Shown here: positions 1 to 64,000 of the stretch, piece by piece
Position numbering within the stretch: the stretch's first letter is position 1
Layout: each line of letters begins with the position of its first letter
DNA from: Sphingomonas sp. EC-HK361
GTDB lineage: Bacteria > Pseudomonadota > Alphaproteobacteria > Sphingomonadales > Sphingomonadaceae
DNA length: 64,000 nt
NCBI RefSeq assembly: GCF_902498785.1
Contig: NZ_LR701494.1
Coordinates: forward strand, 929,022-993,021
Reading direction: 5' to 3'
Translations under genes and position numbers: made by a program
Notes under the pieces: generated by a model
Database searches by the model: none
What the model was told of the DNA's origin: nothing
What the model saw: only the letters and a program-made list of their open reading frames with translations

Positions 1-801
1 TTCGCGACAGTGGAATGGACGCAGGCACCCACGACGCTTTCGCGTTTCAACGGCATTTCCTCCTACGAATTCTCCGGCTCCGGTGCTTCGGGCAAGAGCT
101 CGGGCGACGCGATGAATTCGATCAGCAAGCTTGCCGAGCAGATTCCCGGCACCAGCCTCGCCTGGTCCGGCCTTTCCTATCAGGAACGGCTGTCTTCGGG
201 GCAGGCGCCGATCCTTTACGGCCTCTCGCTCCTCGTCGTCTTCCTGTGCCTCGCCGCGCTCTACGAAAGCTGGTCGATCCCGGTCGCGGTCATGCTCGTC
301 ATTCCGCTGGGGCTCGTCGGTGCGATCCTCTTCGTGACGCTCCGGGGCCTGACCAACGACGTCTATCTCCAGATCGGGCTGCTGACGACGATGGGGCTTG
401 CGTCGAAGAACGCGATTCTGATGATCGAGTTCGCCGAGCAGGAGGAGCGCAAGGGCGCGCGTGTCATCGATGCGGCGCTCACCGCCGCGCGAATCCGTCT
501 GCGTCCGATCCTGATGACCAGCCTCGCCTTCATCTTCGGCGTGCTGCCGCTGGCGATCTCGACCGGTGCAGGCGCGAACAGCCGAATCGCGATCGGGACG
601 GCGGTGATCGGCGGGATGCTGACCGCGACGATCCTTGCCATCTTCTACATCCCGCTGTTCTTCATTCTCGTCCGTCGCGGCGTGCGCGATGGCCTTGCGA
701 AGATGCGCGGGCGGCCCACCGGCTATCAGGGGCATACCGAGGACGGCGAGGTCTACGGCCCGCCTGCACCGCCCACCCAGTCAAGGCCGGAGCCCGCCTG
801 A
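1..801 (+). CDS. RND (HAE1-type) multidrug efflux transporter, C-terminal part
   Basis: This is the last 266 codons of an inner-membrane resistance-nodulation-division pump, open at the left edge of the window. The visible part starts in the last periplasmic porter segment ([14 protein letters not shown]) and continues through the final block of membrane helices, with the AcrB-like stretches [31 protein letters not shown] and [20 protein letters not shown]. These pumps use the proton gradient to export drugs and other small molecules through a tripartite channel. The stop codon overlaps the start of the next gene, an outer-membrane factor, as TGATG, so both are translated from one message. 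The membrane fusion protein is presumably upstream, outside the window. Substrate cannot be read from this part. Confidence 0.95.
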
Positions 802-2375
802 TGCCCAACCGCGCCCGCACCGCAGCCCTCACCCTAGCACTCGCCTCCGTATCGGCGTGCAGCCTCGCGCCGACCTATGTCCGCCCGGGACTGCCGGTGC
901 CGCCGTCCTGGCCGGTCGGCGACGCCTATCTGCGGCAGAGCGAGGCGGCGCTGCCCAGCGTCTCCTACCGCGACATTTTCCTCGATCAGCGGCTCCAGCG
1001 GATCATCGAACAGGCGCTCGCCAACAACCGCGACCTCCGCATCGCCGCCGCCAATATCGAGGCGGCGCGCGCGCAATACCGCATCCAGCGCGCCGATCTC
1101 TTTCCGCAAGTGGATGCCAATGCGAACTACAGCTATCGCGGCGGCGGCAATGGATCGATCGCCGGCAACAACGGCGCGGGGAACGGGACGGGCGGCACAG
1201 GCACGGGCGGCACAGGCACGGGCGGCACAGGCACGGGCGGCACCGGAACCGGGACGGGTTCGGTCACGACCGGCGGTGCCAGCCACAGCAATTTCTCCTT
1301 GAGCGGCGGCGTAACCGCGTTCGAGATCGACCTCTTCGGCCGCATCCGCTCGCTGACGACCGCCGCACAGGCCCGCTATTTCGAGCAGGAAGCCGCCGCC
1401 CGCGCGACCCGCCTCACCCTTGTCGGCGATATCGCGACCGCATGGTTCACCTATGCTTCCGACCAAAGCCTGCTCAAGATCGCGCAGGATACCGCGACCA
1501 GCGCCGGGCGCAGCGTGAAGCTCACCCAGGCGCGGCTGTCTGGCGGGATCGCCCCGCGCACCGATCTGCGCCAGGCGCAGCAGGTGCTGGAAACCGCCAA
1601 CGCCGACCTTGCCGAGCAGAAGACCGCGCTGGCGCAGGACGTGAACGCCCTCCAGCTGCTCGTCGGCGCGCCGGTCGATGCGGCGCTGCTGCCCGCCTCG
1701 ATCGAGCAGGTCGGCGGCACCGTCCGCGAACTGCCAGCCGGTCTTGATTCCGGCATCCTGCTGCGCCGCCCCGACGTGGTGCAGGCCGAATATGAGCTGC
1801 GCGCAACCAATGCGGAAATCGGCGCCGCCCGCGCGGAACTCTTCCCCCGCGTCGCGCTCACCGCACTCCTGGGTTTCGCCAGCACCGCGCTGCGCACGCT
1901 CTTCGCGGGCGGCGCGTTCAACTATTCGGTCAGCCCCAGCGCCAGCTACCCCATTTTCCGCGCCGGCGCCGGCCGCGCGGGCGTTGCCCAGACGAAGGCA
2001 CAGCGCGACGCCGCGCTCGCGACCTACGAAAAGGCGATCCAGACCGCGTTCCAGGAAGTCTCCGACGCGCTGGCGCGCCGCGGCACGATCACCGATCAGC
2101 TGGCCGCGAACCAGCGCTTCGCCAGTGCTGCGCTCGACACCTATCGCCTCACCGACGCGCGCTACCGCGGCGGAATCGATACCTTCCTCACCAGCCTCGA
2201 TTCCCAGCGTTCGCTCTACACTGCGCAGCGCACCCTCGTCGCGACCCAGCTCGTGAAGGCGACGAACCTCGTCGATCTCTACAAGACGCTCGGCGGCGAC
2301 GCGACGCTCGACGCGCTGCCGACCGGGCCGGTGCCGCTGAGCCCGGAGCCGACGGCAGCGCCTGCGCCGCGCTAG
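801..2375 (+). CDS. NodT-family outer-membrane efflux lipoprotein (OprM/TolC-like)
   Basis: This 524-residue protein is the outer-membrane channel of the pump encoded just upstream. A lipoprotein signal ends at Cys20 (ASVSAC), followed by the family-typical SLAPTYVRP and two TolC-like repeats of long helices ([44 protein letters not shown]). The start is the ATG overlapping the pump's stop by one base. Unusual is a Gly/Thr-rich insertion at about residues 131-150, encoded by three exact 15-bp tandem repeats plus a decayed one. It falls in the first half of the protein, where relatives usually have a short loop after the [11 protein letters not shown] strand. The C-terminus is a Pro/Ala-rich tail. 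Confidence 0.95.
1191..1250 (+). repeat. 15-bp in-frame tandem repeat coding Gly-Gly-Thr-Gly-Thr
   Basis: The unit GGCGGCACAGGCACG occurs three times exactly at 1191-1235, and a fourth diverged copy follows to 1250. The unit length is a multiple of three, so copy-number change alters the loop length of the outer-membrane channel without shifting the frame. Confidence 0.95.
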
Positions 2376-2404
2376 GATTTGATCCGCGCCTAAAAATCCG
2401 TTTG

Positions 2405-2485
2405 GTTCGAGCAGCTTCGAGCGAAGTCGAGAAGCGTCCGTCGAGAACCCTTCTCGACTACGATCTCGATCTTCGCTCGAAGCAA
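2405..2485. repeat. Interspersed palindromic repeat with GAGCGAAGTCGA core
   Basis: A long imperfect inverted repeat lies between the efflux lipoprotein and acnA. The left arm reads GCTTCGAGCGAAGTCGAGAA (2414-2433) and the right arm CTTCTCGAC...CTTCGCTCGAAGC (2450-2483). The same core recurs inside mccB (12431-12468) and, in diverged form, at 26001-26067. The remaining sequence between 2376 and 2662 shows no gene; the sense-strand frame running into acnA from 2402 is only repeat and leader. Confidence 0.8.
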
Positions 2486-2662
2486 ACGGAAAAGAAGGCA
2501 AACAGGCCGGATAAGAGCCCCCAAAGCCGTCTCGTGCCGTCTTCCCCCACCGCGTCCCCCTTGCTAAGGCCCCCCTCGAAACCCGATTTCACACATCCGC
2601 CCGGCGTCGCGCGCGGCTTCCGCCGCCTCCCCGCTCGCCGTCGCGCAGAGGGAAGGACCCCA

Positions 2663-5328
<2,666 letters not shown>

Positions 5329-5332
<4 letters not shown>

Positions 5333-5691
5333 CCGGACCGGCCGGGTCCTGCCATTGCGGCGCGATCCGGCTGCACCTGCCGCATGTCCCGAACGAGGTG
5401 ACCCGCTGCAACTGCACGCTGTGCACGAAGCTCGGCACCCGCTGGGCGTATTTCCGCCCGGGCAGCGTGGCGATCGAGGGCGGGCCGATCGACGGCTATG
5501 TCCGCGCGGATGCGGTGAAGCCCAGCCTCACCACGCACCGCTGCGCGCGCTGCGGCAGCGTCACCCACTGGAGCGCGATCGGCGACCATGACCGGATGGG
5601 GGTCAACATGAACCTCTTCGACCCCGATCTCGTCGACGCGCTGCCGGTACGGACCTGCGACGGCCGCGCATGGCCCGTCGACGGACCGTGA
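5329..5691 (+). CDS. GFA/CENP-V-family zinc-binding protein
   Basis: A 120-residue protein of the GFA (glutathione-dependent formaldehyde-activating enzyme-like) family. The zinc-binding pattern is complete: Cys8-x-Cys10, Cys27-x-Cys29-xx-Cys32 and Cys72-xx-Cys75. Family members bind two zinc ions; a formaldehyde-glutathione role is proven for only a few, so the substrate here is unknown. Its ATG lies within the aconitase stop (ATGA overlap), so it is translationally coupled to acnA. Confidence 0.88.
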
Positions 5692-5805
5692 CCGAACCGG
5701 TGCCGAAACGGCACAGCGCCTGCGCCCGGCCTCTCCCCTTCGCGGGCCCGCTGCGATAGGAAGACGCTTTCGCCGCCTGATCCGCGGCGCCGGGAAGCCA
5801 CGCCG

Positions 5806-6417
5806 ATGAAGAAGCCACAGACCGTCGCGAAGCTCACCGAGCTCGGCCGCGTGCAGCTGTCGAAGACGTTCTTCCTGCGCGATTTCCTCTATTCGGACAT
5901 CGCCGCGATCCACGGCCTGTCGAACATCCCCGACGATCCCGATCTCGCCATCGCTGCCGGCACGCGGCTGTGCGAGGACTTGCTGGAACCGCTGCAGGAC
6001 GCCTTTGGCCGGCTTTCGATCCGCAGCGCCTATCGCTCGGCGGAGGTCAACGCGCTCGGCCATGCCAAGGGGCATAACTGCGCCTCGAACGAGCGCAGCC
6101 GCGCCGGCCACATCTGGGATCAGCGCGACGCCGCCGGCCAGATGGGCGCGACCGCCTGCATCGTCGTGCCCGCCTTCGCGAACAAGTTCACGGCAGAGGG
6201 CGATTGGAAGCGCCTCGCCTGGTGGGTGCACGACCACCTGCCCTATGCGACGATGGAGTTCTTTCCCAATCTCTGGGCGTTCAACCTCCAGTGGCACGAA
6301 AAGCCGCTCAGGATGATCTACAGCCATGTGCCGGACGCGCGCGGCTATCTGACGAAGCCGGGCATGGAAGGCCATGACTGCGACCACCGGGCAGAATGGG
6401 AGGGGATCGTTCCCTAA
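5806..6417 (+). CDS. Uncharacterised protein with M15-peptidase-like motifs
   Basis: A 203-residue protein without a signal peptide. Several patches recall the zinc-dependent D,D-carboxypeptidase fold (M15/hedgehog-like): IRSAYRS at 72-78, a Ser-rich stretch followed by His102-xx-Asp105-xx-Asp108 (GHIWDQRD), and Trp163-His164 near the C-terminus. Those would be the expected His/Asp/His metal ligands, but the spacing is loose and I cannot confirm the fold. It is read in the same direction as acnA, 114 bases after the GFA gene, and ends facing the permease gene. The function is inferred only weakly; a peptidoglycan or peptide substrate is possible. Confidence 0.7.
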   Translation: MKKPQTVAKLTELGRVQLSKTFFLRDFLYSDIAAIHGLSNIPDDPDLAIAAGTRLCEDLLEPLQDAFGRLSIRSAYRSAEVNALGHAKGHNCASNERSRAGHIWDQRDAAGQMGATACIVVPAFANKFTAEGDWKRLAWWVHDHLPYATMEFFPNLWAFNLQWHEKPLRMIYSHVPDARGYLTKPGMEGHDCDHRAEWEGIVP

Positions 6418-6421
6418 TTTG

Positions 6422-6474
6422 TATCCCCGCGAAGGCGGGGATCCAGTCTGGACTCCCGCCTTCGCGGGAGCACA
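6422..6474. repeat. Interspersed palindrome, GATCCCCGCGAAGGCGGG family, copy 1
   Basis: Two adjoining inverted repeats: ATCCCCGCGAAGGCGGGGAT, then CTCCCGCCTTCGCGGGAG. The element fills the gap between two convergent genes and could serve as a two-way transcription terminator. A nearly identical second copy lies at 16159-16213. Confidence 0.9.
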
Positions 6475-6480
6475 TCGCAG

Positions 6481-7908
6481 CTATTCCAAAACAGCCCGCC
6501 TTCTGCCCCACACCAGATACACCGACAACCCGATCGCGTTCCAAACCACGAACGACACCTGCGTCACCGTCTGCAGACTGGTGAACAGATACAAGCACCC
6601 CAGGATCGCCGCCGGCGCAACCACCCAGGCAAGCGGCGTCCGGAACCCCGCGTTTACTGATCCCCGCCGCCGCCGCACCAGCACGCAAGCCGCCACCGCC
6701 ACGAACGCACACAGCGTCCCCGCATTGGCCAGGCTCGCGATCACATCCAACGGGGTCAGTGCCGCGATGATCGACACGAACACCGCCGTCACCATCGTGA
6801 TCCGCGCCGGAGTCCCGCGCTTAGACACCCTGGCGAGTCCTGCCGGCAGGAACCCGTCGCGCGCCATCACCAGGAAGATGCGGCTCTGCCCGTAGAGGAA
6901 CCCCAGGATCACCGTCGGCAACGCGATCGCCGCCGCCGCCGCGACGATGGTCGCCACCCGGTCCTGCCCGATCCCGCGCAGGATCAGCGCCAGCGGCTCG
7001 GGCGAGTTGGCGAACCTGGCAAAGCCCAGCGCCCCCACCGCTGCCGCCGCCACGACGATATAGATGATCGTGCACGCCACCATCGACCCGACGATCCCGA
7101 TCGCCAGATCGCGCTCGGGCCGCTTCGCTTCCTCCGCCGCGGTCGAGATCGCGTCGAAGCCGTAGAATGCGAAGAAGATGATCGCCGCCGCGCCCATCAC
7201 CCCGTATTTCACGCCGCCCTCACCCGCGGTGCTGCCCAGTCCGTAAGGCGCGAACGGATGCAGGTTCGCGGTGTTGAAATGCGGCAGCGCGACCGCGACG
7301 AAGAGCGCAAGCGTCACGATCTTGAGGACGACGAGCGCGGTGTTGATCCGCGCGCTCTCCTGCGTGCCGAGCGACAGCAGCCCCGCGACCACCGCGATGA
7401 TGACGATCGCGGGCACGTTCACTCCGACCTGCGTGACCGCAAACGTTCCGTGGAACACGCTTCCAGCCACGGCCGGACCGTGGGTCAGCGCATCGGGCAG
7501 GATGACTCCCAGCCCCGTCAGAAACCCGACCGCATAGCCCGACCAGCCCACCGCAACCGTCGCGACGACGAGCGAATATTCCAGGATCAACGACCAGCCG
7601 ACGACCCACGCGATCACCTCACCCAGCTCCGCATAGCTATAGGTATAAGCACTCCCCGACGCCGGAATCGCGGTCGCCATTTCCGCATAACAAAGCGCCG
7701 CGCAGGCACAGATCGCGCCCGCCACGACGAAACTCAGCAACACCGCCGGCCCCGCCCGGTCGGCCCCGACGCCGATCAGCGTGAGGATGCCCGTCCCCAC
7801 GATCGCCCCGACCCCCAGCGCCACCAGATGCGGCCACGACAGCGTGCGCGCCAGCTGCCGCTCTGGCGGCTGCGGGTGAATCGTCTTGCGACGCATGAGA
7901 CTGGACAT
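6481..7908 (-). CDS. APC-family amino acid permease
   Basis: A 475-residue polytopic inner-membrane transporter of the amino acid-polyamine-organocation superfamily, cationic amino acid transporter/YfnA-like branch. The helix-1 signature [15 protein letters not shown] is clear, followed by about twelve hydrophobic segments, including [19 protein letters not shown] and [20 protein letters not shown]. The start at 7908 ([11 protein letters not shown]) is preceded by AAGGGGAA at good spacing; the upstream open frame reads through a repeat and is rejected. The specific amino acid cannot be told from sequence alone. The gene stands alone, divergent from isovaleryl-CoA dehydrogenase. Confidence 0.93.
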
Positions 7909-7921
7909 TGCGTTCCCCTTG

Positions 7922-8050
7922 ATCCTCCCCGGCACGGGGAGGGGGACCAGCCGCAGGCTGGTGGAGGGACCCGCCACGCACGACTCACCGGCGGCGGGCC
8001 CCTCCACCACGCCGCTGCGCGCCGCGGTCCCCCTCCCCGTGCCGGGGCGG
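7922..8050. repeat. Long GGGGAGGGGGACC-type palindromic element, intact copy A
   Basis: An element of about 130 bp whose left end (CTCCCCGGCACGGGGAGG, then GGGACC) is mirrored by its right end (GGTCCCCCTCCCC, then GTGCCGGGG), with inner hairpins such as CCAGCCGCAGGCTGG. It lies in the divergent gap between the permease and isovaleryl-CoA dehydrogenase. Related copies are at 9286-9412, 13269-13735 (split) and 21521-21655. Confidence 0.85.
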
Positions 8051-8127
8051 AATTCGACCGCTTCAATCTGACGCGATCATGTTCTACGGCACCGGTAACA
8101 GACGAAACCAGTCCTTGGGAGAGACAA

Positions 8128-9279
8128 GTGGACACCGCCCTCGACTTCGCGCTCGGCGAGAACGCCGACATGATCCGCGAGACGACCCAGCGCTTCGCCG
8201 CCGACCGCATTGCACCGAAAGCCGCCGCGATCGACGAGGAGAACAGGTTCGACCGCTCGCTCTGGCCCGAAATGGGCGCGCTCGGCCTGCACGGCATCAC
8301 CGTCGAGGAGGAATGGGGCGGGCTGGGCCTAGGCTATCTCGAGCACGTCGTCGCGATGGAGGAAGTCAGCCGCGCCTCCGCCTCGATCGGCCTCAGCTAT
8401 GGCGCGCATTCGAACCTGTGCGTCAACCAGATCCGCCGCTGGGGCTCGCCCGAGCAGAAGGCGAAATACCTGCCCAAACTGATCTCGGGCGAACATGTCG
8501 GCAGCCTCGCCATGTCGGAGGCCGGCGCAGGCTCCGACGTCGTCTCGATGAAGCTGAAGGCCGAAGCGAAGGGCAACGACCGCTACGTCCTCAATGGCAC
8601 CAAATTCTGGATCACGAATTCGACCGAAGCCGACACCCTCGTCGTCTACGCCAAGACGGGCGAAGGCGCACGCGGCATCACCGCGTTCCTGATCGAAAAG
8701 GGCATGGCCGGGTTCAGCGTCTCCAGGAAGCTCGACAAGATGGGCATGCGCGGCTCCGATACCGCGGAGTTGGTGTTCGAGGATTGCGAAGTCCCGGCCG
8801 AAAACGTCATGGGGCCGATGAACGGCGGCGTCGGCGTGCTGATGAGCGGTCTCGATTACGAGCGCGCGGTGCTCTCGGCCGGACCGCTCGGCATCATGCA
8901 GGCCTGCCTCGACGTGGTCCTGCCTTACGTCCGCGAGCGCAAGCAGTTCGGCCAGGCGATCGGCAGCTTCCAGCTGATGCAGGCCAAGGTCGCCGACATG
9001 TATGTCGCGCTCAACTCCGCGCGCGCCTATGTCTATGCCGTCGCGCGTGCCTGCGACGCCGGCAAGACGACCCGCTTCGACGCCGCCGGCGCGATCCTGC
9101 TCGCCAGCGAGAATGCGGTGAAGGTCAGCCTGGAGGCGATCCAGGCGCTCGGCGGCGCGGGCTACACCAAGGAGTGGCCGGTCGAACGCTTCCTGCGCGA
9201 CGCAAAACTCTACGACATCGGTGCCGGCACCAACGAAATCCGCCGTTTCCTGATCGGCCGGGAATTGATCGGCGCCTGA
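8128..9279 (+). CDS. ivd: Isovaleryl-CoA dehydrogenase
   Basis: A 383-residue FAD-dependent acyl-CoA dehydrogenase that converts isovaleryl-CoA to 3-methylcrotonyl-CoA in leucine degradation. The catalytic base is Glu245 in [10 protein letters not shown]. The position that carries the base in medium-chain enzymes is instead Gly in [12 protein letters not shown]; this swap is the hallmark of isovaleryl-CoA dehydrogenase. [11 protein letters not shown] and [17 protein letters not shown] are further family blocks. I place the start at GTG 8128, seven bases after GGAGAG. Its partners mccB and mccA follow downstream, but a convergent peptidase gene separates them. Confidence 0.93.
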
Positions 9280-9285
9280 AAAGTC

Positions 9286-9412
9286 CTCCCCGGCACGGGG
9301 AGGGGGACCAGCGAAGCTGGTGGAGGGGCGGTGCGAAGCACCGGCTGCGCCGGCCCCTCCACCACCGCCTTCAGCGGCGGTCCCCCTCCCCGAGCAAAGC
9401 TCGGGGAGGACC
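9286..9412. repeat. Long GGGGAGGGGGACC-type palindromic element, intact copy B
   Basis: The element begins CTCCCCGGCACGGGGAGG and ends CCCCGAGCAAAGCTCGGGG, with inner arms GGGGGACCAGCGAAGCTGG and CCACCGCCTTCAGCGGCGG. It exactly fills the gap between two convergent genes, where its hairpins could stop transcription from both sides. Confidence 0.88.
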
Positions 9413-9416
9413 TAGA

Positions 9417-11501
9417 TCACCAGACATGCACCCGCTTGTCCGGCGCCAGATACAGCTTCTCCCCCTGCTTCACCTGGAACGCCGGATACCACGCATCGAG
9501 GTTCCGCACGGTCAACACCCGCCATTCCGCCGGCGCGTGAACGTCGGTCGCCACCCGCGCACGCAGCGCCTTCTCGCGCGTCTTCGTCCGCCAGCCCTGC
9601 GCAAACGCCAGGAAGAAGCGCTGGTCGCCCGTCAGCCCGTCGATCACCGGCGCTTGCATACCGTTCAGCGACTTCCGATATGCCTCATACGCCGCGGTCA
9701 GCCCGGCCACATCCGCGATGTTCTCGCCCAGCTCCTGCTGCCCGTTCAGATGCAGCCCCGGCAGCGCCTCATAGGCATTGTATTGCGCGACCAGCGCCTT
9801 CCCCGACGCCTCGAACCGCGCGAAATCCTGCGGCGTCCACCAGCTTCTGAGCTTGCCGGTCGAATCGAAATCCGCACCCAGATTGTCGAAGCTGTGGCTG
9901 ATCTCGTGCCCGATGACCGATCCGATCGCGCCGTAATTCGCCGCCGCATCGAACTTCGCGTCGAAATACGGCGTCTCCAGGATCGCCGCCGGGAAGTTGA
10001 GCGCGTTTTGGAGCGGCAGATTGACCGCATTCACCGTCTGCGGCGTCATCCACCACTCGCCGCGATCGACCGGCTGGCCGATCTTGCCGATCTGCTGGCG
10101 GTAATGCGTCAGCTCCGCGCCCTGCAAATTCGCGACCGGATTGTCCGCGCTCACCGCAAACCCAGAATAATCGAGCCACTTGTCGGGATAGCCGACGCCC
10201 ACCCGCAACACCTGCAGCTTCTTGCGCGCCTCCACCTTCGTCGCCGGCGCCATCCAGTCGAGCGCCGCGATCCGCGCGTCGAACGCCGCGACGATGTTCT
10301 TCACCATCCCCTGAATCTCGGCCTTGGACGAGGCGGGAAAGTATTTCTCGGCGTAGATCTTGCCCACCGCGTCGCCAAGCGCCGCATTGGTCGCCGCGAT
10401 CGCCCGCTTGTCGCGCGCCTGCTGCTGCGGTGTGCCGTTCAGCGTCTTGCCGTAGAAGTCGAACGATGCCGCGTCGAACGCGCTCGGCAACACGCTCGTC
10501 ACCTGATTGATCGTGTGGAACGCCAGCCAGTCCTGCCAGGTCTGCAAGGGCTCCGAATTGACCAGCGCCGCTTCCTTCACGACCGTCGCCGGCTGCCACA
10601 CGATGAAGTCCTGCTGGTTCGGCAAGGACGCCGCCGCCCAATAGGCGTCCCAGTCGATCCCCGGCGCCTTCTTCGCGAAGTCCGCGCGCTTCCACGGGTT
10701 GTTGCCCTTCTTCGCGCTCTGGCTGGTGACGATGTCGGCATGTGCCTGCGCCAGCTTCGTCTCCAGCGCGACGATCCGGTCCGCCCGCGCGCCCGCATCG
10801 CTCATCCCCGCGAGGCCCAGCAGCTTCGCGACATAGCCCTTGTACGCCGCGCGCTGCGCGACCATGTCGGGCTTGGTCGAAAGGTAATAGTCGCGGTCCG
10901 GCATCCCCAGCCCGCCCTGCATCAGATACGGCACCGTCGTGTCGGGTCGGTTGAGGTCCTGCGTCACGAAGAGTCCGAACAGATTCTCGGTCGAGAGACT
11001 CGTCGCGTTGAGCGGATCGGTATCGGCGCGCATGTTCGCGCCCAGCATCGTCGACAGCGCGCGCTTGTCCTTCAACTGCGCGATCGCATCGAGCTGCCCC
11101 TTGAGCGGCGCCAGTCCGCGCCGCTCGATTCCCGTCGTGTCGAGATACGCCTTGTAGTAATCCGCGATCCGCGCGTTGTCGGAACCCGCGGCCGGATTGC
11201 TCTTCGCAATCTCCGCGAACAGCGCCGCATTGCGCCCTTCCGCGACCTTGAACACGTCATAGCCGACGCCGATCGACGACCGGTCCGCCGGAATCTCCGC
11301 CTTCGCCGCCCACGCGCCGTTCGCATAGGCGTTGAAGTCGTCGCCCGGCTTCACGCCCTTGTCGATATAGGCCTGATTGACACCCGAAAGCGTCCCCGTC
11401 TCCGCCTTCTTTTCCACGGTCGTGGTGGAATTGGTGGTCGTCGTGGTGCTCGGCGAGCAGGCAGCGCTGGCGAGCAGCAGGGCGAGAACGGAACGCTTCA
11501 T
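9417..11501 (-). CDS. M13-family zinc metallopeptidase (neprilysin/PepO-like) lipoprotein
   Basis: A 694-residue endopeptidase of the neprilysin family. The zinc site is complete: HEISH with His532 and His536, catalytic Glu533, and the third ligand Glu593 in ENIAD. The N-terminal half carries the family start KPGDDFNAYANGAW. The N-terminus MKRSVLALLLASAAC looks like a lipoprotein signal, followed by a Ser/Thr-rich linker, so the enzyme probably acts in the periplasm on peptides. The start at 11501 is preceded by GGAGAG on the coding strand. The gene is inserted, on the opposite strand, between isovaleryl-CoA dehydrogenase and mccB. Confidence 0.93.
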   Translation of the reverse strand: MKRSVLALLLASAACSPSTTTTTNSTTTVEKKAETGTLSGVNQAYIDKGVKPGDDFNAYANGAWAAKAEIPADRSSIGVGYDVFKVAEGRNAALFAEIAKSNPAAGSDNARIADYYKAYLDTTGIERRGLAPLKGQLDAIAQLKDKRALSTMLGANMRADTDPLNATSLSTENLFGLFVTQDLNRPDTTVPYLMQGGLGMPDRDYYLSTKPDMVAQRAAYKGYVAKLLGLAGMSDAGARADRIVALETKLAQAHADIVTSQSAKKGNNPWKRADFAKKAPGIDWDAYWAAASLPNQQDFIVWQPATVVKEAALVNSEPLQTWQDWLAFHTINQVTSVLPSAFDAASFDFYGKTLNGTPQQQARDKRAIAATNAALGDAVGKIYAEKYFPASSKAEIQGMVKNIVAAFDARIAALDWMAPATKVEARKKLQVLRVGVGYPDKWLDYSGFAVSADNPVANLQGAELTHYRQQIGKIGQPVDRGEWWMTPQTVNAVNLPLQNALNFPAAILETPYFDAKFDAAANYGAIGSVIGHEISHSFDNLGADFDSTGKLRSWWTPQDFARFEASGKALVAQYNAYEALPGLHLNGQQELGENIADVAGLTAAYEAYRKSLNGMQAPVIDGLTGDQRFFLAFAQGWRTKTREKALRARVATDVHAPAEWRVLTVRNLDAWYPAFQVKQGEKLYLAPDKRVHVW

Positions 11502-11608
11502 GGGACAACTCTCCTGACGTGTATGGCCGCGGCGATACACCCGCGCGCGCCGGCTTCCAATAGGGCGCATCCGCGTCTAGTCACGCTTGAAACGATGAGG
11601 ATGCCAGC

Positions 11609-13249
11609 ATGAGCGCCCCGGTGCTCGATACCAAAGTCTCGCCCGAAAGCCCCGAATTCCAGGCCAACGCGGCGCACAACCGCGCGCTGGCCGAACGCCT
11701 GCGCGCCGATGTCGCGCAGGCCGCGCTTGGTGGCAGCGACAAGGCGCGCGACCGCCACACCGCGCGCGGAAAGCTCCTCCCCCGCGACCGCGTGGAGAGG
11801 CTGCTTGATCCGGGCAGCCCGTTCCTCGAGATTGGCCAGCTCGCCGCCTGCGACATGTATGAAGGGGAAGTCCCCGGCGCCGGCCTGATCGCGGGCATCG
11901 GCCGCGTCTCCGGACGGCAGTGCATGATCGTCTGCAACGACGCGACCTTGAAGGGCGGCACCTACTACCCGCTCACCGTCAAAAAGCATCTCCGCGCGCA
12001 GGAGATCGCCGAAGCGAACCGCCTCCCCTGCATCTACCTCGTCGACTCAGGCGGCGCGAACCTGCCCCACCAGGCGGAGGTGTTCCCCGACCGCGATCAT
12101 TTCGGCCGCATCTTCTTCAACCAGGCGAACATGTCGGCGAAAGGCATCCCCCAGATCGCGTGCGTCATGGGCAGTTGCACCGCCGGCGGCGCCTATGTCC
12201 CCGCCATGTCCGACGAGAGCGTGATCGTCCGCGGCCAAGGCACGATCTTCCTCGCCGGCCCCCCCTTGGTGCAGGCCGCGACCGGCGAGGTCATCTCCGC
12301 CGAAGACCTCGGCGGCGGCGACCTCCACGGCCGCAAGTCGGGCGTCGTCGATCACGTCGCCGAAAATGACGAGCACGCGCTGACGATCGTCCGCGATATC
12401 GTCAGCCACCTCGGCAACCCCCCGTTCGGGCTGAGCGAAGTCGAAGCCCACCCTTCGACTTCGCTCAGGGCTAACGGCACGAGGACACCCCGCCCCCCAA
12501 AATACGACGCCGAAGACTTATACGGCATCGTCCCCCAGGACGTCCGCGCCCCCTACGACGTCCACGAAGTCATCGCCCGCCTCGTCGATGGCAGCGAGTT
12601 CCACGAGTTCAAGGCGCTCTACGGCAGCAGCCTCGTCTGCGGTTTCGCGCACATCTGGGGTCAGCCGGTCGCCATCCTCGCCAACAACGGCGTCCTGTTC
12701 AGCGAGAGCGCGGTCAAGGGCGCCCACTTCATCGAACTCGCCTGCCAGCGCCGCGTGCCCTTGCTGTTCCTCCAGAACATTTCCGGCTTCATGGTCGGCG
12801 GAAAATACGAGGCGGAAGGCATTGCCAAACATGGCGCAAAGCTCGTCACCGCCGTCGCCACCGCGACCGTCCCCAAGATCACGATTTTGATCGGCGGCAG
12901 CTTCGGCGCCGGCAATTACGGGATGTGCGGCCGCGCCTATTCCCCCCGCTTCCTGTTCAGCTGGCCCAACAGCCGCATCAGCGTGATGGGCGGCGAACAG
13001 GCGGCTTCGGTGCTGGCGACCGTCCACCGCGACGCCGCGAACTGGACGCCCGAAGAGGCCGAAGCCTTCAAGGCACCAATCCGCCAGAAATACGAAGACG
13101 AAGGCAACCCCTGGCACGCCACCGCCCGCCTGTGGGACGACGGCATCATCGATCCGGCCCAGACCCGCGACGTCCTGGGCCTCGCGCTTGCCACCTGTCT
13201 CAACGCCCCAATCCCCGAGCGCCCCGCGTTCGGCGTGTTCCGGATGTGA
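11609..13249 (+). CDS. mccB: Methylcrotonyl-CoA carboxylase, carboxyltransferase (beta) subunit
   Basis: The 546-residue subunit transfers the carboxyl group from biotin to 3-methylcrotonyl-CoA in leucine degradation. Both carboxyltransferase halves are present ([27 protein letters not shown]-type loop [35 protein letters not shown]). It is slightly longer than usual because a 38-bp palindromic repeat sits in the reading frame at 12431-12468 (residues about 275-287, [13 protein letters not shown]), between the two halves, just before the conserved [13 protein letters not shown]. The alpha subunit is encoded downstream at 14215, separated by a repeat-borne nuclease and a small NTF2-like gene. 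Confidence 0.95.
12431..12468. repeat. GAGCGAAGTCGA-core palindromic repeat inside mccB
   Basis: CTGAGCGAAGTCGAAG (12431-12446), six bases, then its exact reverse complement (12453-12468). It belongs to the same family as the intergenic copies near 2405 and 26001 but lies within a coding sequence and keeps the frame open. Confidence 0.93.
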
Positions 13250-13251
13250 GG

Positions 13252-13737
13252 GTGCAGGCCGCACCAATTCCTCCCCGGCACGGGGAGGGGGACCATTCGG
13301 CAAAGCCGAATGGTGGAGGGGGCCCACGCCCACCATTCACCGCGCCCATCAAACTCGTAAAACGTGCCCGCAAGCTCCGCCGCGAAATGTCTCTTCCCGA
13401 AGTCCTACTATGGCGAGAACTCCGCAAACGCCCCGGCGGTTTCAAGTTCCGCCGCCAGCATCCGCAAAGCGGCGCGGCACTCGACTTCGCCTGCATGGAG
13501 GCAAGGCTCGCGATCGAAGTCGATGGCGAGGCTCATAACCGCGGCGATCAGCCCCAATACGATCTCCAGCGTGATAGGCGGCTTTCGGCTGACGGCTATC
13601 TGACATTACGAATCCCGGCACGCGCAGTTCTTTCCGATCTCGATGCGGTCATCCCCGCCATCGTCGCGCTCTGTGAAGAGCGAGGCCCCCTCCACCGGCC
13701 TACGGCCGGTCCCCCTCCCCGTTCCGGGGAGGATTGA
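13252..13737 (+). CDS. DUF559 (PD-(D/E)XK-like) putative endonuclease carried between repeat arms
   Basis: The recognisable domain spans KRARKLRREMSLPEVLLWRELR through LDFACMEARLAIEVDGEAHN to DRRLSADGYLTLRIPA. It is the DUF559 family, related to very-short-patch-repair and other restriction-like nucleases; the Asp of LDF and Glu of IEVDG fit the usual catalytic pair. The start is uncertain: similarity begins at about 13345, the first in-frame ATG is 13387 (116 residues, cutting off a conserved helix), and the nearest upstream start is GTG 13252, which reads through the left repeat arm. The last 17 residues (PLHRPTAGPPPRSGED) are coded by the right arm. The gene therefore appears to be cargo of the palindromic element rather than part of the leucine pathway. 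Confidence 0.72.
   Translation: MQAAPIPPRHGEGDHSAKPNGGGGPRPPFTAPIKLVKRARKLRREMSLPEVLLWRELRKRPGGFKFRRQHPQSGAALDFACMEARLAIEVDGEAHNRGDQPQYDLQRDRRLSADGYLTLRIPARAVLSDLDAVIPAIVALCEERGPLHRPTAGPPPRSGED
13269..13322. repeat. Left half of split palindromic element C
   Basis: CTCCCCGGCACGGGGAGGGG followed by GACCATTCGG and a hairpin (ATTCGGCAAAGCCGAAT) and GGTGGAGGGGGCCC. It matches the left half of intact copies A, B and D. The matching right half lies 361 bases further on, beyond the DUF559 gene. Confidence 0.88.
13683..13735. repeat. Right half of split palindromic element C
   Basis: CCCCCTCCACCGGCCTACGG then CCGGTCCCCCTCCCCGTTCC and GGGGAGGATT. This is the mirror of the arm at 13269-13322. Together they bracket the DUF559 gene, and the arm also supplies the GGAGGA-rich leader of the next gene. 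Confidence 0.88.
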
Positions 13738-13748
13738 AGGACACGCCC

Positions 13749-14213
13749 ATGATCCTCCCTCTCCTTCTCCAGATCACACCCGTAGCCCCCATCGTGAAGG
13801 GCACCGCGCTCCCCCCGCCCTCGTCGGAGGAAGCCGCGGTCATGGCGCCCATCACAGCGATGTTCGCCGGCCTCGCCGCGCGCGACGCCGCGGCGATCAC
13901 CGCGCAACTCCGCCCCGAAGGCAGCGCCACCGTCGCCGCCGAGAAACCCGACGGCACCCGCTCCGTCAAACACCTGACGTGGAGCGAATTCACCGCCGGC
14001 ATCAAACCCGGCCCCGAACGCTATGAGGAACGCCTGTCGACCCCGGCAATCGAGATCGACGGCGACATCGCGATGGTCTGGGCGCCCTACGTCTTCACGA
14101 TCAACGGCAAGGTCCACCACTGCGGCACCGACCACTTCGGTCTGGTCCGGGAGAGCGGGCGCTGGAAAATCCTCAACATCACCTGGTCGCAGCGGACCAC
14201 TTGCGAAGGCTGA
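13749..14213 (+). CDS. NTF2/SnoaL-like small protein
   Basis: A 154-residue protein with the cone-shaped NTF2/SnoaL pattern: EEAAVMAPITAMFAGLAARDAAAITAQL at the N-terminal helices, then strands SATVAAEKPDG, PAIEIDGDIAMVWAPYVFTING and HCGTDHFGLVRESGRWKILNITWS. The pattern fits stand-alone ketosteroid-isomerase-like or DUF4440 proteins, often of unknown substrate. The N-terminus MILPLLLQITPVAPI is hydrophobic and may be a weak export signal. I chose ATG 13749 (GAAGGA seven bases upstream) over TTG 13734. It ends two bases before mccA, so it is probably co-transcribed with it. Confidence 0.8.
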   Translation: MILPLLLQITPVAPIVKGTALPPPSSEEAAVMAPITAMFAGLAARDAAAITAQLRPEGSATVAAEKPDGTRSVKHLTWSEFTAGIKPGPERYEERLSTPAIEIDGDIAMVWAPYVFTINGKVHHCGTDHFGLVRESGRWKILNITWSQRTTCEG

Positions 14214-14214
14214 C

Positions 14215-16146
14215 ATGATTCGATCCCTCCTCATCGCCAATCGCGGCGAGATCGCCTGCCGCATCATCCGCACCGCGCGCTCGATGGGCATCCGCACCGT
14301 CGCGGTCTATTCGGACGCCGACGCCAAGGCGCTCCATGTCCGCCAGGCCGACGAGGCGGTTCACATCGGCGCGTCCCCGGCGCGCGAAAGCTACCTCGTC
14401 GGCGACAAGATCATCGCCGCCGCGCGAGCGACCGGCGCCGAGGCGATCCACCCCGGCTACGGCTTCCTCAGCGAGAATGCCGACTTCGCGCAGGCCGTGA
14501 TCGACGCCGGCCTCATCTGGGTCGGCCCCCACCCCGACAGCATCCGCGCGATGGGGCTGAAGGACGCCGCCAAGGCCCGCATGATCGCCGCTGGTGTCTC
14601 CGTCACCCCCGGCTATCTCGGCGAGGACCAGTCCCCCGATCGCCTGCGCGCCGAGGTCGACGCAATCGGCTACCCCGTCCTGATCAAGGCGGTCGCGGGC
14701 GGCGGCGGCAAGGGCATGCGCCGCGTCGATAGCGCGGCCGACTTCGCCGATGCGCTCCTCTCTTGCCAGCGCGAGGCCGCCTCCTCCTTCGGCGACGACC
14801 GGGTGCTCATCGAGAAATACATCCTCTCGCCCCGCCATATCGAGGTGCAGGTCTTCGGCGATATCCAAGGCAACGTCGTCCACCTCTTCGAGCGCGATTG
14901 CAGCCTCCAGCGCCGCCACCAGAAGGTCATCGAGGAAGCCCCCGCCCCCGGCATGGACGAAGCGACCCGCGAGAGCATCTGCGCCGCCGCCGTCCGCGCC
15001 GCGAAAGCGGTCGACTATGTCGGCGCCGGCACGATCGAATTCATCGCCGACGCGAGCGAAGGCCTCCGCGCCGACCGCATCTGGTTCATGGAAATGAACA
15101 CGCGGTTGCAGGTCGAGCACCCTGTGACCGAGGAGATCACCGGGCAGGACTTGGTGGAGTGGCAGCTGCGCGTAGCGAGCGGCGAGCCTCTGCCGAAGCG
15201 GCAGGATGAGCTGGCGATCGATGGCTGGGCGATGGAAGCGCGACTATATGCGGAGGACCCGGCGAAGGGGTTTCTGCCATCAACCGGGACGCTCGAGATT
15301 TTTCGAGAGCATCTGGACGTGCGGCTCGAAACCGGGGTGTATGAGGGCGCCGAGATCACCGGCTTCTACGATCCCATGATCGCTAAGATCGTCGTCCACG
15401 AACAAACGCGGGAAGGGGCCTGCGAAGCGCTGGCTCGGGCTTGCGCGTCCACAGATATCTATCCGGTCAAAACCAACGCCCCCTTCCTTTGGCGCGCGCT
15501 GGACGATCCCGACTTCCGCGCCGGCAAGATCGATACAGGTTTTATCGCGACTAAAGGCGACGCGCTGCTGCCGCCAGCTGAACCCACGGAAGACATGATC
15601 AAACAGGCGGCCGCCGCCGTCCTCGTTCAGGAATATTATGGCGAAGCCACGATCCTGTCTTTCTGGGATAAGGACCTGCTGGCGTCGCGCCAAAATGATC
15701 CGTGGCGGGGGGCGCTGGGTTTCAGACTGAATGCGCCCGACAATCTCGTCGTTGCGTTGAACTTGGAGGGCAAACCCCACGTCACGACACTCCCGCGCGA
15801 CTGGCGATACAAGCAGGTCGTAGGGGAACCGGTCGCAGCGGGTGTCGCCGTAAACGACGACGGACTGTCATTCCTCGCCGCCGTTTCGAGGACGTCGGGG
15901 ATTGCCACCGGCACCGCCGCCGACGGCGCGATCCTCTCCCCCATGCCCGGCCGCATCATCGCGGTCGCGGTCGCGGGCGGCGATGCCGTCGCCAAGGGCC
16001 AAAATCTCGTCACACTGGAGGCGATGAAGATGGAGCACAGCCTCACCGCGCCCTTTGACGGCACGGTGGCCGAACTCAACGCCACTGAAGGCGGGCAGGT
16101 CACCGAAGGCGCGCTGCTCGTGCGGATCGAGAAGGCGGCGGAATGA
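14215..16146 (+). CDS. mccA: Methylcrotonyl-CoA carboxylase, biotin-carrying (alpha) subunit
   Basis: A 643-residue protein with biotin carboxylase and biotin carboxyl carrier parts. The N-terminal domain reads LLIANRGEIACRIIRTARSMGI, the ATP-grasp loop is AVAGGGGKGMR, and active-site blocks HHIEVQV-type (RHIEVQVFGD) and FMEMNTRLQVEHPVTE are intact. The biotin-accepting lysine is Lys605 in EAMKMEH. It charges biotin with CO2 for the beta subunit encoded at 11609. Base use changes from about 15115 to 15900: the codons there end in G or T more often than in the strongly C-ending first half. Confidence 0.95.
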   Translation: MIRSLLIANRGEIACRIIRTARSMGIRTVAVYSDADAKALHVRQADEAVHIGASPARESYLVGDKIIAAARATGAEAIHPGYGFLSENADFAQAVIDAGLIWVGPHPDSIRAMGLKDAAKARMIAAGVSVTPGYLGEDQSPDRLRAEVDAIGYPVLIKAVAGGGGKGMRRVDSAADFADALLSCQREAASSFGDDRVLIEKYILSPRHIEVQVFGDIQGNVVHLFERDCSLQRRHQKVIEEAPAPGMDEATRESICAAAVRAAKAVDYVGAGTIEFIADASEGLRADRIWFMEMNTRLQVEHPVTEEITGQDLVEWQLRVASGEPLPKRQDELAIDGWAMEARLYAEDPAKGFLPSTGTLEIFREHLDVRLETGVYEGAEITGFYDPMIAKIVVHEQTREGACEALARACASTDIYPVKTNAPFLWRALDDPDFRAGKIDTGFIATKGDALLPPAEPTEDMIKQAAAAVLVQEYYGEATILSFWDKDLLASRQNDPWRGALGFRLNAPDNLVVALNLEGKPHVTTLPRDWRYKQVVGEPVAAGVAVNDDGLSFLAAVSRTSGIATGTAADGAILSPMPGRIIAVAVAGGDAVAKGQNLVTLEAMKMEHSLTAPFDGTVAELNATEGGQVTEGALLVRIEKAAE

Positions 16147-16158
16147 GCGACGCTCATT

Positions 16159-16213
16159 GTATCCCCGCGAAGGCGGGGATCCAGTCTGGGCTCCCGCCTT
16201 CGCGGGAGCACAT
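16159..16213. repeat. Interspersed palindrome, GATCCCCGCGAAGGCGGG family, copy 2
   Basis: Same two-hairpin layout as the copy at 6422-6474, with one base change in the linker (CAGTCTGGGC versus CAGTCTGGAC). It sits immediately after mccA and before the acetyltransferase start, and an open frame runs through it, which falsely lengthens that gene. Confidence 0.92.
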
Positions 16214-16238
16214 CAGCGCGATGACAGAAGGACCAGCC

Positions 16239-16697
16239 ATGACCCGCCTCACCATCCGCGACGCCCACCGCACCGAAGTCGCCGCGATCGTCCGCCTCCT
16301 CCACGACGACGAGAACGGCCGCCTCCGCGAAGACCCGAGCGAACCGCTCGATCCCCGCTACCTCGCCGCCTTCGACGCCATCGCCGAAGACCCCAACCAG
16401 CAACTCATCCTTGCAACCCTCGACGGCGAACCCGCCGGCACGATGCAGCTCAGCTACCTCCCCGGCCTCGCCTTCCGCGGCGCCTGGCGCTGTATGATCG
16501 AATCCGTCCGCATCGCGAGCCATCTCCGCAACCAGCGCCTCGGCGAGGAACTCATCGGCTGGGCGCTCGATCGCGCCCGCCAGCGTGGCTGCTTCATGGT
16601 CCAGCTCACCTCGCAAAAGGATCGCACCGGCGCCCACCGCTTCTACGAACGGCTCGGCTTCACGCAGAGCCATGCCGGCTTCAAGATCCGGCTGTGA
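16239..16697 (+). CDS. GNAT-family N-acetyltransferase
   Basis: A 152-residue acetyl-CoA-dependent acetyltransferase. It has MTRLTIRDAHRTEVAAIVRLL at the start, the core strand ESVRIASHLRNQRLGEELIGWAL carrying the Q/RxxGxG/A acetyl-CoA loop (RNQRLGEE), and the C-terminal GAHRFYERLGFTQSHAGFKIRL. The substrate is unknown. I chose ATG 16239 (AGAAGG upstream); the frame opens earlier, but that part is translated repeat. Confidence 0.88.
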   Translation: MTRLTIRDAHRTEVAAIVRLLHDDENGRLREDPSEPLDPRYLAAFDAIAEDPNQQLILATLDGEPAGTMQLSYLPGLAFRGAWRCMIESVRIASHLRNQRLGEELIGWALDRARQRGCFMVQLTSQKDRTGAHRFYERLGFTQSHAGFKIRL

Positions 16698-16701
16698 CCG
16701 A

Positions 16702-16962
16702 TCAGTCGCGCTCGCCCCACCGCCACCGCCAGCCGCCGCGGGTGTGCCGAGCCGCGATCCACGTCGCGCCCACCAGCAGGATCAGCAGCAGCCAGCCCTT
16801 CGTCCCGATCCGGTCCTTCGGCACCGACTTCTGGATCGCCACGACCAACGCAATCACCGCTCCAAGCATCACCCAGCCGGGCCACCGGATGGGCACCCCG
16901 GTGCCGAAGCCATACCGCTTCGCCGCGAACCACGCGTTCTCATCATCCTCACGCATCGCCAT
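16702..16962 (-). CDS. Small two-helix membrane protein of the SPFH operon
   Basis: An 86-residue protein with a charged N-terminus and two hydrophobic segments (PGWVMLGAVIALVVAI and GWLLLILLVGATWIAA), ending in an Arg/Trp-rich tail. I do not recognise a family. Its start overlaps the end of the ribbon-helix-helix gene by 14 bases, so it is probably the last gene of the three-gene operon that begins with the SPFH protein. Confidence 0.7.
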   Translation of the reverse strand: MAMREDDENAWFAAKRYGFGTGVPIRWPGWVMLGAVIALVVAIQKSVPKDRIGTKGWLLLILLVGATWIAARHTRGGWRWRWGERD

Positions 16963-17158
16963 CCTCCTTCGGCGGCCGCCCGCGTTTCGGCCGCTCGCTG
17001 ATCGCCACCTTCACGCCTCGTTTCGCGAGAGCCTCGCGCAACAGGCACTCCATCTCGGCATTCACGCTCCGGAAGTCGCCCGCCGCGGCGCGCTCGATCG
17101 CCGCGTAGAGCGCGGGATCGAGGCGCAGCGGGAACGCCTTCTTGGTCGGAGCCGCCAC
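16949..17158 (-). CDS. Arc-like ribbon-helix-helix DNA-binding protein
   Basis: A 69-residue protein with the strand-helix-helix pattern of Arc/MetJ repressors: KAFPLRLDPALYAAIERAA (strand and first helix) and SVNAEMECLLREALAKRG (second helix). The tail is basic (ERPKRGRPPKEDGDA). It starts nine bases after the SPFH gene. Small proteins of this fold usually bind palindromic operators as dimers of dimers; the obvious candidate is the perfect palindrome in front of this operon (18078-18093), an inference only. Confidence 0.8.
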   Translation of the reverse strand: MAAPTKKAFPLRLDPALYAAIERAAAGDFRSVNAEMECLLREALAKRGVKVAISERPKRGRPPKEDGDA

Positions 17159-17167
17159 GCGCCTAGC

Positions 17168-18064
17168 CTACTGGTAAAGCGACCCGGCGTTCACCACCGG
17201 CTGCGTATCGCGCTCGCCGCACAGCACGACCATCAGGTTGCTGACCATCGCCGCTCGCCGCTCGTCGTCGAGCTCGACGACATTCTTCGCGCTCAACTGG
17301 TCGAGCGCCATCTCGACCATGCCGACCGCACCCTCGACCAAAGTCTGCCGCGCCGCGACCACCGCCTGCGCCTGCTGGCGCCTGAGCATCGCGCCCGCAA
17401 TCTCCTGCGCATAGGCCAGATGCGTGAACCCGCATTCGTCGACGGTGATCCCCGCCACCGTCAGCCGCGCGATCAGCTCGGCGCGCAGCTCGACGCCGAC
17501 CTGCTCGTGATTGCCGCGCAGCGTCACTTCCTGATGCTCGTAATCGTCATACGGATAGCGCGAGCCGATGGTGCGTACCGCCGCCTCGATCTGCACGTTC
17601 ACGAAAGCCTTGTAGTCGTCGACATCGAACAGCGCCTGCGCGGTGTCGGTCACCCGCCACACCACCTGCGCCGCCATCTCGATCGGGTTGCCGCGCAGGT
17701 CGTTGACCTTGATCTTGTCCGAAATCACGTTGTTCGCGCGCACCGACAGCTTCTTGCGGATCATCCACGGCAGCACCCAGCGCAGGCCCGTAGCGCGGTC
17801 GGTGCCCTTGTAGCTGCCGAACAGCGTGATCGCCGCTGCCTGGTTGGGCTGGAGCATGTAGAACCCCGCCGCGATGAACGCGACGCCGATCGCGCACAGG
17901 ATCGGCAGCACCGACCAGACCGGCGACCACATCTCGCTCGCCAGCTGGCTGACCGCGAACACGCCGGCTGCGGTCAGGGCCAGCCCGATGACCAGCATCG
18001 GATACCCGCTCGCGGTCGCCGCCTGCCGCTCGCTCGAATGTTGCAACAAACCCCCGTTCGCCAT
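17168..18064 (-). CDS. SPFH/band 7 domain membrane protein
   Basis: A 298-residue protein with two N-terminal membrane segments ([20 protein letters not shown] and [23 protein letters not shown]), then the SPFH core: [48 protein letters not shown], and the coiled-coil region [23 protein letters not shown]. Related stomatin/prohibitin-like proteins form ring-like scaffolds in membranes. I place the start at ATG 18064, six bases after GGAGGACGAG; an ATG at 18076 lies within that leader. It heads a three-gene operon with the DNA-binding protein and a small membrane protein. Confidence 0.9.
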
Positions 18065-18077
18065 CTCGTCCTCCATT

Positions 18078-18093
18078 AAAGTGATATCACTTT
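18078..18093. promoter_or_regulatory. Perfect 16-bp palindrome, probable operator of the SPFH operon
   Basis: AAAGTGATATCACTTT reads the same on both strands and ends 13 bases before the SPFH start codon, overlapping the leader. A TATAAA box on the minus strand adjoins it. Position and symmetry suggest a repressor site; the operon's own ribbon-helix-helix protein is the natural candidate. Confidence 0.6.
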
Positions 18094-18126
18094 TATATCG
18101 AAGGCTGAGTCGCCGCAAGCGGAATC

Positions 18127-18162
18127 GAAAAGCGCCCCGGACGGCATCCCGTCCGGGGCGCT
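18127..18162 (-). terminator. Rho-independent terminator after pal
   Basis: A perfect 14-bp stem (AGCGCCCCGGACGG, loop of four, exact complement) followed on the minus strand by TTTTC. It lies 24 bases past the pal stop codon and closes the tol-pal operon before the divergent regulatory region of the SPFH genes. Confidence 0.9.
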
Positions 18163-18185
18163 CCACGCGTTCGCAAGGAGGTCGG

Positions 18186-18707
18186 TCAGTTCAGCACCAC
18201 CGTCACCGCGCGGCGGTTCTGCGCCCAGGCGCTTTCATCCGAACCCAGCGCCACCGGGCGTTCCTTGCCATAGCTGATCGTCGTGATCCGCTCCGGCGAC
18301 ACACCCTTGGCGACGAGGTAGTTCTTCGCCGAGTTCGCACGGCGATCCCCCAGTGCAAGATTGTATTCGCGCGTCCCGCGCTCATCGGCATGGCCCTCCA
18401 CCGTCACTCGGACGTTGGGGAATTTCGCCAGCCACGCCGACTGCGTGTCCAGCGTCGCGCGCGCCGTATCGTCCACGTCGGACACGTCGGTGCCGAAATA
18501 GACGGTGTCGCTGGTGACCGATCGCTTGAAGTCGGCGGCCGAGCCCGGGATCACCGCATCGCCGACATTGCCCGTCTGGCCCTGGCCCGTCGTGTCGGTG
18601 GGCGCCGCGCCGGGTGCGGGGGGCAGCACTTCGGGGCGCTTCTTCGAGCACGCAGCGGTCGCGACGATCGCGGTCGCCATTAGCAGCGTGGTTGCCAGTC
18701 TTGCCAT
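18186..18707 (-). CDS. pal: Peptidoglycan-associated lipoprotein Pal
   Basis: A 173-residue outer-membrane lipoprotein. The signal ends at Cys20 (VATAAC), followed by a Pro/Gly-rich linker, and the C-terminal OmpA-like domain is intact (VYFGTDVSDVDDTARATLD, VEGHADERGTREYNLALGDRRANS, YGKERPVALGSDESAWAQNRRA). It anchors the outer membrane to the cell wall and works with TolB. I chose ATG 18707, preceded by GGGAGA, over the ATG 24 bases upstream, which has no ribosome-binding site. It is the last gene of the tol operon, 76 bases after tolB. Confidence 0.96.
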   Translation of the reverse strand: MARLATTLLMATAIVATAACSKKRPEVLPPAPGAAPTDTTGQGQTGNVGDAVIPGSAADFKRSVTSDTVYFGTDVSDVDDTARATLDTQSAWLAKFPNVRVTVEGHADERGTREYNLALGDRRANSAKNYLVAKGVSPERITTISYGKERPVALGSDESAWAQNRRAVTVVLN

Positions 18708-18783
18708 TTTCAGTCTCCCAGTATTGGCCATGATATGGTCGGTGGAAATCGTTCCGCCCCCGTTACACACCCCCTCAACGCAT

Positions 18784-20160
18784 TTACGGGCGAAGCGGTC
18801 CCCAGCCCGGATCGGAACCGTCGAGCGGCGTCGGAATCTTGCGCTCGTTGACGCCCGTCAGATCGACCGACCACAGGTCCGCACGCCCCGCATTGCCCTG
18901 CCCCTGGCGGAAGAACATGATGACCCGGCCGTTGGGGGACCAGCTCGGCCCTTCATCCTGCCAGGCGTTGGTCAGCAGCTTCTCGCCCCCGCCGGACGGC
19001 GACATCACCCCGATACGGAACGCACCCGAGATGCGGGTGAACGCGATGAGGTCACCCTTCGGGCTCCATACCGGCGTCGCATAGCGTCCGCCGCCGAAGC
19101 TGATCCGCTGCTGGTTCGACCCATCGGCATTCATCACATAGATCTGCTGCCCGCCCGAACGGTCGCTCTCGAACACGATACGGCTGCCGTCGGGCGAGTA
19201 GCTGCCGCCAGTATCGATTCCCGGCGAGGTCGTCAGCCGCTGCGGCGATCCGCCCGACGACGATACCCGGTAAATGTCTGTATTTCCGCCCACCGCCATC
19301 GAGAACAGAATATAACGTCCATCCGGCGAGAAGCGCGGCGCAAAGGTCAGGTTCGCGTTCGACACCACCAGCCGCTGCCGCCCCGATCCGATGTCATAGA
19401 CATAGATGGACGGCCGCTTGTTCACATAGCTCATATAGACGATCGACTGCTGATTGGGCGCGAACCGCGGCGTCAGCACGATCGACTGGCCGTTGGTCAG
19501 GAAGCGGTGATTGGCGCCGTCCTGATCCATGATCGCCAGCCGCTTGATGCGCCGGTTCTTCGGCCCGGTCTCGGAGACGTAGGCGACGCGGCTGTCGAAA
19601 TACGGCCCCTCGCCGGTCAGCCTTGTATAGACCATGTCCGCGCATTTGTGCGCCGCGCGGCGCCAGTCGGACGGTGGCACGACGAAGCCCTGCCGGGTCA
19701 ATTCGGTCTTTGCATAGACGTCGTACAGATAGCAGCCGACCGTCAGATTGCCGTCGCCGTTGGCGCGGATGAACCCCTGCACCAGCGCCTGCGCGCCCGA
19801 CGATCCCCAGAAGTCATAGGCCGGCGCCGTCACCTCGGGCATCGACACAGGGCGAAGCTGGCCGGGGTTCAGCGGCTTGAACAGCCCCGAATTGCGCAGG
19901 TCGTTGGTGATGATCTCGGCCAGCTGCCGGCCGAGCACGTCGGTCGATCCGGCGGGGGTGTTCACCACCGCCTGGGTCGGCATCGGCGGAATCGCGATCG
20001 GCGTCGGCGCGGCGATGCCGCCGGTGATATCGACCCGCAGCCGCTGCCCGCCCGCGTCCGCCGGCGGTGCCGGTTGCTGCGTGGGTGCGTCCTGCCCGAA
20101 GGCTGGCACGGCGCTCATCGCGGTCAGCGCGAGCAGCGAAGCGATCATCGTCCGGCGCAT
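18784..20160 (-). CDS. tolB: Tol-Pal system periplasmic protein TolB
   Basis: A 458-residue periplasmic protein. A Sec signal (MRRTMIASLLALTAMSAVPAFG) is followed by a Pro-rich stretch, the N-terminal domain (LAEIITNDLRNSGLFKPL) and a C-terminal six-bladed propeller with repeated blades of the type FAPRFSPDGRYILFSM, GGSYSPDGSRIVFESDRSGG and ATPVWSPKGDLIAFTRISG. TolB links Pal to the inner-membrane TolQRA complex during constriction of the outer membrane. It follows tolA by 17 bases. Confidence 0.97.
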   Translation of the reverse strand: MRRTMIASLLALTAMSAVPAFGQDAPTQQPAPPADAGGQRLRVDITGGIAAPTPIAIPPMPTQAVVNTPAGSTDVLGRQLAEIITNDLRNSGLFKPLNPGQLRPVSMPEVTAPAYDFWGSSGAQALVQGFIRANGDGNLTVGCYLYDVYAKTELTRQGFVVPPSDWRRAAHKCADMVYTRLTGEGPYFDSRVAYVSETGPKNRRIKRLAIMDQDGANHRFLTNGQSIVLTPRFAPNQQSIVYMSYVNKRPSIYVYDIGSGRQRLVVSNANLTFAPRFSPDGRYILFSMAVGGNTDIYRVSSSGGSPQRLTTSPGIDTGGSYSPDGSRIVFESDRSGGQQIYVMNADGSNQQRISFGGGRYATPVWSPKGDLIAFTRISGAFRIGVMSPSGGGEKLLTNAWQDEGPSWSPNGRVIMFFRQGQGNAGRADLWSVDLTGVNERKIPTPLDGSDPGWGPLRP

Positions 20161-20177
20161 CTCTCTCTCCCGTACTT

Positions 20178-21074
20178 TTACCCGAGCTGCCTCGGGATGA
20201 ATCCCATGTCGAAATCGGCCCAGCCGCCGTCATACAGTTCGGGCGGCAGACCCTTGAGCGGCGAACAGCGCAGCACCGCGCGGCGGCTGAGCTCACCCAT
20301 CTGCTTGGCATAGCCGCGATTGTCGTCGTTGACGCCTTCCTGTTCGGACACCGTCGCCGCCGCAATCGATCCGTCGCGCTTGAACTGGAGCCGCAGCACC
20401 GTCGTGATATCCATAGCCGACGTGCCACCGAGCGATCCGAGATCGTAGCACGGCTGGACCTGCCGCCGGATCAGCCCCGCAATGCTCGCGATGTCGCGCG
20501 CGCCGACCTTGGCCGCGCGCGGCGTCTGCGTCCGGCTCTTCGACGGCTGGTCCGAAATTCCTTTCAGGAAATCCGCCCCCAGCCGCGATCCGCGGGGCTT
20601 GGCAGCGGTCGCGGTCGGCGACTTCCCCGTTGCCTTGGCAGGCGTGGGCTGCGATTTCGCCGCTGGCGCGGGCTTCGCGGCCTGTTTCGTCGGCGCAGGC
20701 TTGGGCGGCGCCGGTTGCGGCTTGGGTTTCGGCGGCGCGGGCTTCGCGACCTCCGCCGGCTTCGGTTTGGGTTGGGGTTGCGGTTCAGCCGGCTTGGGCA
20801 GCGGCGGGGTCGGCTCGGGCGGCGCCTCGACCGGAGCCGGCGGCGCGGCCTCCTCGGGCTTGCCCTGCTCCGGCGCCACGGACTGCGCCGGCGCCTCGGT
20901 CGATTGCGGCGCCTCCGCCTCCATCGCCACGTCGTCGGACAGCGTGACCTCGATCGGCGTCGCCTTCAGCTTCAACGGGTTGGGCGTCGCGAGGAAGCCG
21001 ACCGACAGCAGCCCGAACAGGACGACATGCCCTGCGAGCGCCACGCCCAGCCCGATCTTCTCGCTACGCTCCAT
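20178..21074 (-). CDS. tolA: TolA-like cell-envelope linker protein
   Basis: A 298-residue protein with one N-terminal membrane helix (IGLGVALAGHVVLFGLLSVGFL), a long Pro/Ala/Lys-rich arm (repeats such as PPKPKPQPAPPKPAPTKQAAKP) and a C-terminal globular domain (VQPCYDLGSLGGTSAMDITTVLRLQFKRDGSIAAATV). That layout is TolA: it spans the periplasm and carries force from TolQR to TolB/Pal. ATG 21074 overlaps the tolR stop; a GTG three bases before is possible. Confidence 0.92.
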   Translation of the reverse strand: MERSEKIGLGVALAGHVVLFGLLSVGFLATPNPLKLKATPIEVTLSDDVAMEAEAPQSTEAPAQSVAPEQGKPEEAAPPAPVEAPPEPTPPLPKPAEPQPQPKPKPAEVAKPAPPKPKPQPAPPKPAPTKQAAKPAPAAKSQPTPAKATGKSPTATAAKPRGSRLGADFLKGISDQPSKSRTQTPRAAKVGARDIASIAGLIRRQVQPCYDLGSLGGTSAMDITTVLRLQFKRDGSIAAATVSEQEGVNDDNRGYAKQMGELSRRAVLRCSPLKGLPPELYDGGWADFDMGFIPRQLG

Positions 21075-21514
21075 CACTTGGTGCCTTCGTCGCCCACCGT
21101 CACCAGCGACACACGGTTGAGCCCGGCGCGATTGAGCTCGCCCATCACTCGCATGACGCGCCCGTAATCGAGCGCGCGGTCGGCGCGCAGGAACACCTGT
21201 GGCGGCTGATCCGGCGTGCCCTGTGCGGCGATACCCTCAAGACGCGACGGCAGATCGCTCTCGGCGATCTCTTCCTTGTCGAGGAAGATCTTGCCCTGCG
21301 CATCGAGCGAGATCTGCGTCGGCTTCTTGTCCTGATCGAGCGGCTTGGCGCGGCTGTCGGGCAGCTGGATCGGCACCCCCGCGGTCAGCAGCGGCGCGGT
21401 GACCATGAAGATGATGAGCAGCACCAGCATCACGTCGACGAGCGGCGTGACGTTGATATCCGCCATCGGCGCGCGGCGGCCTCGACCCCGCTGCGAGGGG
21501 AGGTTCATGGCCAT
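21074..21514 (-). CDS. tolR: Tol-Pal system protein TolR (ExbD family)
   Basis: A 146-residue inner-membrane protein of the ExbD/TolR family. The membrane helix DINVTPLVDVMLVLLIIFMVTAPLL holds the conserved Asp that takes part in proton flow with TolQ, and the periplasmic domain follows (ISLDAQGKIFLDKEEI, QVFLRADRALDYGRVMRVM). I chose ATG 21514; its ribosome-binding site GGAGG belongs to the end of the palindromic repeat inserted between tolQ and tolR. The frame upstream of that is translated repeat. Confidence 0.95.
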   Translation of the reverse strand: MAMNLPSQRGRGRRAPMADINVTPLVDVMLVLLIIFMVTAPLLTAGVPIQLPDSRAKPLDQDKKPTQISLDAQGKIFLDKEEIAESDLPSRLEGIAAQGTPDQPPQVFLRADRALDYGRVMRVMGELNRAGLNRVSLVTVGDEGTK

Positions 21515-21520
21515 CTCAAA

Positions 21521-21655
21521 TCCTCCCCAAGCTCGCTTGGGGAAGGGGACCGCCGGCAAAGCCGGTGGTGGAGGGGCCGACGGCGAAGCCGGCGCTGCGC
21601 GCCGCCCCTCCACCAGCCTGCGGCTGGTCCCCCTCCCCATCTTCGATGGGAAGGG
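21521..21655. repeat. Long GGGGAGGGGGACC-type palindromic element D, between tolQ and tolR
   Basis: About 135 bp: CCTCCCCAAGCTCGCTTGGG at one end and CCCTCCCCATCTTCGATGGG at the other, with inner arms GGGGACCGCCGGCAAAGCC and CCAGCCTGCGGCTGGTCCCC. It separates two genes of one operon and supplies the tolR ribosome-binding site. Confidence 0.88.
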
Positions 21656-21670
21656 CTTGTAGCGCGCCTC

Positions 21671-22357
21671 TCACGCGTCCAGTTCCCGACTGAGCGTCGC
21701 ATGAAACCCATCCGCAAACCGGTTCAGCCTTGCCTCGATCCGATTGATCCCGTGCGAAAACCGGTTGTATGCGATCACCGCCGGAATCGCCGCGAACAGC
21801 CCGATCGCCGTCGCGAACAGCGCCTCGGCGATCCCAGGCGCCACCACCGCGAGCGAGGTGTTTTGCTGGCTAGCGATGCTCGTGAAGCTGCGCATGATGC
21901 CCCACACCGTGCCGAACAGCCCGACGAACGGCGCGACCGAACCGACCGTCGCCAGGATATTCAGCCGATCCGAAATCCGGTCGATCTCGCTCGCGACCGC
22001 CGCGCCCATGCTCGTCGCCAGCCGCTCGCGCGTGCCGCCGCGATCGATCGACTTGCCCGCGGTCGATCGCCGCCATTCGTTGACGCCCGCCGCGAACACC
22101 TTCGCGCTCGGCAGCTTGCTGTCCTGATGTACGCGGTAGAAGGCATCGACGTCGTCGGCCTTCCAGAAATCGGTCTCGAACCGCTCCATCGCCTTGCGCG
22201 TCCGCCCGGTCTTTGCCCAGAAGCTGACGATGATCGCCCAGGTCCAGATACTGGCGAGCAGCAGCCCGATCATCACCCCCTTCACGACCCAGTCGGCCTG
22301 GATGAACAGCGCGATCGGCGACAGCGTCGCCGCGTCGGTATTGAAGAACGGGTTCAT
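21671..22357 (-). CDS. tolQ: Tol-Pal system protein TolQ
   Basis: A 228-residue inner-membrane protein of the MotA/TolQ/ExbB proton-channel family. Three membrane segments are visible: LFIQADWVVKGVMIGLLLASIWTWAII, then LATVGSVAPFVGLFGTVWGIMRSF and GIAEALFATAIGLFAAIPAVIAYN. It powers TolA with the proton gradient. Its ATG overlaps the ybgC stop as ATGA. TolR follows after a 156-bp gap that is almost entirely the palindromic element D. Confidence 0.96.
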   Translation of the reverse strand: MNPFFNTDAATLSPIALFIQADWVVKGVMIGLLLASIWTWAIIVSFWAKTGRTRKAMERFETDFWKADDVDAFYRVHQDSKLPSAKVFAAGVNEWRRSTAGKSIDRGGTRERLATSMGAAVASEIDRISDRLNILATVGSVAPFVGLFGTVWGIMRSFTSIASQQNTSLAVVAPGIAEALFATAIGLFAAIPAVIAYNRFSHGINRIEARLNRFADGFHATLSRELDA

Positions 22358-22824
22358 GGGTCTGGCTGATCCCCCAAGGATACGAGACGGTTGTAGATGG
22401 CGAGCCACGCCGCCGGCTGACGCCGCGGGCGCCCGCCGGGCGTGACGAAGGCGGCGGTCACCTCCGCGGAGGCAAGCTTCTGCGCGCCCCGCATGACTCT
22501 CTGCTGAATGACGACGCTCGCCGCCCTGACCTGCGTCAATCGCGATACGACGATCAACGCGTCATCCAGTCGGGCGGGCGCATGGTATCGGATCGCGAGG
22601 TCCGCGACCGCATAAGCCCCCTCGCCAGCCTCATGCGCGGCGCGCTGATCGATGCCCGCGACCCGCAGCATGTCCGACCGCGCGCGCTCCATGAAGCGCA
22701 GATAGTTTGCGTGATAAACGACGCCCGAGAGATCGGTATCCTCGAAATACACGCGGAGCGCGAAGCGGTGCTCGGTGCCTTCGAAGCGGCCCGAACAAGG
22801 CTGGTCTTGCGCAACATCGGTCAT
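22354..22824 (-). CDS. ybgC: YbgC-type acyl-CoA thioesterase of the tol-pal cluster
   Basis: A 156-residue hot-dog-fold thioesterase. The catalytic block VYFEDTDLSGVVYHANYLRFMERARSDML is the 4-hydroxybenzoyl-CoA thioesterase/YbgC signature, with the active Asp in EDTD and the conserved HANYL. YbgC cleaves short or medium acyl-CoA or acyl-ACP and usually heads the tol operon, as here. The start at 22824 gives a normal length; the open frame upstream has no similarity. Confidence 0.94.
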   Translation of the reverse strand: MTDVAQDQPCSGRFEGTEHRFALRVYFEDTDLSGVVYHANYLRFMERARSDMLRVAGIDQRAAHEAGEGAYAVADLAIRYHAPARLDDALIVVSRLTQVRAASVVIQQRVMRGAQKLASAEVTAAFVTPGGRPRRQPAAWLAIYNRLVSLGDQPDP

Positions 22825-22996
22825 CGACGCGGCTGTTAACCCAACCACCCCGCAGAGGGAACCCGCCCTGCCGCTATGTGTGTCGGAAGCAGACCGCGGC
22901 ATGACACGCAGGCGGCTTCCGCCCCCAATCTTGGCCGGCCCCGTAATTTTGTTCGCTCCCTGATTGCGGACGTTCACGCTGGCAGTATGGTCGGGC

Positions 22997-23455
22997 ATGG
23001 GCGAAAACCGGCGACGTCTTGATGAGCTGTTGCGGCGGCGACGTCGCGCGGGCCTCGTGCCAAGGGCTGTTAAAGCATGGGCAGCGCTAGGTGTGGCAGC
23101 GTCTCCGCTTTCGGCTGACCGTCAAGCGGCGCTCATAGCTCGTTTGCGCGCGTCCAGCCTTCGGCGATCCGGCGTATTGTCCGAAGCCTCCGGCAGGCCG
23201 CTCTCCGACGACATTGATGATTTCGCCGAACCAAACGATCTGCTGATTGTCATCGGCTGGGATGTCGATGAAGAGCCTGCCGTCCTCCTGCCCGCCGAAG
23301 CCGTCAGCCGGTTTGTAACCGATCTCAGCTCGCTCTATCCTGATGGCTTCGTACTGCTCGATCAGCCCACAACCGAGGCCCTCGTTATCGATTTCGACGA
23401 GGATAGTCCTTCGGCTGTTTACTTGGATCGGGTGCCCCTGCCGTCAGAGGAATAA
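22997..23455 (+). CDS. Unrecognised 152-residue cytoplasmic protein
   Basis: The N-terminal third is strongly basic and helical (RRRLDELLRRRRRAGLVPRAVKAW). The C-terminal part is acidic and strand-rich (NDLLIVIGWDVDEEPAVLLPAEAVSRFV, EALVIDFDEDSPSAVYLDRVPLP). I do not recognise a family. The acidic second half resembles small immunity or inhibitor proteins only in general appearance. The codon use is less C-rich than in neighbours, and the gene stands alone between the divergent tol operon and a convergent lipoprotein gene. A TTG at 22964 in the same frame is an alternative start. Confidence 0.6.
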   Translation: MGENRRRLDELLRRRRRAGLVPRAVKAWAALGVAASPLSADRQAALIARLRASSLRRSGVLSEASGRPLSDDIDDFAEPNDLLIVIGWDVDEEPAVLLPAEAVSRFVTDLSSLYPDGFVLLDQPTTEALVIDFDEDSPSAVYLDRVPLPSEE

Positions 23456-23534
23456 GGGCGGCTTGGCATCAATGGCGTCCCGATAGCCGCCCTTCGGCTT
23501 TCCCCCACCCTCAAACATGGCTCAAAGCAATGGA

Positions 23535-24272
23535 TCAATCGCCCAGATTGGACAGGTCGATCTCCAGCCGCGGGGCCGCCTTCGGCTCCGCCACCACCGT
23601 CGCAGGCGTCGCAACAGTCGCGATCACCGGCTGCATCCGCGGCGCCATCGCCATCTGCTGCACCGGCATCTGCGCCGTCCGCCAGGCGTCATACGCGCGG
23701 TAGAAATCGGTGAATGGCCGGTCGAGCGACGCGAGGTGCTGGCTGGCGAACGTCGCAAACGCGGCCGGCTCGACCGTCGCGACCTCACCGAGCGTTTGTG
23801 CCGCCGCCGCACAGAAGCGGTCCCGCACGAAACTCTGCGAGAAATAATTGTAGAGTCGCGTCATCGCGTCGTCATAGCGATCCTGCCAGTCGCCCCCACC
23901 AGCGCGGTATTCCGCCGCCAGTGCCGTCTGCGCGCTCGCGAGCGCCGTCTTCTGCGCGGTCAGCATCGCGTTGTAGCGATCGACCAGCCCCGCATCCTCC
24001 GGCCGCCGGCACGCCAGCGCCGCGACGTTCAGCGCCGCGCGCAGATGCCAGGTCGCCGCCGCCGCGCTGAGCGCTCGGTTCGGCGTCTGATAGCTGCCGT
24101 CCGCCAGCATCGCGGGGATCGCCATCCCCGGATAGCCGCCCTCCGGCATCGCCGCGCGCACCGGCGGCGCCATCATCACCGGCGGCGGCGTCACCGCGAT
24201 CTTCGGCTGCGAGGCGCACCCCGCCAGCGCGATCGTCGCGGCGGCGGCAATGAGAGGACGAATGCGGACCAT
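23535..24272 (-). CDS. Uncharacterised lipoprotein
   Basis: A 245-residue protein with a clear lipoprotein signal ending at Cys19 (IALAGC). After a Pro/Met-rich linker it is mostly helical (AAATWHLRAALNVAALACRRPEDAGLVDRYNAML, QKTALASAQTALAAEY, FSQSFVRDRFCAAAAQTLGEVA). Two to three conserved cysteines may pair. No known domain comes to mind. It is a single gene, convergent with the unknown gene before it. Confidence 0.75.
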   Translation of the reverse strand: MVRIRPLIAAAATIALAGCASQPKIAVTPPPVMMAPPVRAAMPEGGYPGMAIPAMLADGSYQTPNRALSAAAATWHLRAALNVAALACRRPEDAGLVDRYNAMLTAQKTALASAQTALAAEYRAGGGDWQDRYDDAMTRLYNYFSQSFVRDRFCAAAAQTLGEVATVEPAAFATFASQHLASLDRPFTDFYRAYDAWRTAQMPVQQMAMAPRMQPVIATVATPATVVAEPKAAPRLEIDLSNLGD

Positions 24273-24348
24273 GACCAGCTCCCTCGGATCGCATCATCGC
24301 GACCCGCTTTATGAAGGGAAAGCTGGACTCAAATGGTTAACGAAGCGT

Positions 24349-24969
24349 TTACGATTCTCGCTCGGCCGTGCCTCTGCGGCCGCGCGGCGGATAGATCGTC
24401 TCGCCGGCCGCGCACATCGCGACGAACTTTACCACGCGCGCGGCCCGGGTCTCGGCGCGTTTCGCCTCCGCAACCCGGTGCAGAATCGCGTAGCGATTGG
24501 CGCCGTCCAGCGCATCGAAGAACGCCCGCGCACCCGGCGAGGCGTCCAGCGCTTCGGCCAGGTCGTCCGGCACCGCCGCGGTGGATTGCGGCGCATAGGC
24601 CGCGTCCCACCGGCCGTCCGCTTGCGCCGCCGCGATTTCCCGCGCGCCGCGATCGGCGACCCGCCCCTCGGCGATCAGCGCGATCGCCCGCGTGCGGTTC
24701 TTCTCGGACCACCGGCTGCGGGCTTTGCGCGGGGTGAAGCGGATCAGCCACCACGCATCGTCATAGGCATCGAGCTGCCCGTCGATCCAGCCGTGGATCA
24801 GCGCCCCGTCGATCGCCTGCGCCCTCGTCAGTGCCGACGCCACGTTGCCTTTCTTCGCCAGCTTGAGCCACAGGCCCGCCGCCCCCTCGCCCTGCCCCGC
24901 AAGCCATGCCTCCCAAGCGTCCGCATCGGGAAAGCCGACGATCGGCAACCCGGCGCGCGTCTCGCTCAC
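24349..24969 (-). CDS. YdeI/OmpD-associated (bacteriocin-protection-like) protein
   Basis: A 206-residue cytoplasmic protein of the YdeI family. Matching blocks are LPIVGFPDADAWEAWLAGQ, GLWLKLAKKGN, AIDGALIHGWIDGQLDAYDDAWWLIRFTPRKARSRWSEKN and the C-terminal ALDASPGARAFFDALDGANRYAILHRVAEAKRAETRAARVVKFV. Members have been linked to peptide resistance, but the biochemical role is not known. The start is GTG 24969, overlapping the stop of the nitronate monooxygenase gene as GTGA, so the two are co-translated. Confidence 0.85.
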   Translation of the reverse strand: MSETRAGLPIVGFPDADAWEAWLAGQGEGAAGLWLKLAKKGNVASALTRAQAIDGALIHGWIDGQLDAYDDAWWLIRFTPRKARSRWSEKNRTRAIALIAEGRVADRGAREIAAAQADGRWDAAYAPQSTAAVPDDLAEALDASPGARAFFDALDGANRYAILHRVAEAKRAETRAARVVKFVAMCAAGETIYPPRGRRGTAERES

Positions 24970-25985
24970 GCCGCGCGCGCCTTCAGCGCGTCGGCCGCCT
25001 CCGCCATCAGAGCCGCGATGATATCGGCGAGCGGCTCTTCCTTCGTCACCATGCCGACCGACTGCCCAGCCATCACCGATCCATGCTCGACATCGCCATC
25101 GATCACCGCACGGCGCAGCGCCCCCGCCCAATAATGCTCGATCTGCAACTGCGCCTCGCCCATCGCGAGCGCCCCCTCGTCGAGCAACTGCGCGACCTCG
25201 CGCTGTTTGGCGGTGAATAGCTCGCCCGCCGCGTTCTTCAGCGCGCGCACCGGAATGACCGGCAACCGCGGGTCGATCTGCACCGACGCGGTCGCATCAC
25301 GCGCCGAGGCCCGGATGAACGCCTTCTTGAAGTTCGGATGCGCGATGCACTCGGTCGCACAGACGAAGCGCGTGCCGAGCTGCACCCCTGCCGCGCCCAT
25401 GTCGAGATACCCCGCGATCGCCTCGCCCCGCCCGATCCCGCCGGCCACGAACACCGGCACCTGTTCGGCGAGGTCCGGCAGCATCTCCTGCGCCAGCACG
25501 CTCGTCGAAACCGGGCCGATATGCCCGCCCGCCTCCATCCCCTCGATCACCAGCGCATCGACGCCTGACCGGATCAGCTTCTTCGCCAGCGCGAGCGTCG
25601 GCGCGAAGCACACGACCTTCGCCCCCGACTCCTTGATCGCCTCCAGCGACCCCTTGGGCGGCAACCCGCCCGCCAGCACGACATGCCCGACCCGATGCTT
25701 CGCGCACACCGCGATCAGCTCGAACAACTGCGGATGCATCGTGATCAGGTTCACGCCGAACGGCCGCTCTGTCAGCGCCTTCGTCCCCGCGATCTCCGCA
25801 TCGAGCAGCTCCGGCGACATCGCCCCGCACGCGATCACCCCGAACCCGCCAGCGTTCGACATCGCAGACACGAGGTTCCGCTCGGAAACCCAAGACATCG
25901 CCCCCGCCATGATCGCGACCTCGGACCCCAGAAACGCCGCCCCGCGCGCCATCCGGCGCTGGAGCCGCTCCGTGCCAACGCTCAT
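24966..25985 (-). CDS. Nitronate monooxygenase family FMN enzyme
   Basis: A 339-residue TIM-barrel flavoprotein of the nitronate monooxygenase/2-nitropropane dioxygenase family. Typical blocks are IMAGAMSWVSERNLVSAMSNAGGFGVIACGAM, FGVNLITMHP, VEGMEAGGHIGPVSTSVLAQEM, VAGGIGRGEAIAGYLDMGAAGVQLGTRFVCATEC. It would oxidise alkyl nitronates, though many relatives are uncharacterised or linked to enoyl reductase FabK. It leads a two-gene operon with the YdeI-like gene. A diverged palindromic repeat lies just upstream. Confidence 0.88.
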   Translation of the reverse strand: MSVGTERLQRRMARGAAFLGSEVAIMAGAMSWVSERNLVSAMSNAGGFGVIACGAMSPELLDAEIAGTKALTERPFGVNLITMHPQLFELIAVCAKHRVGHVVLAGGLPPKGSLEAIKESGAKVVCFAPTLALAKKLIRSGVDALVIEGMEAGGHIGPVSTSVLAQEMLPDLAEQVPVFVAGGIGRGEAIAGYLDMGAAGVQLGTRFVCATECIAHPNFKKAFIRASARDATASVQIDPRLPVIPVRALKNAAGELFTAKQREVAQLLDEGALAMGEAQLQIEHYWAGALRRAVIDGDVEHGSVMAGQSVGMVTKEEPLADIIAALMAEAADALKARAA

Positions 25986-26000
25986 CTAAATCCCTCCGTT

Positions 26001-26067
26001 CGTTTCGAGCATAGTCGAGAAACGCCGCTAGGCGCTCCGGCCACGTTTCTCGACTGCGCTAGAAACG
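26001..26067. repeat. Palindromic repeat (TTTCGAGCATAGTCGAGAAA type)
   Basis: CGTTTCGAGCATAGTCGAGA (left) and CGTTTCTCGACTGCGCTAGA (right) form an imperfect 24-bp inverted repeat around a short hairpin. It occupies the gap between the aspartate kinase stop and the nitronate monooxygenase start, and is related to the GAGCGAAGTCGA repeats elsewhere in the window. Confidence 0.8.
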
Positions 26068-26082
26068 ACCTGGCGAAGGCGC

Positions 26083-27354
26083 TCACGCCGCCTCCTCCGC
26101 ATCCAGCCCGTAAGCCGTATGCAGCACCCGCACCGCCAGCTCCGTCTCGTCCTCGTGGATCAGCACGCTCACCTTGATCTCGCTGGTCGAGATGGCGAGG
26201 ATATTGATCCCGCGCGCGCCAAGCGTCGTGAACATCGTCGACGCCACGCCCGCATGGCTGCGCATTCCCACGCCGACGACCGAGATCTTCGCCACCCGCG
26301 TATCGTGCACCAGCTCCGCAAAGCCGATCGCCGCCCGCGCCTGGTTGAGCGCCTCGATCGACCGCGCGAGGTCCGCCGCGGGCACCGTGAACGTCACGTC
26401 GGTCGAGCCGGGCCGCCCCGCGCTCTGGTGCGCGATGTTCTGGATGATCATGTCGACGTTGATGTTCGCCGCGGCCAGCGGCTCGAAGATCGCGGCGACC
26501 GCGCCCGGCTGGTCGGGCACGCTCGTCAGCGTGATCTTCGCCTCGTTCTTGTCGTGCGCGATGCCGGTGATGAGCTGGCGTTCCATATCGTCGATTTCCT
26601 CTTCCCCAACGATCATCGTGCCGGGCAATGTGTCCGCCATCGGCGCATCGTCGCCGGTGAAGGACGAGAGCACCTGCACGCGGACCTTTTCCTTCATCGC
26701 CAGCCCGACCGAGCGCGTCTGGAGCACCTTCGCCCCAACGCTCGCCAGTTCCAGCATCTCCTCATACGTCACCTGCCGCAGCTTGCGCGCGCGCGGCACG
26801 ATGCGCGGGTCGGTCGTATAGACGCCGTCCACATCGGTATAGATGTCGCACCGGTCCGCCTGCATCGCCGCCGCCATCGCCACCGCCGAGGTATCCGAAC
26901 CGCCCCGCCCCAGCGTCGTCACGCGCTCCCCCGCCGCAACCCCCTGAAACCCCGGGATCACCGCGACTTCCCCGCGCGCCATGCTCGCCCGCAGCGAAGC
27001 CGTATCGATATCCGCGATCCGTGCCGAGGCATGGCCGTCGGACGTGCGGATCGGCAACTGCCATCCCAGCCACGACCGCGCCGGCACGCCCGCCGCCTGC
27101 AGCGCGATGGCCAACAGCCCGCTCGTCACCTGCTCGCCGGCCGAGACCACCACGTCATATTCGCGCGCATCGTATAGCGAGGAGGCCTCGCGGCAGAACC
27201 CTACCAGCCGGTCGGTCTCCCCCGCCATTGCCGAGACGACCACCGCGACCTCGTTGCCCGCCTCCACCTCGCGCTTCACCCGTGCGGCGACGCTGCGGAT
27301 GCGCTCGATACCGGCCATCGACGTGCCGCCGAACTTCATCACGATCCGCGCCAT
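26083..27354 (-). CDS. lysC: Aspartate kinase
   Basis: A 423-residue enzyme that phosphorylates aspartate, the first step toward lysine, threonine, methionine and diaminopimelate. The kinase domain starts MARIVMKFGGTSMAG and holds GRGGSDTSAVAMAAAM and CDIYTDVDGVYTTDPR. Two ACT domains follow (ITLTSVPDQPGAVAAIFEPLAAANINVDMI and ISVVGVGMRSHAGVASTMFTTLGARGINI), the usual site of feedback control by lysine and threonine. GAGGAA precedes the chosen start. The gene diverges from ubiG with a 53-bp gap. Confidence 0.97.
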   Translation of the reverse strand: MARIVMKFGGTSMAGIERIRSVAARVKREVEAGNEVAVVVSAMAGETDRLVGFCREASSLYDAREYDVVVSAGEQVTSGLLAIALQAAGVPARSWLGWQLPIRTSDGHASARIADIDTASLRASMARGEVAVIPGFQGVAAGERVTTLGRGGSDTSAVAMAAAMQADRCDIYTDVDGVYTTDPRIVPRARKLRQVTYEEMLELASVGAKVLQTRSVGLAMKEKVRVQVLSSFTGDDAPMADTLPGTMIVGEEEIDDMERQLITGIAHDKNEAKITLTSVPDQPGAVAAIFEPLAAANINVDMIIQNIAHQSAGRPGSTDVTFTVPAADLARSIEALNQARAAIGFAELVHDTRVAKISVVGVGMRSHAGVASTMFTTLGARGINILAISTSEIKVSVLIHEDETELAVRVLHTAYGLDAEEAA

Positions 27355-27407
27355 GTCCGGTTGCCATTCCTCTTGGGGGAAAACGGCCGTCCTGATAGGT
27401 AGCGCGC

Positions 27408-28166
27408 ATGGCAAGTGCAAGCGAACGCGTAACGACCCCGTCCCCGACCGGCGCGTCCTCGATCGATGCGAAGGAAGCCGCGCATTTCGGCGCGATGGCG
27501 GCCGACTGGTGGGACCCGAAGGGATCGTCGGCGATGCTCCACCGCCTGAACCCCCCGCGCCTCGCCTATATCCGCGAGCAGATCGACGCGCACTGGCACA
27601 TCGAAAGCAGCAGCTTCACGCCTCTCGCCGGCAAGCGCGCCCTCGACGTCGGCTGCGGCGCCGGCCTCCTGTGCGAGCCGCTAGCCCGGCTCGGCGCCAC
27701 CGTCACCGGCATCGACGCCGCCCCCGAAAACATCGCCGCGGCCAAGGCGCACGCGAGCACCAGCGGCCTGATCATAGACTACCGCGCCGGCAGCGTGGAA
27801 ACCGTCCCCGACCGCTTCGATCTCGTCACCTGCCTCGAGGTGATCGAGCACGTCGTCGACGCCCCCGCCTTCGTCCGCGCGCTGGCCAAGACGCTCGCGG
27901 AGGACGGCCTCCTCATCCTCTCCACCCCCAACCGCACGCCCAAATCCCGCCTAGCGCTCATCACCCTGGCAGAAGGCACCGGCCACATCCCCCGCGGCAC
28001 CCACGACTGGCACAAGTTCGTCACGCCCGAAGAACTGACCGCGATGGTGGAGGATACGGGGCTGTCCGCAACGGATCGTCGCGGGCTGGCTTTCTCGCCG
28101 GGGCGGGGGTTTCACCTGTCGGAGGATGTGGGGCTGGATTATTTCCTGACCGCGCGGCGCGGTTGA
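27408..28166 (+). CDS. ubiG: Ubiquinone biosynthesis O-methyltransferase UbiG
   Basis: A 252-residue SAM-dependent methyltransferase that makes both O-methylations of ubiquinone synthesis. The SAM-binding loop is ALDVGCGAGLLCEPLARLGATVTGID, preceded by the family-specific EAAHFGAMAADWWDPKGSSAMLHRLNPPRLAYI, and followed by DLVTCLEVIEHVVD and LILSTPNRTPKSR. HDWHKFVTPEEL is also typical. It is divergent from lysC. Confidence 0.97.
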   Translation: MASASERVTTPSPTGASSIDAKEAAHFGAMAADWWDPKGSSAMLHRLNPPRLAYIREQIDAHWHIESSSFTPLAGKRALDVGCGAGLLCEPLARLGATVTGIDAAPENIAAAKAHASTSGLIIDYRAGSVETVPDRFDLVTCLEVIEHVVDAPAFVRALAKTLAEDGLLILSTPNRTPKSRLALITLAEGTGHIPRGTHDWHKFVTPEELTAMVEDTGLSATDRRGLAFSPGRGFHLSEDVGLDYFLTARRG

Positions 28167-28541
28167 GGTTGGCGGGAATTGGGCAGCTTGCAGACTGGCA
28201 GCATTCTTACCGAACGCGAGAAGCAGACGTTGGTTCAGCTGACCTCGGCTGTCGCGAAGACCCATAAGGCGACACTCATAGCACCCTATCCGCTTCCCAC
28301 CTTCCGCCGTCGTTCGTCATGACCATCATCGATGTAATGTCAGTCTGACGCGACCCACTTTCCAAACGGTCCCTCCCCCTTCCCTACACCTGACCTACGT
28401 TCACGACGAGCCTGACGATGGCTTAGCGTCCGAATCGGCCATTGAAATAAGAGTCAGACCGTTTTGAAAATATCGCCTTTTCAAGTGCAATCAGGCGTCA
28501 GCTTTCGGCAAATATGCGCCATCACCGATCTTAAGGATGGT
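28167..28541. other. Gene-free junction next to the AbiE island
   Basis: This 375-bp stretch shows no convincing gene on either strand. Base composition drops here compared with ubiG, and the sequence contains only short open frames. It marks one border of the island that carries the AbiE-like pair. I found no tRNA or direct repeat that would define an attachment site. Confidence 0.5.
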
Positions 28542-29441
28542 TCAGCGACGTGTCCAAGGCAACGAGCGGTAAAATTTGTCCACAACTTCGAAACAGCCAT
28601 CGAAATCCGGCAGGTCCTCAAGCTCAAGGCCGAGCGTATCCCAATTTTTCGCTGCGCGATCCCGGACTTCGGCTTGGCCTAGCGCCTCGCGGTCAGGCTC
28701 GATGTCGCGAGCGCGGCACTTCTCCCGGAGCAAAGCAAGGAGGCGGACGCGCTCGTCCGCGTCAAGCGCGAATTGCTTCAGCAGGCAGGCGATGTCGTAG
28801 ACGTCTTGGCGTCGGTTGCGCCTGCGCTTCGGCTGTTGAAGCAGCGCGCGTAGTTTTTCCGCGATCAGGTCGAGCAGCGAATACGCTCGAACCGTCACAC
28901 CCTCGTGACCAAGCCGGACGATCTGAATGGCGTTCACCGGCTCGCGAAAGGCGATATCAACGTCGAGCACATTTGTTGCAGTGCCGGTGAGGAAAGTTCG
29001 CTCCTGAGGCGAACCGCGCCTCGCATAGCCTACGCGCAGAGCAAGGAGCGGGCCGTTTGCCTTGGCGAACATTCTTGCGCTCGGCTCGTAGCGCGACGAC
29101 TGAACGTTGCACATGAGGTCCGGATATCCGAGCTTCGCCGCCGCCCGGGGGAATGCGCTGTTTAGCTCGGCCTTGAGCGCTTCCGCCATCTCCTTGCTGG
29201 GCTCGCTGATCGCGGTGAAGTCGATGTCGCCGGTCTGGCGCGGGCTCTTATAAACCACTCCCATCAGGATTCCCCCCTTGAGGAATATCTCATTGGCAAA
29301 CGGTTTTGTCATCGCAAGTGCGGCAAGAAATATCTCGGTTATTTGGCGCTCGAGATGCGCCTGAGGATCGGCGTTGGCTTTCTCGATCCACTCGCTGATG
29401 TCGACCGCGATCCGCTCCCCTATTTCGACTGCTTCAGACAT
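28542..29441 (-). CDS. AbiEii/AbiGii-family nucleotidyltransferase toxin
   Basis: A 299-residue protein of the AbiEii toxin family. The nucleotidyltransferase motifs are LKGGILMG (54-61) and TGDIDF with Asp72 and Asp74, plus the downstream VRAYSLLDLIAEKLRALLQQPKRRRNRRQDVYDIACLL block typical of this family (K near EKLRAL, RxxDxYDI). In type IV toxin-antitoxin systems AbiEii stops growth, giving abortive phage defence; related enzymes modify tRNA. The gene overlaps the upstream partner by eight bases and has plainer codon use than the surrounding chromosome. Confidence 0.9.
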   Translation of the reverse strand: MSEAVEIGERIAVDISEWIEKANADPQAHLERQITEIFLAALAMTKPFANEIFLKGGILMGVVYKSPRQTGDIDFTAISEPSKEMAEALKAELNSAFPRAAAKLGYPDLMCNVQSSRYEPSARMFAKANGPLLALRVGYARRGSPQERTFLTGTATNVLDVDIAFREPVNAIQIVRLGHEGVTVRAYSLLDLIAEKLRALLQQPKRRRNRRQDVYDIACLLKQFALDADERVRLLALLREKCRARDIEPDREALGQAEVRDRAAKNWDTLGLELEDLPDFDGCFEVVDKFYRSLPWTRR

Positions 29442-30348
29442 TGAGCGATAGCATCCACTTTTCAGAGAATAAGGGGGCGAACGGCTTGCCAGGGTCTAGC
29501 ACGCGGCTGGACCCGCGTTGCGCGAAGCTTGCCCAGACCGAGATGCGCGGGTCGCGGATGCCGATATGCTCCTCCAAGATATATCCTGCGCGGACCTTCC
29601 AGATGCCTTTTTCCGCGCGCGCCACGCGATCTATGATTTCTTCGACATACGTAGGGGCATGTTCGGACCATATGTCGAGAACATGCGACATTCCGCCGCT
29701 CAGTTCGGGACTATCCAGCGTGTCGAGGAACGTCTGGCCGATCGTGGCGATCCGCGACAGGCTCCCTTTTATCGGGATCTGATCGGCGGGAAATTTGGTC
29801 GTGTCGATCGAGATCGGCCGGCCGCGCACCGTGTCTGGATGCGCCACTGCCTTCGCAGGCTCGATATCTTTATCGGTATCATCGAGGAGTTCGCCATAGT
29901 CGCGCTCCATTAGCTCGCGGACCAGCTGCCGCCGCATCACGGGCGTCGGTTCTACAAGTAGCAGATGCTCGGGGCGTCGGTTGGTGAGACCGTAACGCTG
30001 AAGCGCGGATAGATGGGCGATATGGCAGAAGGGATCGACTGAGCAGATCACATCCTCTGCCGGAGCGTCCGGTTTGTCGACCAGCCGCCAGTGCGAGCTG
30101 TAATCATGGTCTTGGCGAATAATCCCTTCACTGCGCAACAGGCTGCGCGTGCGCCTGAAAACCTCGCGGCTTGGTGTCTCGCCGCGCAGATATTTTGCGG
30201 TTTTGGACTGATATATGATCCACAGCTCGCGGAACATGTCGTAATTGGAAAGCACTGGCCTAGGCTGGCTGGTGAGCGCTCGTGAAAGCGTCTCAGCCAC
30301 CTGGGTCATTCGCTTACGTTGCTGAAATGGGCGCAGTGCTTCTCGCAT
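29434..30348 (-). CDS. AbiEi-like antitoxin/transcriptional autorepressor
   Basis: A 304-residue protein encoded immediately before the AbiEii-like toxin, in the antitoxin position. The N-terminal part looks like a winged-helix region (SNYDMFRELWIIYQSKTAKYLRGETPSREVFRRTRSLLRSEGII), and the middle resembles the AbiEi C-terminal domain (CSVDPFCHIAHLSALQRYGLTNRRPEHLLLVEP, GRPISIDT, IATIGQTFLDTLDSPELSGGMSHVLDIW). Family members neutralise the toxin and repress their own promoter by binding inverted repeats. Two large palindromes sit directly upstream. An in-frame ATG at 30309 is an alternative start. Confidence 0.82.
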   Translation of the reverse strand: MREALRPFQQRKRMTQVAETLSRALTSQPRPVLSNYDMFRELWIIYQSKTAKYLRGETPSREVFRRTRSLLRSEGIIRQDHDYSSHWRLVDKPDAPAEDVICSVDPFCHIAHLSALQRYGLTNRRPEHLLLVEPTPVMRRQLVRELMERDYGELLDDTDKDIEPAKAVAHPDTVRGRPISIDTTKFPADQIPIKGSLSRIATIGQTFLDTLDSPELSGGMSHVLDIWSEHAPTYVEEIIDRVARAEKGIWKVRAGYILEEHIGIRDPRISVWASFAQRGSSRVLDPGKPFAPLFSEKWMLSLNV

Positions 30349-30355
30349 TTTTCTC

Positions 30356-30400
30356 AGTGCCCTATATGCTATGTCCTAAGGACATAGCATATAGGGCACT
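30356..30400. promoter_or_regulatory. 45-bp perfect palindrome 1 (AbiE operator candidate)
   Basis: Twenty-two bases, a central A, and their exact reverse complement, with the core TATGTCCTAAGGACATA. It covers the -10 box and expected start point of the minus-strand promoter that faces the AbiEi gene, so a protein bound here would block transcription. Its outer arms (AGTGCCCTATATGC) differ entirely from those of palindrome 2. Confidence 0.85.
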
Positions 30401-30413
30401 ATGGCGTTGTCAA
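30386..30413 (-). promoter_or_regulatory. Sigma-70-type promoter of the AbiE pair
   Basis: On the minus strand TTGACA (30413-30408) is followed after 16 bases by TATGCT (30391-30386). Both boxes are near consensus. The -10 lies inside palindrome 1, and the predicted start is close to the palindrome's centre, about 30 bases before the AbiEi start codon. Confidence 0.7.
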
Positions 30414-30454
30414 GAGCAGCGCAGTAAGGACTGCTCCCAGTTTCTCAATCCACA

Positions 30455-30483
30455 TTGACAGTTTCTAACGTCGGCGATATCAT
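30455..30483 (+). promoter_or_regulatory. Divergent sigma-70-type promoter facing right
   Basis: TTGACA (30455-30460), 17 bases, TATCAT (30478-30483). The -10 box lies inside palindrome 2. No long gene follows; the first candidate is a 41-codon frame starting at 30499. Confidence 0.55.
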
Positions 30484-30513
30484 ATGTCCTAAGGACATAT
30501 GATATCGCCGACG
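30469..30513. promoter_or_regulatory. 45-bp perfect palindrome 2 (same core as palindrome 1)
   Basis: Again 22 bases, a central A and the exact reverse complement. The core TATGTCCTAAGGACATA is identical to that of palindrome 1 (centres 113 bases apart), but the outer arms (CGTCGGCGATATCA) are different. It overlays the rightward promoter. Confidence 0.85.
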
Positions 30514-30624
30514 CGTGTCTTCCGTATTTCCGCATTACATTTATAGCGAGAAACTGGTCCGCTATAGGCGTGATGGGAAGGTTGTCCCTTCCGCTGGAGA
30601 GCGCAACGACCAAGCAACGTTGAT
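30499..30624 (+). CDS. Possible 41-residue peptide divergent from the AbiE pair
   Basis: ATG 30499 is followed by 41 codons (begins MISPTRVFRISALHF, ends LPLESATTKQR) and a TGA. AAGGA from the palindrome core lies four bases before the ATG, and a near-consensus promoter lies just upstream. The peptide is basic and has no recognised relatives. It could equally be the decayed start of a lost gene or a chance frame over a non-coding transcript. Confidence 0.3.
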
Positions 30625-30960
30625 TGGTTATCAGCTGTTCAAGTGAGCGGAGTGCCGCCGACCGTTTGATATGAAGAGCAGCATTTAGGACTAGTGAAGC
30701 GCCCATCCAATGACGGGAATTGGGGCGCAAAGCGGTAATACGCCTAAAGTTGAAGAGGCAAGTCCCCCTGTCCTACAACCCACCCCTTGCGCCATAACCG
30801 GCACCGCTCTTTCAAACCGTCGATACCCGCTGTCCTACAGCCCCGGCTTCATGCAACGCGCGCGGGCGCGTGCACCCGCGCCTAGGTGTCAACCGTGTCA
30901 ACCTGCGCTGGTTTTCGCACCGCCATACAGGGCGTTAGCGAAACGCGCGGACCCGCCGAA
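30625..30960. other. Gene-poor stretch between the AbiE control region and phoD
   Basis: No convincing gene. The stretch holds a direct repeat CTGTCCTACA (30769 and 30830), an inverted repeat around GCGCGGG...CCCGCGC (about 30858-30880), and a 9-bp tandem duplication GTGTCAACC (30886-30903). Frames that cross it on both strands have no family resemblance. Confidence 0.5.
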
Positions 30961-32595
30961 TCACGCCATCATATTGCGCCCGCGCAACACCGTCGCGCTG
31001 TGCCCCACCTTCGCCCGCGGCGTGCGCGTCTTCACCGTGTCGGCCATCACCCAGTCGTTGGTCACCCGGTCCGCCGCGATCGTCATCGCCATATAGCCGC
31101 GGCGCGAGGTGTCGCACCATTTCAGCTCGGGGTTGCCGCGCACCAGCGTCGCGGCGACGACCTTCGGGTCGGTCTTGATCCCGCCCTCATAGCCCTGCGA
31201 CGTCACGCTCTGCCCCGCAAACTCGACCGCGGCGGGCTTGCCGTCCTGCGCCAGGTCATAGGCCCAGGCATTGTGGCTGTCGCCGGAGATGACGACGGTG
31301 CTGCTGCCAAGCGCCTGCGCCGATTTCAGGAACCGCGCCCGCGCTGCCGGATAGCCGCCCCAATTGTCGAAGTTGAACGGCAGCCCCACCTGCGCCGCGG
31401 CGATCCCGCTCTCGATATAGCCGCGCGACCGCGGGCTGGCGCTCGCGTCCAGCCACGAGGCGGCGTCCTTCGGCATCACCGTCTGCCCCATGATCGTGCC
31501 GAAGCCGACGACCTGCCACGGCCGCCCGCTTTTCACCGAAGCGCGCATCGCGTGGGACAGCCAGACCTCCTGCGCGCTCCCCATCATCGTCGCCGCCGGG
31601 TCCGCCCACGGTCCGTCGCGGAACGCCTTCAGCGCGGCGACCGGGTCGGCGTTTTTGAACAGCGGCGCGATATCGGGCTGCTCGGTGCGGGCCAGGATGC
31701 GCGTCTCGGTGCGGAACAGAGTCGCGAGCTGTCCGATGTCATAGGCCTTCCACGGCTCGTCGCTCACCGGCATCCACTCGCGATACGCCTGGATCGCGGC
31801 GGCGCGGCGCGGATTCCAGTCGCCTTCGGTCTTGGGATCGTGGTTCTCGGCGCCGCCCTCCCAGCTGTCGTTCGCCGACTCATGGTCGTCCCACTGCACG
31901 ATCATCGGCAGCCGCGCATGGATCGCGCGCAAATCCGGGTCGCTGCGATAGCTGGCATAGCGAAGCCGGTAATCGGCGAGCACGATGATCTCGTGGTGAG
32001 GCTCGGGCACCGGCACCCGCCCCGGGATCACATCCTTGGCGACCGGATATTTCCCCGGCGAGTACTCGTAAAAATAATCGCCCAGATGGATCGCGCAGTC
32101 GATGTCGTTGCGCGCCGCGGCATGGGCATAGGCGTTGAACCAGCCGAAACCGAGGTTCGAGCACGAGAAGATCGCCGCCCGCCACGCTTTCGCCCCGTCC
32201 GCCGGCAGCGTCTTCGTCCGCCCCACCGGCGACATGGAGCCATCCGGCGCGATGAAGCGGTAGTGATAGTCGCGCCCCGGCTGGAGGCCGTCGACCGTCA
32301 CCTTCACCGTATGGTCACGCCACGGCCCGGTGCGCATCACGCCGCCGGTCACGACCTTCGCAAAGTCCCGCGTCTCCGCCACCTCGACCCGCACATCCGC
32401 CGCGCCGCCGTCCGCGGGCACGTAGCGGGTCCAGAACAGCATCTGGTCCTGCCCCGGCTCCCCGCTCGCCACAGAATGGGTGAAGCCCCGCGCCGCGCCG
32501 AGCATCTGCGCGCCGGCAAAGCCGGGGATCGCCATCGCCCCCAGCCCCAGCGTTCCGGTCAGCAGCAGCGAACGGCGGTCGAGCATCAGCGTCAT
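30961..32595 (-). CDS. phoD: PhoD-type alkaline phosphatase/phosphodiesterase
   Basis: A 544-residue exported metallophosphoesterase of the PhoD family. A Tat signal (DRRSLLLTGTLGLGAMAIPGFAGA) leads, followed by the N-terminal Fn3-like domain (FTHSVASGEPGQDQMLFWTRYVP) and the metal centre, with FSCSNLGFGWFNAYAHAA, DCAIHLGDYFYEY, VQWDDHESANDSW and VVISGDSHNAWAYDL. It releases phosphate from phosphodiesters and monoesters in the periplasm. I use the ATG at 32595, eight bases after AAGGGG; ATG 32601 is nearly as good. It is divergent from the glycosyltransferase operon. Confidence 0.93.
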   Translation of the reverse strand: MTLMLDRRSLLLTGTLGLGAMAIPGFAGAQMLGAARGFTHSVASGEPGQDQMLFWTRYVPADGGAADVRVEVAETRDFAKVVTGGVMRTGPWRDHTVKVTVDGLQPGRDYHYRFIAPDGSMSPVGRTKTLPADGAKAWRAAIFSCSNLGFGWFNAYAHAAARNDIDCAIHLGDYFYEYSPGKYPVAKDVIPGRVPVPEPHHEIIVLADYRLRYASYRSDPDLRAIHARLPMIVQWDDHESANDSWEGGAENHDPKTEGDWNPRRAAAIQAYREWMPVSDEPWKAYDIGQLATLFRTETRILARTEQPDIAPLFKNADPVAALKAFRDGPWADPAATMMGSAQEVWLSHAMRASVKSGRPWQVVGFGTIMGQTVMPKDAASWLDASASPRSRGYIESGIAAAQVGLPFNFDNWGGYPAARARFLKSAQALGSSTVVISGDSHNAWAYDLAQDGKPAAVEFAGQSVTSQGYEGGIKTDPKVVAATLVRGNPELKWCDTSRRGYMAMTIAADRVTNDWVMADTVKTRTPRAKVGHSATVLRGRNMMA

Positions 32596-32683
32596 GGTCA
32601 TCCCCTTGCGAGTCGCCGCGGCTTGCGCGCAGTCTGTGATGGTATCGTGACAGAGCCCGCGATCATTTCTAGGGCGGATCGGG

Positions 32684-34120
32684 ATGACCCGGCTGCTCAC
32701 CCCGCTTCGCTTGTGGCTGCTGCTAGCGCTGGTGCTGGCGGCGGTAGCGATGGCGCGGCCGATCGATCACGACGAAAGCCAGTATGTCGCCGCCGCCGTG
32801 CTCGCGGCGCACGGGCTGATTCCGTACCGTGACTTCGCCTATCTGCAGACGCCGCTCCAGCCGCTGCTCTTCGGCCCGCTCGCCGGGATCGGCGGCATCT
32901 GGACATGGCCGCTGCTGCGACTGGCGAACGCGGTGCTGGGCGCAGCGGCGATCGCCTTCGTCTACCGCGCCGGCCGGATCGGAAACGCGGGCCAGCGCCC
33001 CGCGCTGATCGCGGCGGGCCTGTTCGCCTGTTGCGACATCCTGCTTTTCAGCATCGGCACCGCGCGCAACGATGCGCTGCCCGCCGCGCTTCTCGCCGCC
33101 GCCCTGCCCTTCGTCGTTGCCGCCGAGCGAGGTGTTGTCTCGAAGCTCCCGGCGATGCTCGTGGGTCTGCTGCTGGCAGGCGCGGCAGCGGCAAAGATAT
33201 CCTACGCTCTCCCCGCGGCAGCTTACGGGGTTTACGCCCTCGTCAACCGCCGCCACCTGCCGTTCTTCGTGCTGATCGGCGCGCTCCCCGCGGCGTCGCT
33301 GGTGGCGGCAAGCTGGTGGTCGAGCCCCGAAGCCTTCGTGGCGGACGTACTCCGCTTTCCATCGCTAGCGCCGGCAGAATATTATGCGGCTGGCGGGCGC
33401 CTGTGGAAGCTGTCTTACGCGGCGAAGGCAATCGATACGCTCAAGTTCCTGGCGCTCGGCCCGGCGCTTCTCGCGGTTCTGCTGTGCATTCGCGATCGGC
33501 GCTCGGCGCGGCAGCTCGAGGCGATCGACTGGCTCGCGCTCGCAGGCCTCATCGCGGCGCTTTTGCCGTTTCCGACGTGGCGGCAATATCTTCTGCCGAT
33601 GCTGCCGCCGCTCTTCGTCCGGCTCGCGCTGGTGCTGAACGACCGCTCCCCGACACGTCCGACGCTGATCGCAGGGGGCGTCTTCGCCTTTGCCGGTCTC
33701 GTCCCGACGCTGCTGTCGCTCGGCGCGTGGCCGATGCCGCAAGCGATGCGCGACGGACAAGCGATCGGCGATGCCCTGACCCGCGCGCACGTTCTGGAAC
33801 CGGTGGCCACGCTCAGCCCGCAATTCCTTCCCGCCGCGCGCCGCCTGCCAGACCCGCGCTTTGCGACCGGTCCCTTCTATTTCCGCAGCACCGCGCTGTT
33901 CTCCCCCGCTGAGGAAGCGCGGCTGGGGCTCGTCTCTCAAGCGCGGCTCGATCAGGGGCTTGCGATCCGGCCGGCCGCCATCCTCACCGGCGGCGAGGGC
34001 GCATGGACCAGCGGTGACGACGCACTCGACGCGCGCCTCGCCGATTGGGCGACGCGCGCCGGCTATGCCCGCGTCGATGTGGCCGGCACGCGCTTCCGTC
34101 TCTATATCCGCCCGCGATGA
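32684..34120 (+). CDS. Membrane glycosyltransferase-like protein (ArnT/PMT superfamily)
   Basis: A 478-residue protein with about ten membrane helices. The first periplasmic loop has MARPIDHDESQYVAAAVLAAHGLIPYRDFAYLQTPLQPLL, the Asp-Glu loop of lipid-linked sugar transferases of the ArnT/protein mannosyltransferase type, and the rest alternates hydrophobic segments. Such enzymes move a sugar from a polyprenyl carrier to a target at the outer face of the inner membrane. It overlaps the next gene as ATGA. Confidence 0.8.
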   Translation: MTRLLTPLRLWLLLALVLAAVAMARPIDHDESQYVAAAVLAAHGLIPYRDFAYLQTPLQPLLFGPLAGIGGIWTWPLLRLANAVLGAAAIAFVYRAGRIGNAGQRPALIAAGLFACCDILLFSIGTARNDALPAALLAAALPFVVAAERGVVSKLPAMLVGLLLAGAAAAKISYALPAAAYGVYALVNRRHLPFFVLIGALPAASLVAASWWSSPEAFVADVLRFPSLAPAEYYAAGGRLWKLSYAAKAIDTLKFLALGPALLAVLLCIRDRRSARQLEAIDWLALAGLIAALLPFPTWRQYLLPMLPPLFVRLALVLNDRSPTRPTLIAGGVFAFAGLVPTLLSLGAWPMPQAMRDGQAIGDALTRAHVLEPVATLSPQFLPAARRLPDPRFATGPFYFRSTALFSPAEEARLGLVSQARLDQGLAIRPAAILTGGEGAWTSGDDALDARLADWATRAGYARVDVAGTRFRLYIRPR

Positions 34121-34848
34121 AGCATCTGCTTGCCTCGATCCACGATGTCGGCCCCCGCTTCGAGCACGAGGTCGATCTGCTGCACGATCGGCTGACCGGA
34201 CATCTCGGCGGCCCCCGGTTCGCGATGCTCGTCGTTCCCGATCATTGGGGCGAGGCACCTCTGCGCGCCGGAACCCCCTTCGCCACGAAGCTTCGCGGCT
34301 GGGCCGATTCCGGGATCGAGATGTTCGTCCACGGCTGGTTTCACCGCGACACCGCGACGCACAGCGGCGTCGCTGCGTTCAAGGCGAAGCACATGACCGC
34401 GAGCGAGGGCGAGTTTCTTGGCCTGGATCACGCGACCGCCCTCGACAGGATGCGCCGCGGCAAGGCGCTGGTCGAAGATATCACCGGCCACGCGCCGGCT
34501 GGCTTCATCGCGCCGGCTTGGCTGTATTCCAGCGGTGCGAAGGCGGCGCTTGGCGAGGCAGGGTTCGCGCTCGCCGAGGATCACGCCCGTGTCTGGTCAC
34601 CCGCACGCGACAACGCCGTACTGACTCGCGGGCCGGTCATTACCTGGGCCAGCCGCAGCCGACCGCGTCAGCTGAGTTCGCTCGCCGCCGCCGCCTTGCT
34701 GCGGCGAGCGCTGGCTCCAGCGCGCATCGTTCGCGTCGCGGTGCATCCCGGCGACACCACCGTCCCGAGGCTTCTTGACAGCATCGACACGACCTTCGTC
34801 GCGTTCAGGCGGCGCGTGCCGATGCGCTACGCGCAGTTGCTGGCCTGA
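34117..34848 (+). CDS. Polysaccharide deacetylase-like protein (DUF2334 type)
   Basis: A 243-residue protein with the NodB-like barrel pattern of DUF2334: LLASIHDVGPRFEHEVDLL at the first strand, FAMLVVPDHWGE, GIEMFVHGWFHRDT, GFIAPAWLYSSGAKAALGEAGF and the closing HPGDTT. The Asp in HDVGP and the two His of HGWFH would bind the metal. It would remove acetyl groups from a glycan. It is translationally coupled to the transferase before it. No signal peptide is seen, so it probably acts in the cytoplasm. Confidence 0.85.
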   Translation: MKHLLASIHDVGPRFEHEVDLLHDRLTGHLGGPRFAMLVVPDHWGEAPLRAGTPFATKLRGWADSGIEMFVHGWFHRDTATHSGVAAFKAKHMTASEGEFLGLDHATALDRMRRGKALVEDITGHAPAGFIAPAWLYSSGAKAALGEAGFALAEDHARVWSPARDNAVLTRGPVITWASRSRPRQLSSLAAAALLRRALAPARIVRVAVHPGDTTVPRLLDSIDTTFVAFRRRVPMRYAQLLA

Positions 34849-34849
34849 C

Positions 34850-36028
34850 CTAAGCGGCGAGCGCGGAGCGCGCAGCGATTTCCTTTGCATAGTGTTCGAC
34901 GAGCGCGATGGCGTGATCGCGGTCGCTGACCACCGTCCGGGCCGCCACGGCCGCTGCGCGGCGCAGCATCGCCTGATCGCGGCTGAACAGCCGCTCGATC
35001 GCGTCGGCGCAGGACCGCGCATCGTTCGCCGCAAAGGTTTCGGCGAAATGCGGTCGCGAAACCTCGAACGCGCCGCCTTCCTCGGGGACGATCAGTGGCG
35101 CCCCGGAGGCTAGCGCCTCCGACACGACGAGCCCGAACGTCTCGGTATCGCAACCGTGGATATATGCGTCGCAGCTTGCCATGATCTGCGCCATCCGTGC
35201 GCGGTCATACACCGGCTTGAAAAGGCGGATGTGCGGGCTGCCCGCGACCTGTCGTTCCAGCGCTTTCGTCTGCACCCCGTGCCCGATCAGCACCAGCCCG
35301 ACCGGCATGTGGGCGCCGGCACGCTCGACCGCGTCGATCACCATGTCCCACCGCTTTTCGCGGTGATGCCGGCCGACCCCGAGCAACAGATGCCCGTCCT
35401 CCGGCAAATCACATTGTGCAAGGAGCGCGCGGCGCAGCGTTTCGCTGCGTAGCGACGGGGAGAAATGCTGGCGCTCGATCCCCAGATCCACCGCCGCATC
35501 GACGCGCACACCGCGCTCCGCCATTCGCTTCACCAGCGCCGGACCATTGCTGACGACGGTGTCGAACTGCTCCAGGAAGCGCCCCATATATCTTGAATAC
35601 CAGGCAAAGGCGCGTTCGATCCGCTCGGGCGAGGCGACGGTGCCGAACCACCGCTTCGGATAGGATTCGACGTTGTCGTTGTGCATGAAGAACGCCTTTA
35701 CCGCGCGCCCCTTCCACCCCGCAACGATCCACGCGGGCCGCCACGGCGAGCTGCATTCCACGACATCGGGATCGAACTCGTCGAGCAGCGACACGATTGG
35801 CTCGGCATCCCAGAATATGCCGTAATTGTGATCGAAGGGCAGCCGCGGCGCCTCGACATAGATGATCTTGCCGCCGCCCGCGCGTTCCTCGACGCGGTTT
35901 TCCTTTCCCGGTGCGATGACGATCAATTCGTGGCCCAGATCGGCCATGATCGCCATCTTGCGGTCGAGATACGACCGCACGCCACCGCCGGTCGGCGAGT
36001 AGAATTCGTTGACGTCGACGATCCGCAT
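34850..36028 (-). CDS. GT4-family glycosyltransferase
   Basis: A 392-residue retaining glycosyltransferase of GT-B fold. Near the N-terminus VDVNEFYSPTGGGVRSYLDRKM contains the glycine-rich loop, and GHLLLGVGRHHREKRWDMVIDAVERA and DTETFGLVVSEALASGAPLIVPEEGGAFE form the nucleotide-sugar site with the EX7E motif. It is the last of three co-directional genes (membrane protein, DUF2141, GT4), 14 bases after the DUF2141 gene. The acceptor is unknown. Confidence 0.9.
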   Translation of the reverse strand: MRIVDVNEFYSPTGGGVRSYLDRKMAIMADLGHELIVIAPGKENRVEERAGGGKIIYVEAPRLPFDHNYGIFWDAEPIVSLLDEFDPDVVECSSPWRPAWIVAGWKGRAVKAFFMHNDNVESYPKRWFGTVASPERIERAFAWYSRYMGRFLEQFDTVVSNGPALVKRMAERGVRVDAAVDLGIERQHFSPSLRSETLRRALLAQCDLPEDGHLLLGVGRHHREKRWDMVIDAVERAGAHMPVGLVLIGHGVQTKALERQVAGSPHIRLFKPVYDRARMAQIMASCDAYIHGCDTETFGLVVSEALASGAPLIVPEEGGAFEVSRPHFAETFAANDARSCADAIERLFSRDQAMLRRAAAVAARTVVSDRDHAIALVEHYAKEIAARSALAA

Positions 36029-36042
36029 GGCGCGCGCTCCGG

Positions 36043-36570
36043 TCAGCTGCCGAGCGGGCTGAACCCGCCAAGCCCGCGTAGATACTGCATGCGCACGGTG
36101 ACGGGCGTCGCGCCCTGCCCCACATCCACGATCGCCTGCTCGACCTTGGGCCGCGAGCGTCCCAGCTTCTCGCCGCTCGCAAAGCCTGCGCCGTCCGACC
36201 AGAAGGAGAATTTGTTCTTCCCGTCGCGATTATGGGTGACGAGCAGCGCATAGCGCCCGGCGGACGGCGCGCGGATGCACATTTCCACCCCTCCCGACTG
36301 CGGCGTCGGGGTGCGGACGCGCCGGAAGAACTTGCCTTCCTTGATGAGATCGCGGTCGTCCTTCAGGAAATCGTCCTCGTTCGCCGGATAGAGTTCGAGC
36401 TTCATCTCGCCCTTGCGATCCTTCAGCCCGACAACGTTCACCAGCAATGACGGCTCGCCGCGGCTGGTGCAGGCGGACGCATCGCTGCCGATGATCGCCG
36501 CGCCGGCCGTGCCCGGCAACAGCAGCGCAGCGGCGATGCCTGCCATTTTCAGCCCTGTGCGGTTTGCCAT
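36043..36570 (-). CDS. DUF2141 secreted protein
   Basis: A 175-residue exported protein. The signal peptide (MANRTGLKMAGIAAALLLPGTAGA) is followed by the DUF2141 domain: LLVNVVGLKDRKGEMKLELYPANEDDF, EMCIRAPSAGRYALLVTHNRDGKNKFSFWSDGAGFAS. Function is unknown in this family, which often neighbours glycan genes. The start overlaps the end of the preceding membrane protein gene by 22 bases. Confidence 0.85.
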   Translation of the reverse strand: MANRTGLKMAGIAAALLLPGTAGAAIIGSDASACTSRGEPSLLVNVVGLKDRKGEMKLELYPANEDDFLKDDRDLIKEGKFFRRVRTPTPQSGGVEMCIRAPSAGRYALLVTHNRDGKNKFSFWSDGAGFASGEKLGRSRPKVEQAIVDVGQGATPVTVRMQYLRGLGGFSPLGS

Positions 36571-37487
36571 GTCTTGGTCCTCGTCATCAATCCAGCGATC
36601 CCGAACAGCGCGATCAGCGCGACATGCACCAGCAAGGTTAGCGCTGCGGTGAACGCAATCAGTTCGGACAGGGCCTGGTCCTGCCCGATCAACAGGATCG
36701 CGAAGTTGGCGAAAAGAAGGTCTTTGTTCGGCACCAGCGGCAGGCGCGACACCAGCAGCCGCGCCGCCGCCAGGAACAGCCACATGCCGACCGACACCGA
36801 CGGCAGCGCGAAATGCCACGCCAGCGCGATGAGAACCGATCCGGCAACGAGGCGGAGACAATGGATGAGGAAGATCCACCACAGCTTGCCCCGCGGCAGC
36901 GAGAATACGCGCCGCGAAAAGATGAGGAACGGCAGCGACATCGCGACGGTGACCCCGGCCGAGCCCAGCACGAGGTTCATCTTGTCGGGCGGAATGAGAT
37001 GGAAACCGAGCGGCAGCGCAAAAGCCATCATCAGCAGGGTAATGCCGTTCCCGGCGAGCGCGGAGAGGATCGACACGTCCTTCACCGCGCCGAAAGGTGC
37101 TGCGACCATCGTCGCCTTCGCGCGCGCCCAGGCGTAGAAATAGGCGTCACCGGTGTAGCCCAGCAGCACTTCGTTCGCGATGCGCTTCTTGATGAGCGCA
37201 ACGAGGCCGCCGAGCGGAATTCGCCACAGTTTGCGGAAAATGACATAATCGCCGGTCGGCGGCGACATGTAGAGCAGGACAAAACAGAGATAGAAAAGCG
37301 GGTTTTCAGGCGTCGCGCGGTTCAGCCCGGCCAGCCCCTGTCCGAACAGCTCGCGCGCCAGCCCCGCGATCATGGCGACGGTCAACACCCCGCCAAGGAT
37401 CATCGGCCAACGCCGCTTGATCGTCTCGATCGGCTCCAGCCCCGCAAGATCGGGAACGGCGCCCGTTTCGATCGCCTGAACGCTCAT
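36549..37487 (-). CDS. Polytopic membrane protein of the glycan cluster
   Basis: A 312-residue protein with about eight hydrophobic segments (MILGGVLTVAMIAGLARELFG, LFYLCFVLLYMSPPTGDYVIF, ILSALAGNGITLLMMAFALPLGFH, and others). It resembles lysylphosphatidylglycerol-synthetase-like/flippase-like membrane proteins in layout but lacks a firm signature. GGAGCA precedes the chosen ATG at 37487. It is the first gene of a three-gene operon with DUF2141 and a GT4 enzyme, which suggests a role in moving or building an envelope glycan. Confidence 0.75.
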   Translation of the reverse strand: MSVQAIETGAVPDLAGLEPIETIKRRWPMILGGVLTVAMIAGLARELFGQGLAGLNRATPENPLFYLCFVLLYMSPPTGDYVIFRKLWRIPLGGLVALIKKRIANEVLLGYTGDAYFYAWARAKATMVAAPFGAVKDVSILSALAGNGITLLMMAFALPLGFHLIPPDKMNLVLGSAGVTVAMSLPFLIFSRRVFSLPRGKLWWIFLIHCLRLVAGSVLIALAWHFALPSVSVGMWLFLAAARLLVSRLPLVPNKDLLFANFAILLIGQDQALSELIAFTAALTLLVHVALIALFGIAGLMTRTKTWQTAQG

Positions 37488-37621
37488 CGATGCTCCAATA
37501 GGCCCACCAGGGGGGAGTTCCGCTTGCAAGGCGCATTCGATCCTTCGTCATGCCCGTGAAGGGCCAAACCGGCCGTTCGCAGCGGAATGTGGTTTCTTTG
37601 ACCGCGAATTTGGGCTGTAGC

Positions 37622-38707
37622 ATGGCAAGCCGCAAGATGCCGATCGCCGCCCACATCCTCAGTTACGCGCAGACACTCGACGGCGGCGGGGTGGAGCGTG
37701 CCTTCCTAAGGCTGGCGCGAGGCTGGCTGGCGGAGGGGCGCCGGGTCACCCTCGCGCTCGGCTGCGACATCGGCCCGCTGCACCGCGAAATCCCCGCTGG
37801 ATTGGCGATCGTGCCGTTGCGATCGGGGGCATATCATGCCCTTTTCGGCCTTCCCGCCATTGTGCGACGAGAGGCGCCCGACATCCTGTTCTGCCCGGGC
37901 AATCACTACACCAGCGTCGCGCTGTGGACGCGGATGCGGCTAGGCCGGCGCTGCCCGCTGATCGTCGCCAAGGCGTCGAACGCGGTCGCGCGCGGCGATC
38001 ACGACGCGGTCGTCCATGCGGGGCACGCGGCGTGGCTCGGGCTGCACGGGCGCTTCCTGGATCATGTCGTCGCGATGACCCCGGCGACCGCGGACGCCGC
38101 GCGCAAGGCTATGCGGATCGATCCGGCGCGGGTGAGCGTCATCCCCAATCCCCCGGCCGAACCGATCGCAGGCGCCCCGACAATCCCTTTGCCGCCGGGG
38201 CCGTTCATCGTCGGCGTCGGACGGCTGGTGCCGCAGAAGCGCTGGGACCGGCTGATCGCCGCTTTGCCCCGGCTCGCTGGCGGCAACGCGTCGCTGCTCC
38301 TCATCGGCGACGGGCCGCTTCGCGACGATTTGAAGGCACAGGCCGCTTCGCTGGGCATGGCTGACCGTGTCTACTTTGCCGGCCATGTGCTCGATCCGCT
38401 GCCCGCGATCGCGAGCGCGCGGGTCTTGGCGTTAACCTCCGATTACGAGGGGGTGCCGGGGGTGTTGCGCGAAGCGCTCGGCGTCGGAACGCCCGTCGTG
38501 ACGACCGATTGCACCGAGGCGATTCCGGAGATCGTCACCTCCCCCGCGCTGGGCACTGTCGTGGCACCTGGCGACGACAACGCCCTCGTGAGCGCGCTGG
38601 AAACATGGCTCGCGCCCTCGGCCCTGCGCCCCACGCCCGTGACGCCACCGGGTGCGGACTCGGCGCTGCGCTATCTGGCGCTGTTCGACCGGCTGGTCAG
38701 CTCCTGA
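37622..38707 (+). CDS. GT4-family glycosyltransferase
   Basis: A 361-residue GT-B glycosyltransferase. The N-terminal half has HILSYAQTLDGGGVERAFLRLARGWL, and the C-terminal half IVGVGRLVPQKRWDRLIAALPRL, LLIGDGPLRDDLKAQAASLGMADRVYFAGHV and DYEGVPGVLREALGVGTPVVTTDC with the EX7E-type loop. It transfers a sugar from a nucleotide donor, probably in the same envelope glycan pathway as its neighbours. ATG 37637 is an alternative start. Its end overlaps the convergent gene by 11 bases. Confidence 0.9.
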   Translation: MASRKMPIAAHILSYAQTLDGGGVERAFLRLARGWLAEGRRVTLALGCDIGPLHREIPAGLAIVPLRSGAYHALFGLPAIVRREAPDILFCPGNHYTSVALWTRMRLGRRCPLIVAKASNAVARGDHDAVVHAGHAAWLGLHGRFLDHVVAMTPATADAARKAMRIDPARVSVIPNPPAEPIAGAPTIPLPPGPFIVGVGRLVPQKRWDRLIAALPRLAGGNASLLLIGDGPLRDDLKAQAASLGMADRVYFAGHVLDPLPAIASARVLALTSDYEGVPGVLREALGVGTPVVTTDCTEAIPEIVTSPALGTVVAPGDDNALVSALETWLAPSALRPTPVTPPGADSALRYLALFDRLVSS

Positions 38708-39956
38708 GGGACAGCGCATGCGGGCGCTGCCCCAGCGTCTCGTGCATCGCATTCGGCTGGTCGAGCCAGAATGGGCCGAGCTTCGCCGACCCCGCGCGGT
38801 CGATCCCGATCGCGAAGGCAGCCGCGGTCTGGCCGATACCGCCATCGCCGCGATCGTAGAGGACGTTCACCGCCACGATCGGCACGAACATCGGCCGCCC
38901 GGCGGCGTTCAGCACGTTGATGTCGTCGCGCAGCAGCGTCGAGAGCGCGCGCACCGTCCGCTCCGCACCGGGTTCGAGATCGAAGGCGGGGGTCACCGTG
39001 CGCGCCGGGACCGCCCCGAACAGCGCGCCGAGTTCGCCTTCCTGCGCCGCTCTTGCACTGAGCAGGCGCACGTCGATGCGGATGTTGCGCGCGAGAACGG
39101 GGCCGCTGTTGCGCAGCGTCACGCCGACGTCCGCGGTCGCGGTGACCAGGTTCAGGCCGGCGCGGCGCGGCGTGATCGACAGCTCCAGCCAGGGCCGCAA
39201 AACCGGCTCGGCAGCCACCGGCGTTGCGGCCGGTGTGCGATCGAGGAAGCGTGGCGTGGCCGGCGCCCGCGATGCCGCCGGTGGCACGGGTGCGGGCTTC
39301 GCGACCGGTGTCCGCTCGGGGCGCGGCGTCGGCCTGTCTGGCACGGGCGCCTGCGGAACCGGCTCCTGCCAGTCGATCGGCTCGGCGCGCTTGCGGCGCC
39401 ACAGAAACAGCCCGGCGGCAAGCGCCACGACGGCCACGAGCGCGGCGATCCATCCGATCGTGCCACCGCTGGTGGTTTCCACCGGCGGGGCGGTAATGGC
39501 CGGTGTCGGGGTAGGGGTTGGCGTAATCGCGGTTGGCGTCGCAGTCGCTTCGGCCGACGGTGTTGCCGCGGGCGCCGGCGGCGCGGACGGCGCGCTTGGT
39601 GCCGGCGAGGCGGCGGGAACCGGCGTGCGCTGAGCGGCCGATGGCGATGGAATTGCCCGCGGCGTCGGAGTGGCGACCGGCGGCAAGCGTAACTGCGTGG
39701 GCCGCGACGGGGTCGGCGTCGCGACGGGCGCTTGTGTCGATCGCTCCGGCAGAACCGGGGTCAGCGTCGGGATCGGCACCGCGTTGGGGATCGAGGGCGG
39801 ACGCGGTGTCGGCGTCGGCCGCGGCGTGGGTGTGCTGGACGGCAGGCTGAAATTGCCGACGCCCGGAATCGTTTGCGGCGAATCCTGCGCGGGTGCCGGA
39901 GCGGGTATCAGGATCAAGGCCCAGGCAAGCGCCAGGACGGACGTCAAACTCTTCAC
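38697..39956 (-). CDS. Secreted, membrane-anchored protein of unknown function (paralogue 1)
   Basis: A 419-residue protein with a signal peptide (MKSLTSVLALAWALILIPAPAPAQ), a Pro/Thr/Ala-rich linker of about 130 residues, one membrane helix (IGWIAALVAVVALAAGLFLWRRKR) and a C-terminal cytoplasmic domain starting RPWLELSITPRRAGLNLVTATADVGVTLRNSGPV. The C-terminal domain looks like an all-beta, CARDB-like fold. It has the same layout and clear similarity to the protein at 42170-43486, the two flanking a CocE-type hydrolase. Function is unknown. Confidence 0.8.
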   Translation of the reverse strand: MKSLTSVLALAWALILIPAPAPAQDSPQTIPGVGNFSLPSSTPTPRPTPTPRPPSIPNAVPIPTLTPVLPERSTQAPVATPTPSRPTQLRLPPVATPTPRAIPSPSAAQRTPVPAASPAPSAPSAPPAPAATPSAEATATPTAITPTPTPTPAITAPPVETTSGGTIGWIAALVAVVALAAGLFLWRRKRAEPIDWQEPVPQAPVPDRPTPRPERTPVAKPAPVPPAASRAPATPRFLDRTPAATPVAAEPVLRPWLELSITPRRAGLNLVTATADVGVTLRNSGPVLARNIRIDVRLLSARAAQEGELGALFGAVPARTVTPAFDLEPGAERTVRALSTLLRDDINVLNAAGRPMFVPIVAVNVLYDRGDGGIGQTAAAFAIGIDRAGSAKLGPFWLDQPNAMHETLGQRPHALSLRS

Positions 39957-40007
39957 TCTTTATCCTCGAAGGGCGCGGATACGCGCGGCGCCGCTTTCGT
40001 CCTGCGC

Positions 40008-40050
40008 CGCCGTGCCGCGTCCGACAATGCAAGCCGAACGCGGCACGGCG
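40008..40050. terminator. 13-bp perfect stem-loop after the CocE gene
   Basis: CGCCGTGCCGCGT and its exact complement enclose a 17-base loop. It begins 22 bases past the stop of the hydrolase gene, in the gap before paralogue 1. It lacks a T run on the minus strand, so it may be an RNA-stabilising stem or a weak terminator. Confidence 0.5.
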
Positions 40051-40071
40051 TGCCTCAACATCGCCGAACCG

Positions 40072-42024
40072 TCAGCGCGCCGCCACCGCGGACTGGTCCA
40101 CTGCCACGACCGGCAGCCAGACCGCGCTCGCGGCAGACCCGCCGCGCTCGATCGTCACCGTCGCCTTCTGGTAATCGCCCTTCTTCGCCAGGAAGATGTT
40201 CGGAACATATTTCTGCGGGTTGCGATCGTAGAGCGGGAACAGCGTCGACTGCACCTGCACCATGATACGGTGCCCCGGCTGGAACACATGGTTCACCGTC
40301 GGCAGACGGAAGCGATAGCGCTGCGTCTTGTTCGCCGGGATGGCGGACGGTTTCTCGAAGCTGTCGCGGTAGCGGCCGCGGAAGATGTCAAGGCTCACCG
40401 CGAGCTCGTAGCCGCCCTTTTTCGGATCGCTTGCGACTTCGTCCGGATAGACGTCGATGAGCTTGACCACGAAGTCGCCGTCAGTGCCGGTGGTCTTGGC
40501 GTAGATATCCGCAAACGGCGCGCCCGACAGGCGGACGGGCTGGGTCAGCGCCTCCGTCTGATAGGTCATCACATCGGGCCGCCCGTCATAGGAGCGCTGG
40601 TCCTGCACCAGCCACGCCCCCCAGCGACCGTCGTTGAAGTTCACCGGACGCGGCAGATGCGGCACGGGCTTGGCCGGATCGGAAACATAGCTGTCGCTGC
40701 CGGTCGCGCCCTTGTCGAAACCCAGGCCGCCATCCTGTTTCAGGTAGATCGGCTTCAGCGGCGCGGCACAGCCCGTCTCGCACGCCAGCGGCCAGCTCGA
40801 CAGCTTGTCCCAGTGGTTCTCGCCGGTGTTGTAGATCAGCGCTTGGGGCGGGGTGAACGCCGGCTGGCCGTCCCGCAGATACTGGTCGAAGAAGGGGAAG
40901 AGATACTTCTCGCGCCATTCGGTCGCGGTATCGCCGTTGAACTTCAGATCGCCGAGCTGCGAGCCGTCATAATTGGCCTGGCTGTGGCGCCACGGCCCCA
41001 TGACGAGGAAGTTGTTGCCCGCCTTGCCGCTGGCCTTCAGCGTTTCCCAGCTGTGGATGGCCCCATACATATCCTCCTGATCCCACAGCCCCTGCTCCCA
41101 CATGGTCGGGACGTTGGACGGATTGGCGGCGAGCAGCTTGTCGAGCGCCTGTCCCTGCCAGAAGCCGTCATAGGCCGGGTGCGAGACCATCTTCTGCCAG
41201 TAAGGCAGCTGGTCGTAACCCGAATTCTTTGCCCAATCGCCCGCCGACCCGACGCGCAGAAACTGGGTGTAATCATCGTAGATCCCCGATGGTGTCTCGC
41301 TGCCAGCGCCCTTGTAGCCGGTCTGGCTGCCGAGCCAGCCGATATTGGCGAGGCGGAACGCGCCGTAGTGGAACCAGTCGTCTCCCATCCAGCCGTCGAT
41401 CATCGGGCTTTCGGGCGCCGCGACCTTCAAGGCCGGGTGCGGGTGGAGCAGCGCCATGACGACGGTGAAGCCTTCGTAGGACGATCCCAGCATCCCGACG
41501 CGGCCGTTGCTTTCCGGCAGGTTCGCCTTGTTCACCAGCCAGTCGATCGTGTCGTAGGCGTCGGTCGTATGATCGACCTTGGTCTGGTTGAGCGGGCCGA
41601 TGACCGGGCGGGTGACGATGTAGTCGCCTTCGGAGCCGTATTTCCCGCGAATGTCCTGGAAGACGCGGATATAGCCGTGTTTCACGAACATCTCGTCGCC
41701 CTGCGGCAGGGCGGAGATCATGTGCGGGCTGTCCATCCGGTTCACCCGCCCGCTGGCGTTGTAGGGCGTGCGCGTGAGCAGGATCGGGGCGTTCGTGGCG
41801 CCCTTCGGGATGACGATGACGGTGTGCAGCTTCGTCCCGTCGCGCATCGGGATCATCACCTCGCGCTTCACATAGTCATAGGCGTCGGTCGGCGGGGTGA
41901 ATTTGGCGGGGATATCGCCGCCCGGGGCCGAGGGGCTTGCCGCCTCCTTGGTAGCGGTCTGCTGCGCGGCGAGCGGCGTGATCGCGGCGATGCCGGCGCA
42001 GGCCAGCAGGAGTTTGAATTTCAT
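40072..42024 (-). CDS. CocE/NonD-family serine hydrolase
   Basis: A 650-residue exported alpha/beta hydrolase of the CocE/NonD (X-Pro dipeptidyl-peptidase-like) family. A signal peptide (MKFKLLLACAGIAAITPLAA) is followed by DYVKREVMIPMRDGTKLHTVIVIPKGA, and the nucleophile elbow GSSYEG places the catalytic serine at about residue 182. The C-terminal jelly-roll domain (GRWGAWLVQDQRSYDGRPDVMTYQTEALTQPV, HVFQPGHRIMVQVQSTLFPLYDRNPQ) is present. It cleaves esters, amides or peptides in the periplasm; substrate unknown. Confidence 0.93.
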   Translation of the reverse strand: MKFKLLLACAGIAAITPLAAQQTATKEAASPSAPGGDIPAKFTPPTDAYDYVKREVMIPMRDGTKLHTVIVIPKGATNAPILLTRTPYNASGRVNRMDSPHMISALPQGDEMFVKHGYIRVFQDIRGKYGSEGDYIVTRPVIGPLNQTKVDHTTDAYDTIDWLVNKANLPESNGRVGMLGSSYEGFTVVMALLHPHPALKVAAPESPMIDGWMGDDWFHYGAFRLANIGWLGSQTGYKGAGSETPSGIYDDYTQFLRVGSAGDWAKNSGYDQLPYWQKMVSHPAYDGFWQGQALDKLLAANPSNVPTMWEQGLWDQEDMYGAIHSWETLKASGKAGNNFLVMGPWRHSQANYDGSQLGDLKFNGDTATEWREKYLFPFFDQYLRDGQPAFTPPQALIYNTGENHWDKLSSWPLACETGCAAPLKPIYLKQDGGLGFDKGATGSDSYVSDPAKPVPHLPRPVNFNDGRWGAWLVQDQRSYDGRPDVMTYQTEALTQPVRLSGAPFADIYAKTTGTDGDFVVKLIDVYPDEVASDPKKGGYELAVSLDIFRGRYRDSFEKPSAIPANKTQRYRFRLPTVNHVFQPGHRIMVQVQSTLFPLYDRNPQKYVPNIFLAKKGDYQKATVTIERGGSAASAVWLPVVAVDQSAVAAR

Positions 42025-42114
42025 TGCGGCATCCCCTCGTCTTGGTCGGCCCGTTTCCTGGTTGGAGCGCGACTTACGCCGCTTGCCCGCCGTTAATCAA
42101 TGCGCGCAAAGCAA

Positions 42115-42146
42115 AACCCGCCCTTCCGATAACGGAAGGACGGGCC
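42115..42146 (-). terminator. Rho-independent terminator after paralogue 2
   Basis: On the minus strand the stem CCCGTCCTTCCG, loop TTAT, CGGAAGGGCGGG is followed by TTTTG. It lies just past the stop at 42170 and ends that transcript before the hydrolase gene. Confidence 0.85.
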
Positions 42147-42169
42147 ATGCTAAGTGAAGGCGATGCCGT

Positions 42170-43486
42170 TTAGACGCGGACGGGATCGCGGTAGAGGCGC
42201 GCCTCGATGTCCTCGCGAATCTGCGGATGCGCGATGTCGATCAGGCCAAGCTCGCCGTCCGACGCGATGCCGACGACGAACGAAGCGGACGTCCGCCCCT
42301 CGCTGCCGTCGGGCAGGCGGTAGCGCGCATCGGCGACCACCACCGGCTGGAACCCGACGCCATCGTCGGGCAAGTCGGCGCGCGGGAGCGCAAGCGTCGC
42401 ATCGACCCGGGTGCCCTCGCCCGCCGCGATCGACAGCGGCGCGACGGCGGTATCGCCCTGGTGCTGGACGAGCATCCGCTCCATGTCGCTGACGCTGCCG
42501 ACGGGAAACATGAACGTCGAGATGCGCACGTCCTCCGCATCGATCGTCCCCGCGTTGCCGACGGTCAGCTCGATTTCGACGAGCGCTTCGGTCGCGTTGG
42601 CACCAGCGCGCACCGGGCGCATCGCGAACTCCAGCCACGGACGGTCGGCGACGGGCGCCGCTGCGGTCAGCGCCGCGACGTCCGCCGCTTCCGGCTCGGC
42701 GACGGTCGCATCTTCCGGCACGGCAGGCGCCAGGGCGACTTCGGCGGCAGGAACGGGACGCGGTTCGGGCGCGATAACCGGTGCAACCGCAACCGGTTCA
42801 GCCACCGGGGCGACCGGCTCGACATAGGCTGGCTCTACAGGGGCCGGCTCGATATAGGTTGGCTCGACGGGGGCCGGCTCATCCCATTGTTCGTGCTCGG
42901 CGGCGGCGCGGCGACGGCGCATCAGCAACAGACCGACGATCCCCGCCAGGATCAGCACACCGATCGCGATCAAGGGCCAGGTCGGTGCGCCAGACGTGGT
43001 TTCGCTGGTCTGCGTGCTCTGCGTGTTGTCGATGGGCGGGGTGGCCTCCTCCACAGGGGCGACAGCGGCCGGCGACTCTGTTGGCGTCGGTGTCGGCGTG
43101 GCGGCAGCCGCACTGGGCTGCGGCGCGGGCGATGGCTGCGCGACGGGCGCGGGCTCCGTCGTGCGCGTAGTCGTCGTCGAGCGCGCTACGGAGCGGACGG
43201 CAGGCCTTGCGGGCTTGGCGCGCGTAGCTGCGCGCGCTTCGGCCTTGCGCGCGGCCTCCTCCTCGTCCGCCTGCGCCTGCGCCGCCGGATCGACCGGGGT
43301 CGCACTCGCCGTATCCTGAGCCGGTTCCGCGGAGGGCTTGACCGTCGGCACCGCGGCGGGCGGGGTCACCTGCTCGGCCGCCGGCGGCGCGGTCTGCGCT
43401 TCCTGCGCCAGGACGGGGGTTGCAAGAAGCATTGCGGCCGTGAAAAACAGCGCGGCATGCGGGCGACGGGGGCTCTCCTGTTTCAT
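42170..43486 (-). CDS. Secreted, membrane-anchored protein of unknown function (paralogue 2)
   Basis: A 438-residue protein with signal peptide (ALFFTAAMLLATPVLAQ), a long Pro/Ala/Thr-rich linker, one membrane helix (TWPLIAIGVLILAGIVGLLLMRRRR), an acidic Pro/Val/Glu repeat stretch, and a C-terminal domain (RPWLEFAMRPVRAGANATEALVEIELTVGNAGTI) closely matching the one in paralogue 1. It lies directly upstream of rpoB's leader on the other strand. Function is unknown; the conserved domain probably faces the cytoplasm. Confidence 0.8.
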   Translation of the reverse strand: MKQESPRRPHAALFFTAAMLLATPVLAQEAQTAPPAAEQVTPPAAVPTVKPSAEPAQDTASATPVDPAAQAQADEEEAARKAEARAATRAKPARPAVRSVARSTTTTRTTEPAPVAQPSPAPQPSAAAATPTPTPTESPAAVAPVEEATPPIDNTQSTQTSETTSGAPTWPLIAIGVLILAGIVGLLLMRRRRAAAEHEQWDEPAPVEPTYIEPAPVEPAYVEPVAPVAEPVAVAPVIAPEPRPVPAAEVALAPAVPEDATVAEPEAADVAALTAAAPVADRPWLEFAMRPVRAGANATEALVEIELTVGNAGTIDAEDVRISTFMFPVGSVSDMERMLVQHQGDTAVAPLSIAAGEGTRVDATLALPRADLPDDGVGFQPVVVADARYRLPDGSEGRTSASFVVGIASDGELGLIDIAHPQIREDIEARLYRDPVRV

Positions 43487-43541
43487 ATCGCCTCAACAAC
43501 GAACCGGCCGATTCGGTTCCGGAACGGTAGCGTCTTGTCGG

Positions 43542-43570
43542 TTGACGGTGCCCACCCCCACCCCTATATC
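43542..43570 (+). promoter_or_regulatory. Sigma-70-type promoter upstream of rpoB
   Basis: TTGACG (43542-43547), 17 bases, TATATC (43565-43570). It leaves a leader of about 175 bases before the rpoB start. This is a strong match for the main promoter of the rpoBC operon, which here is not preceded by ribosomal protein genes. Confidence 0.6.
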
Positions 43571-43751
43571 GCCGTCATTACCACAGCTTCGGGACATGAC
43601 GTGCCTTCGCGCAGCACGTCGTACGCATGGGGGTTCGTGGCTTCAGGACGCTGACAGGCTGCCGTCTCCCGGCTATGGGAATGACGCGCGGCCTTTCGTC
43701 GTCCTTTCATGCGCCCACGACAATTTTCATTGCTGACGAGGCAAAATTCCC

Positions 43752-47900
<4,149 letters not shown>

Positions 47901-47906
47901 CATGCA

Positions 47907-48016
47907 ATCCTCCCCTCCCTGCGCGCAGGGAGGGGATCGAGGGGTGGGTGCCTCGCCGTAGCGCGCGACCGCACCCCACCCACCCCCAGCCCCTCCCTTT
48001 TCAGGGAGGGGAGTTG
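47907..48016. repeat. Palindromic element E between rpoB and rpoC
   Basis: About 110 bp: a perfect 26-bp palindrome at 47911-47936 (TCCCCTCCCTGCGC and its complement), then GGGGTGGGTG...CACCCCACCCACCCCC, then CCCCTCCC...GGGAGGGG. It is a different sequence type from elements A-D but has a similar nested-hairpin layout. Confidence 0.85.
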
Positions 48017-48032
48017 GATAGGGAATTAACAG

Positions 48033-52325
<4,293 letters not shown>

Positions 52326-52354
52326 TCCTCTCCGCTTGAGATAGCCAAGAAAAC

Positions 52355-52388
52355 ACCGCCGTCCGGTTCCTGCCGGGCGGCGGTTTTT
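52355..52388 (+). terminator. Rho-independent terminator of rpoBC
   Basis: ACCGCCGTCCGG, a six-base loop and CCGGGCGGCGG followed by TTTTT. It begins 29 bases after the rpoC stop. Confidence 0.92.
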
Positions 52389-52541
52389 CTTTGCGGGCCG
52401 CTGGCTGGAGCAGGACCGGTCAAGCGCTTCCCGCTCGTGTCTCCTCCCCAGCAAAAGCCTTTATGTTCGATCGTCGCGCCTGCCCCCCGGTGTGACGCAT
52501 TTGTCATGGAACGCCGCGCCTCGGACAGCGCTTTCCAGGCC

Positions 52542-53321
52542 ATGACATCGGACATGTTGAAGGGCCGCGTGGCCATCGTGACCGGCGGGGAATCGGGGAT
52601 CGGCGCGGCCTGCGTCGCGGCGCTCGCCAACGCCGGCGCGCGGGTAGCTTTCACCTATTTCCGCGACAAGGACGCCGCCGACAAGGTGGCCGAAGAGGCG
52701 GGCGGCGCGGGTCGCGCGCTGGCCATACAGGCCGACGTCACTGACGAAGCCGCGATCGAGGCGCTGTTCGCGACTGCCGAATCCGCGTTCGGCCCGGTTG
52801 ATCTGCTCGTCAACTCGGCCGGACTCAACATGAGCGGGGTGAAGATCGTCGACATGCCGCTCGCGCAGTTCGACCGCGTCGTGCGCTCCGATCTCTACGG
52901 CCCGTTCCTCACCTGCCGGCGCTTTGCGCAAGGCCTGACGAAGCGTGGCGGCAAGGGGCGGATCGTCAACATCTCGTCGATCCACGAGCGCGCACCGCGC
53001 CCGGGCGGCGTCGATTACGACTCGGCCAAAGGCGGCTTGTCGCAGCTGACCGCAACCCTCGCGCTCGAACTCGCGCCACAGGGCATCGCGGTGAACGGCG
53101 TCGCGCCGGGCATGATCCTGACGCCGATGAACGAACGCGCCGTCGATGACGCCGCCTACCGCGCGAAGCTGGAGGCGAACATCCCGTGGGGCCGCGCCGG
53201 ACGGCCGGACGAGGTCGCCGATCTCGTCGTCTATCTGCTGTCGCCCGCCGCCGATTATATCACGGGCACTACCGTCACGATCGATGGCGCGCTGTCTCTC
53301 ACCGTGGCGCAAGGGGCCTAG
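52542..53321 (+). CDS. SDR-family oxidoreductase
   Basis: A 259-residue NAD(P)-dependent short-chain dehydrogenase. The cofactor loop TGGESGIG, NSAG, the Ser of NISSIHE and the catalytic Tyr-x-x-x-Lys (DYDSAKGG) are present, so it is probably active. It resembles glucose 1-dehydrogenase-like enzymes. The start could also be 52506 or 52554; I chose the ATG that gives the usual short lead into GRVAIVTGG. It is followed after one base by a glycosidase-like gene, suggesting a joint role in sugar metabolism. Confidence 0.9.
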   Translation: MTSDMLKGRVAIVTGGESGIGAACVAALANAGARVAFTYFRDKDAADKVAEEAGGAGRALAIQADVTDEAAIEALFATAESAFGPVDLLVNSAGLNMSGVKIVDMPLAQFDRVVRSDLYGPFLTCRRFAQGLTKRGGKGRIVNISSIHERAPRPGGVDYDSAKGGLSQLTATLALELAPQGIAVNGVAPGMILTPMNERAVDDAAYRAKLEANIPWGRAGRPDEVADLVVYLLSPAADYITGTTVTIDGALSLTVAQGA

Positions 53322-53322
53322 C

Positions 53323-54219
53323 GTGGTCGCCTATGTGGTCGAGGCGCTCGACGATGTGAGCGTCGGCGGGGTCCCTGTGGTCGATGGCATGGACCTGATG
53401 AGCCCGTTCGTCTGGGCGGACGGGGGCACGCTTCGCATCCTGCTGCGCGTCGTCCCCAACCCGCTCGGCCCGCACGATCCGACCGGGCTGGTCTACGCCG
53501 GCGCCAGCCGCGATGGCCTCCACTTCGATCTCGATTCGCGGCCAGCGCTGACCCCCGGCCCGGATGCAGCCGACGCAGGAGGATGCGAAGACCCGACCGT
53601 CGTTCAGCGCGCCGACGGCAGCTATGCGGTCTATTTCACCGGAGTCGATGCCGCGCGCGCGCAAGGATCCATGCTCGTCGCCGAGGGCCCGACGCTCACG
53701 ACACTCACCAAGCGCGCGGTCGTCCTCCAGGCGCCGCCGGGCGAGGGCAATATCAAGGAAGCAACGCTGGCGCAGGCCAGGGACGGCACATGGCGACTGT
53801 TCTACGAATATGCGCGCGAAAACGCGTCGCGGATCGGCGTCGCGGGGAGCCATGCCGATTGCGGACCGTGGACCTCGGTCAATGATCCCTTCGATGTGCG
53901 TGACGACTCCTGGGACAATTGGCATCTGTCGACCGGTCCGATCGTGCAACTCCCCGGCCGCGACCCGGTGATGTTCTACAACGGCGCGACGGCGGATGCG
54001 CGCTGGCGGATCGGCTGGGTTGCCTTCGACCGGGATTTCGAGCGCGTGACGGCGCGCGGGATCGAACCGCTCATCATGCCCCCGCCCCCGCGCGACCGCG
54101 CTGCGACCGACATCGCGTTCGCCGCCTCTGCCATCGTCGCGCAGGACGGCCGCATCCACCTTTACTATTCGCTGGAGGACCGGCGCCTCGCCCGCGCGAT
54201 CGTGCGCTGTTACGACTGA
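53323..54219 (+). CDS. Five-bladed-propeller glycosidase-like protein (GH43/GH130-like)
   Basis: A 298-residue protein with the repeated strand pattern of a beta-propeller glycosidase or phosphorylase: MSPFVWADGGTLRILLRVVPNP, GGCEDPTVVQRADGSYAVYFTGVDA, NIKEATLAQARDGTWRLFYEYARENASRIGVAGS, MFYNGATADARWRIGWVAFD, GRIHLYYSLEDRRLARAIV. The GCEDP turn is like that of GH130 mannoside phosphorylases, but exact family and substrate are uncertain. GTG 53323 directly follows the SDR stop; the frame extends earlier without similarity. Its end overlaps the convergent phosphoesterase gene by 10 bases. Confidence 0.78.
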   Translation: MVAYVVEALDDVSVGGVPVVDGMDLMSPFVWADGGTLRILLRVVPNPLGPHDPTGLVYAGASRDGLHFDLDSRPALTPGPDAADAGGCEDPTVVQRADGSYAVYFTGVDAARAQGSMLVAEGPTLTTLTKRAVVLQAPPGEGNIKEATLAQARDGTWRLFYEYARENASRIGVAGSHADCGPWTSVNDPFDVRDDSWDNWHLSTGPIVQLPGRDPVMFYNGATADARWRIGWVAFDRDFERVTARGIEPLIMPPPPRDRAATDIAFAASAIVAQDGRIHLYYSLEDRRLARAIVRCYD

Positions 54220-54968
54220 CCGAGAACAATCTTCGGCGCGTCCGACAGCGAGCGGGCGAGCGTTTCGAACCCCGCACCGTCGATCCGGATTTCGTTGAAC
54301 GCGGGCGGGCTGTTGCGCACCCGCTTCGACAGCGTGCCCGCCCCGATCAGCCGGATCGTCCGTCCGTCGCGCACGACCGGCACGTCGAACGGATCGTGGA
54401 CATGCCCCGAAAGCACGACATGCGCGCCGGCTGCCGCCAGTGCCTCCAGCGCATCGGCGCCGCGGCGCGTGCGTGCCGTTCCCTTCGTGCCCGTCTCGAC
54501 CAGCGGATGGTGCGCCGCGACGAAGATGACATTGCCCGCCGGCGCCCGCGCGATATCGTCGAGTGCGCGTGAGAGTGACCCGTCGCTCACCCGCCCCTTC
54601 GACCAGTTCCAGCGCAATTGCGCGCGCGCGGTCGTCTTCAGCGGCACGATCGAGACACCCTCCAGGTCGAGCGGCCGTTCGATCATCGACTCGAGCGCGG
54701 CATAGCGGCGGTACGGCCGGAACAGCCGGCGGATCGGATCGGAATAATAGGGGATGTCGTGGTTACCCACCTCGACCGTCACCGGCACGCCGAGACTGCG
54801 CAGCCACGCGCCGCCCGCCTCGAATTCGTGCGTCCGCGCGCGCATCGTCAAGTCGCCGGTCATTACGACCGCGTCGGGACGCTCCTCGGCGACGCGCTCG
54901 CGAAACCAGTCGAGCGCCACGGGATCTTCGGCGCCGAAATGCACATCGCTGACATGGAAAAGCTTCAT
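54210..54968 (-). CDS. Calcineurin-like metallophosphoesterase
   Basis: A 252-residue phosphoesterase with all metal motifs in order: SDVHFG (Asp8, His10), GDLTMRARTHEF, VEVGNHD, VAAHHPLV and SGHVHDPFD. It probably hydrolyses a phosphodiester, substrate unknown. The gene starts 32 bases after the ygfZ stop on the same strand, so the two may be co-transcribed. The open frame upstream of the ATG belongs to a different reading. Confidence 0.9.
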   Translation of the reverse strand: MKLFHVSDVHFGAEDPVALDWFRERVAEERPDAVVMTGDLTMRARTHEFEAGGAWLRSLGVPVTVEVGNHDIPYYSDPIRRLFRPYRRYAALESMIERPLDLEGVSIVPLKTTARAQLRWNWSKGRVSDGSLSRALDDIARAPAGNVIFVAAHHPLVETGTKGTARTRRGADALEALAAAGAHVVLSGHVHDPFDVPVVRDGRTIRLIGAGTLSKRVRNSPPAFNEIRIDGAGFETLARSLSDAPKIVLGQS

Positions 54969-55000
54969 GCCCGTGCGAACGCGCGACAGCGACGCCGGGT

Positions 55001-55708
55001 TCAGGCGGATTCCAGCGCCTGCGTCATCCAGTCGGGGACCAGTGCGTCTCCCAGCGCCTCGACCCGGCGCAGCGTCACCATGACGCCAAGATCGGGATAG
55101 ACCGCGCGGCGCTTTTCGTCCGCTTCGTCGATCGGCGCGACGACGAGTCGCCGGTTGACCTTTGCGCGGTGATGCATGCGTGCGGTATTCTCCTGTCCGA
55201 CATAGCAGCCCTTGGCGAAGCTGACCCCGTTCAGCTCGCGCGCGTTGCATTCGAGCCAGAGCGTTTCGCCCGAGCCGAGTTCGGCCATCCCCTCGGGCAC
55301 GCCGAGCGACAGCCGATGCTCGCGCCAGCCGTCCACCGGCTCTCCGGGTTCGCCGATCCAGCGGTAGCCGAGCGCGAGTAGCCGCGGGTCGGGCACCCCC
55401 TCACCGCCCTCGCGCGCCCAGTGGACGCCGATCCGCTCGTCACGTGCGATCGTGATCGCGCGACGCAGGCGATACATCGACAGCCGCCGCACGAGCGCGT
55501 CCGCCTGCTCAGCCTCGCAATCGAGGAGCACATCGTCGCCGTCCGCCCAGAGGATGAAGTCAAAGAGCGCCTTGCCCTGTGGGGTCAATAACGCCGTCCA
55601 GACCGGTAGCATGCCTTCGGCGTCGTTCGTGACCAGCCCCTGCAGGAAGGCGCGCACATCCTCGCCCGAGAGACGAACCACCGCGCGATCGGAAAGCCAT
55701 GTGCCCAT
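55001..55708 (-). CDS. ygfZ: Folate-binding protein YgfZ
   Basis: A 235-residue protein of the YgfZ/GcvT-like family. The signature KGCYVGQE (here [25 protein letters not shown]) is intact, and the N-terminus has [20 protein letters not shown]. YgfZ binds tetrahydrofolate and supports assembly or repair of certain Fe-S enzymes. It is divergent from pyrC, 77 bases apart. Confidence 0.93.
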
Positions 55709-55785
55709 GCCGGCTAGATAGGCGTGACGGCGGCGATCCCCAACCCCGCTGGCACCCCTGCGCCTGCACCGCTAAGGAACCGCGC

Positions 55786-56823
55786 ATGACACAGCGCCTG
55801 ACGATCCGCCGCCCCGACGACTGGCATGTCCACCTGCGCGACGGGGCGATGCTGGACGCGGTTGCGCATTACACCGCACGCCAGTTCGCCCGCGCGATCG
55901 TGATGCCCAACCTCTCCCCGCCGGTGACGACGATCGCCGCCGCGCAGGCCTATCGGGCGCGTATCCTCGCGGCGCTGCCGCAAGGCACCGACTTCACCCC
56001 GCTGATGACATGCTACCTGACCGACGACGCCGATGCGGCGGAGATCGTGCGCGGGTTCGAAGCAGGGGTCTTCACCGCCTGCAAGCTCTATCCCGCCAAT
56101 GCGACGACGAACTCCGCGCACGGCGTCACCGACATTGCGAACATTTGCGGGGTGCTGGAGGCGATGCAGCGCGCGGGCATGCCGCTGCTGATCCACGGCG
56201 AGGTCACCGATCGGGAGGTCGATATCTTCGACCGCGAGGCGGTGTTCATCGACCGAACGCTCTCCAAGCTCGTCCGCGACTTTCCGGCGCTGAAAATCGT
56301 GCTGGAACATATCACTACCGCGGAAGCGGCCGACTTCGTGGCAACTGGGCCCGCAACGGTTGCCGCCACGATCACGCCGCAGCATATCCACATCAACCGC
56401 AACGCGATCTTCGATGGCGGCATCCGCCCGCACGCCTATTGCCTGCCCGTCGCGAAGCGCGAGCGGCACAGGCTCGCCGTCCGCAAGGCCGCAACCTCGG
56501 GTTCACCCAAATTCTTTCTTGGCACTGACAGCGCACCCCACGCCATCGACCGCAAGGAAGCCGCATGCGGATGCGCCGGCATCTTCAACGCGCCCCATGC
56601 GCTGGAAAGCTACATCGCCGCCTTCGACGCGGACGGCGCGCTCGACCGGTTCGAGGCGTTCGCAAGCCTCAACGGCCCACGCTTCTACGGTCTGCCGGTC
56701 AACGACGCGACGATCACGCTGGAGCGTACGAGCCAGCAGGTTCCCGCAAACCTCGCAACGGGTGCCACCACCCTCGTTCCCTTCCACGCCGGCGAGACGC
56801 TGGCGTGGCGCCTCATCGACTGA
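55786..56823 (+). CDS. pyrC: Dihydroorotase
   Basis: A 345-residue class II dihydroorotase of pyrimidine synthesis, closing carbamoyl-aspartate to dihydroorotate. The zinc motif His14-x-His16 ([10 protein letters not shown]), the lysine to be carboxylated in [15 protein letters not shown], and [23 protein letters not shown] are all present. AAGGAA lies before the ATG. It ends four bases before the convergent glmS stop. Confidence 0.97.
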
Positions 56824-56826
56824 GGT

Positions 56827-58650
56827 TCACTCCACCGTCACCGATTTTGCGAGGTTGCGCGGCTGATCGACGTCGGTGCCTTTCATCACGGCGACGTGAT
56901 AGGCAAGCAATTGCACCGGCACCGCATAGACGATCGGTGCGATCAGCGGATGGCATTTGGGCATGGTGATCGTCGCGACGCACCCGTCGCCCGCCGCCTG
57001 GATGCCGTCATAGTCGCTGATCAGCACGACCTTGCCGCCGCGCGCCTGAACCTCTTGCATGTTGCTGACGGTCTTGTCGAACAGCGGCCCCGTCGGCGCG
57101 ATGACGATCACGGGCACGTTTTCATCGATCAGCGCGATCGGGCCGTGCTTCATCTCGCCCGCCGCATAACCTTCGGCGTGGATGTAACTGATTTCCTTCA
57201 GTTTCAGCGCGCCCTCAAGCGCCAGCGGATAGTCCGTACCGCGGCCGAGATACAATACGTCCCGCGCGCCCGCGACCACGCCTGCCATCGCTTCGATCGC
57301 CTCGTCATAGGCAAGCGCGCCGTTAATCGCCGCCGGTGCCTCGGCGAGGTGGCGGACGATCATCCGCTCCTCCTCGTCGGTCATCCGTCCCTTGGCCTTG
57401 GCGAGGTTCGCCGCGAGCGCCGCAAGCACCGCAAGCTGGCAGGTGAACGCCTTGGTCGATGCAACGCCGATTTCCGGCCCGGCATGCGTCGGCAGCAGAA
57501 GGTCGGCCTCGCGCGCCATGCTGCTCGTCGGCACGTTCACGACGGCCGCGATCGTCTGGCCTTCGGTCTTGGCATGGCGCAGCGCTGCCAGCGTATCGGC
57601 CGTTTCCCCCGACTGGCTGATGACGATCATCAACCCGCCCGGCTCCATCACCGGGGCGCGGTAGCGAAACTCGCTCGCCACATCGAGATCGACGGGCACG
57701 CGCGCGAACTGCTCGAACCAGTATTTCGCGACCATGCCCGCGTAGAAGCTCGTCCCGCACGCGACGATCGTCACCCGCCTGATGCCCGACAGATCGAAAT
57801 CGGGGATGGGCAGCGCGATGCGACCGTCCATGCGGTGGAGATAGGACCGAAGCGTCTGGGCGACGACGATCGGCTGCTCGAAAATCTCCTTCTGCATGAA
57901 ATGCCGGTGATTGCCCTTGTCGATCAGCGCGCCCGTGACGCCGGAAATCGTAATCTCGCGGGTGACGGGACTGTTGTCCGCGTCATAGACCTGCGCGCCG
58001 TCGCCGCGACACACGACCCAGTCTCCCTCGTCGAGATAGGCGATGCGCTGGGTCAGCGGCGCGAGCGCGAGGGCATCCGATCCGAGATAGGTTTCGCCCT
58101 CGCCATAGCCGACGACGAGCGGCGAGCCGAGCCGTGCGCCGATCAGCAGATCGGGGGCGTCGCGGAACAGGATGGCGAGCGCGAAGGCGCCGTGGAGGCG
58201 CGGCAGAACCTCGCGCACCGCATCTTCGGGGGATGCGCCGGCTTCGACCTTCTCACTGACCAGATGTGCGACGACTTCGGTGTCGGTTTCGCTGGTGAAG
58301 ACGCGGCCGCGCCCGATGAGCTCGTCGCGCAGCGGCTTGAAATTCTCGATGATGCCGTTGTGGACGACGGCGACGTGATCGGTCGCGTGCGGGTGCGCAT
58401 TGTCGGTTGTCGGGCCGCCATGCGTCGCCCATCGGGTGTGCGCGATGCCGATCGTGCCGGCAAGCGGGCTTGCGGCCAGTTCGCGCGCGAGGTTGACGAG
58501 CTTGCCCGACGCGCGCCGCCGATCGATCGTGCCGTCATGCACTGTTGCGATGCCGGCCGAATCATAGCCGCGATATTCCAGCCGCTTCAGCCCGTCGAGC
58601 AGCCGGCCAGCGACGCTTTCGGTGCCGACGATTCCAACGATTCCACACAT
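56827..58650 (-). CDS. glmS: Glutamine-fructose-6-phosphate aminotransferase (isomerizing)
   Basis: A 607-residue enzyme making glucosamine-6-phosphate from fructose-6-phosphate and glutamine, the entry to peptidoglycan and LPS sugars. The N-terminal nucleophile is Cys2 (MCGIVGIVGTES), the glutamine-amidotransferase domain has HTRWATHGGPTTDNAHPH, and two SIS domains follow (CGTSFYAGMVAKYW; VISQSGETADTLAAL; GRGTDYPLALEGALKLKEISYIHAE). It ends in the conserved RNLAKSVTVE. It starts immediately after glmU, with no gap. Confidence 0.98.
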   Translation of the reverse strand: MCGIVGIVGTESVAGRLLDGLKRLEYRGYDSAGIATVHDGTIDRRRASGKLVNLARELAASPLAGTIGIAHTRWATHGGPTTDNAHPHATDHVAVVHNGIIENFKPLRDELIGRGRVFTSETDTEVVAHLVSEKVEAGASPEDAVREVLPRLHGAFALAILFRDAPDLLIGARLGSPLVVGYGEGETYLGSDALALAPLTQRIAYLDEGDWVVCRGDGAQVYDADNSPVTREITISGVTGALIDKGNHRHFMQKEIFEQPIVVAQTLRSYLHRMDGRIALPIPDFDLSGIRRVTIVACGTSFYAGMVAKYWFEQFARVPVDLDVASEFRYRAPVMEPGGLMIVISQSGETADTLAALRHAKTEGQTIAAVVNVPTSSMAREADLLLPTHAGPEIGVASTKAFTCQLAVLAALAANLAKAKGRMTDEEERMIVRHLAEAPAAINGALAYDEAIEAMAGVVAGARDVLYLGRGTDYPLALEGALKLKEISYIHAEGYAAGEMKHGPIALIDENVPVIVIAPTGPLFDKTVSNMQEVQARGGKVVLISDYDGIQAAGDGCVATITMPKCHPLIAPIVYAVPVQLLAYHVAVMKGTDVDQPRNLAKSVTVE

Positions 58651-60024
58651 TTATTTGGCGTCCTTTTTGGCGCGCATCACCTGTCTGAAGCGCGTCGCCC
58701 AACCGGGCTTCTCGGTTTGCTGGGGTCGCACGAGCACCAGTGCATCCGTCGACACGTCGCTGGTCACGACCGACCCCGCCGCGACGATCGCGCCCTCACC
58801 GATCGATACCGGCGCGACAAGCGCCGAGTTCGATCCGATGAACGCGCCCGCGCCGATGGTCGTACGGTATTTGAAGAACCCGTCGTAATTGCATGTAATC
58901 GTGCCCGCGCCGATGTTGGCACCCGCGCCCACCTCTGCGTCACCCAGATAAGTCAGGTGGTTGGCTTTCGCCCCCTTGCCGAGCGTCGCCTTCTTCATCT
59001 CGACGAAATTGCCGACCTTCGATCCTTCGCCCAGGACTGCGCCGGGTCGCAGGCGGGCATAGGGGCCGACCTCGGCATCGCGGCCAATCGTCGCGCCTTC
59101 GATATGGCTGAATGCGTGGATCGTCACCCCGTGAGCCACCGACACGCCGGGTCCGAAGACGACATTGGGCTCGATCGTCACGTCTTGGCCAAGCACGGTA
59201 TCGTGCGCGAAACATACGGTTTCCGGTGCGATGAGCGTCACGCCAGCCGCCATCGCCTCGGTGCGCCGGCGTTGCTGCCACCCCGCCTCGACGCCCGCCA
59301 GTTCACCGCGGCTGTTGACCCCGGCCACTTCCGCCGCGTCGGTTTCAATCACCGCGGCATGACGGCCATCCGCGCGCGCCAGCATCACGATATCGGGGAG
59401 GTAATATTCCCCCGCGGCATTGTCATTACTCACGCGCGCGAGCAGCGCGAAAAGGTCACGCGATCGAACCGCCATCAACCCGGAATTACAAAGGGTTACA
59501 GCGTGTTCTTCAGGCGATGCATCCTTGAATTCGACCATCCGGTCGATCCGTCCATCGCCATCCGCGATCACCCGTCCATAGGCGCCTGCGTCATCGGGCC
59601 GGAAGCCGAGCACGACCGCCGCGGGGGTGTCGCTCGCGTTCAACCGCTCGATCATCCGCCTCATGGTGGCGGCGGAAACGAGCGGAACGTCACCGTAGAG
59701 GATCAGGACATCGCCATCGAACCCGTCGAGCGCCGCCTGCGCCTGCTGCACCGCGTGACCCGTGCCGAGCTGGTCGGCCTGCAGCGCCGTCGCGATGCCG
59801 AGCGGCGCGACCGCCGCCTCGACCTGCTCGCGGCCCGCACCGGTGACCACGACGGTCCGTTCCGCACCCAGCGCCGCCACGGAATCGACGAGATGGAGCA
59901 GCATCGCGCGCCCGGCAATCGGGTGCAGGACCTTGTGCAGGTCCGACTTCATCCGCGTTCCCTTGCCCGCGGCAAGGATTATCGCGGCGATCGGCGTGGC
60001 GTCGGGGCGGGTCGGCGTCGTCAT
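58651..60024 (-). CDS. glmU: Bifunctional UDP-N-acetylglucosamine pyrophosphorylase/acetyltransferase
   Basis: A 457-residue two-domain enzyme making UDP-GlcNAc. The uridyltransferase loop ILAAGKGTRMKSDLHKVLHPIAGR, then VVVTGAGREQVE, and the C-terminal left-handed beta helix with hexapeptide repeats (RLRPGAVLGEGSKVGNFVEMKKATLGKGAKANHLTYLGDAEVGAGANIGAGTI and so on). The stop TAA is directly followed by the glmS ATG, so the two enzymes of the pathway are made together. Confidence 0.98.
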   Translation of the reverse strand: MTTPTRPDATPIAAIILAAGKGTRMKSDLHKVLHPIAGRAMLLHLVDSVAALGAERTVVVTGAGREQVEAAVAPLGIATALQADQLGTGHAVQQAQAALDGFDGDVLILYGDVPLVSAATMRRMIERLNASDTPAAVVLGFRPDDAGAYGRVIADGDGRIDRMVEFKDASPEEHAVTLCNSGLMAVRSRDLFALLARVSNDNAAGEYYLPDIVMLARADGRHAAVIETDAAEVAGVNSRGELAGVEAGWQQRRRTEAMAAGVTLIAPETVCFAHDTVLGQDVTIEPNVVFGPGVSVAHGVTIHAFSHIEGATIGRDAEVGPYARLRPGAVLGEGSKVGNFVEMKKATLGKGAKANHLTYLGDAEVGAGANIGAGTITCNYDGFFKYRTTIGAGAFIGSNSALVAPVSIGEGAIVAAGSVVTSDVSTDALVLVRPQQTEKPGWATRFRQVMRAKKDAK

Positions 60025-60085
60025 GCGCCCGCTTTTGCACCACATGCTTGCCATTTCCATAGCACTGCTGTCTGGCAGGGCCGTT

Positions 60086-60787
60086 ATGACGACAATTTCA
60101 CCGCCAAGTTCATCATTCGACATCGTCGGATTCGACCTCGACGGCACCCTCGTCGATACCAGCGGCGATCTGACCGCGGCGGTGAACCATGCGCTGGCGA
60201 GCGTCGACCGCCCGCCGCTCTCGGTCGCGCAGGTGAAGCCGATGATCGGCGGCGGCGCGCGGCACATGCTGGCGCAAGGGCTGGCGTCGAGCGGCGGTTG
60301 CGATGAGGCGATGCTGGACCTGCTCCACCCGAGGCTCCTGGCTTACTACGAAGCGAACATCGCGGTTGATTCGGCACCGTATCCGGGCGCCCTAGCGTCG
60401 CTTGATGCGCTGGCGGCTCAGGGGGTGAAGCTCGCAGTCGTCACCAACAAGATCGAGCGGTTCGCCCGCGCGCTCCTCGACGATCTCGGCCTGACCGCGC
60501 GCTTCGCCACGATCATCGGCGGCGACACGCTCGGTCGTGGCAAATCGAAGCCGTCACCCGCGCCGATCGCGCGAATGATCGCGGATTGCGGTGGCGGCAG
60601 CGCGGCGTTCGTCGGCGATTCGATCTTCGATGTGAAGGCGGCGGCCGGCGCCGGCGTACCCTCGATCGCCTGCCGCTTCGGATTCCTCATGCAGCCGGTC
60701 GAGGAGCTTGGCGCGGACGCGATCATCGATCATTTCGACGACCTGATCCCAACGCTGGAGCGCCTTGGATGCCGCCAAAACGCGTAA
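60086..60787 (+). CDS. gph: HAD-family phosphatase (phosphoglycolate phosphatase-like)
   Basis: A 233-residue haloacid dehalogenase-type hydrolase. Motif I is DIVGFDLDGTLVDTSGDL, motif II KLAVVTNK, motif III around KSKPSPAPI and motif IV AAFVGDSIFDVKAA. The cap domain is the four-helix type. This pattern matches phosphoglycolate phosphatase, but activity on other small phosphates is possible. It is divergent from glmU, and its end overlaps the next gene by 19 bases. Confidence 0.85.
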   Translation: MTTISPPSSSFDIVGFDLDGTLVDTSGDLTAAVNHALASVDRPPLSVAQVKPMIGGGARHMLAQGLASSGGCDEAMLDLLHPRLLAYYEANIAVDSAPYPGALASLDALAAQGVKLAVVTNKIERFARALLDDLGLTARFATIIGGDTLGRGKSKPSPAPIARMIADCGGGSAAFVGDSIFDVKAAAGAGVPSIACRFGFLMQPVEELGADAIIDHFDDLIPTLERLGCRQNA

Positions 60788-61197
60788 TTGCCCGCGTCGC
60801 CCTTTGTGCCGCCATCCTTTTCGCGGTCACGATGGCGCTCCTGCCCCACCCGCCGCACACGCCGTTCGAGCATCACGACAAGTTCCAGCATATGGGCGCG
60901 TTCACGACGATGGCGGTGCTGGCGGCGTGGAGCTACCCCAAAGCGCCGCTTTTTCGCATCGGCGAACGACTTTCGTTCCTCGGCGCGCTGATCGAAGTGC
61001 TTCAGGCGATGCCTGCCATCCACCGCGATTGCGACATTCGCGACTGGATCGCCGACACGCTTGCGGTCGCGGTCGTCCTGTCGATTACCGCGCTCTATCG
61101 CCGCCGCCGCGGCGCCACTTCGTCCACAAATGCCGCGCCAGCATCGCCGGCGGCATCCGAAGCGCATGGGAGCGTAGATAGAAGCCGAGCCGCGTAG
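60769..61197 (+). CDS. VanZ-like membrane protein
   Basis: A 142-residue protein with the VanZ-like pattern: HHDKFQHMGAFTTMAVLAAW, FLGALIEVLQAMPAIHRDCDIRDWIADTLAVAVVLSITALY. About four hydrophobic helices precede a polar Ser/Ala-rich tail. Members are loosely linked to glycopeptide resistance but most are uncharacterised. The tail and stop overlap the convergent nucleotidyltransferase gene by 113 bases, so the last 35 or so residues may be poorly conserved. Confidence 0.75.
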   Translation: MPPKRVIARVALCAAILFAVTMALLPHPPHTPFEHHDKFQHMGAFTTMAVLAAWSYPKAPLFRIGERLSFLGALIEVLQAMPAIHRDCDIRDWIADTLAVAVVLSITALYRRRRGATSSTNAAPASPAASEAHGSVDRSRAA

Positions 61198-62113
61198 CCG
61201 GGCGCGTCGCCCGGCCCCAGCCATCGCGGGCGACGATACGACGGGCGAACAGCGGATCGGCGCTGTCCCATCGACGCCAAGTGTCGGGGATCGGCGTTTC
61301 GTAAAGCGCGGCGCATTGTCGAACCCCCCGCGCGACGGGGCCGCCAAGCTGATGGTGCCAGGCACGCGCCTGGAGCTTGAACCAGAAATCGCTTTCCTCG
61401 CCGAACTCGCGCAGTAACCGGTCGATATCCCATAGGTTGCGCATGCCCCCGGCTAGATCGCCATCTGCGAAGAGATGTGCGGCGGCATGGACGATCATAT
61501 CTGCCGGCGACAGTATGCGCAGACCGTTTTCCAGCGGCACGCTATCCGAGATCAGCGCGTCGGCATCGGGCGTCGGCCGCGCCGTCAGCGGCAGGATCGT
61601 GTGGTGCACATCGATCATCCGGTCGCGCTCGCGGTGGATGAGCGGGGGGAGTTCGTGCATCCAGCGGCGGTAATAGGCGTCGTCATAGGGATCGGGCTTC
61701 ACCCATTCCCAGCCCGCCGCGATCAGCGCCGCCTCCACAACATCGAGGGACGTGCGAGGCACGAGAATGTCGAGATCGCCGATATGGCGCCCTGCCCCCG
61801 CCCCGAGTCCCGCCGCGGCATAGGCAGTGCCCTTCAGCAGCACGACCGGCGCATCGATCTGCGCGAGCGCGCGCCGCGCCATCTCCGCTTCCCAAAGCGC
61901 CTGCCGCCGCTGATGCTCCGCCTCCGCTCTAGCGTCCGAGAGAATTTTCCGAACAGCGTCCGGGACAGGCAGGCCGTCGATGCGCAACGCCAGCGTGCCG
62001 AGCAGCAGTTCGGCGCGCGCCATCGTCAGCAGCCCCGTCCAGCCCCCGGCATCCAGCCCCGCCACGGTTTCCGGACGGGTCAGCGCACGAGCGAGGAGGC
62101 GCGCGTCGCTCAC
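61085..62113 (-). CDS. Nucleotidyltransferase-fold protein (NTP_transf_5 type)
   Basis: A 342-residue protein with the minimal nucleotidyltransferase motifs LKGTAYAA (93-100) and IGDLDILV (111-118, Asp113 and Asp115), followed by MIDVHHTILPL and PADMIVHAAAHLFADGD. It is the last gene of a four-gene operon with a Tat-signal protein, a PqqD-like protein and an HprK-related kinase, overlapping the kinase gene as ATGA. Similar proteins accompany HPr-kinase-like enzymes in some lasso-peptide clusters. No lasso cyclase or protease is visible here. Confidence 0.9.
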   Translation of the reverse strand: MSDARLLARALTRPETVAGLDAGGWTGLLTMARAELLLGTLALRIDGLPVPDAVRKILSDARAEAEHQRRQALWEAEMARRALAQIDAPVVLLKGTAYAAAGLGAGAGRHIGDLDILVPRTSLDVVEAALIAAGWEWVKPDPYDDAYYRRWMHELPPLIHRERDRMIDVHHTILPLTARPTPDADALISDSVPLENGLRILSPADMIVHAAAHLFADGDLAGGMRNLWDIDRLLREFGEESDFWFKLQARAWHHQLGGPVARGVRQCAALYETPIPDTWRRWDSADPLFARRIVARDGWGRATRPATRLGFYLRSHALRMPPAMLARHLWTKWRRGGGDRAR

Positions 62114-62955
62114 GCCAGCGCCTCGACCGCGGCGATCCCGCTCGCCGTGTCGGGATAATCGATCGCCGTTGCCGGCACATCGGTGACGAAGCGCGTCAGC
62201 GCTGCAAATCCCCGCTCGCCGAGCGCGACGTAGTTGGTCGACGCCTGGGTCAGCCGCACGAACGCCTCGCTGGGCGCAACGTCGCGCATGGCGCTTTCGA
62301 ACCCGAAGCGCGGAAAGACCAGATGCGCTGGCAGCGCCGGCACCTCCATTGCCGCAAGCGCGCGGTCGTCGGGGCGCAGATGCCGGATATCACCTTTCGG
62401 CGTCGCGGCCATCATCGGCCCCCATCGCCCCCCCGGCGCGGCAGCCGCCACGACGGCGATCGCCGCATTCTTCAGGCTGATCGCGCGCGGAAAGGCGTGG
62501 ATCATCCCGGTCTCGGGCGAAAGCAGCGCGAACTCGTCCCCCATCAGCCGCCAGCCGCGCGTCATCAGCAGCGCGGCGAGCGTCGATTTGCCCGCACCGG
62601 ATTCGCCCGTCAGCACGATCGCGCGGCCATCGCGCTCGACCGTGGCGGCGTGGAGCAGCAGATACTGGCGCTGGCCGATCGCCATCTGCAGGTTCATCGC
62701 CATTTCCGCCGCCAGCAAGCCATGCGCGAGCGGCAACGGCGCGGCATCGGGGAGCGTGAAGTCGCCCGAAATCGCGACCTTGGGCCGAAGCCAGCGCCGC
62801 CACGGCCGCGGCGCTTCCAGCCGAACGGTGAAATCGGCGATGTCGGGCTTCGGATAGCCCGTATAAAGCGCCTCGATCGCAGCGATCGGCGCGCGCCAGT
62901 CGGACCCGACGCGAAAGCCCACCGGCCCGATCCGCACCGAAAAGGCGTGCCGCAT
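62110..62955 (-). CDS. HPr-kinase-related protein (HprK-related kinase A type)
   Basis: A 281-residue protein with the Walker A loop GESGAGKST at 117-125 and the following WRLMGDEFALLSPETGMIHAFPRAISLKN, matching the HPr-kinase/phosphorylase catalytic core. The upstream part (HAFSVRIGPVGFRVGSDW) is a different N-terminal domain. These HprK-related proteins are not sugar-PTS regulators but sit in small operons with PqqD-like and nucleotidyltransferase proteins. I take ATG 62955, overlapping the PqqD-like stop; GTG 62958 is the other option. Confidence 0.9.
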   Translation of the reverse strand: MRHAFSVRIGPVGFRVGSDWRAPIAAIEALYTGYPKPDIADFTVRLEAPRPWRRWLRPKVAISGDFTLPDAAPLPLAHGLLAAEMAMNLQMAIGQRQYLLLHAATVERDGRAIVLTGESGAGKSTLAALLMTRGWRLMGDEFALLSPETGMIHAFPRAISLKNAAIAVVAAAAPGGRWGPMMAATPKGDIRHLRPDDRALAAMEVPALPAHLVFPRFGFESAMRDVAPSEAFVRLTQASTNYVALGERGFAALTRFVTDVPATAIDYPDTASGIAAVEALA

Positions 62956-63230
62956 CACCGGGTCACCGCTTCCACCAGACCGGCGTCGATCAGCTCAGCC
63001 AGCCGCTCGGACAGCGCGTCGATTTCGCCAAGGTCGTAATCGGCCGCCAGCCGCGCGAGCAGTGCATCAGCCGATAGCGGCGCCTCGGCAAGCGCGGCCA
63101 GGATTTCCGGCGCGGGCGCGATGACGAGGTGCGTGGTGCCCGACGGGCGGTGGAAGATCGCGGTGAGAATGTCGAGCGTGATGCTGACCAACGCATCCGG
63201 CGGCGCGGCCCGGTATACGACCGCGCCCAT
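62955..63230 (-). CDS. PqqD-like (HPr-rel-A system) small protein
   Basis: A 91-residue protein that fits the PqqD family fold: a strand region with ILTAIFHRPSGTTHLVIAPAPEIL, then helices SADALLARLAADYDLGEIDALSERLAELIDAGLVEAV. PqqD-like domains bind leader peptides of ribosomally made products for the modifying enzymes. It begins five bases after the Tat-signal gene and its stop overlaps the kinase gene, so the three are tightly coupled. The peptide it would bind is not known. Confidence 0.85.
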   Translation of the reverse strand: MGAVVYRAAPPDALVSITLDILTAIFHRPSGTTHLVIAPAPEILAALAEAPLSADALLARLAADYDLGEIDALSERLAELIDAGLVEAVTR

Positions 63231-63235
63231 GCGTG

Positions 63236-63646
63236 TCAGCCGCGCGGCATCTGCAGCGATGCGAAACAGGTAAAGCCGCTCGTCCCGCGCTGGAGGCGGC
63301 GAATATAGTTCATATAGGCGCGGCTGCGCTGGCTGTCGTAACCGGGCAGCGAACCGCCCGTCGCCATCGCCTGGCGCACCGCCTCGCCCTTGATCGGACG
63401 CGGGGGCGCTGGAAAGGCGCCAGCGGTGTTCGCGGGAACCACCGTTCCGTCCGCCGCGATGTAGCTCCCCGCACGGCCAGCATCTGGCACCGGGATCTCG
63501 CATTGCAGGATCGATGCGTTGGTTTGCGCAAGCGCTGGCCGGATCGACACGACTGTTGCCGCACCCACCGCACCCAGCATCAGGGCACGGCGCCGCGTCG
63601 GGTGCGCATGGCCTGCCGGTGGGGTGCTGTCGGGTTCGTCGCTCAT
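63236..63646 (-). CDS. Tat-signal protein heading the HprK/PqqD operon
   Basis: A 136-residue protein. Near its N-terminus PTRRRALMLGAVGAATVVSIRPALA is a twin-arginine signal with a short hydrophobic stretch. The mature part is small (about 95 residues) and contains VPDAGRAGSYIAADGTVVPANTAGAFPAPPRPIKGEAVRQAM and ends GFTCFASLQMPRG. No catalytic pattern is seen. As first gene of the operon, it is a possible substrate or partner for the PqqD-like, kinase and nucleotidyltransferase proteins. Confidence 0.78.
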   Translation of the reverse strand: MSDEPDSTPPAGHAHPTRRRALMLGAVGAATVVSIRPALAQTNASILQCEIPVPDAGRAGSYIAADGTVVPANTAGAFPAPPRPIKGEAVRQAMATGGSLPGYDSQRSRAYMNYIRRLQRGTSGFTCFASLQMPRG

Positions 63647-63789
63647 GCCGGTCCTTTATGCGGCCCAAGCCCTTTCACAATCGTGCACGCCGGGCAAGCG
63701 CAGCGACAATCGCGTTCCAGCACGGGACAGCATCGGGCCACGTTCACCGGGAGTAGCCAGCAGCGCCGGCGCGGGCTAATCGCGCTGTC

Positions 63790-64000
63790 ATGCTTCAGGT
63801 GCCGGGCCGCTTCATCGTCGCGATCGCGCTGGTCGCCGTGGGCGCCGCCGCCAACCTGTTCCTGCCCGACGGCCTGCAATCCGCGCTCGTATCGCTGATC
63901 GCCGGGATCGCCGCGATCCTGGTCGTCGGGCTGATGGGGGACGAGGAGGACGCCGGCGCCGCCGTCAGCGATGTCGATCAGGCCCTCCACGCCGGTCCGC
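63790..64000 (+). CDS. Start of a membrane protein, possibly a sensor histidine kinase (partial)
   Basis: The first 70 codons of a gene that continues beyond the window. Two hydrophobic stretches lie close together (FIVAIALVAVGAAANLFL and SALVSLIAGIAAILVVGLM), followed by an acidic linker (DEEDAGAAVSDVDQALHAG). This start resembles small two-helix sensor kinases of the PhoR kind, but the signature domains are outside the window, so the role is a guess. No clear ribosome-binding site precedes the ATG. Confidence 0.6.
   Translation, partial: MLQVPGRFIVAIALVAVGAAANLFLPDGLQSALVSLIAGIAAILVVGLMGDEEDAGAAVSDVDQALHAGP

Follow-up and report, generated by a model that had tools for sequence, protein, structure and literature searches.

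The usual view of operators is that they persist because selection acts on every base that a regulator touches. The locus described here raises the question of how a presumed operator can be kept otherwise: much of a 45-bp palindrome upstream of an antitoxin gene is nearly unconstrained in its letters yet flawless in its pairing, and this is the case in three bacterial classes. The DNA that was analysed, here called the window, is a stretch of 64,000 nucleotides from Sphingomonas sp. EC-HK361. An earlier note, made from the letters of the window, had drawn attention to two such palindromes beside an AbiE-type locus, and had left the origin of their perfect but differing arms unexplained.

The abiE locus and its palindromes

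The features on which the argument depends are the following.

28542..29441, minus strand: abiEii, predicted nucleotidyltransferase toxin, 299 aa (Pfam PF08843, 2.5e-31; PADLOC PDLC02306, 1.3e-105)
29434..30348, minus strand: abiEi, antitoxin and presumed autorepressor, 304 aa (PADLOC PDLC02237, 9.4e-101)
30356..30400, no strand: proximal palindrome, 22+1+22, centre 30378, with 7 nt between its end and the abiEi start codon
30370..30386, no strand: shared core TATGTCCTAAGGACATA in the proximal palindrome, its family-wide centre TCCTNAGGA at 30374-30382
30386..30413, minus strand: promoter-like site toward abiEi, TTGACA 30413-30408, 16 bp, TATGCT 30391-30386 in the proximal palindrome; 10/12 consensus
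30455..30483, plus strand: divergent promoter-like site, TTGACA 30455-30460, 17 bp, TATCAT 30478-30483 in the distal palindrome; 11/12 consensus
30469..30513, no strand: distal palindrome, 22+1+22, centre 30491
30483..30499, no strand: shared core TATGTCCTAAGGACATA in the distal palindrome, its family-wide centre TCCTNAGGA at 30487-30495
30961-32700, minus strand: phoD-like gene, right of the palindromes and oriented against the divergent promoter-like site

The genes abiEi and abiEii follow one another on the same strand with an overlap of 8 bp. Their matches to AbiEi and AbiEii in PADLOC and Pfam bear out the claim that an AbiE-type locus lies beside the palindromes and, judged by gene content, the locus can be assigned to the AbiE type IV toxin-antitoxin systems. 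The AbiEi_1 C-terminal domain was detected in 24 of the 31 aligned members at E values up to 0.5 (the best being 1.3e-6), and the copy in the window, with 0.044, falls below the cut-off. A profile search at E up to 1 returned no relative of AbiEi in the PDB, and a structure prediction made from five close sequences was too poor for use (mean pLDDT 40.4, pTM 0.27). The G+C content is 0.53-0.60 over positions 28000-30999 and 0.68-0.71 on both sides; the low-G+C stretch corresponds to abiE plus approx. 0.5 kb to its right and, because its G+C is well under that of the flanks, it is probably an acquired island.

Both palindromes were recovered exactly as the earlier note had described them, as two 22+1+22 structures of 45 bp with 100% arm complementarity and no mismatch, and their centres are 113 bp apart; the runner-up in the whole window has arms of 13 nt (spacer of 0-1 nt). 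The common core is also real and amounts to 17 bp. The statement that the outer arms are unrelated holds for the outer eight positions and fails at positions 11-14 (arm positions are numbered outward from the centre), where both palindromes have ATAT, so that the two agree at 25 of the 29 central bases. When folded as single-stranded DNA they give stems of 21 bp, with -23.4 and -24.8 kcal/mol (z < -10). Elsewhere in the window, a direct repeat of 18 nt with 89% identity and the common word CTGTCCTACA is found to the right of the palindromes (30764-30781 and 30826-30843), and a 16+6+16 hairpin at 12431-12468, whose arms contain TTCGACTTCGCTCAG, is the sole site of its kind in the window and has no counterpart in 116 loci.

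Promoter-like sites under the palindromes

The two near-consensus promoters reported by the earlier note, with one -10 box in each palindrome, were both recovered by a sigma-70-like consensus scan, which found these 2 sites against a mean of 0.5 in shuffled sequence. Because the -10 boxes are placed inside the palindromes, transcription would be expected to start close to the centres, 30378 and 30491. On the abiEi side this arrangement recurs: of the 27 representative loci with two palindromes, 21 have a TTGAC placed 30-37 bp upstream of the proximal centre, against an expectation of 0.7% per site, and from this spacing the proximal core typically overlies the predicted abiE transcription start. 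The other 6 of the 27 have no TTGAC at that distance, and the palindrome centre is therefore not the predicted start everywhere. On the distal side, the description of the promoters as divergent is right for this window, but across the same 27 representatives the orientation of the distal TTGAC varies; it faces away from abiEi at 30-37 bp from the centre in 10 and at 38-44 bp in 4, and it faces abiEi at 30-37 bp in another 4. No gene that a divergent promoter might serve was recognised between the distal palindrome and the phoD-like gene. Taken by position, inverted repeats that overlie a consensus-predicted promoter upstream of abiEi have the arrangement of an AbiEi-type operator.

Distribution among AbiEi relatives

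Relatives were gathered by similarity to the AbiEi protein or family. They comprise four Sphingomonas loci at 81-83% identity, 22 plasmid loci (down to 25-26% identity) taken from 150 plasmid records with an AbiEi relative, and further loci from family-, class-, phylum- and genus-level searches; seven plasmid loci were added by similarity of the promoter DNA, and L117 is an additional piece of a plasmid already in this set (loci other than the window are designated by L and a number). Loci that duplicate a genome already sampled (L007-L012, L019, L026 and L107-L109) were kept out of the counts, and the viral-contig stretches L005 and L006 were kept outside the motif table. All 44 strong AbiEi matches, which come from Alpha-, Beta- and Gammaproteobacteria and reach down to approx. 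25% identity, have a perfect palindrome, or two, upstream of the gene; one of them, L110, has the same promoter as L018. The centre TCCTNAGGA is present upstream of abiEi in 43 of the 44, and TGTCCTNAGGACA was confined to the abiE locus in all four draft genomes of close relatives that were searched, which together give indirect support to the suggestion that the common core is the repressor site.

Adding the window and the seven loci found by DNA similarity brings the set to 51 loci, of which 43 have two palindromes and 8 a single one, or 94 palindromes in total, and these occupy the same place relative to abiEi throughout. Their perfect arms range from 15 to 28 with a mean of 21.5 (s.d. 1.7), and in the two-palindrome loci the centres are 70-152 bp apart. 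When the upstream regions of the 51 loci were shuffled with an order-1 Markov model (2,040 shuffles), the longest arm obtained was 11. A search for a second, decayed palindrome in the 8 one-palindrome loci gave no convincing copy within 400 bp; in one of them, L062, the partner lies stranded approx. 14.8 kb away and is still perfect. This is the case of the Phaeobacter plasmid pP13_h, where the two palindromes of one abiE locus are L117:1519-1563 (distal) and L062:1451-1495.

The palindromes do not appear to be a general trait of AbiEi loci. Thirty PF13338 loci (89,040 bases, some of them below the model cut-off) had no palindrome with arms longer than 12 and a spacer of 0-3, and TCCTNAGGA was absent from the 21 weak PDLC02237 matches L030-L050 and from the weak match L116. 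A phage origin of the motif was also considered and rejected; the exact 17-bp core occurs in two viral-contig stretches, where it forms perfect palindromes of 39 and 37 bp with TATGTCCTTAGGACATA at the centre (L005:5471-5509 and L006:213-249), and because these are of other lengths and no AbiE-like ORF was recognised beside them, they are taken as unrelated. The ORFs of these contigs were judged by eye, for L006 over 5.2 kb of a 42-kb contig, and no AbiEi relative was confirmed in viral contigs.

Several observations fall beside this family. The exception among the strong matches, the remoter AbiEi locus L029, has a perfect 25+3+25 palindrome with another centre (1379-1431), and the remoter locus L030 has, on the reverse strand at 1300-1327 and 1349-1376, two 14+0+14 palindromes that share TATAGTATATATACTATA and differ in their self-complementary ends; the habit of perfect palindromes may thus extend beyond the TCCTNAGGA family. 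An additional perfect palindrome, 17+1+17 with a different centre, is found at L051:3556-3590 in the same locus as an abiE pair. In rhodobacteral plasmids (L017, L054, L055, L056, L061, L062 and L117) abiE is often near a WGR-domain gene, a tyrosine recombinase and/or an N-6 DNA methylase gene, a neighbourhood that suggests a mobile defence cluster.

Sequence information and pairing

The information carried by each arm position was calculated from 47 palindromes, one representative per close group; L064 was left out of this table and included in the comparison of close groups described below. Positions 1-4 are invariant, being part of the search motif; information is 1.70 bits at position 5, has dropped to 0.26 bits by position 10 and does not exceed 0.11 bits at positions 11-18. 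Pairing follows a very different course, with 47 of 47 palindromes paired at each position to 18, 46 at position 19, 39 at 21 and 27 at 23, and the palindromes end abruptly, given that from positions 24 to 30 only 9-19 of the 47 are paired, which is background. In addition, the two palindromes of one locus face one and the same AbiEi and differ in their outer arms.

Palindromes were accepted if they had a TCCTNAGGA centre and an arm of at least 12, and pairing at positions 1-12 is therefore partly a result of selection by this rule; positions 13-18 provide the fair test. Among 83 distinct palindromes, 82 are fully paired at these positions and 3 of 498 pairs are unpaired. All three belong to the distal palindrome of L064, one arm of which has an extra base (an indel), and without this palindrome the count is 0 mismatched pairs in 492. 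The corresponding upper bound on mismatches is approx. 0.6%, from which it can be estimated, assuming a steady state, that correction would be at least approx. 300 times faster than substitution per site.

How arms and centres change

Orthologous palindromes were compared within seven close groups, in comparisons that overlap and are not independent. At positions 1-18 there were 82 differences that affect both arms versus 13 that affect one, and all 13, together with two mixed cells, arise in comparisons with L064. At the outer positions 19-24 the same overlapping, non-independent comparisons gave 72 two-arm versus 105 one-arm differences. Freely decaying arms in relatives, which the earlier note had named as an outcome contrary to its reading, were thus not seen; decay occurs at the outermost positions only, save for the indel of L064. 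The concerted change of both arms is the pattern that template switching would be expected to leave. Nine pairs without overlap were compared separately, and changes were found at 39 of 216 positions in the arms versus 161 of 468 in the flanks; the arm changes in this set are always two-arm by construction, because the count was limited to the length of the shorter arm. The rate of change in the arms is approx. half of that in the flanks, which indicates some constraint beyond pairing, and intermediate states are hardly ever seen.

The changes can be followed at closest range in a family of small plasmids from E. coli, Klebsiella and Salmonella; it comprises 52 records, of which 46 have at least 99% identity over 201 bases. 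Over these 201 bases, L069 and L070 differ solely at the two centre bases, T versus A; L072 has A at the distal centre and T at the proximal centre, together with two further differences outside the centres. At the outer position 19, L071 is changed in one arm and the more distant L073 in both. Of the 52 records, 41 have T and 11 have A at the distal centre, and 50 have T and 2 have A at the proximal one, with no C or G at either; these states were deduced from which of two 100-base BLAST queries fits better, and were read directly in five records. The inversion of a one-base spacer predicts centres of this kind, T or A only, although not uniquely, as a T/A transversion gives the same result. 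The T/A centres are therefore taken as suggestive, because the records look largely clonal and because elsewhere the centre changes in other ways (L018 has G versus T in L112, and L061 has C versus A in L062).

Arm length behaves differently from arm letters, since within clades of the AbiEi tree it stays steady as the letters are replaced. Equal arm lengths in both palindromes of a locus were found in 14 of 25 representatives (Spearman 0.80), which had raised the possibility of a ruler acting in trans. This idea was dropped, as the raw correlation is lost under phylogenetic contrasts; with 35 loci and 34 contrasts, r was -0.03 (p 0.68) and the rank correlation 0.26 (p 0.14), with the same sign in 15 of 21 non-zero contrasts. 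In view of this null result, the claim made here is limited to a conserved arm length.

A proposed explanation and its alternatives

The explanation that we consider reasonably probable, on comparison of the sequences, is that the core is an AbiEi operator at the transcription start and that the arms are kept identical by template switching at a hairpin and not by selection base by base. According to this proposal, each palindrome would be an operator of the antitoxin AbiEi, whose homodimer would read TCCTNAGGA and, more weakly, the bases out to approx. 10 bp per side. In most loci the core would sit on the transcription start and the -10 box, so that bound AbiEi would shut the promoter, and two operators 70-152 bp apart could provide tight autorepression. 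Base-by-base reading would not extend to the outer half of the arms. Instead, during DNA synthesis the arms would snap back into a hairpin of approx. 21 bp in which one arm templates the other (template switching, or 'quasipalindrome correction'), with the result that a one-arm change would soon be copied across or erased, and the odd central base would sometimes be inverted by the copying. Arm length near 22 would be held by another constraint, perhaps the footprint of AbiEi, given that known AbiEi half-sites are of 23 bp. We infer all four of these elements, i.e., AbiEi binding, the start at the centre, the copying and the constraint on length.

The earlier note had offered three causes for arms that are perfect but different, and the one that fits best is strand copying, with which the concerted changes, the T/A centre states and the sharp arm ends all agree. 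Templated copying is favoured as the keeper of arm identity because selection on structure would leave tolerated mismatches and selection on bases would leave sequence information, and neither was seen. If AbiEi or another protein recognised the extruded hairpin or cruciform by its tip and stem length, mismatches could be purged with no copying at all; integron integrase recognises folded attC sites in a comparable manner. Selection of this kind would account for sequence-free arms of nearly fixed length around a conserved tip, for the stable single-stranded hairpins and for arm lengths that are often equal within a locus. We nevertheless regard it as rather unlikely, given that one mispaired base in a stem of 22 bp should have little effect and intermediates should be found, and yet there are none at positions 13-18 in 82 of 83 palindromes, while pairs do change; the correlation of arm lengths, moreover, is non-significant under phylogenetic contrasts. 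The dimer-of-dimers site, the other cause on offer, would be a long operator in which four AbiEi subunits read all 45 bp, so that every base would be under selection in both arms, and the arm length does fit the 23-bp half-site described for AbiEi of S. agalactiae and for Rv2827c. It is quite improbable when set against the near-zero information at positions 11-18 and against the two palindromes that face one AbiEi with different outer arms. Natural dimer operators, furthermore, are seldom free of mismatches.

An RNA hairpin, acting as an attenuator, an RNase III site or an insulator, would agree with the perfect stem, and Rfam microRNA models do match the hairpins, all of them below the gathering scores. 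However, with the usual promoter geometry and a predicted start at the centre, the abiE transcript would contain one arm only; RNA stems tolerate G-U pairs, whereas no mismatch of any type is present at positions 13-18 outside L064; and a terminator-like site is absent from 30200-30960. A selected RNA structure is for these reasons very improbable. That the palindromes reflect chance or faulty assembly is scarcely credible, considering that 51 loci have them at the same place by abiEi, that these loci stem from a large number of isolates and projects and include complete plasmids, and that shuffled sequences never gave an arm above 11 nt.

The proposal of an AbiEi operator with template switching leaves arm length to be accounted for. 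It is 21.5 with an s.d. of 1.7, though copying alone would erode the ends, and something else must therefore act on length; this could be the AbiEi footprint or a binding mode that reads structure. A stronger version, which is possible if on balance unlikely, is that of a self-perfecting operator, in which AbiEi, or a stalled or opened promoter under its control, would stabilise the extruded hairpin and so drive templated copying at its own operator. If this were true, AbiEi would set the length and symmetry of the site while the arm letters would be free, and the site would be maintained by steering DNA synthesis.

What the palindromes may be used for

The palindromes are a genuine, widespread and unusual regulatory feature. 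Each locus would be a replicate in a natural record of hairpin-templated copying, and the palindromes could serve as a reporter of what turns a palindrome into a copying hotspot. They also call for caution, as perfect covariation in inverted repeats need not imply a selected structure. AbiEi operators and template switching are each already known, and what may be new here is their combination; in the open-access literature searched, mostly by title and abstract, there was no report of perfect AbiE palindromes or of a family of operators whose arms are flawless yet free in sequence.

Comparison with known systems

The closest relatives of the sites described here are other AbiE operators, as far as these are set out in the accounts cited. 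The promoter in S. agalactiae is repressed by AbiEi, which binds there to two 23-bp inverted repeats with 3 bp between them (PMC3985639). This system shares with the present one its type IV pair, a promoter upstream of abiEi that is overlaid by inverted repeats, and a dyad of nearly the same size. Its dyad has 4 mismatches and is perfect over 11 bp at the outer ends, whereas here the palindrome is perfect and usually doubled, its centre is conserved and its outer arms are free (PMC3985639); conservation of the outer 11 bp as in S. agalactiae was thus not found, and it is instead central, at positions 1-10. Likewise, AbiEi of an S. suis ICE binds promoter palindromes upstream of abiEi, again as part of a type IV pair with inverted repeats over the promoter (PMC11062541). 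In M. tuberculosis, Rv2827c binds two pairs of 23-bp inverted repeats with an affinity that follows the match to the consensus, and these repeat pairs are upstream of an AbiEi-like antitoxin, one of them over the promoter (PMC7319586). The repeats of Rv2827c are, however, 13 bp apart within a pair, with 4 bp between pairs, in contrast with 1 bp within a palindrome and centres 70-152 bp apart in the family described here (PMC7319586). By analogy with these systems, the arm length found here fits a 23-bp AbiEi half-site.

The proposed copying also has precedents. In yeast, template switching between the arms of inverted repeats has been reported to homogenise the arms and to invert the spacer (PMC8604942), and quasipalindrome correction in yeast and E. 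coli resembles what is proposed here in its arm homogenisation, spacer inversion and mutational hotspots (PMC8604942, PMC7202029). In the accounts cited it is known from scattered or reporter sites, whereas here it is proposed to act at one dedicated regulatory site across a gene family (PMC8604942, PMC7202029). Template switching has also been proposed as a source of compensatory changes in RNA hairpins (PMC8794818). The mitochondrial DNA of Nematomorpha offers the nearest parallel in appearance, as nearly all of its long repeats are perfect and their arms co-evolve, and the authors of that study argue for an active elimination of mismatches and propose template switching (PMC6649704). The near-total perfection and the concerted change of the arms are common to both cases, but the nematomorph palindromes are scattered, partly species-specific and located in mitochondrial coding genes, whereas those described here share a fixed place, a core and a length, upstream of a single bacterial gene (PMC6649704). 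Finally, in yeast without RNase H2, quasipalindrome mutations were reported only under high transcription (PMC3820800), a dependence that is of interest here because the abiE palindromes sit on promoters.
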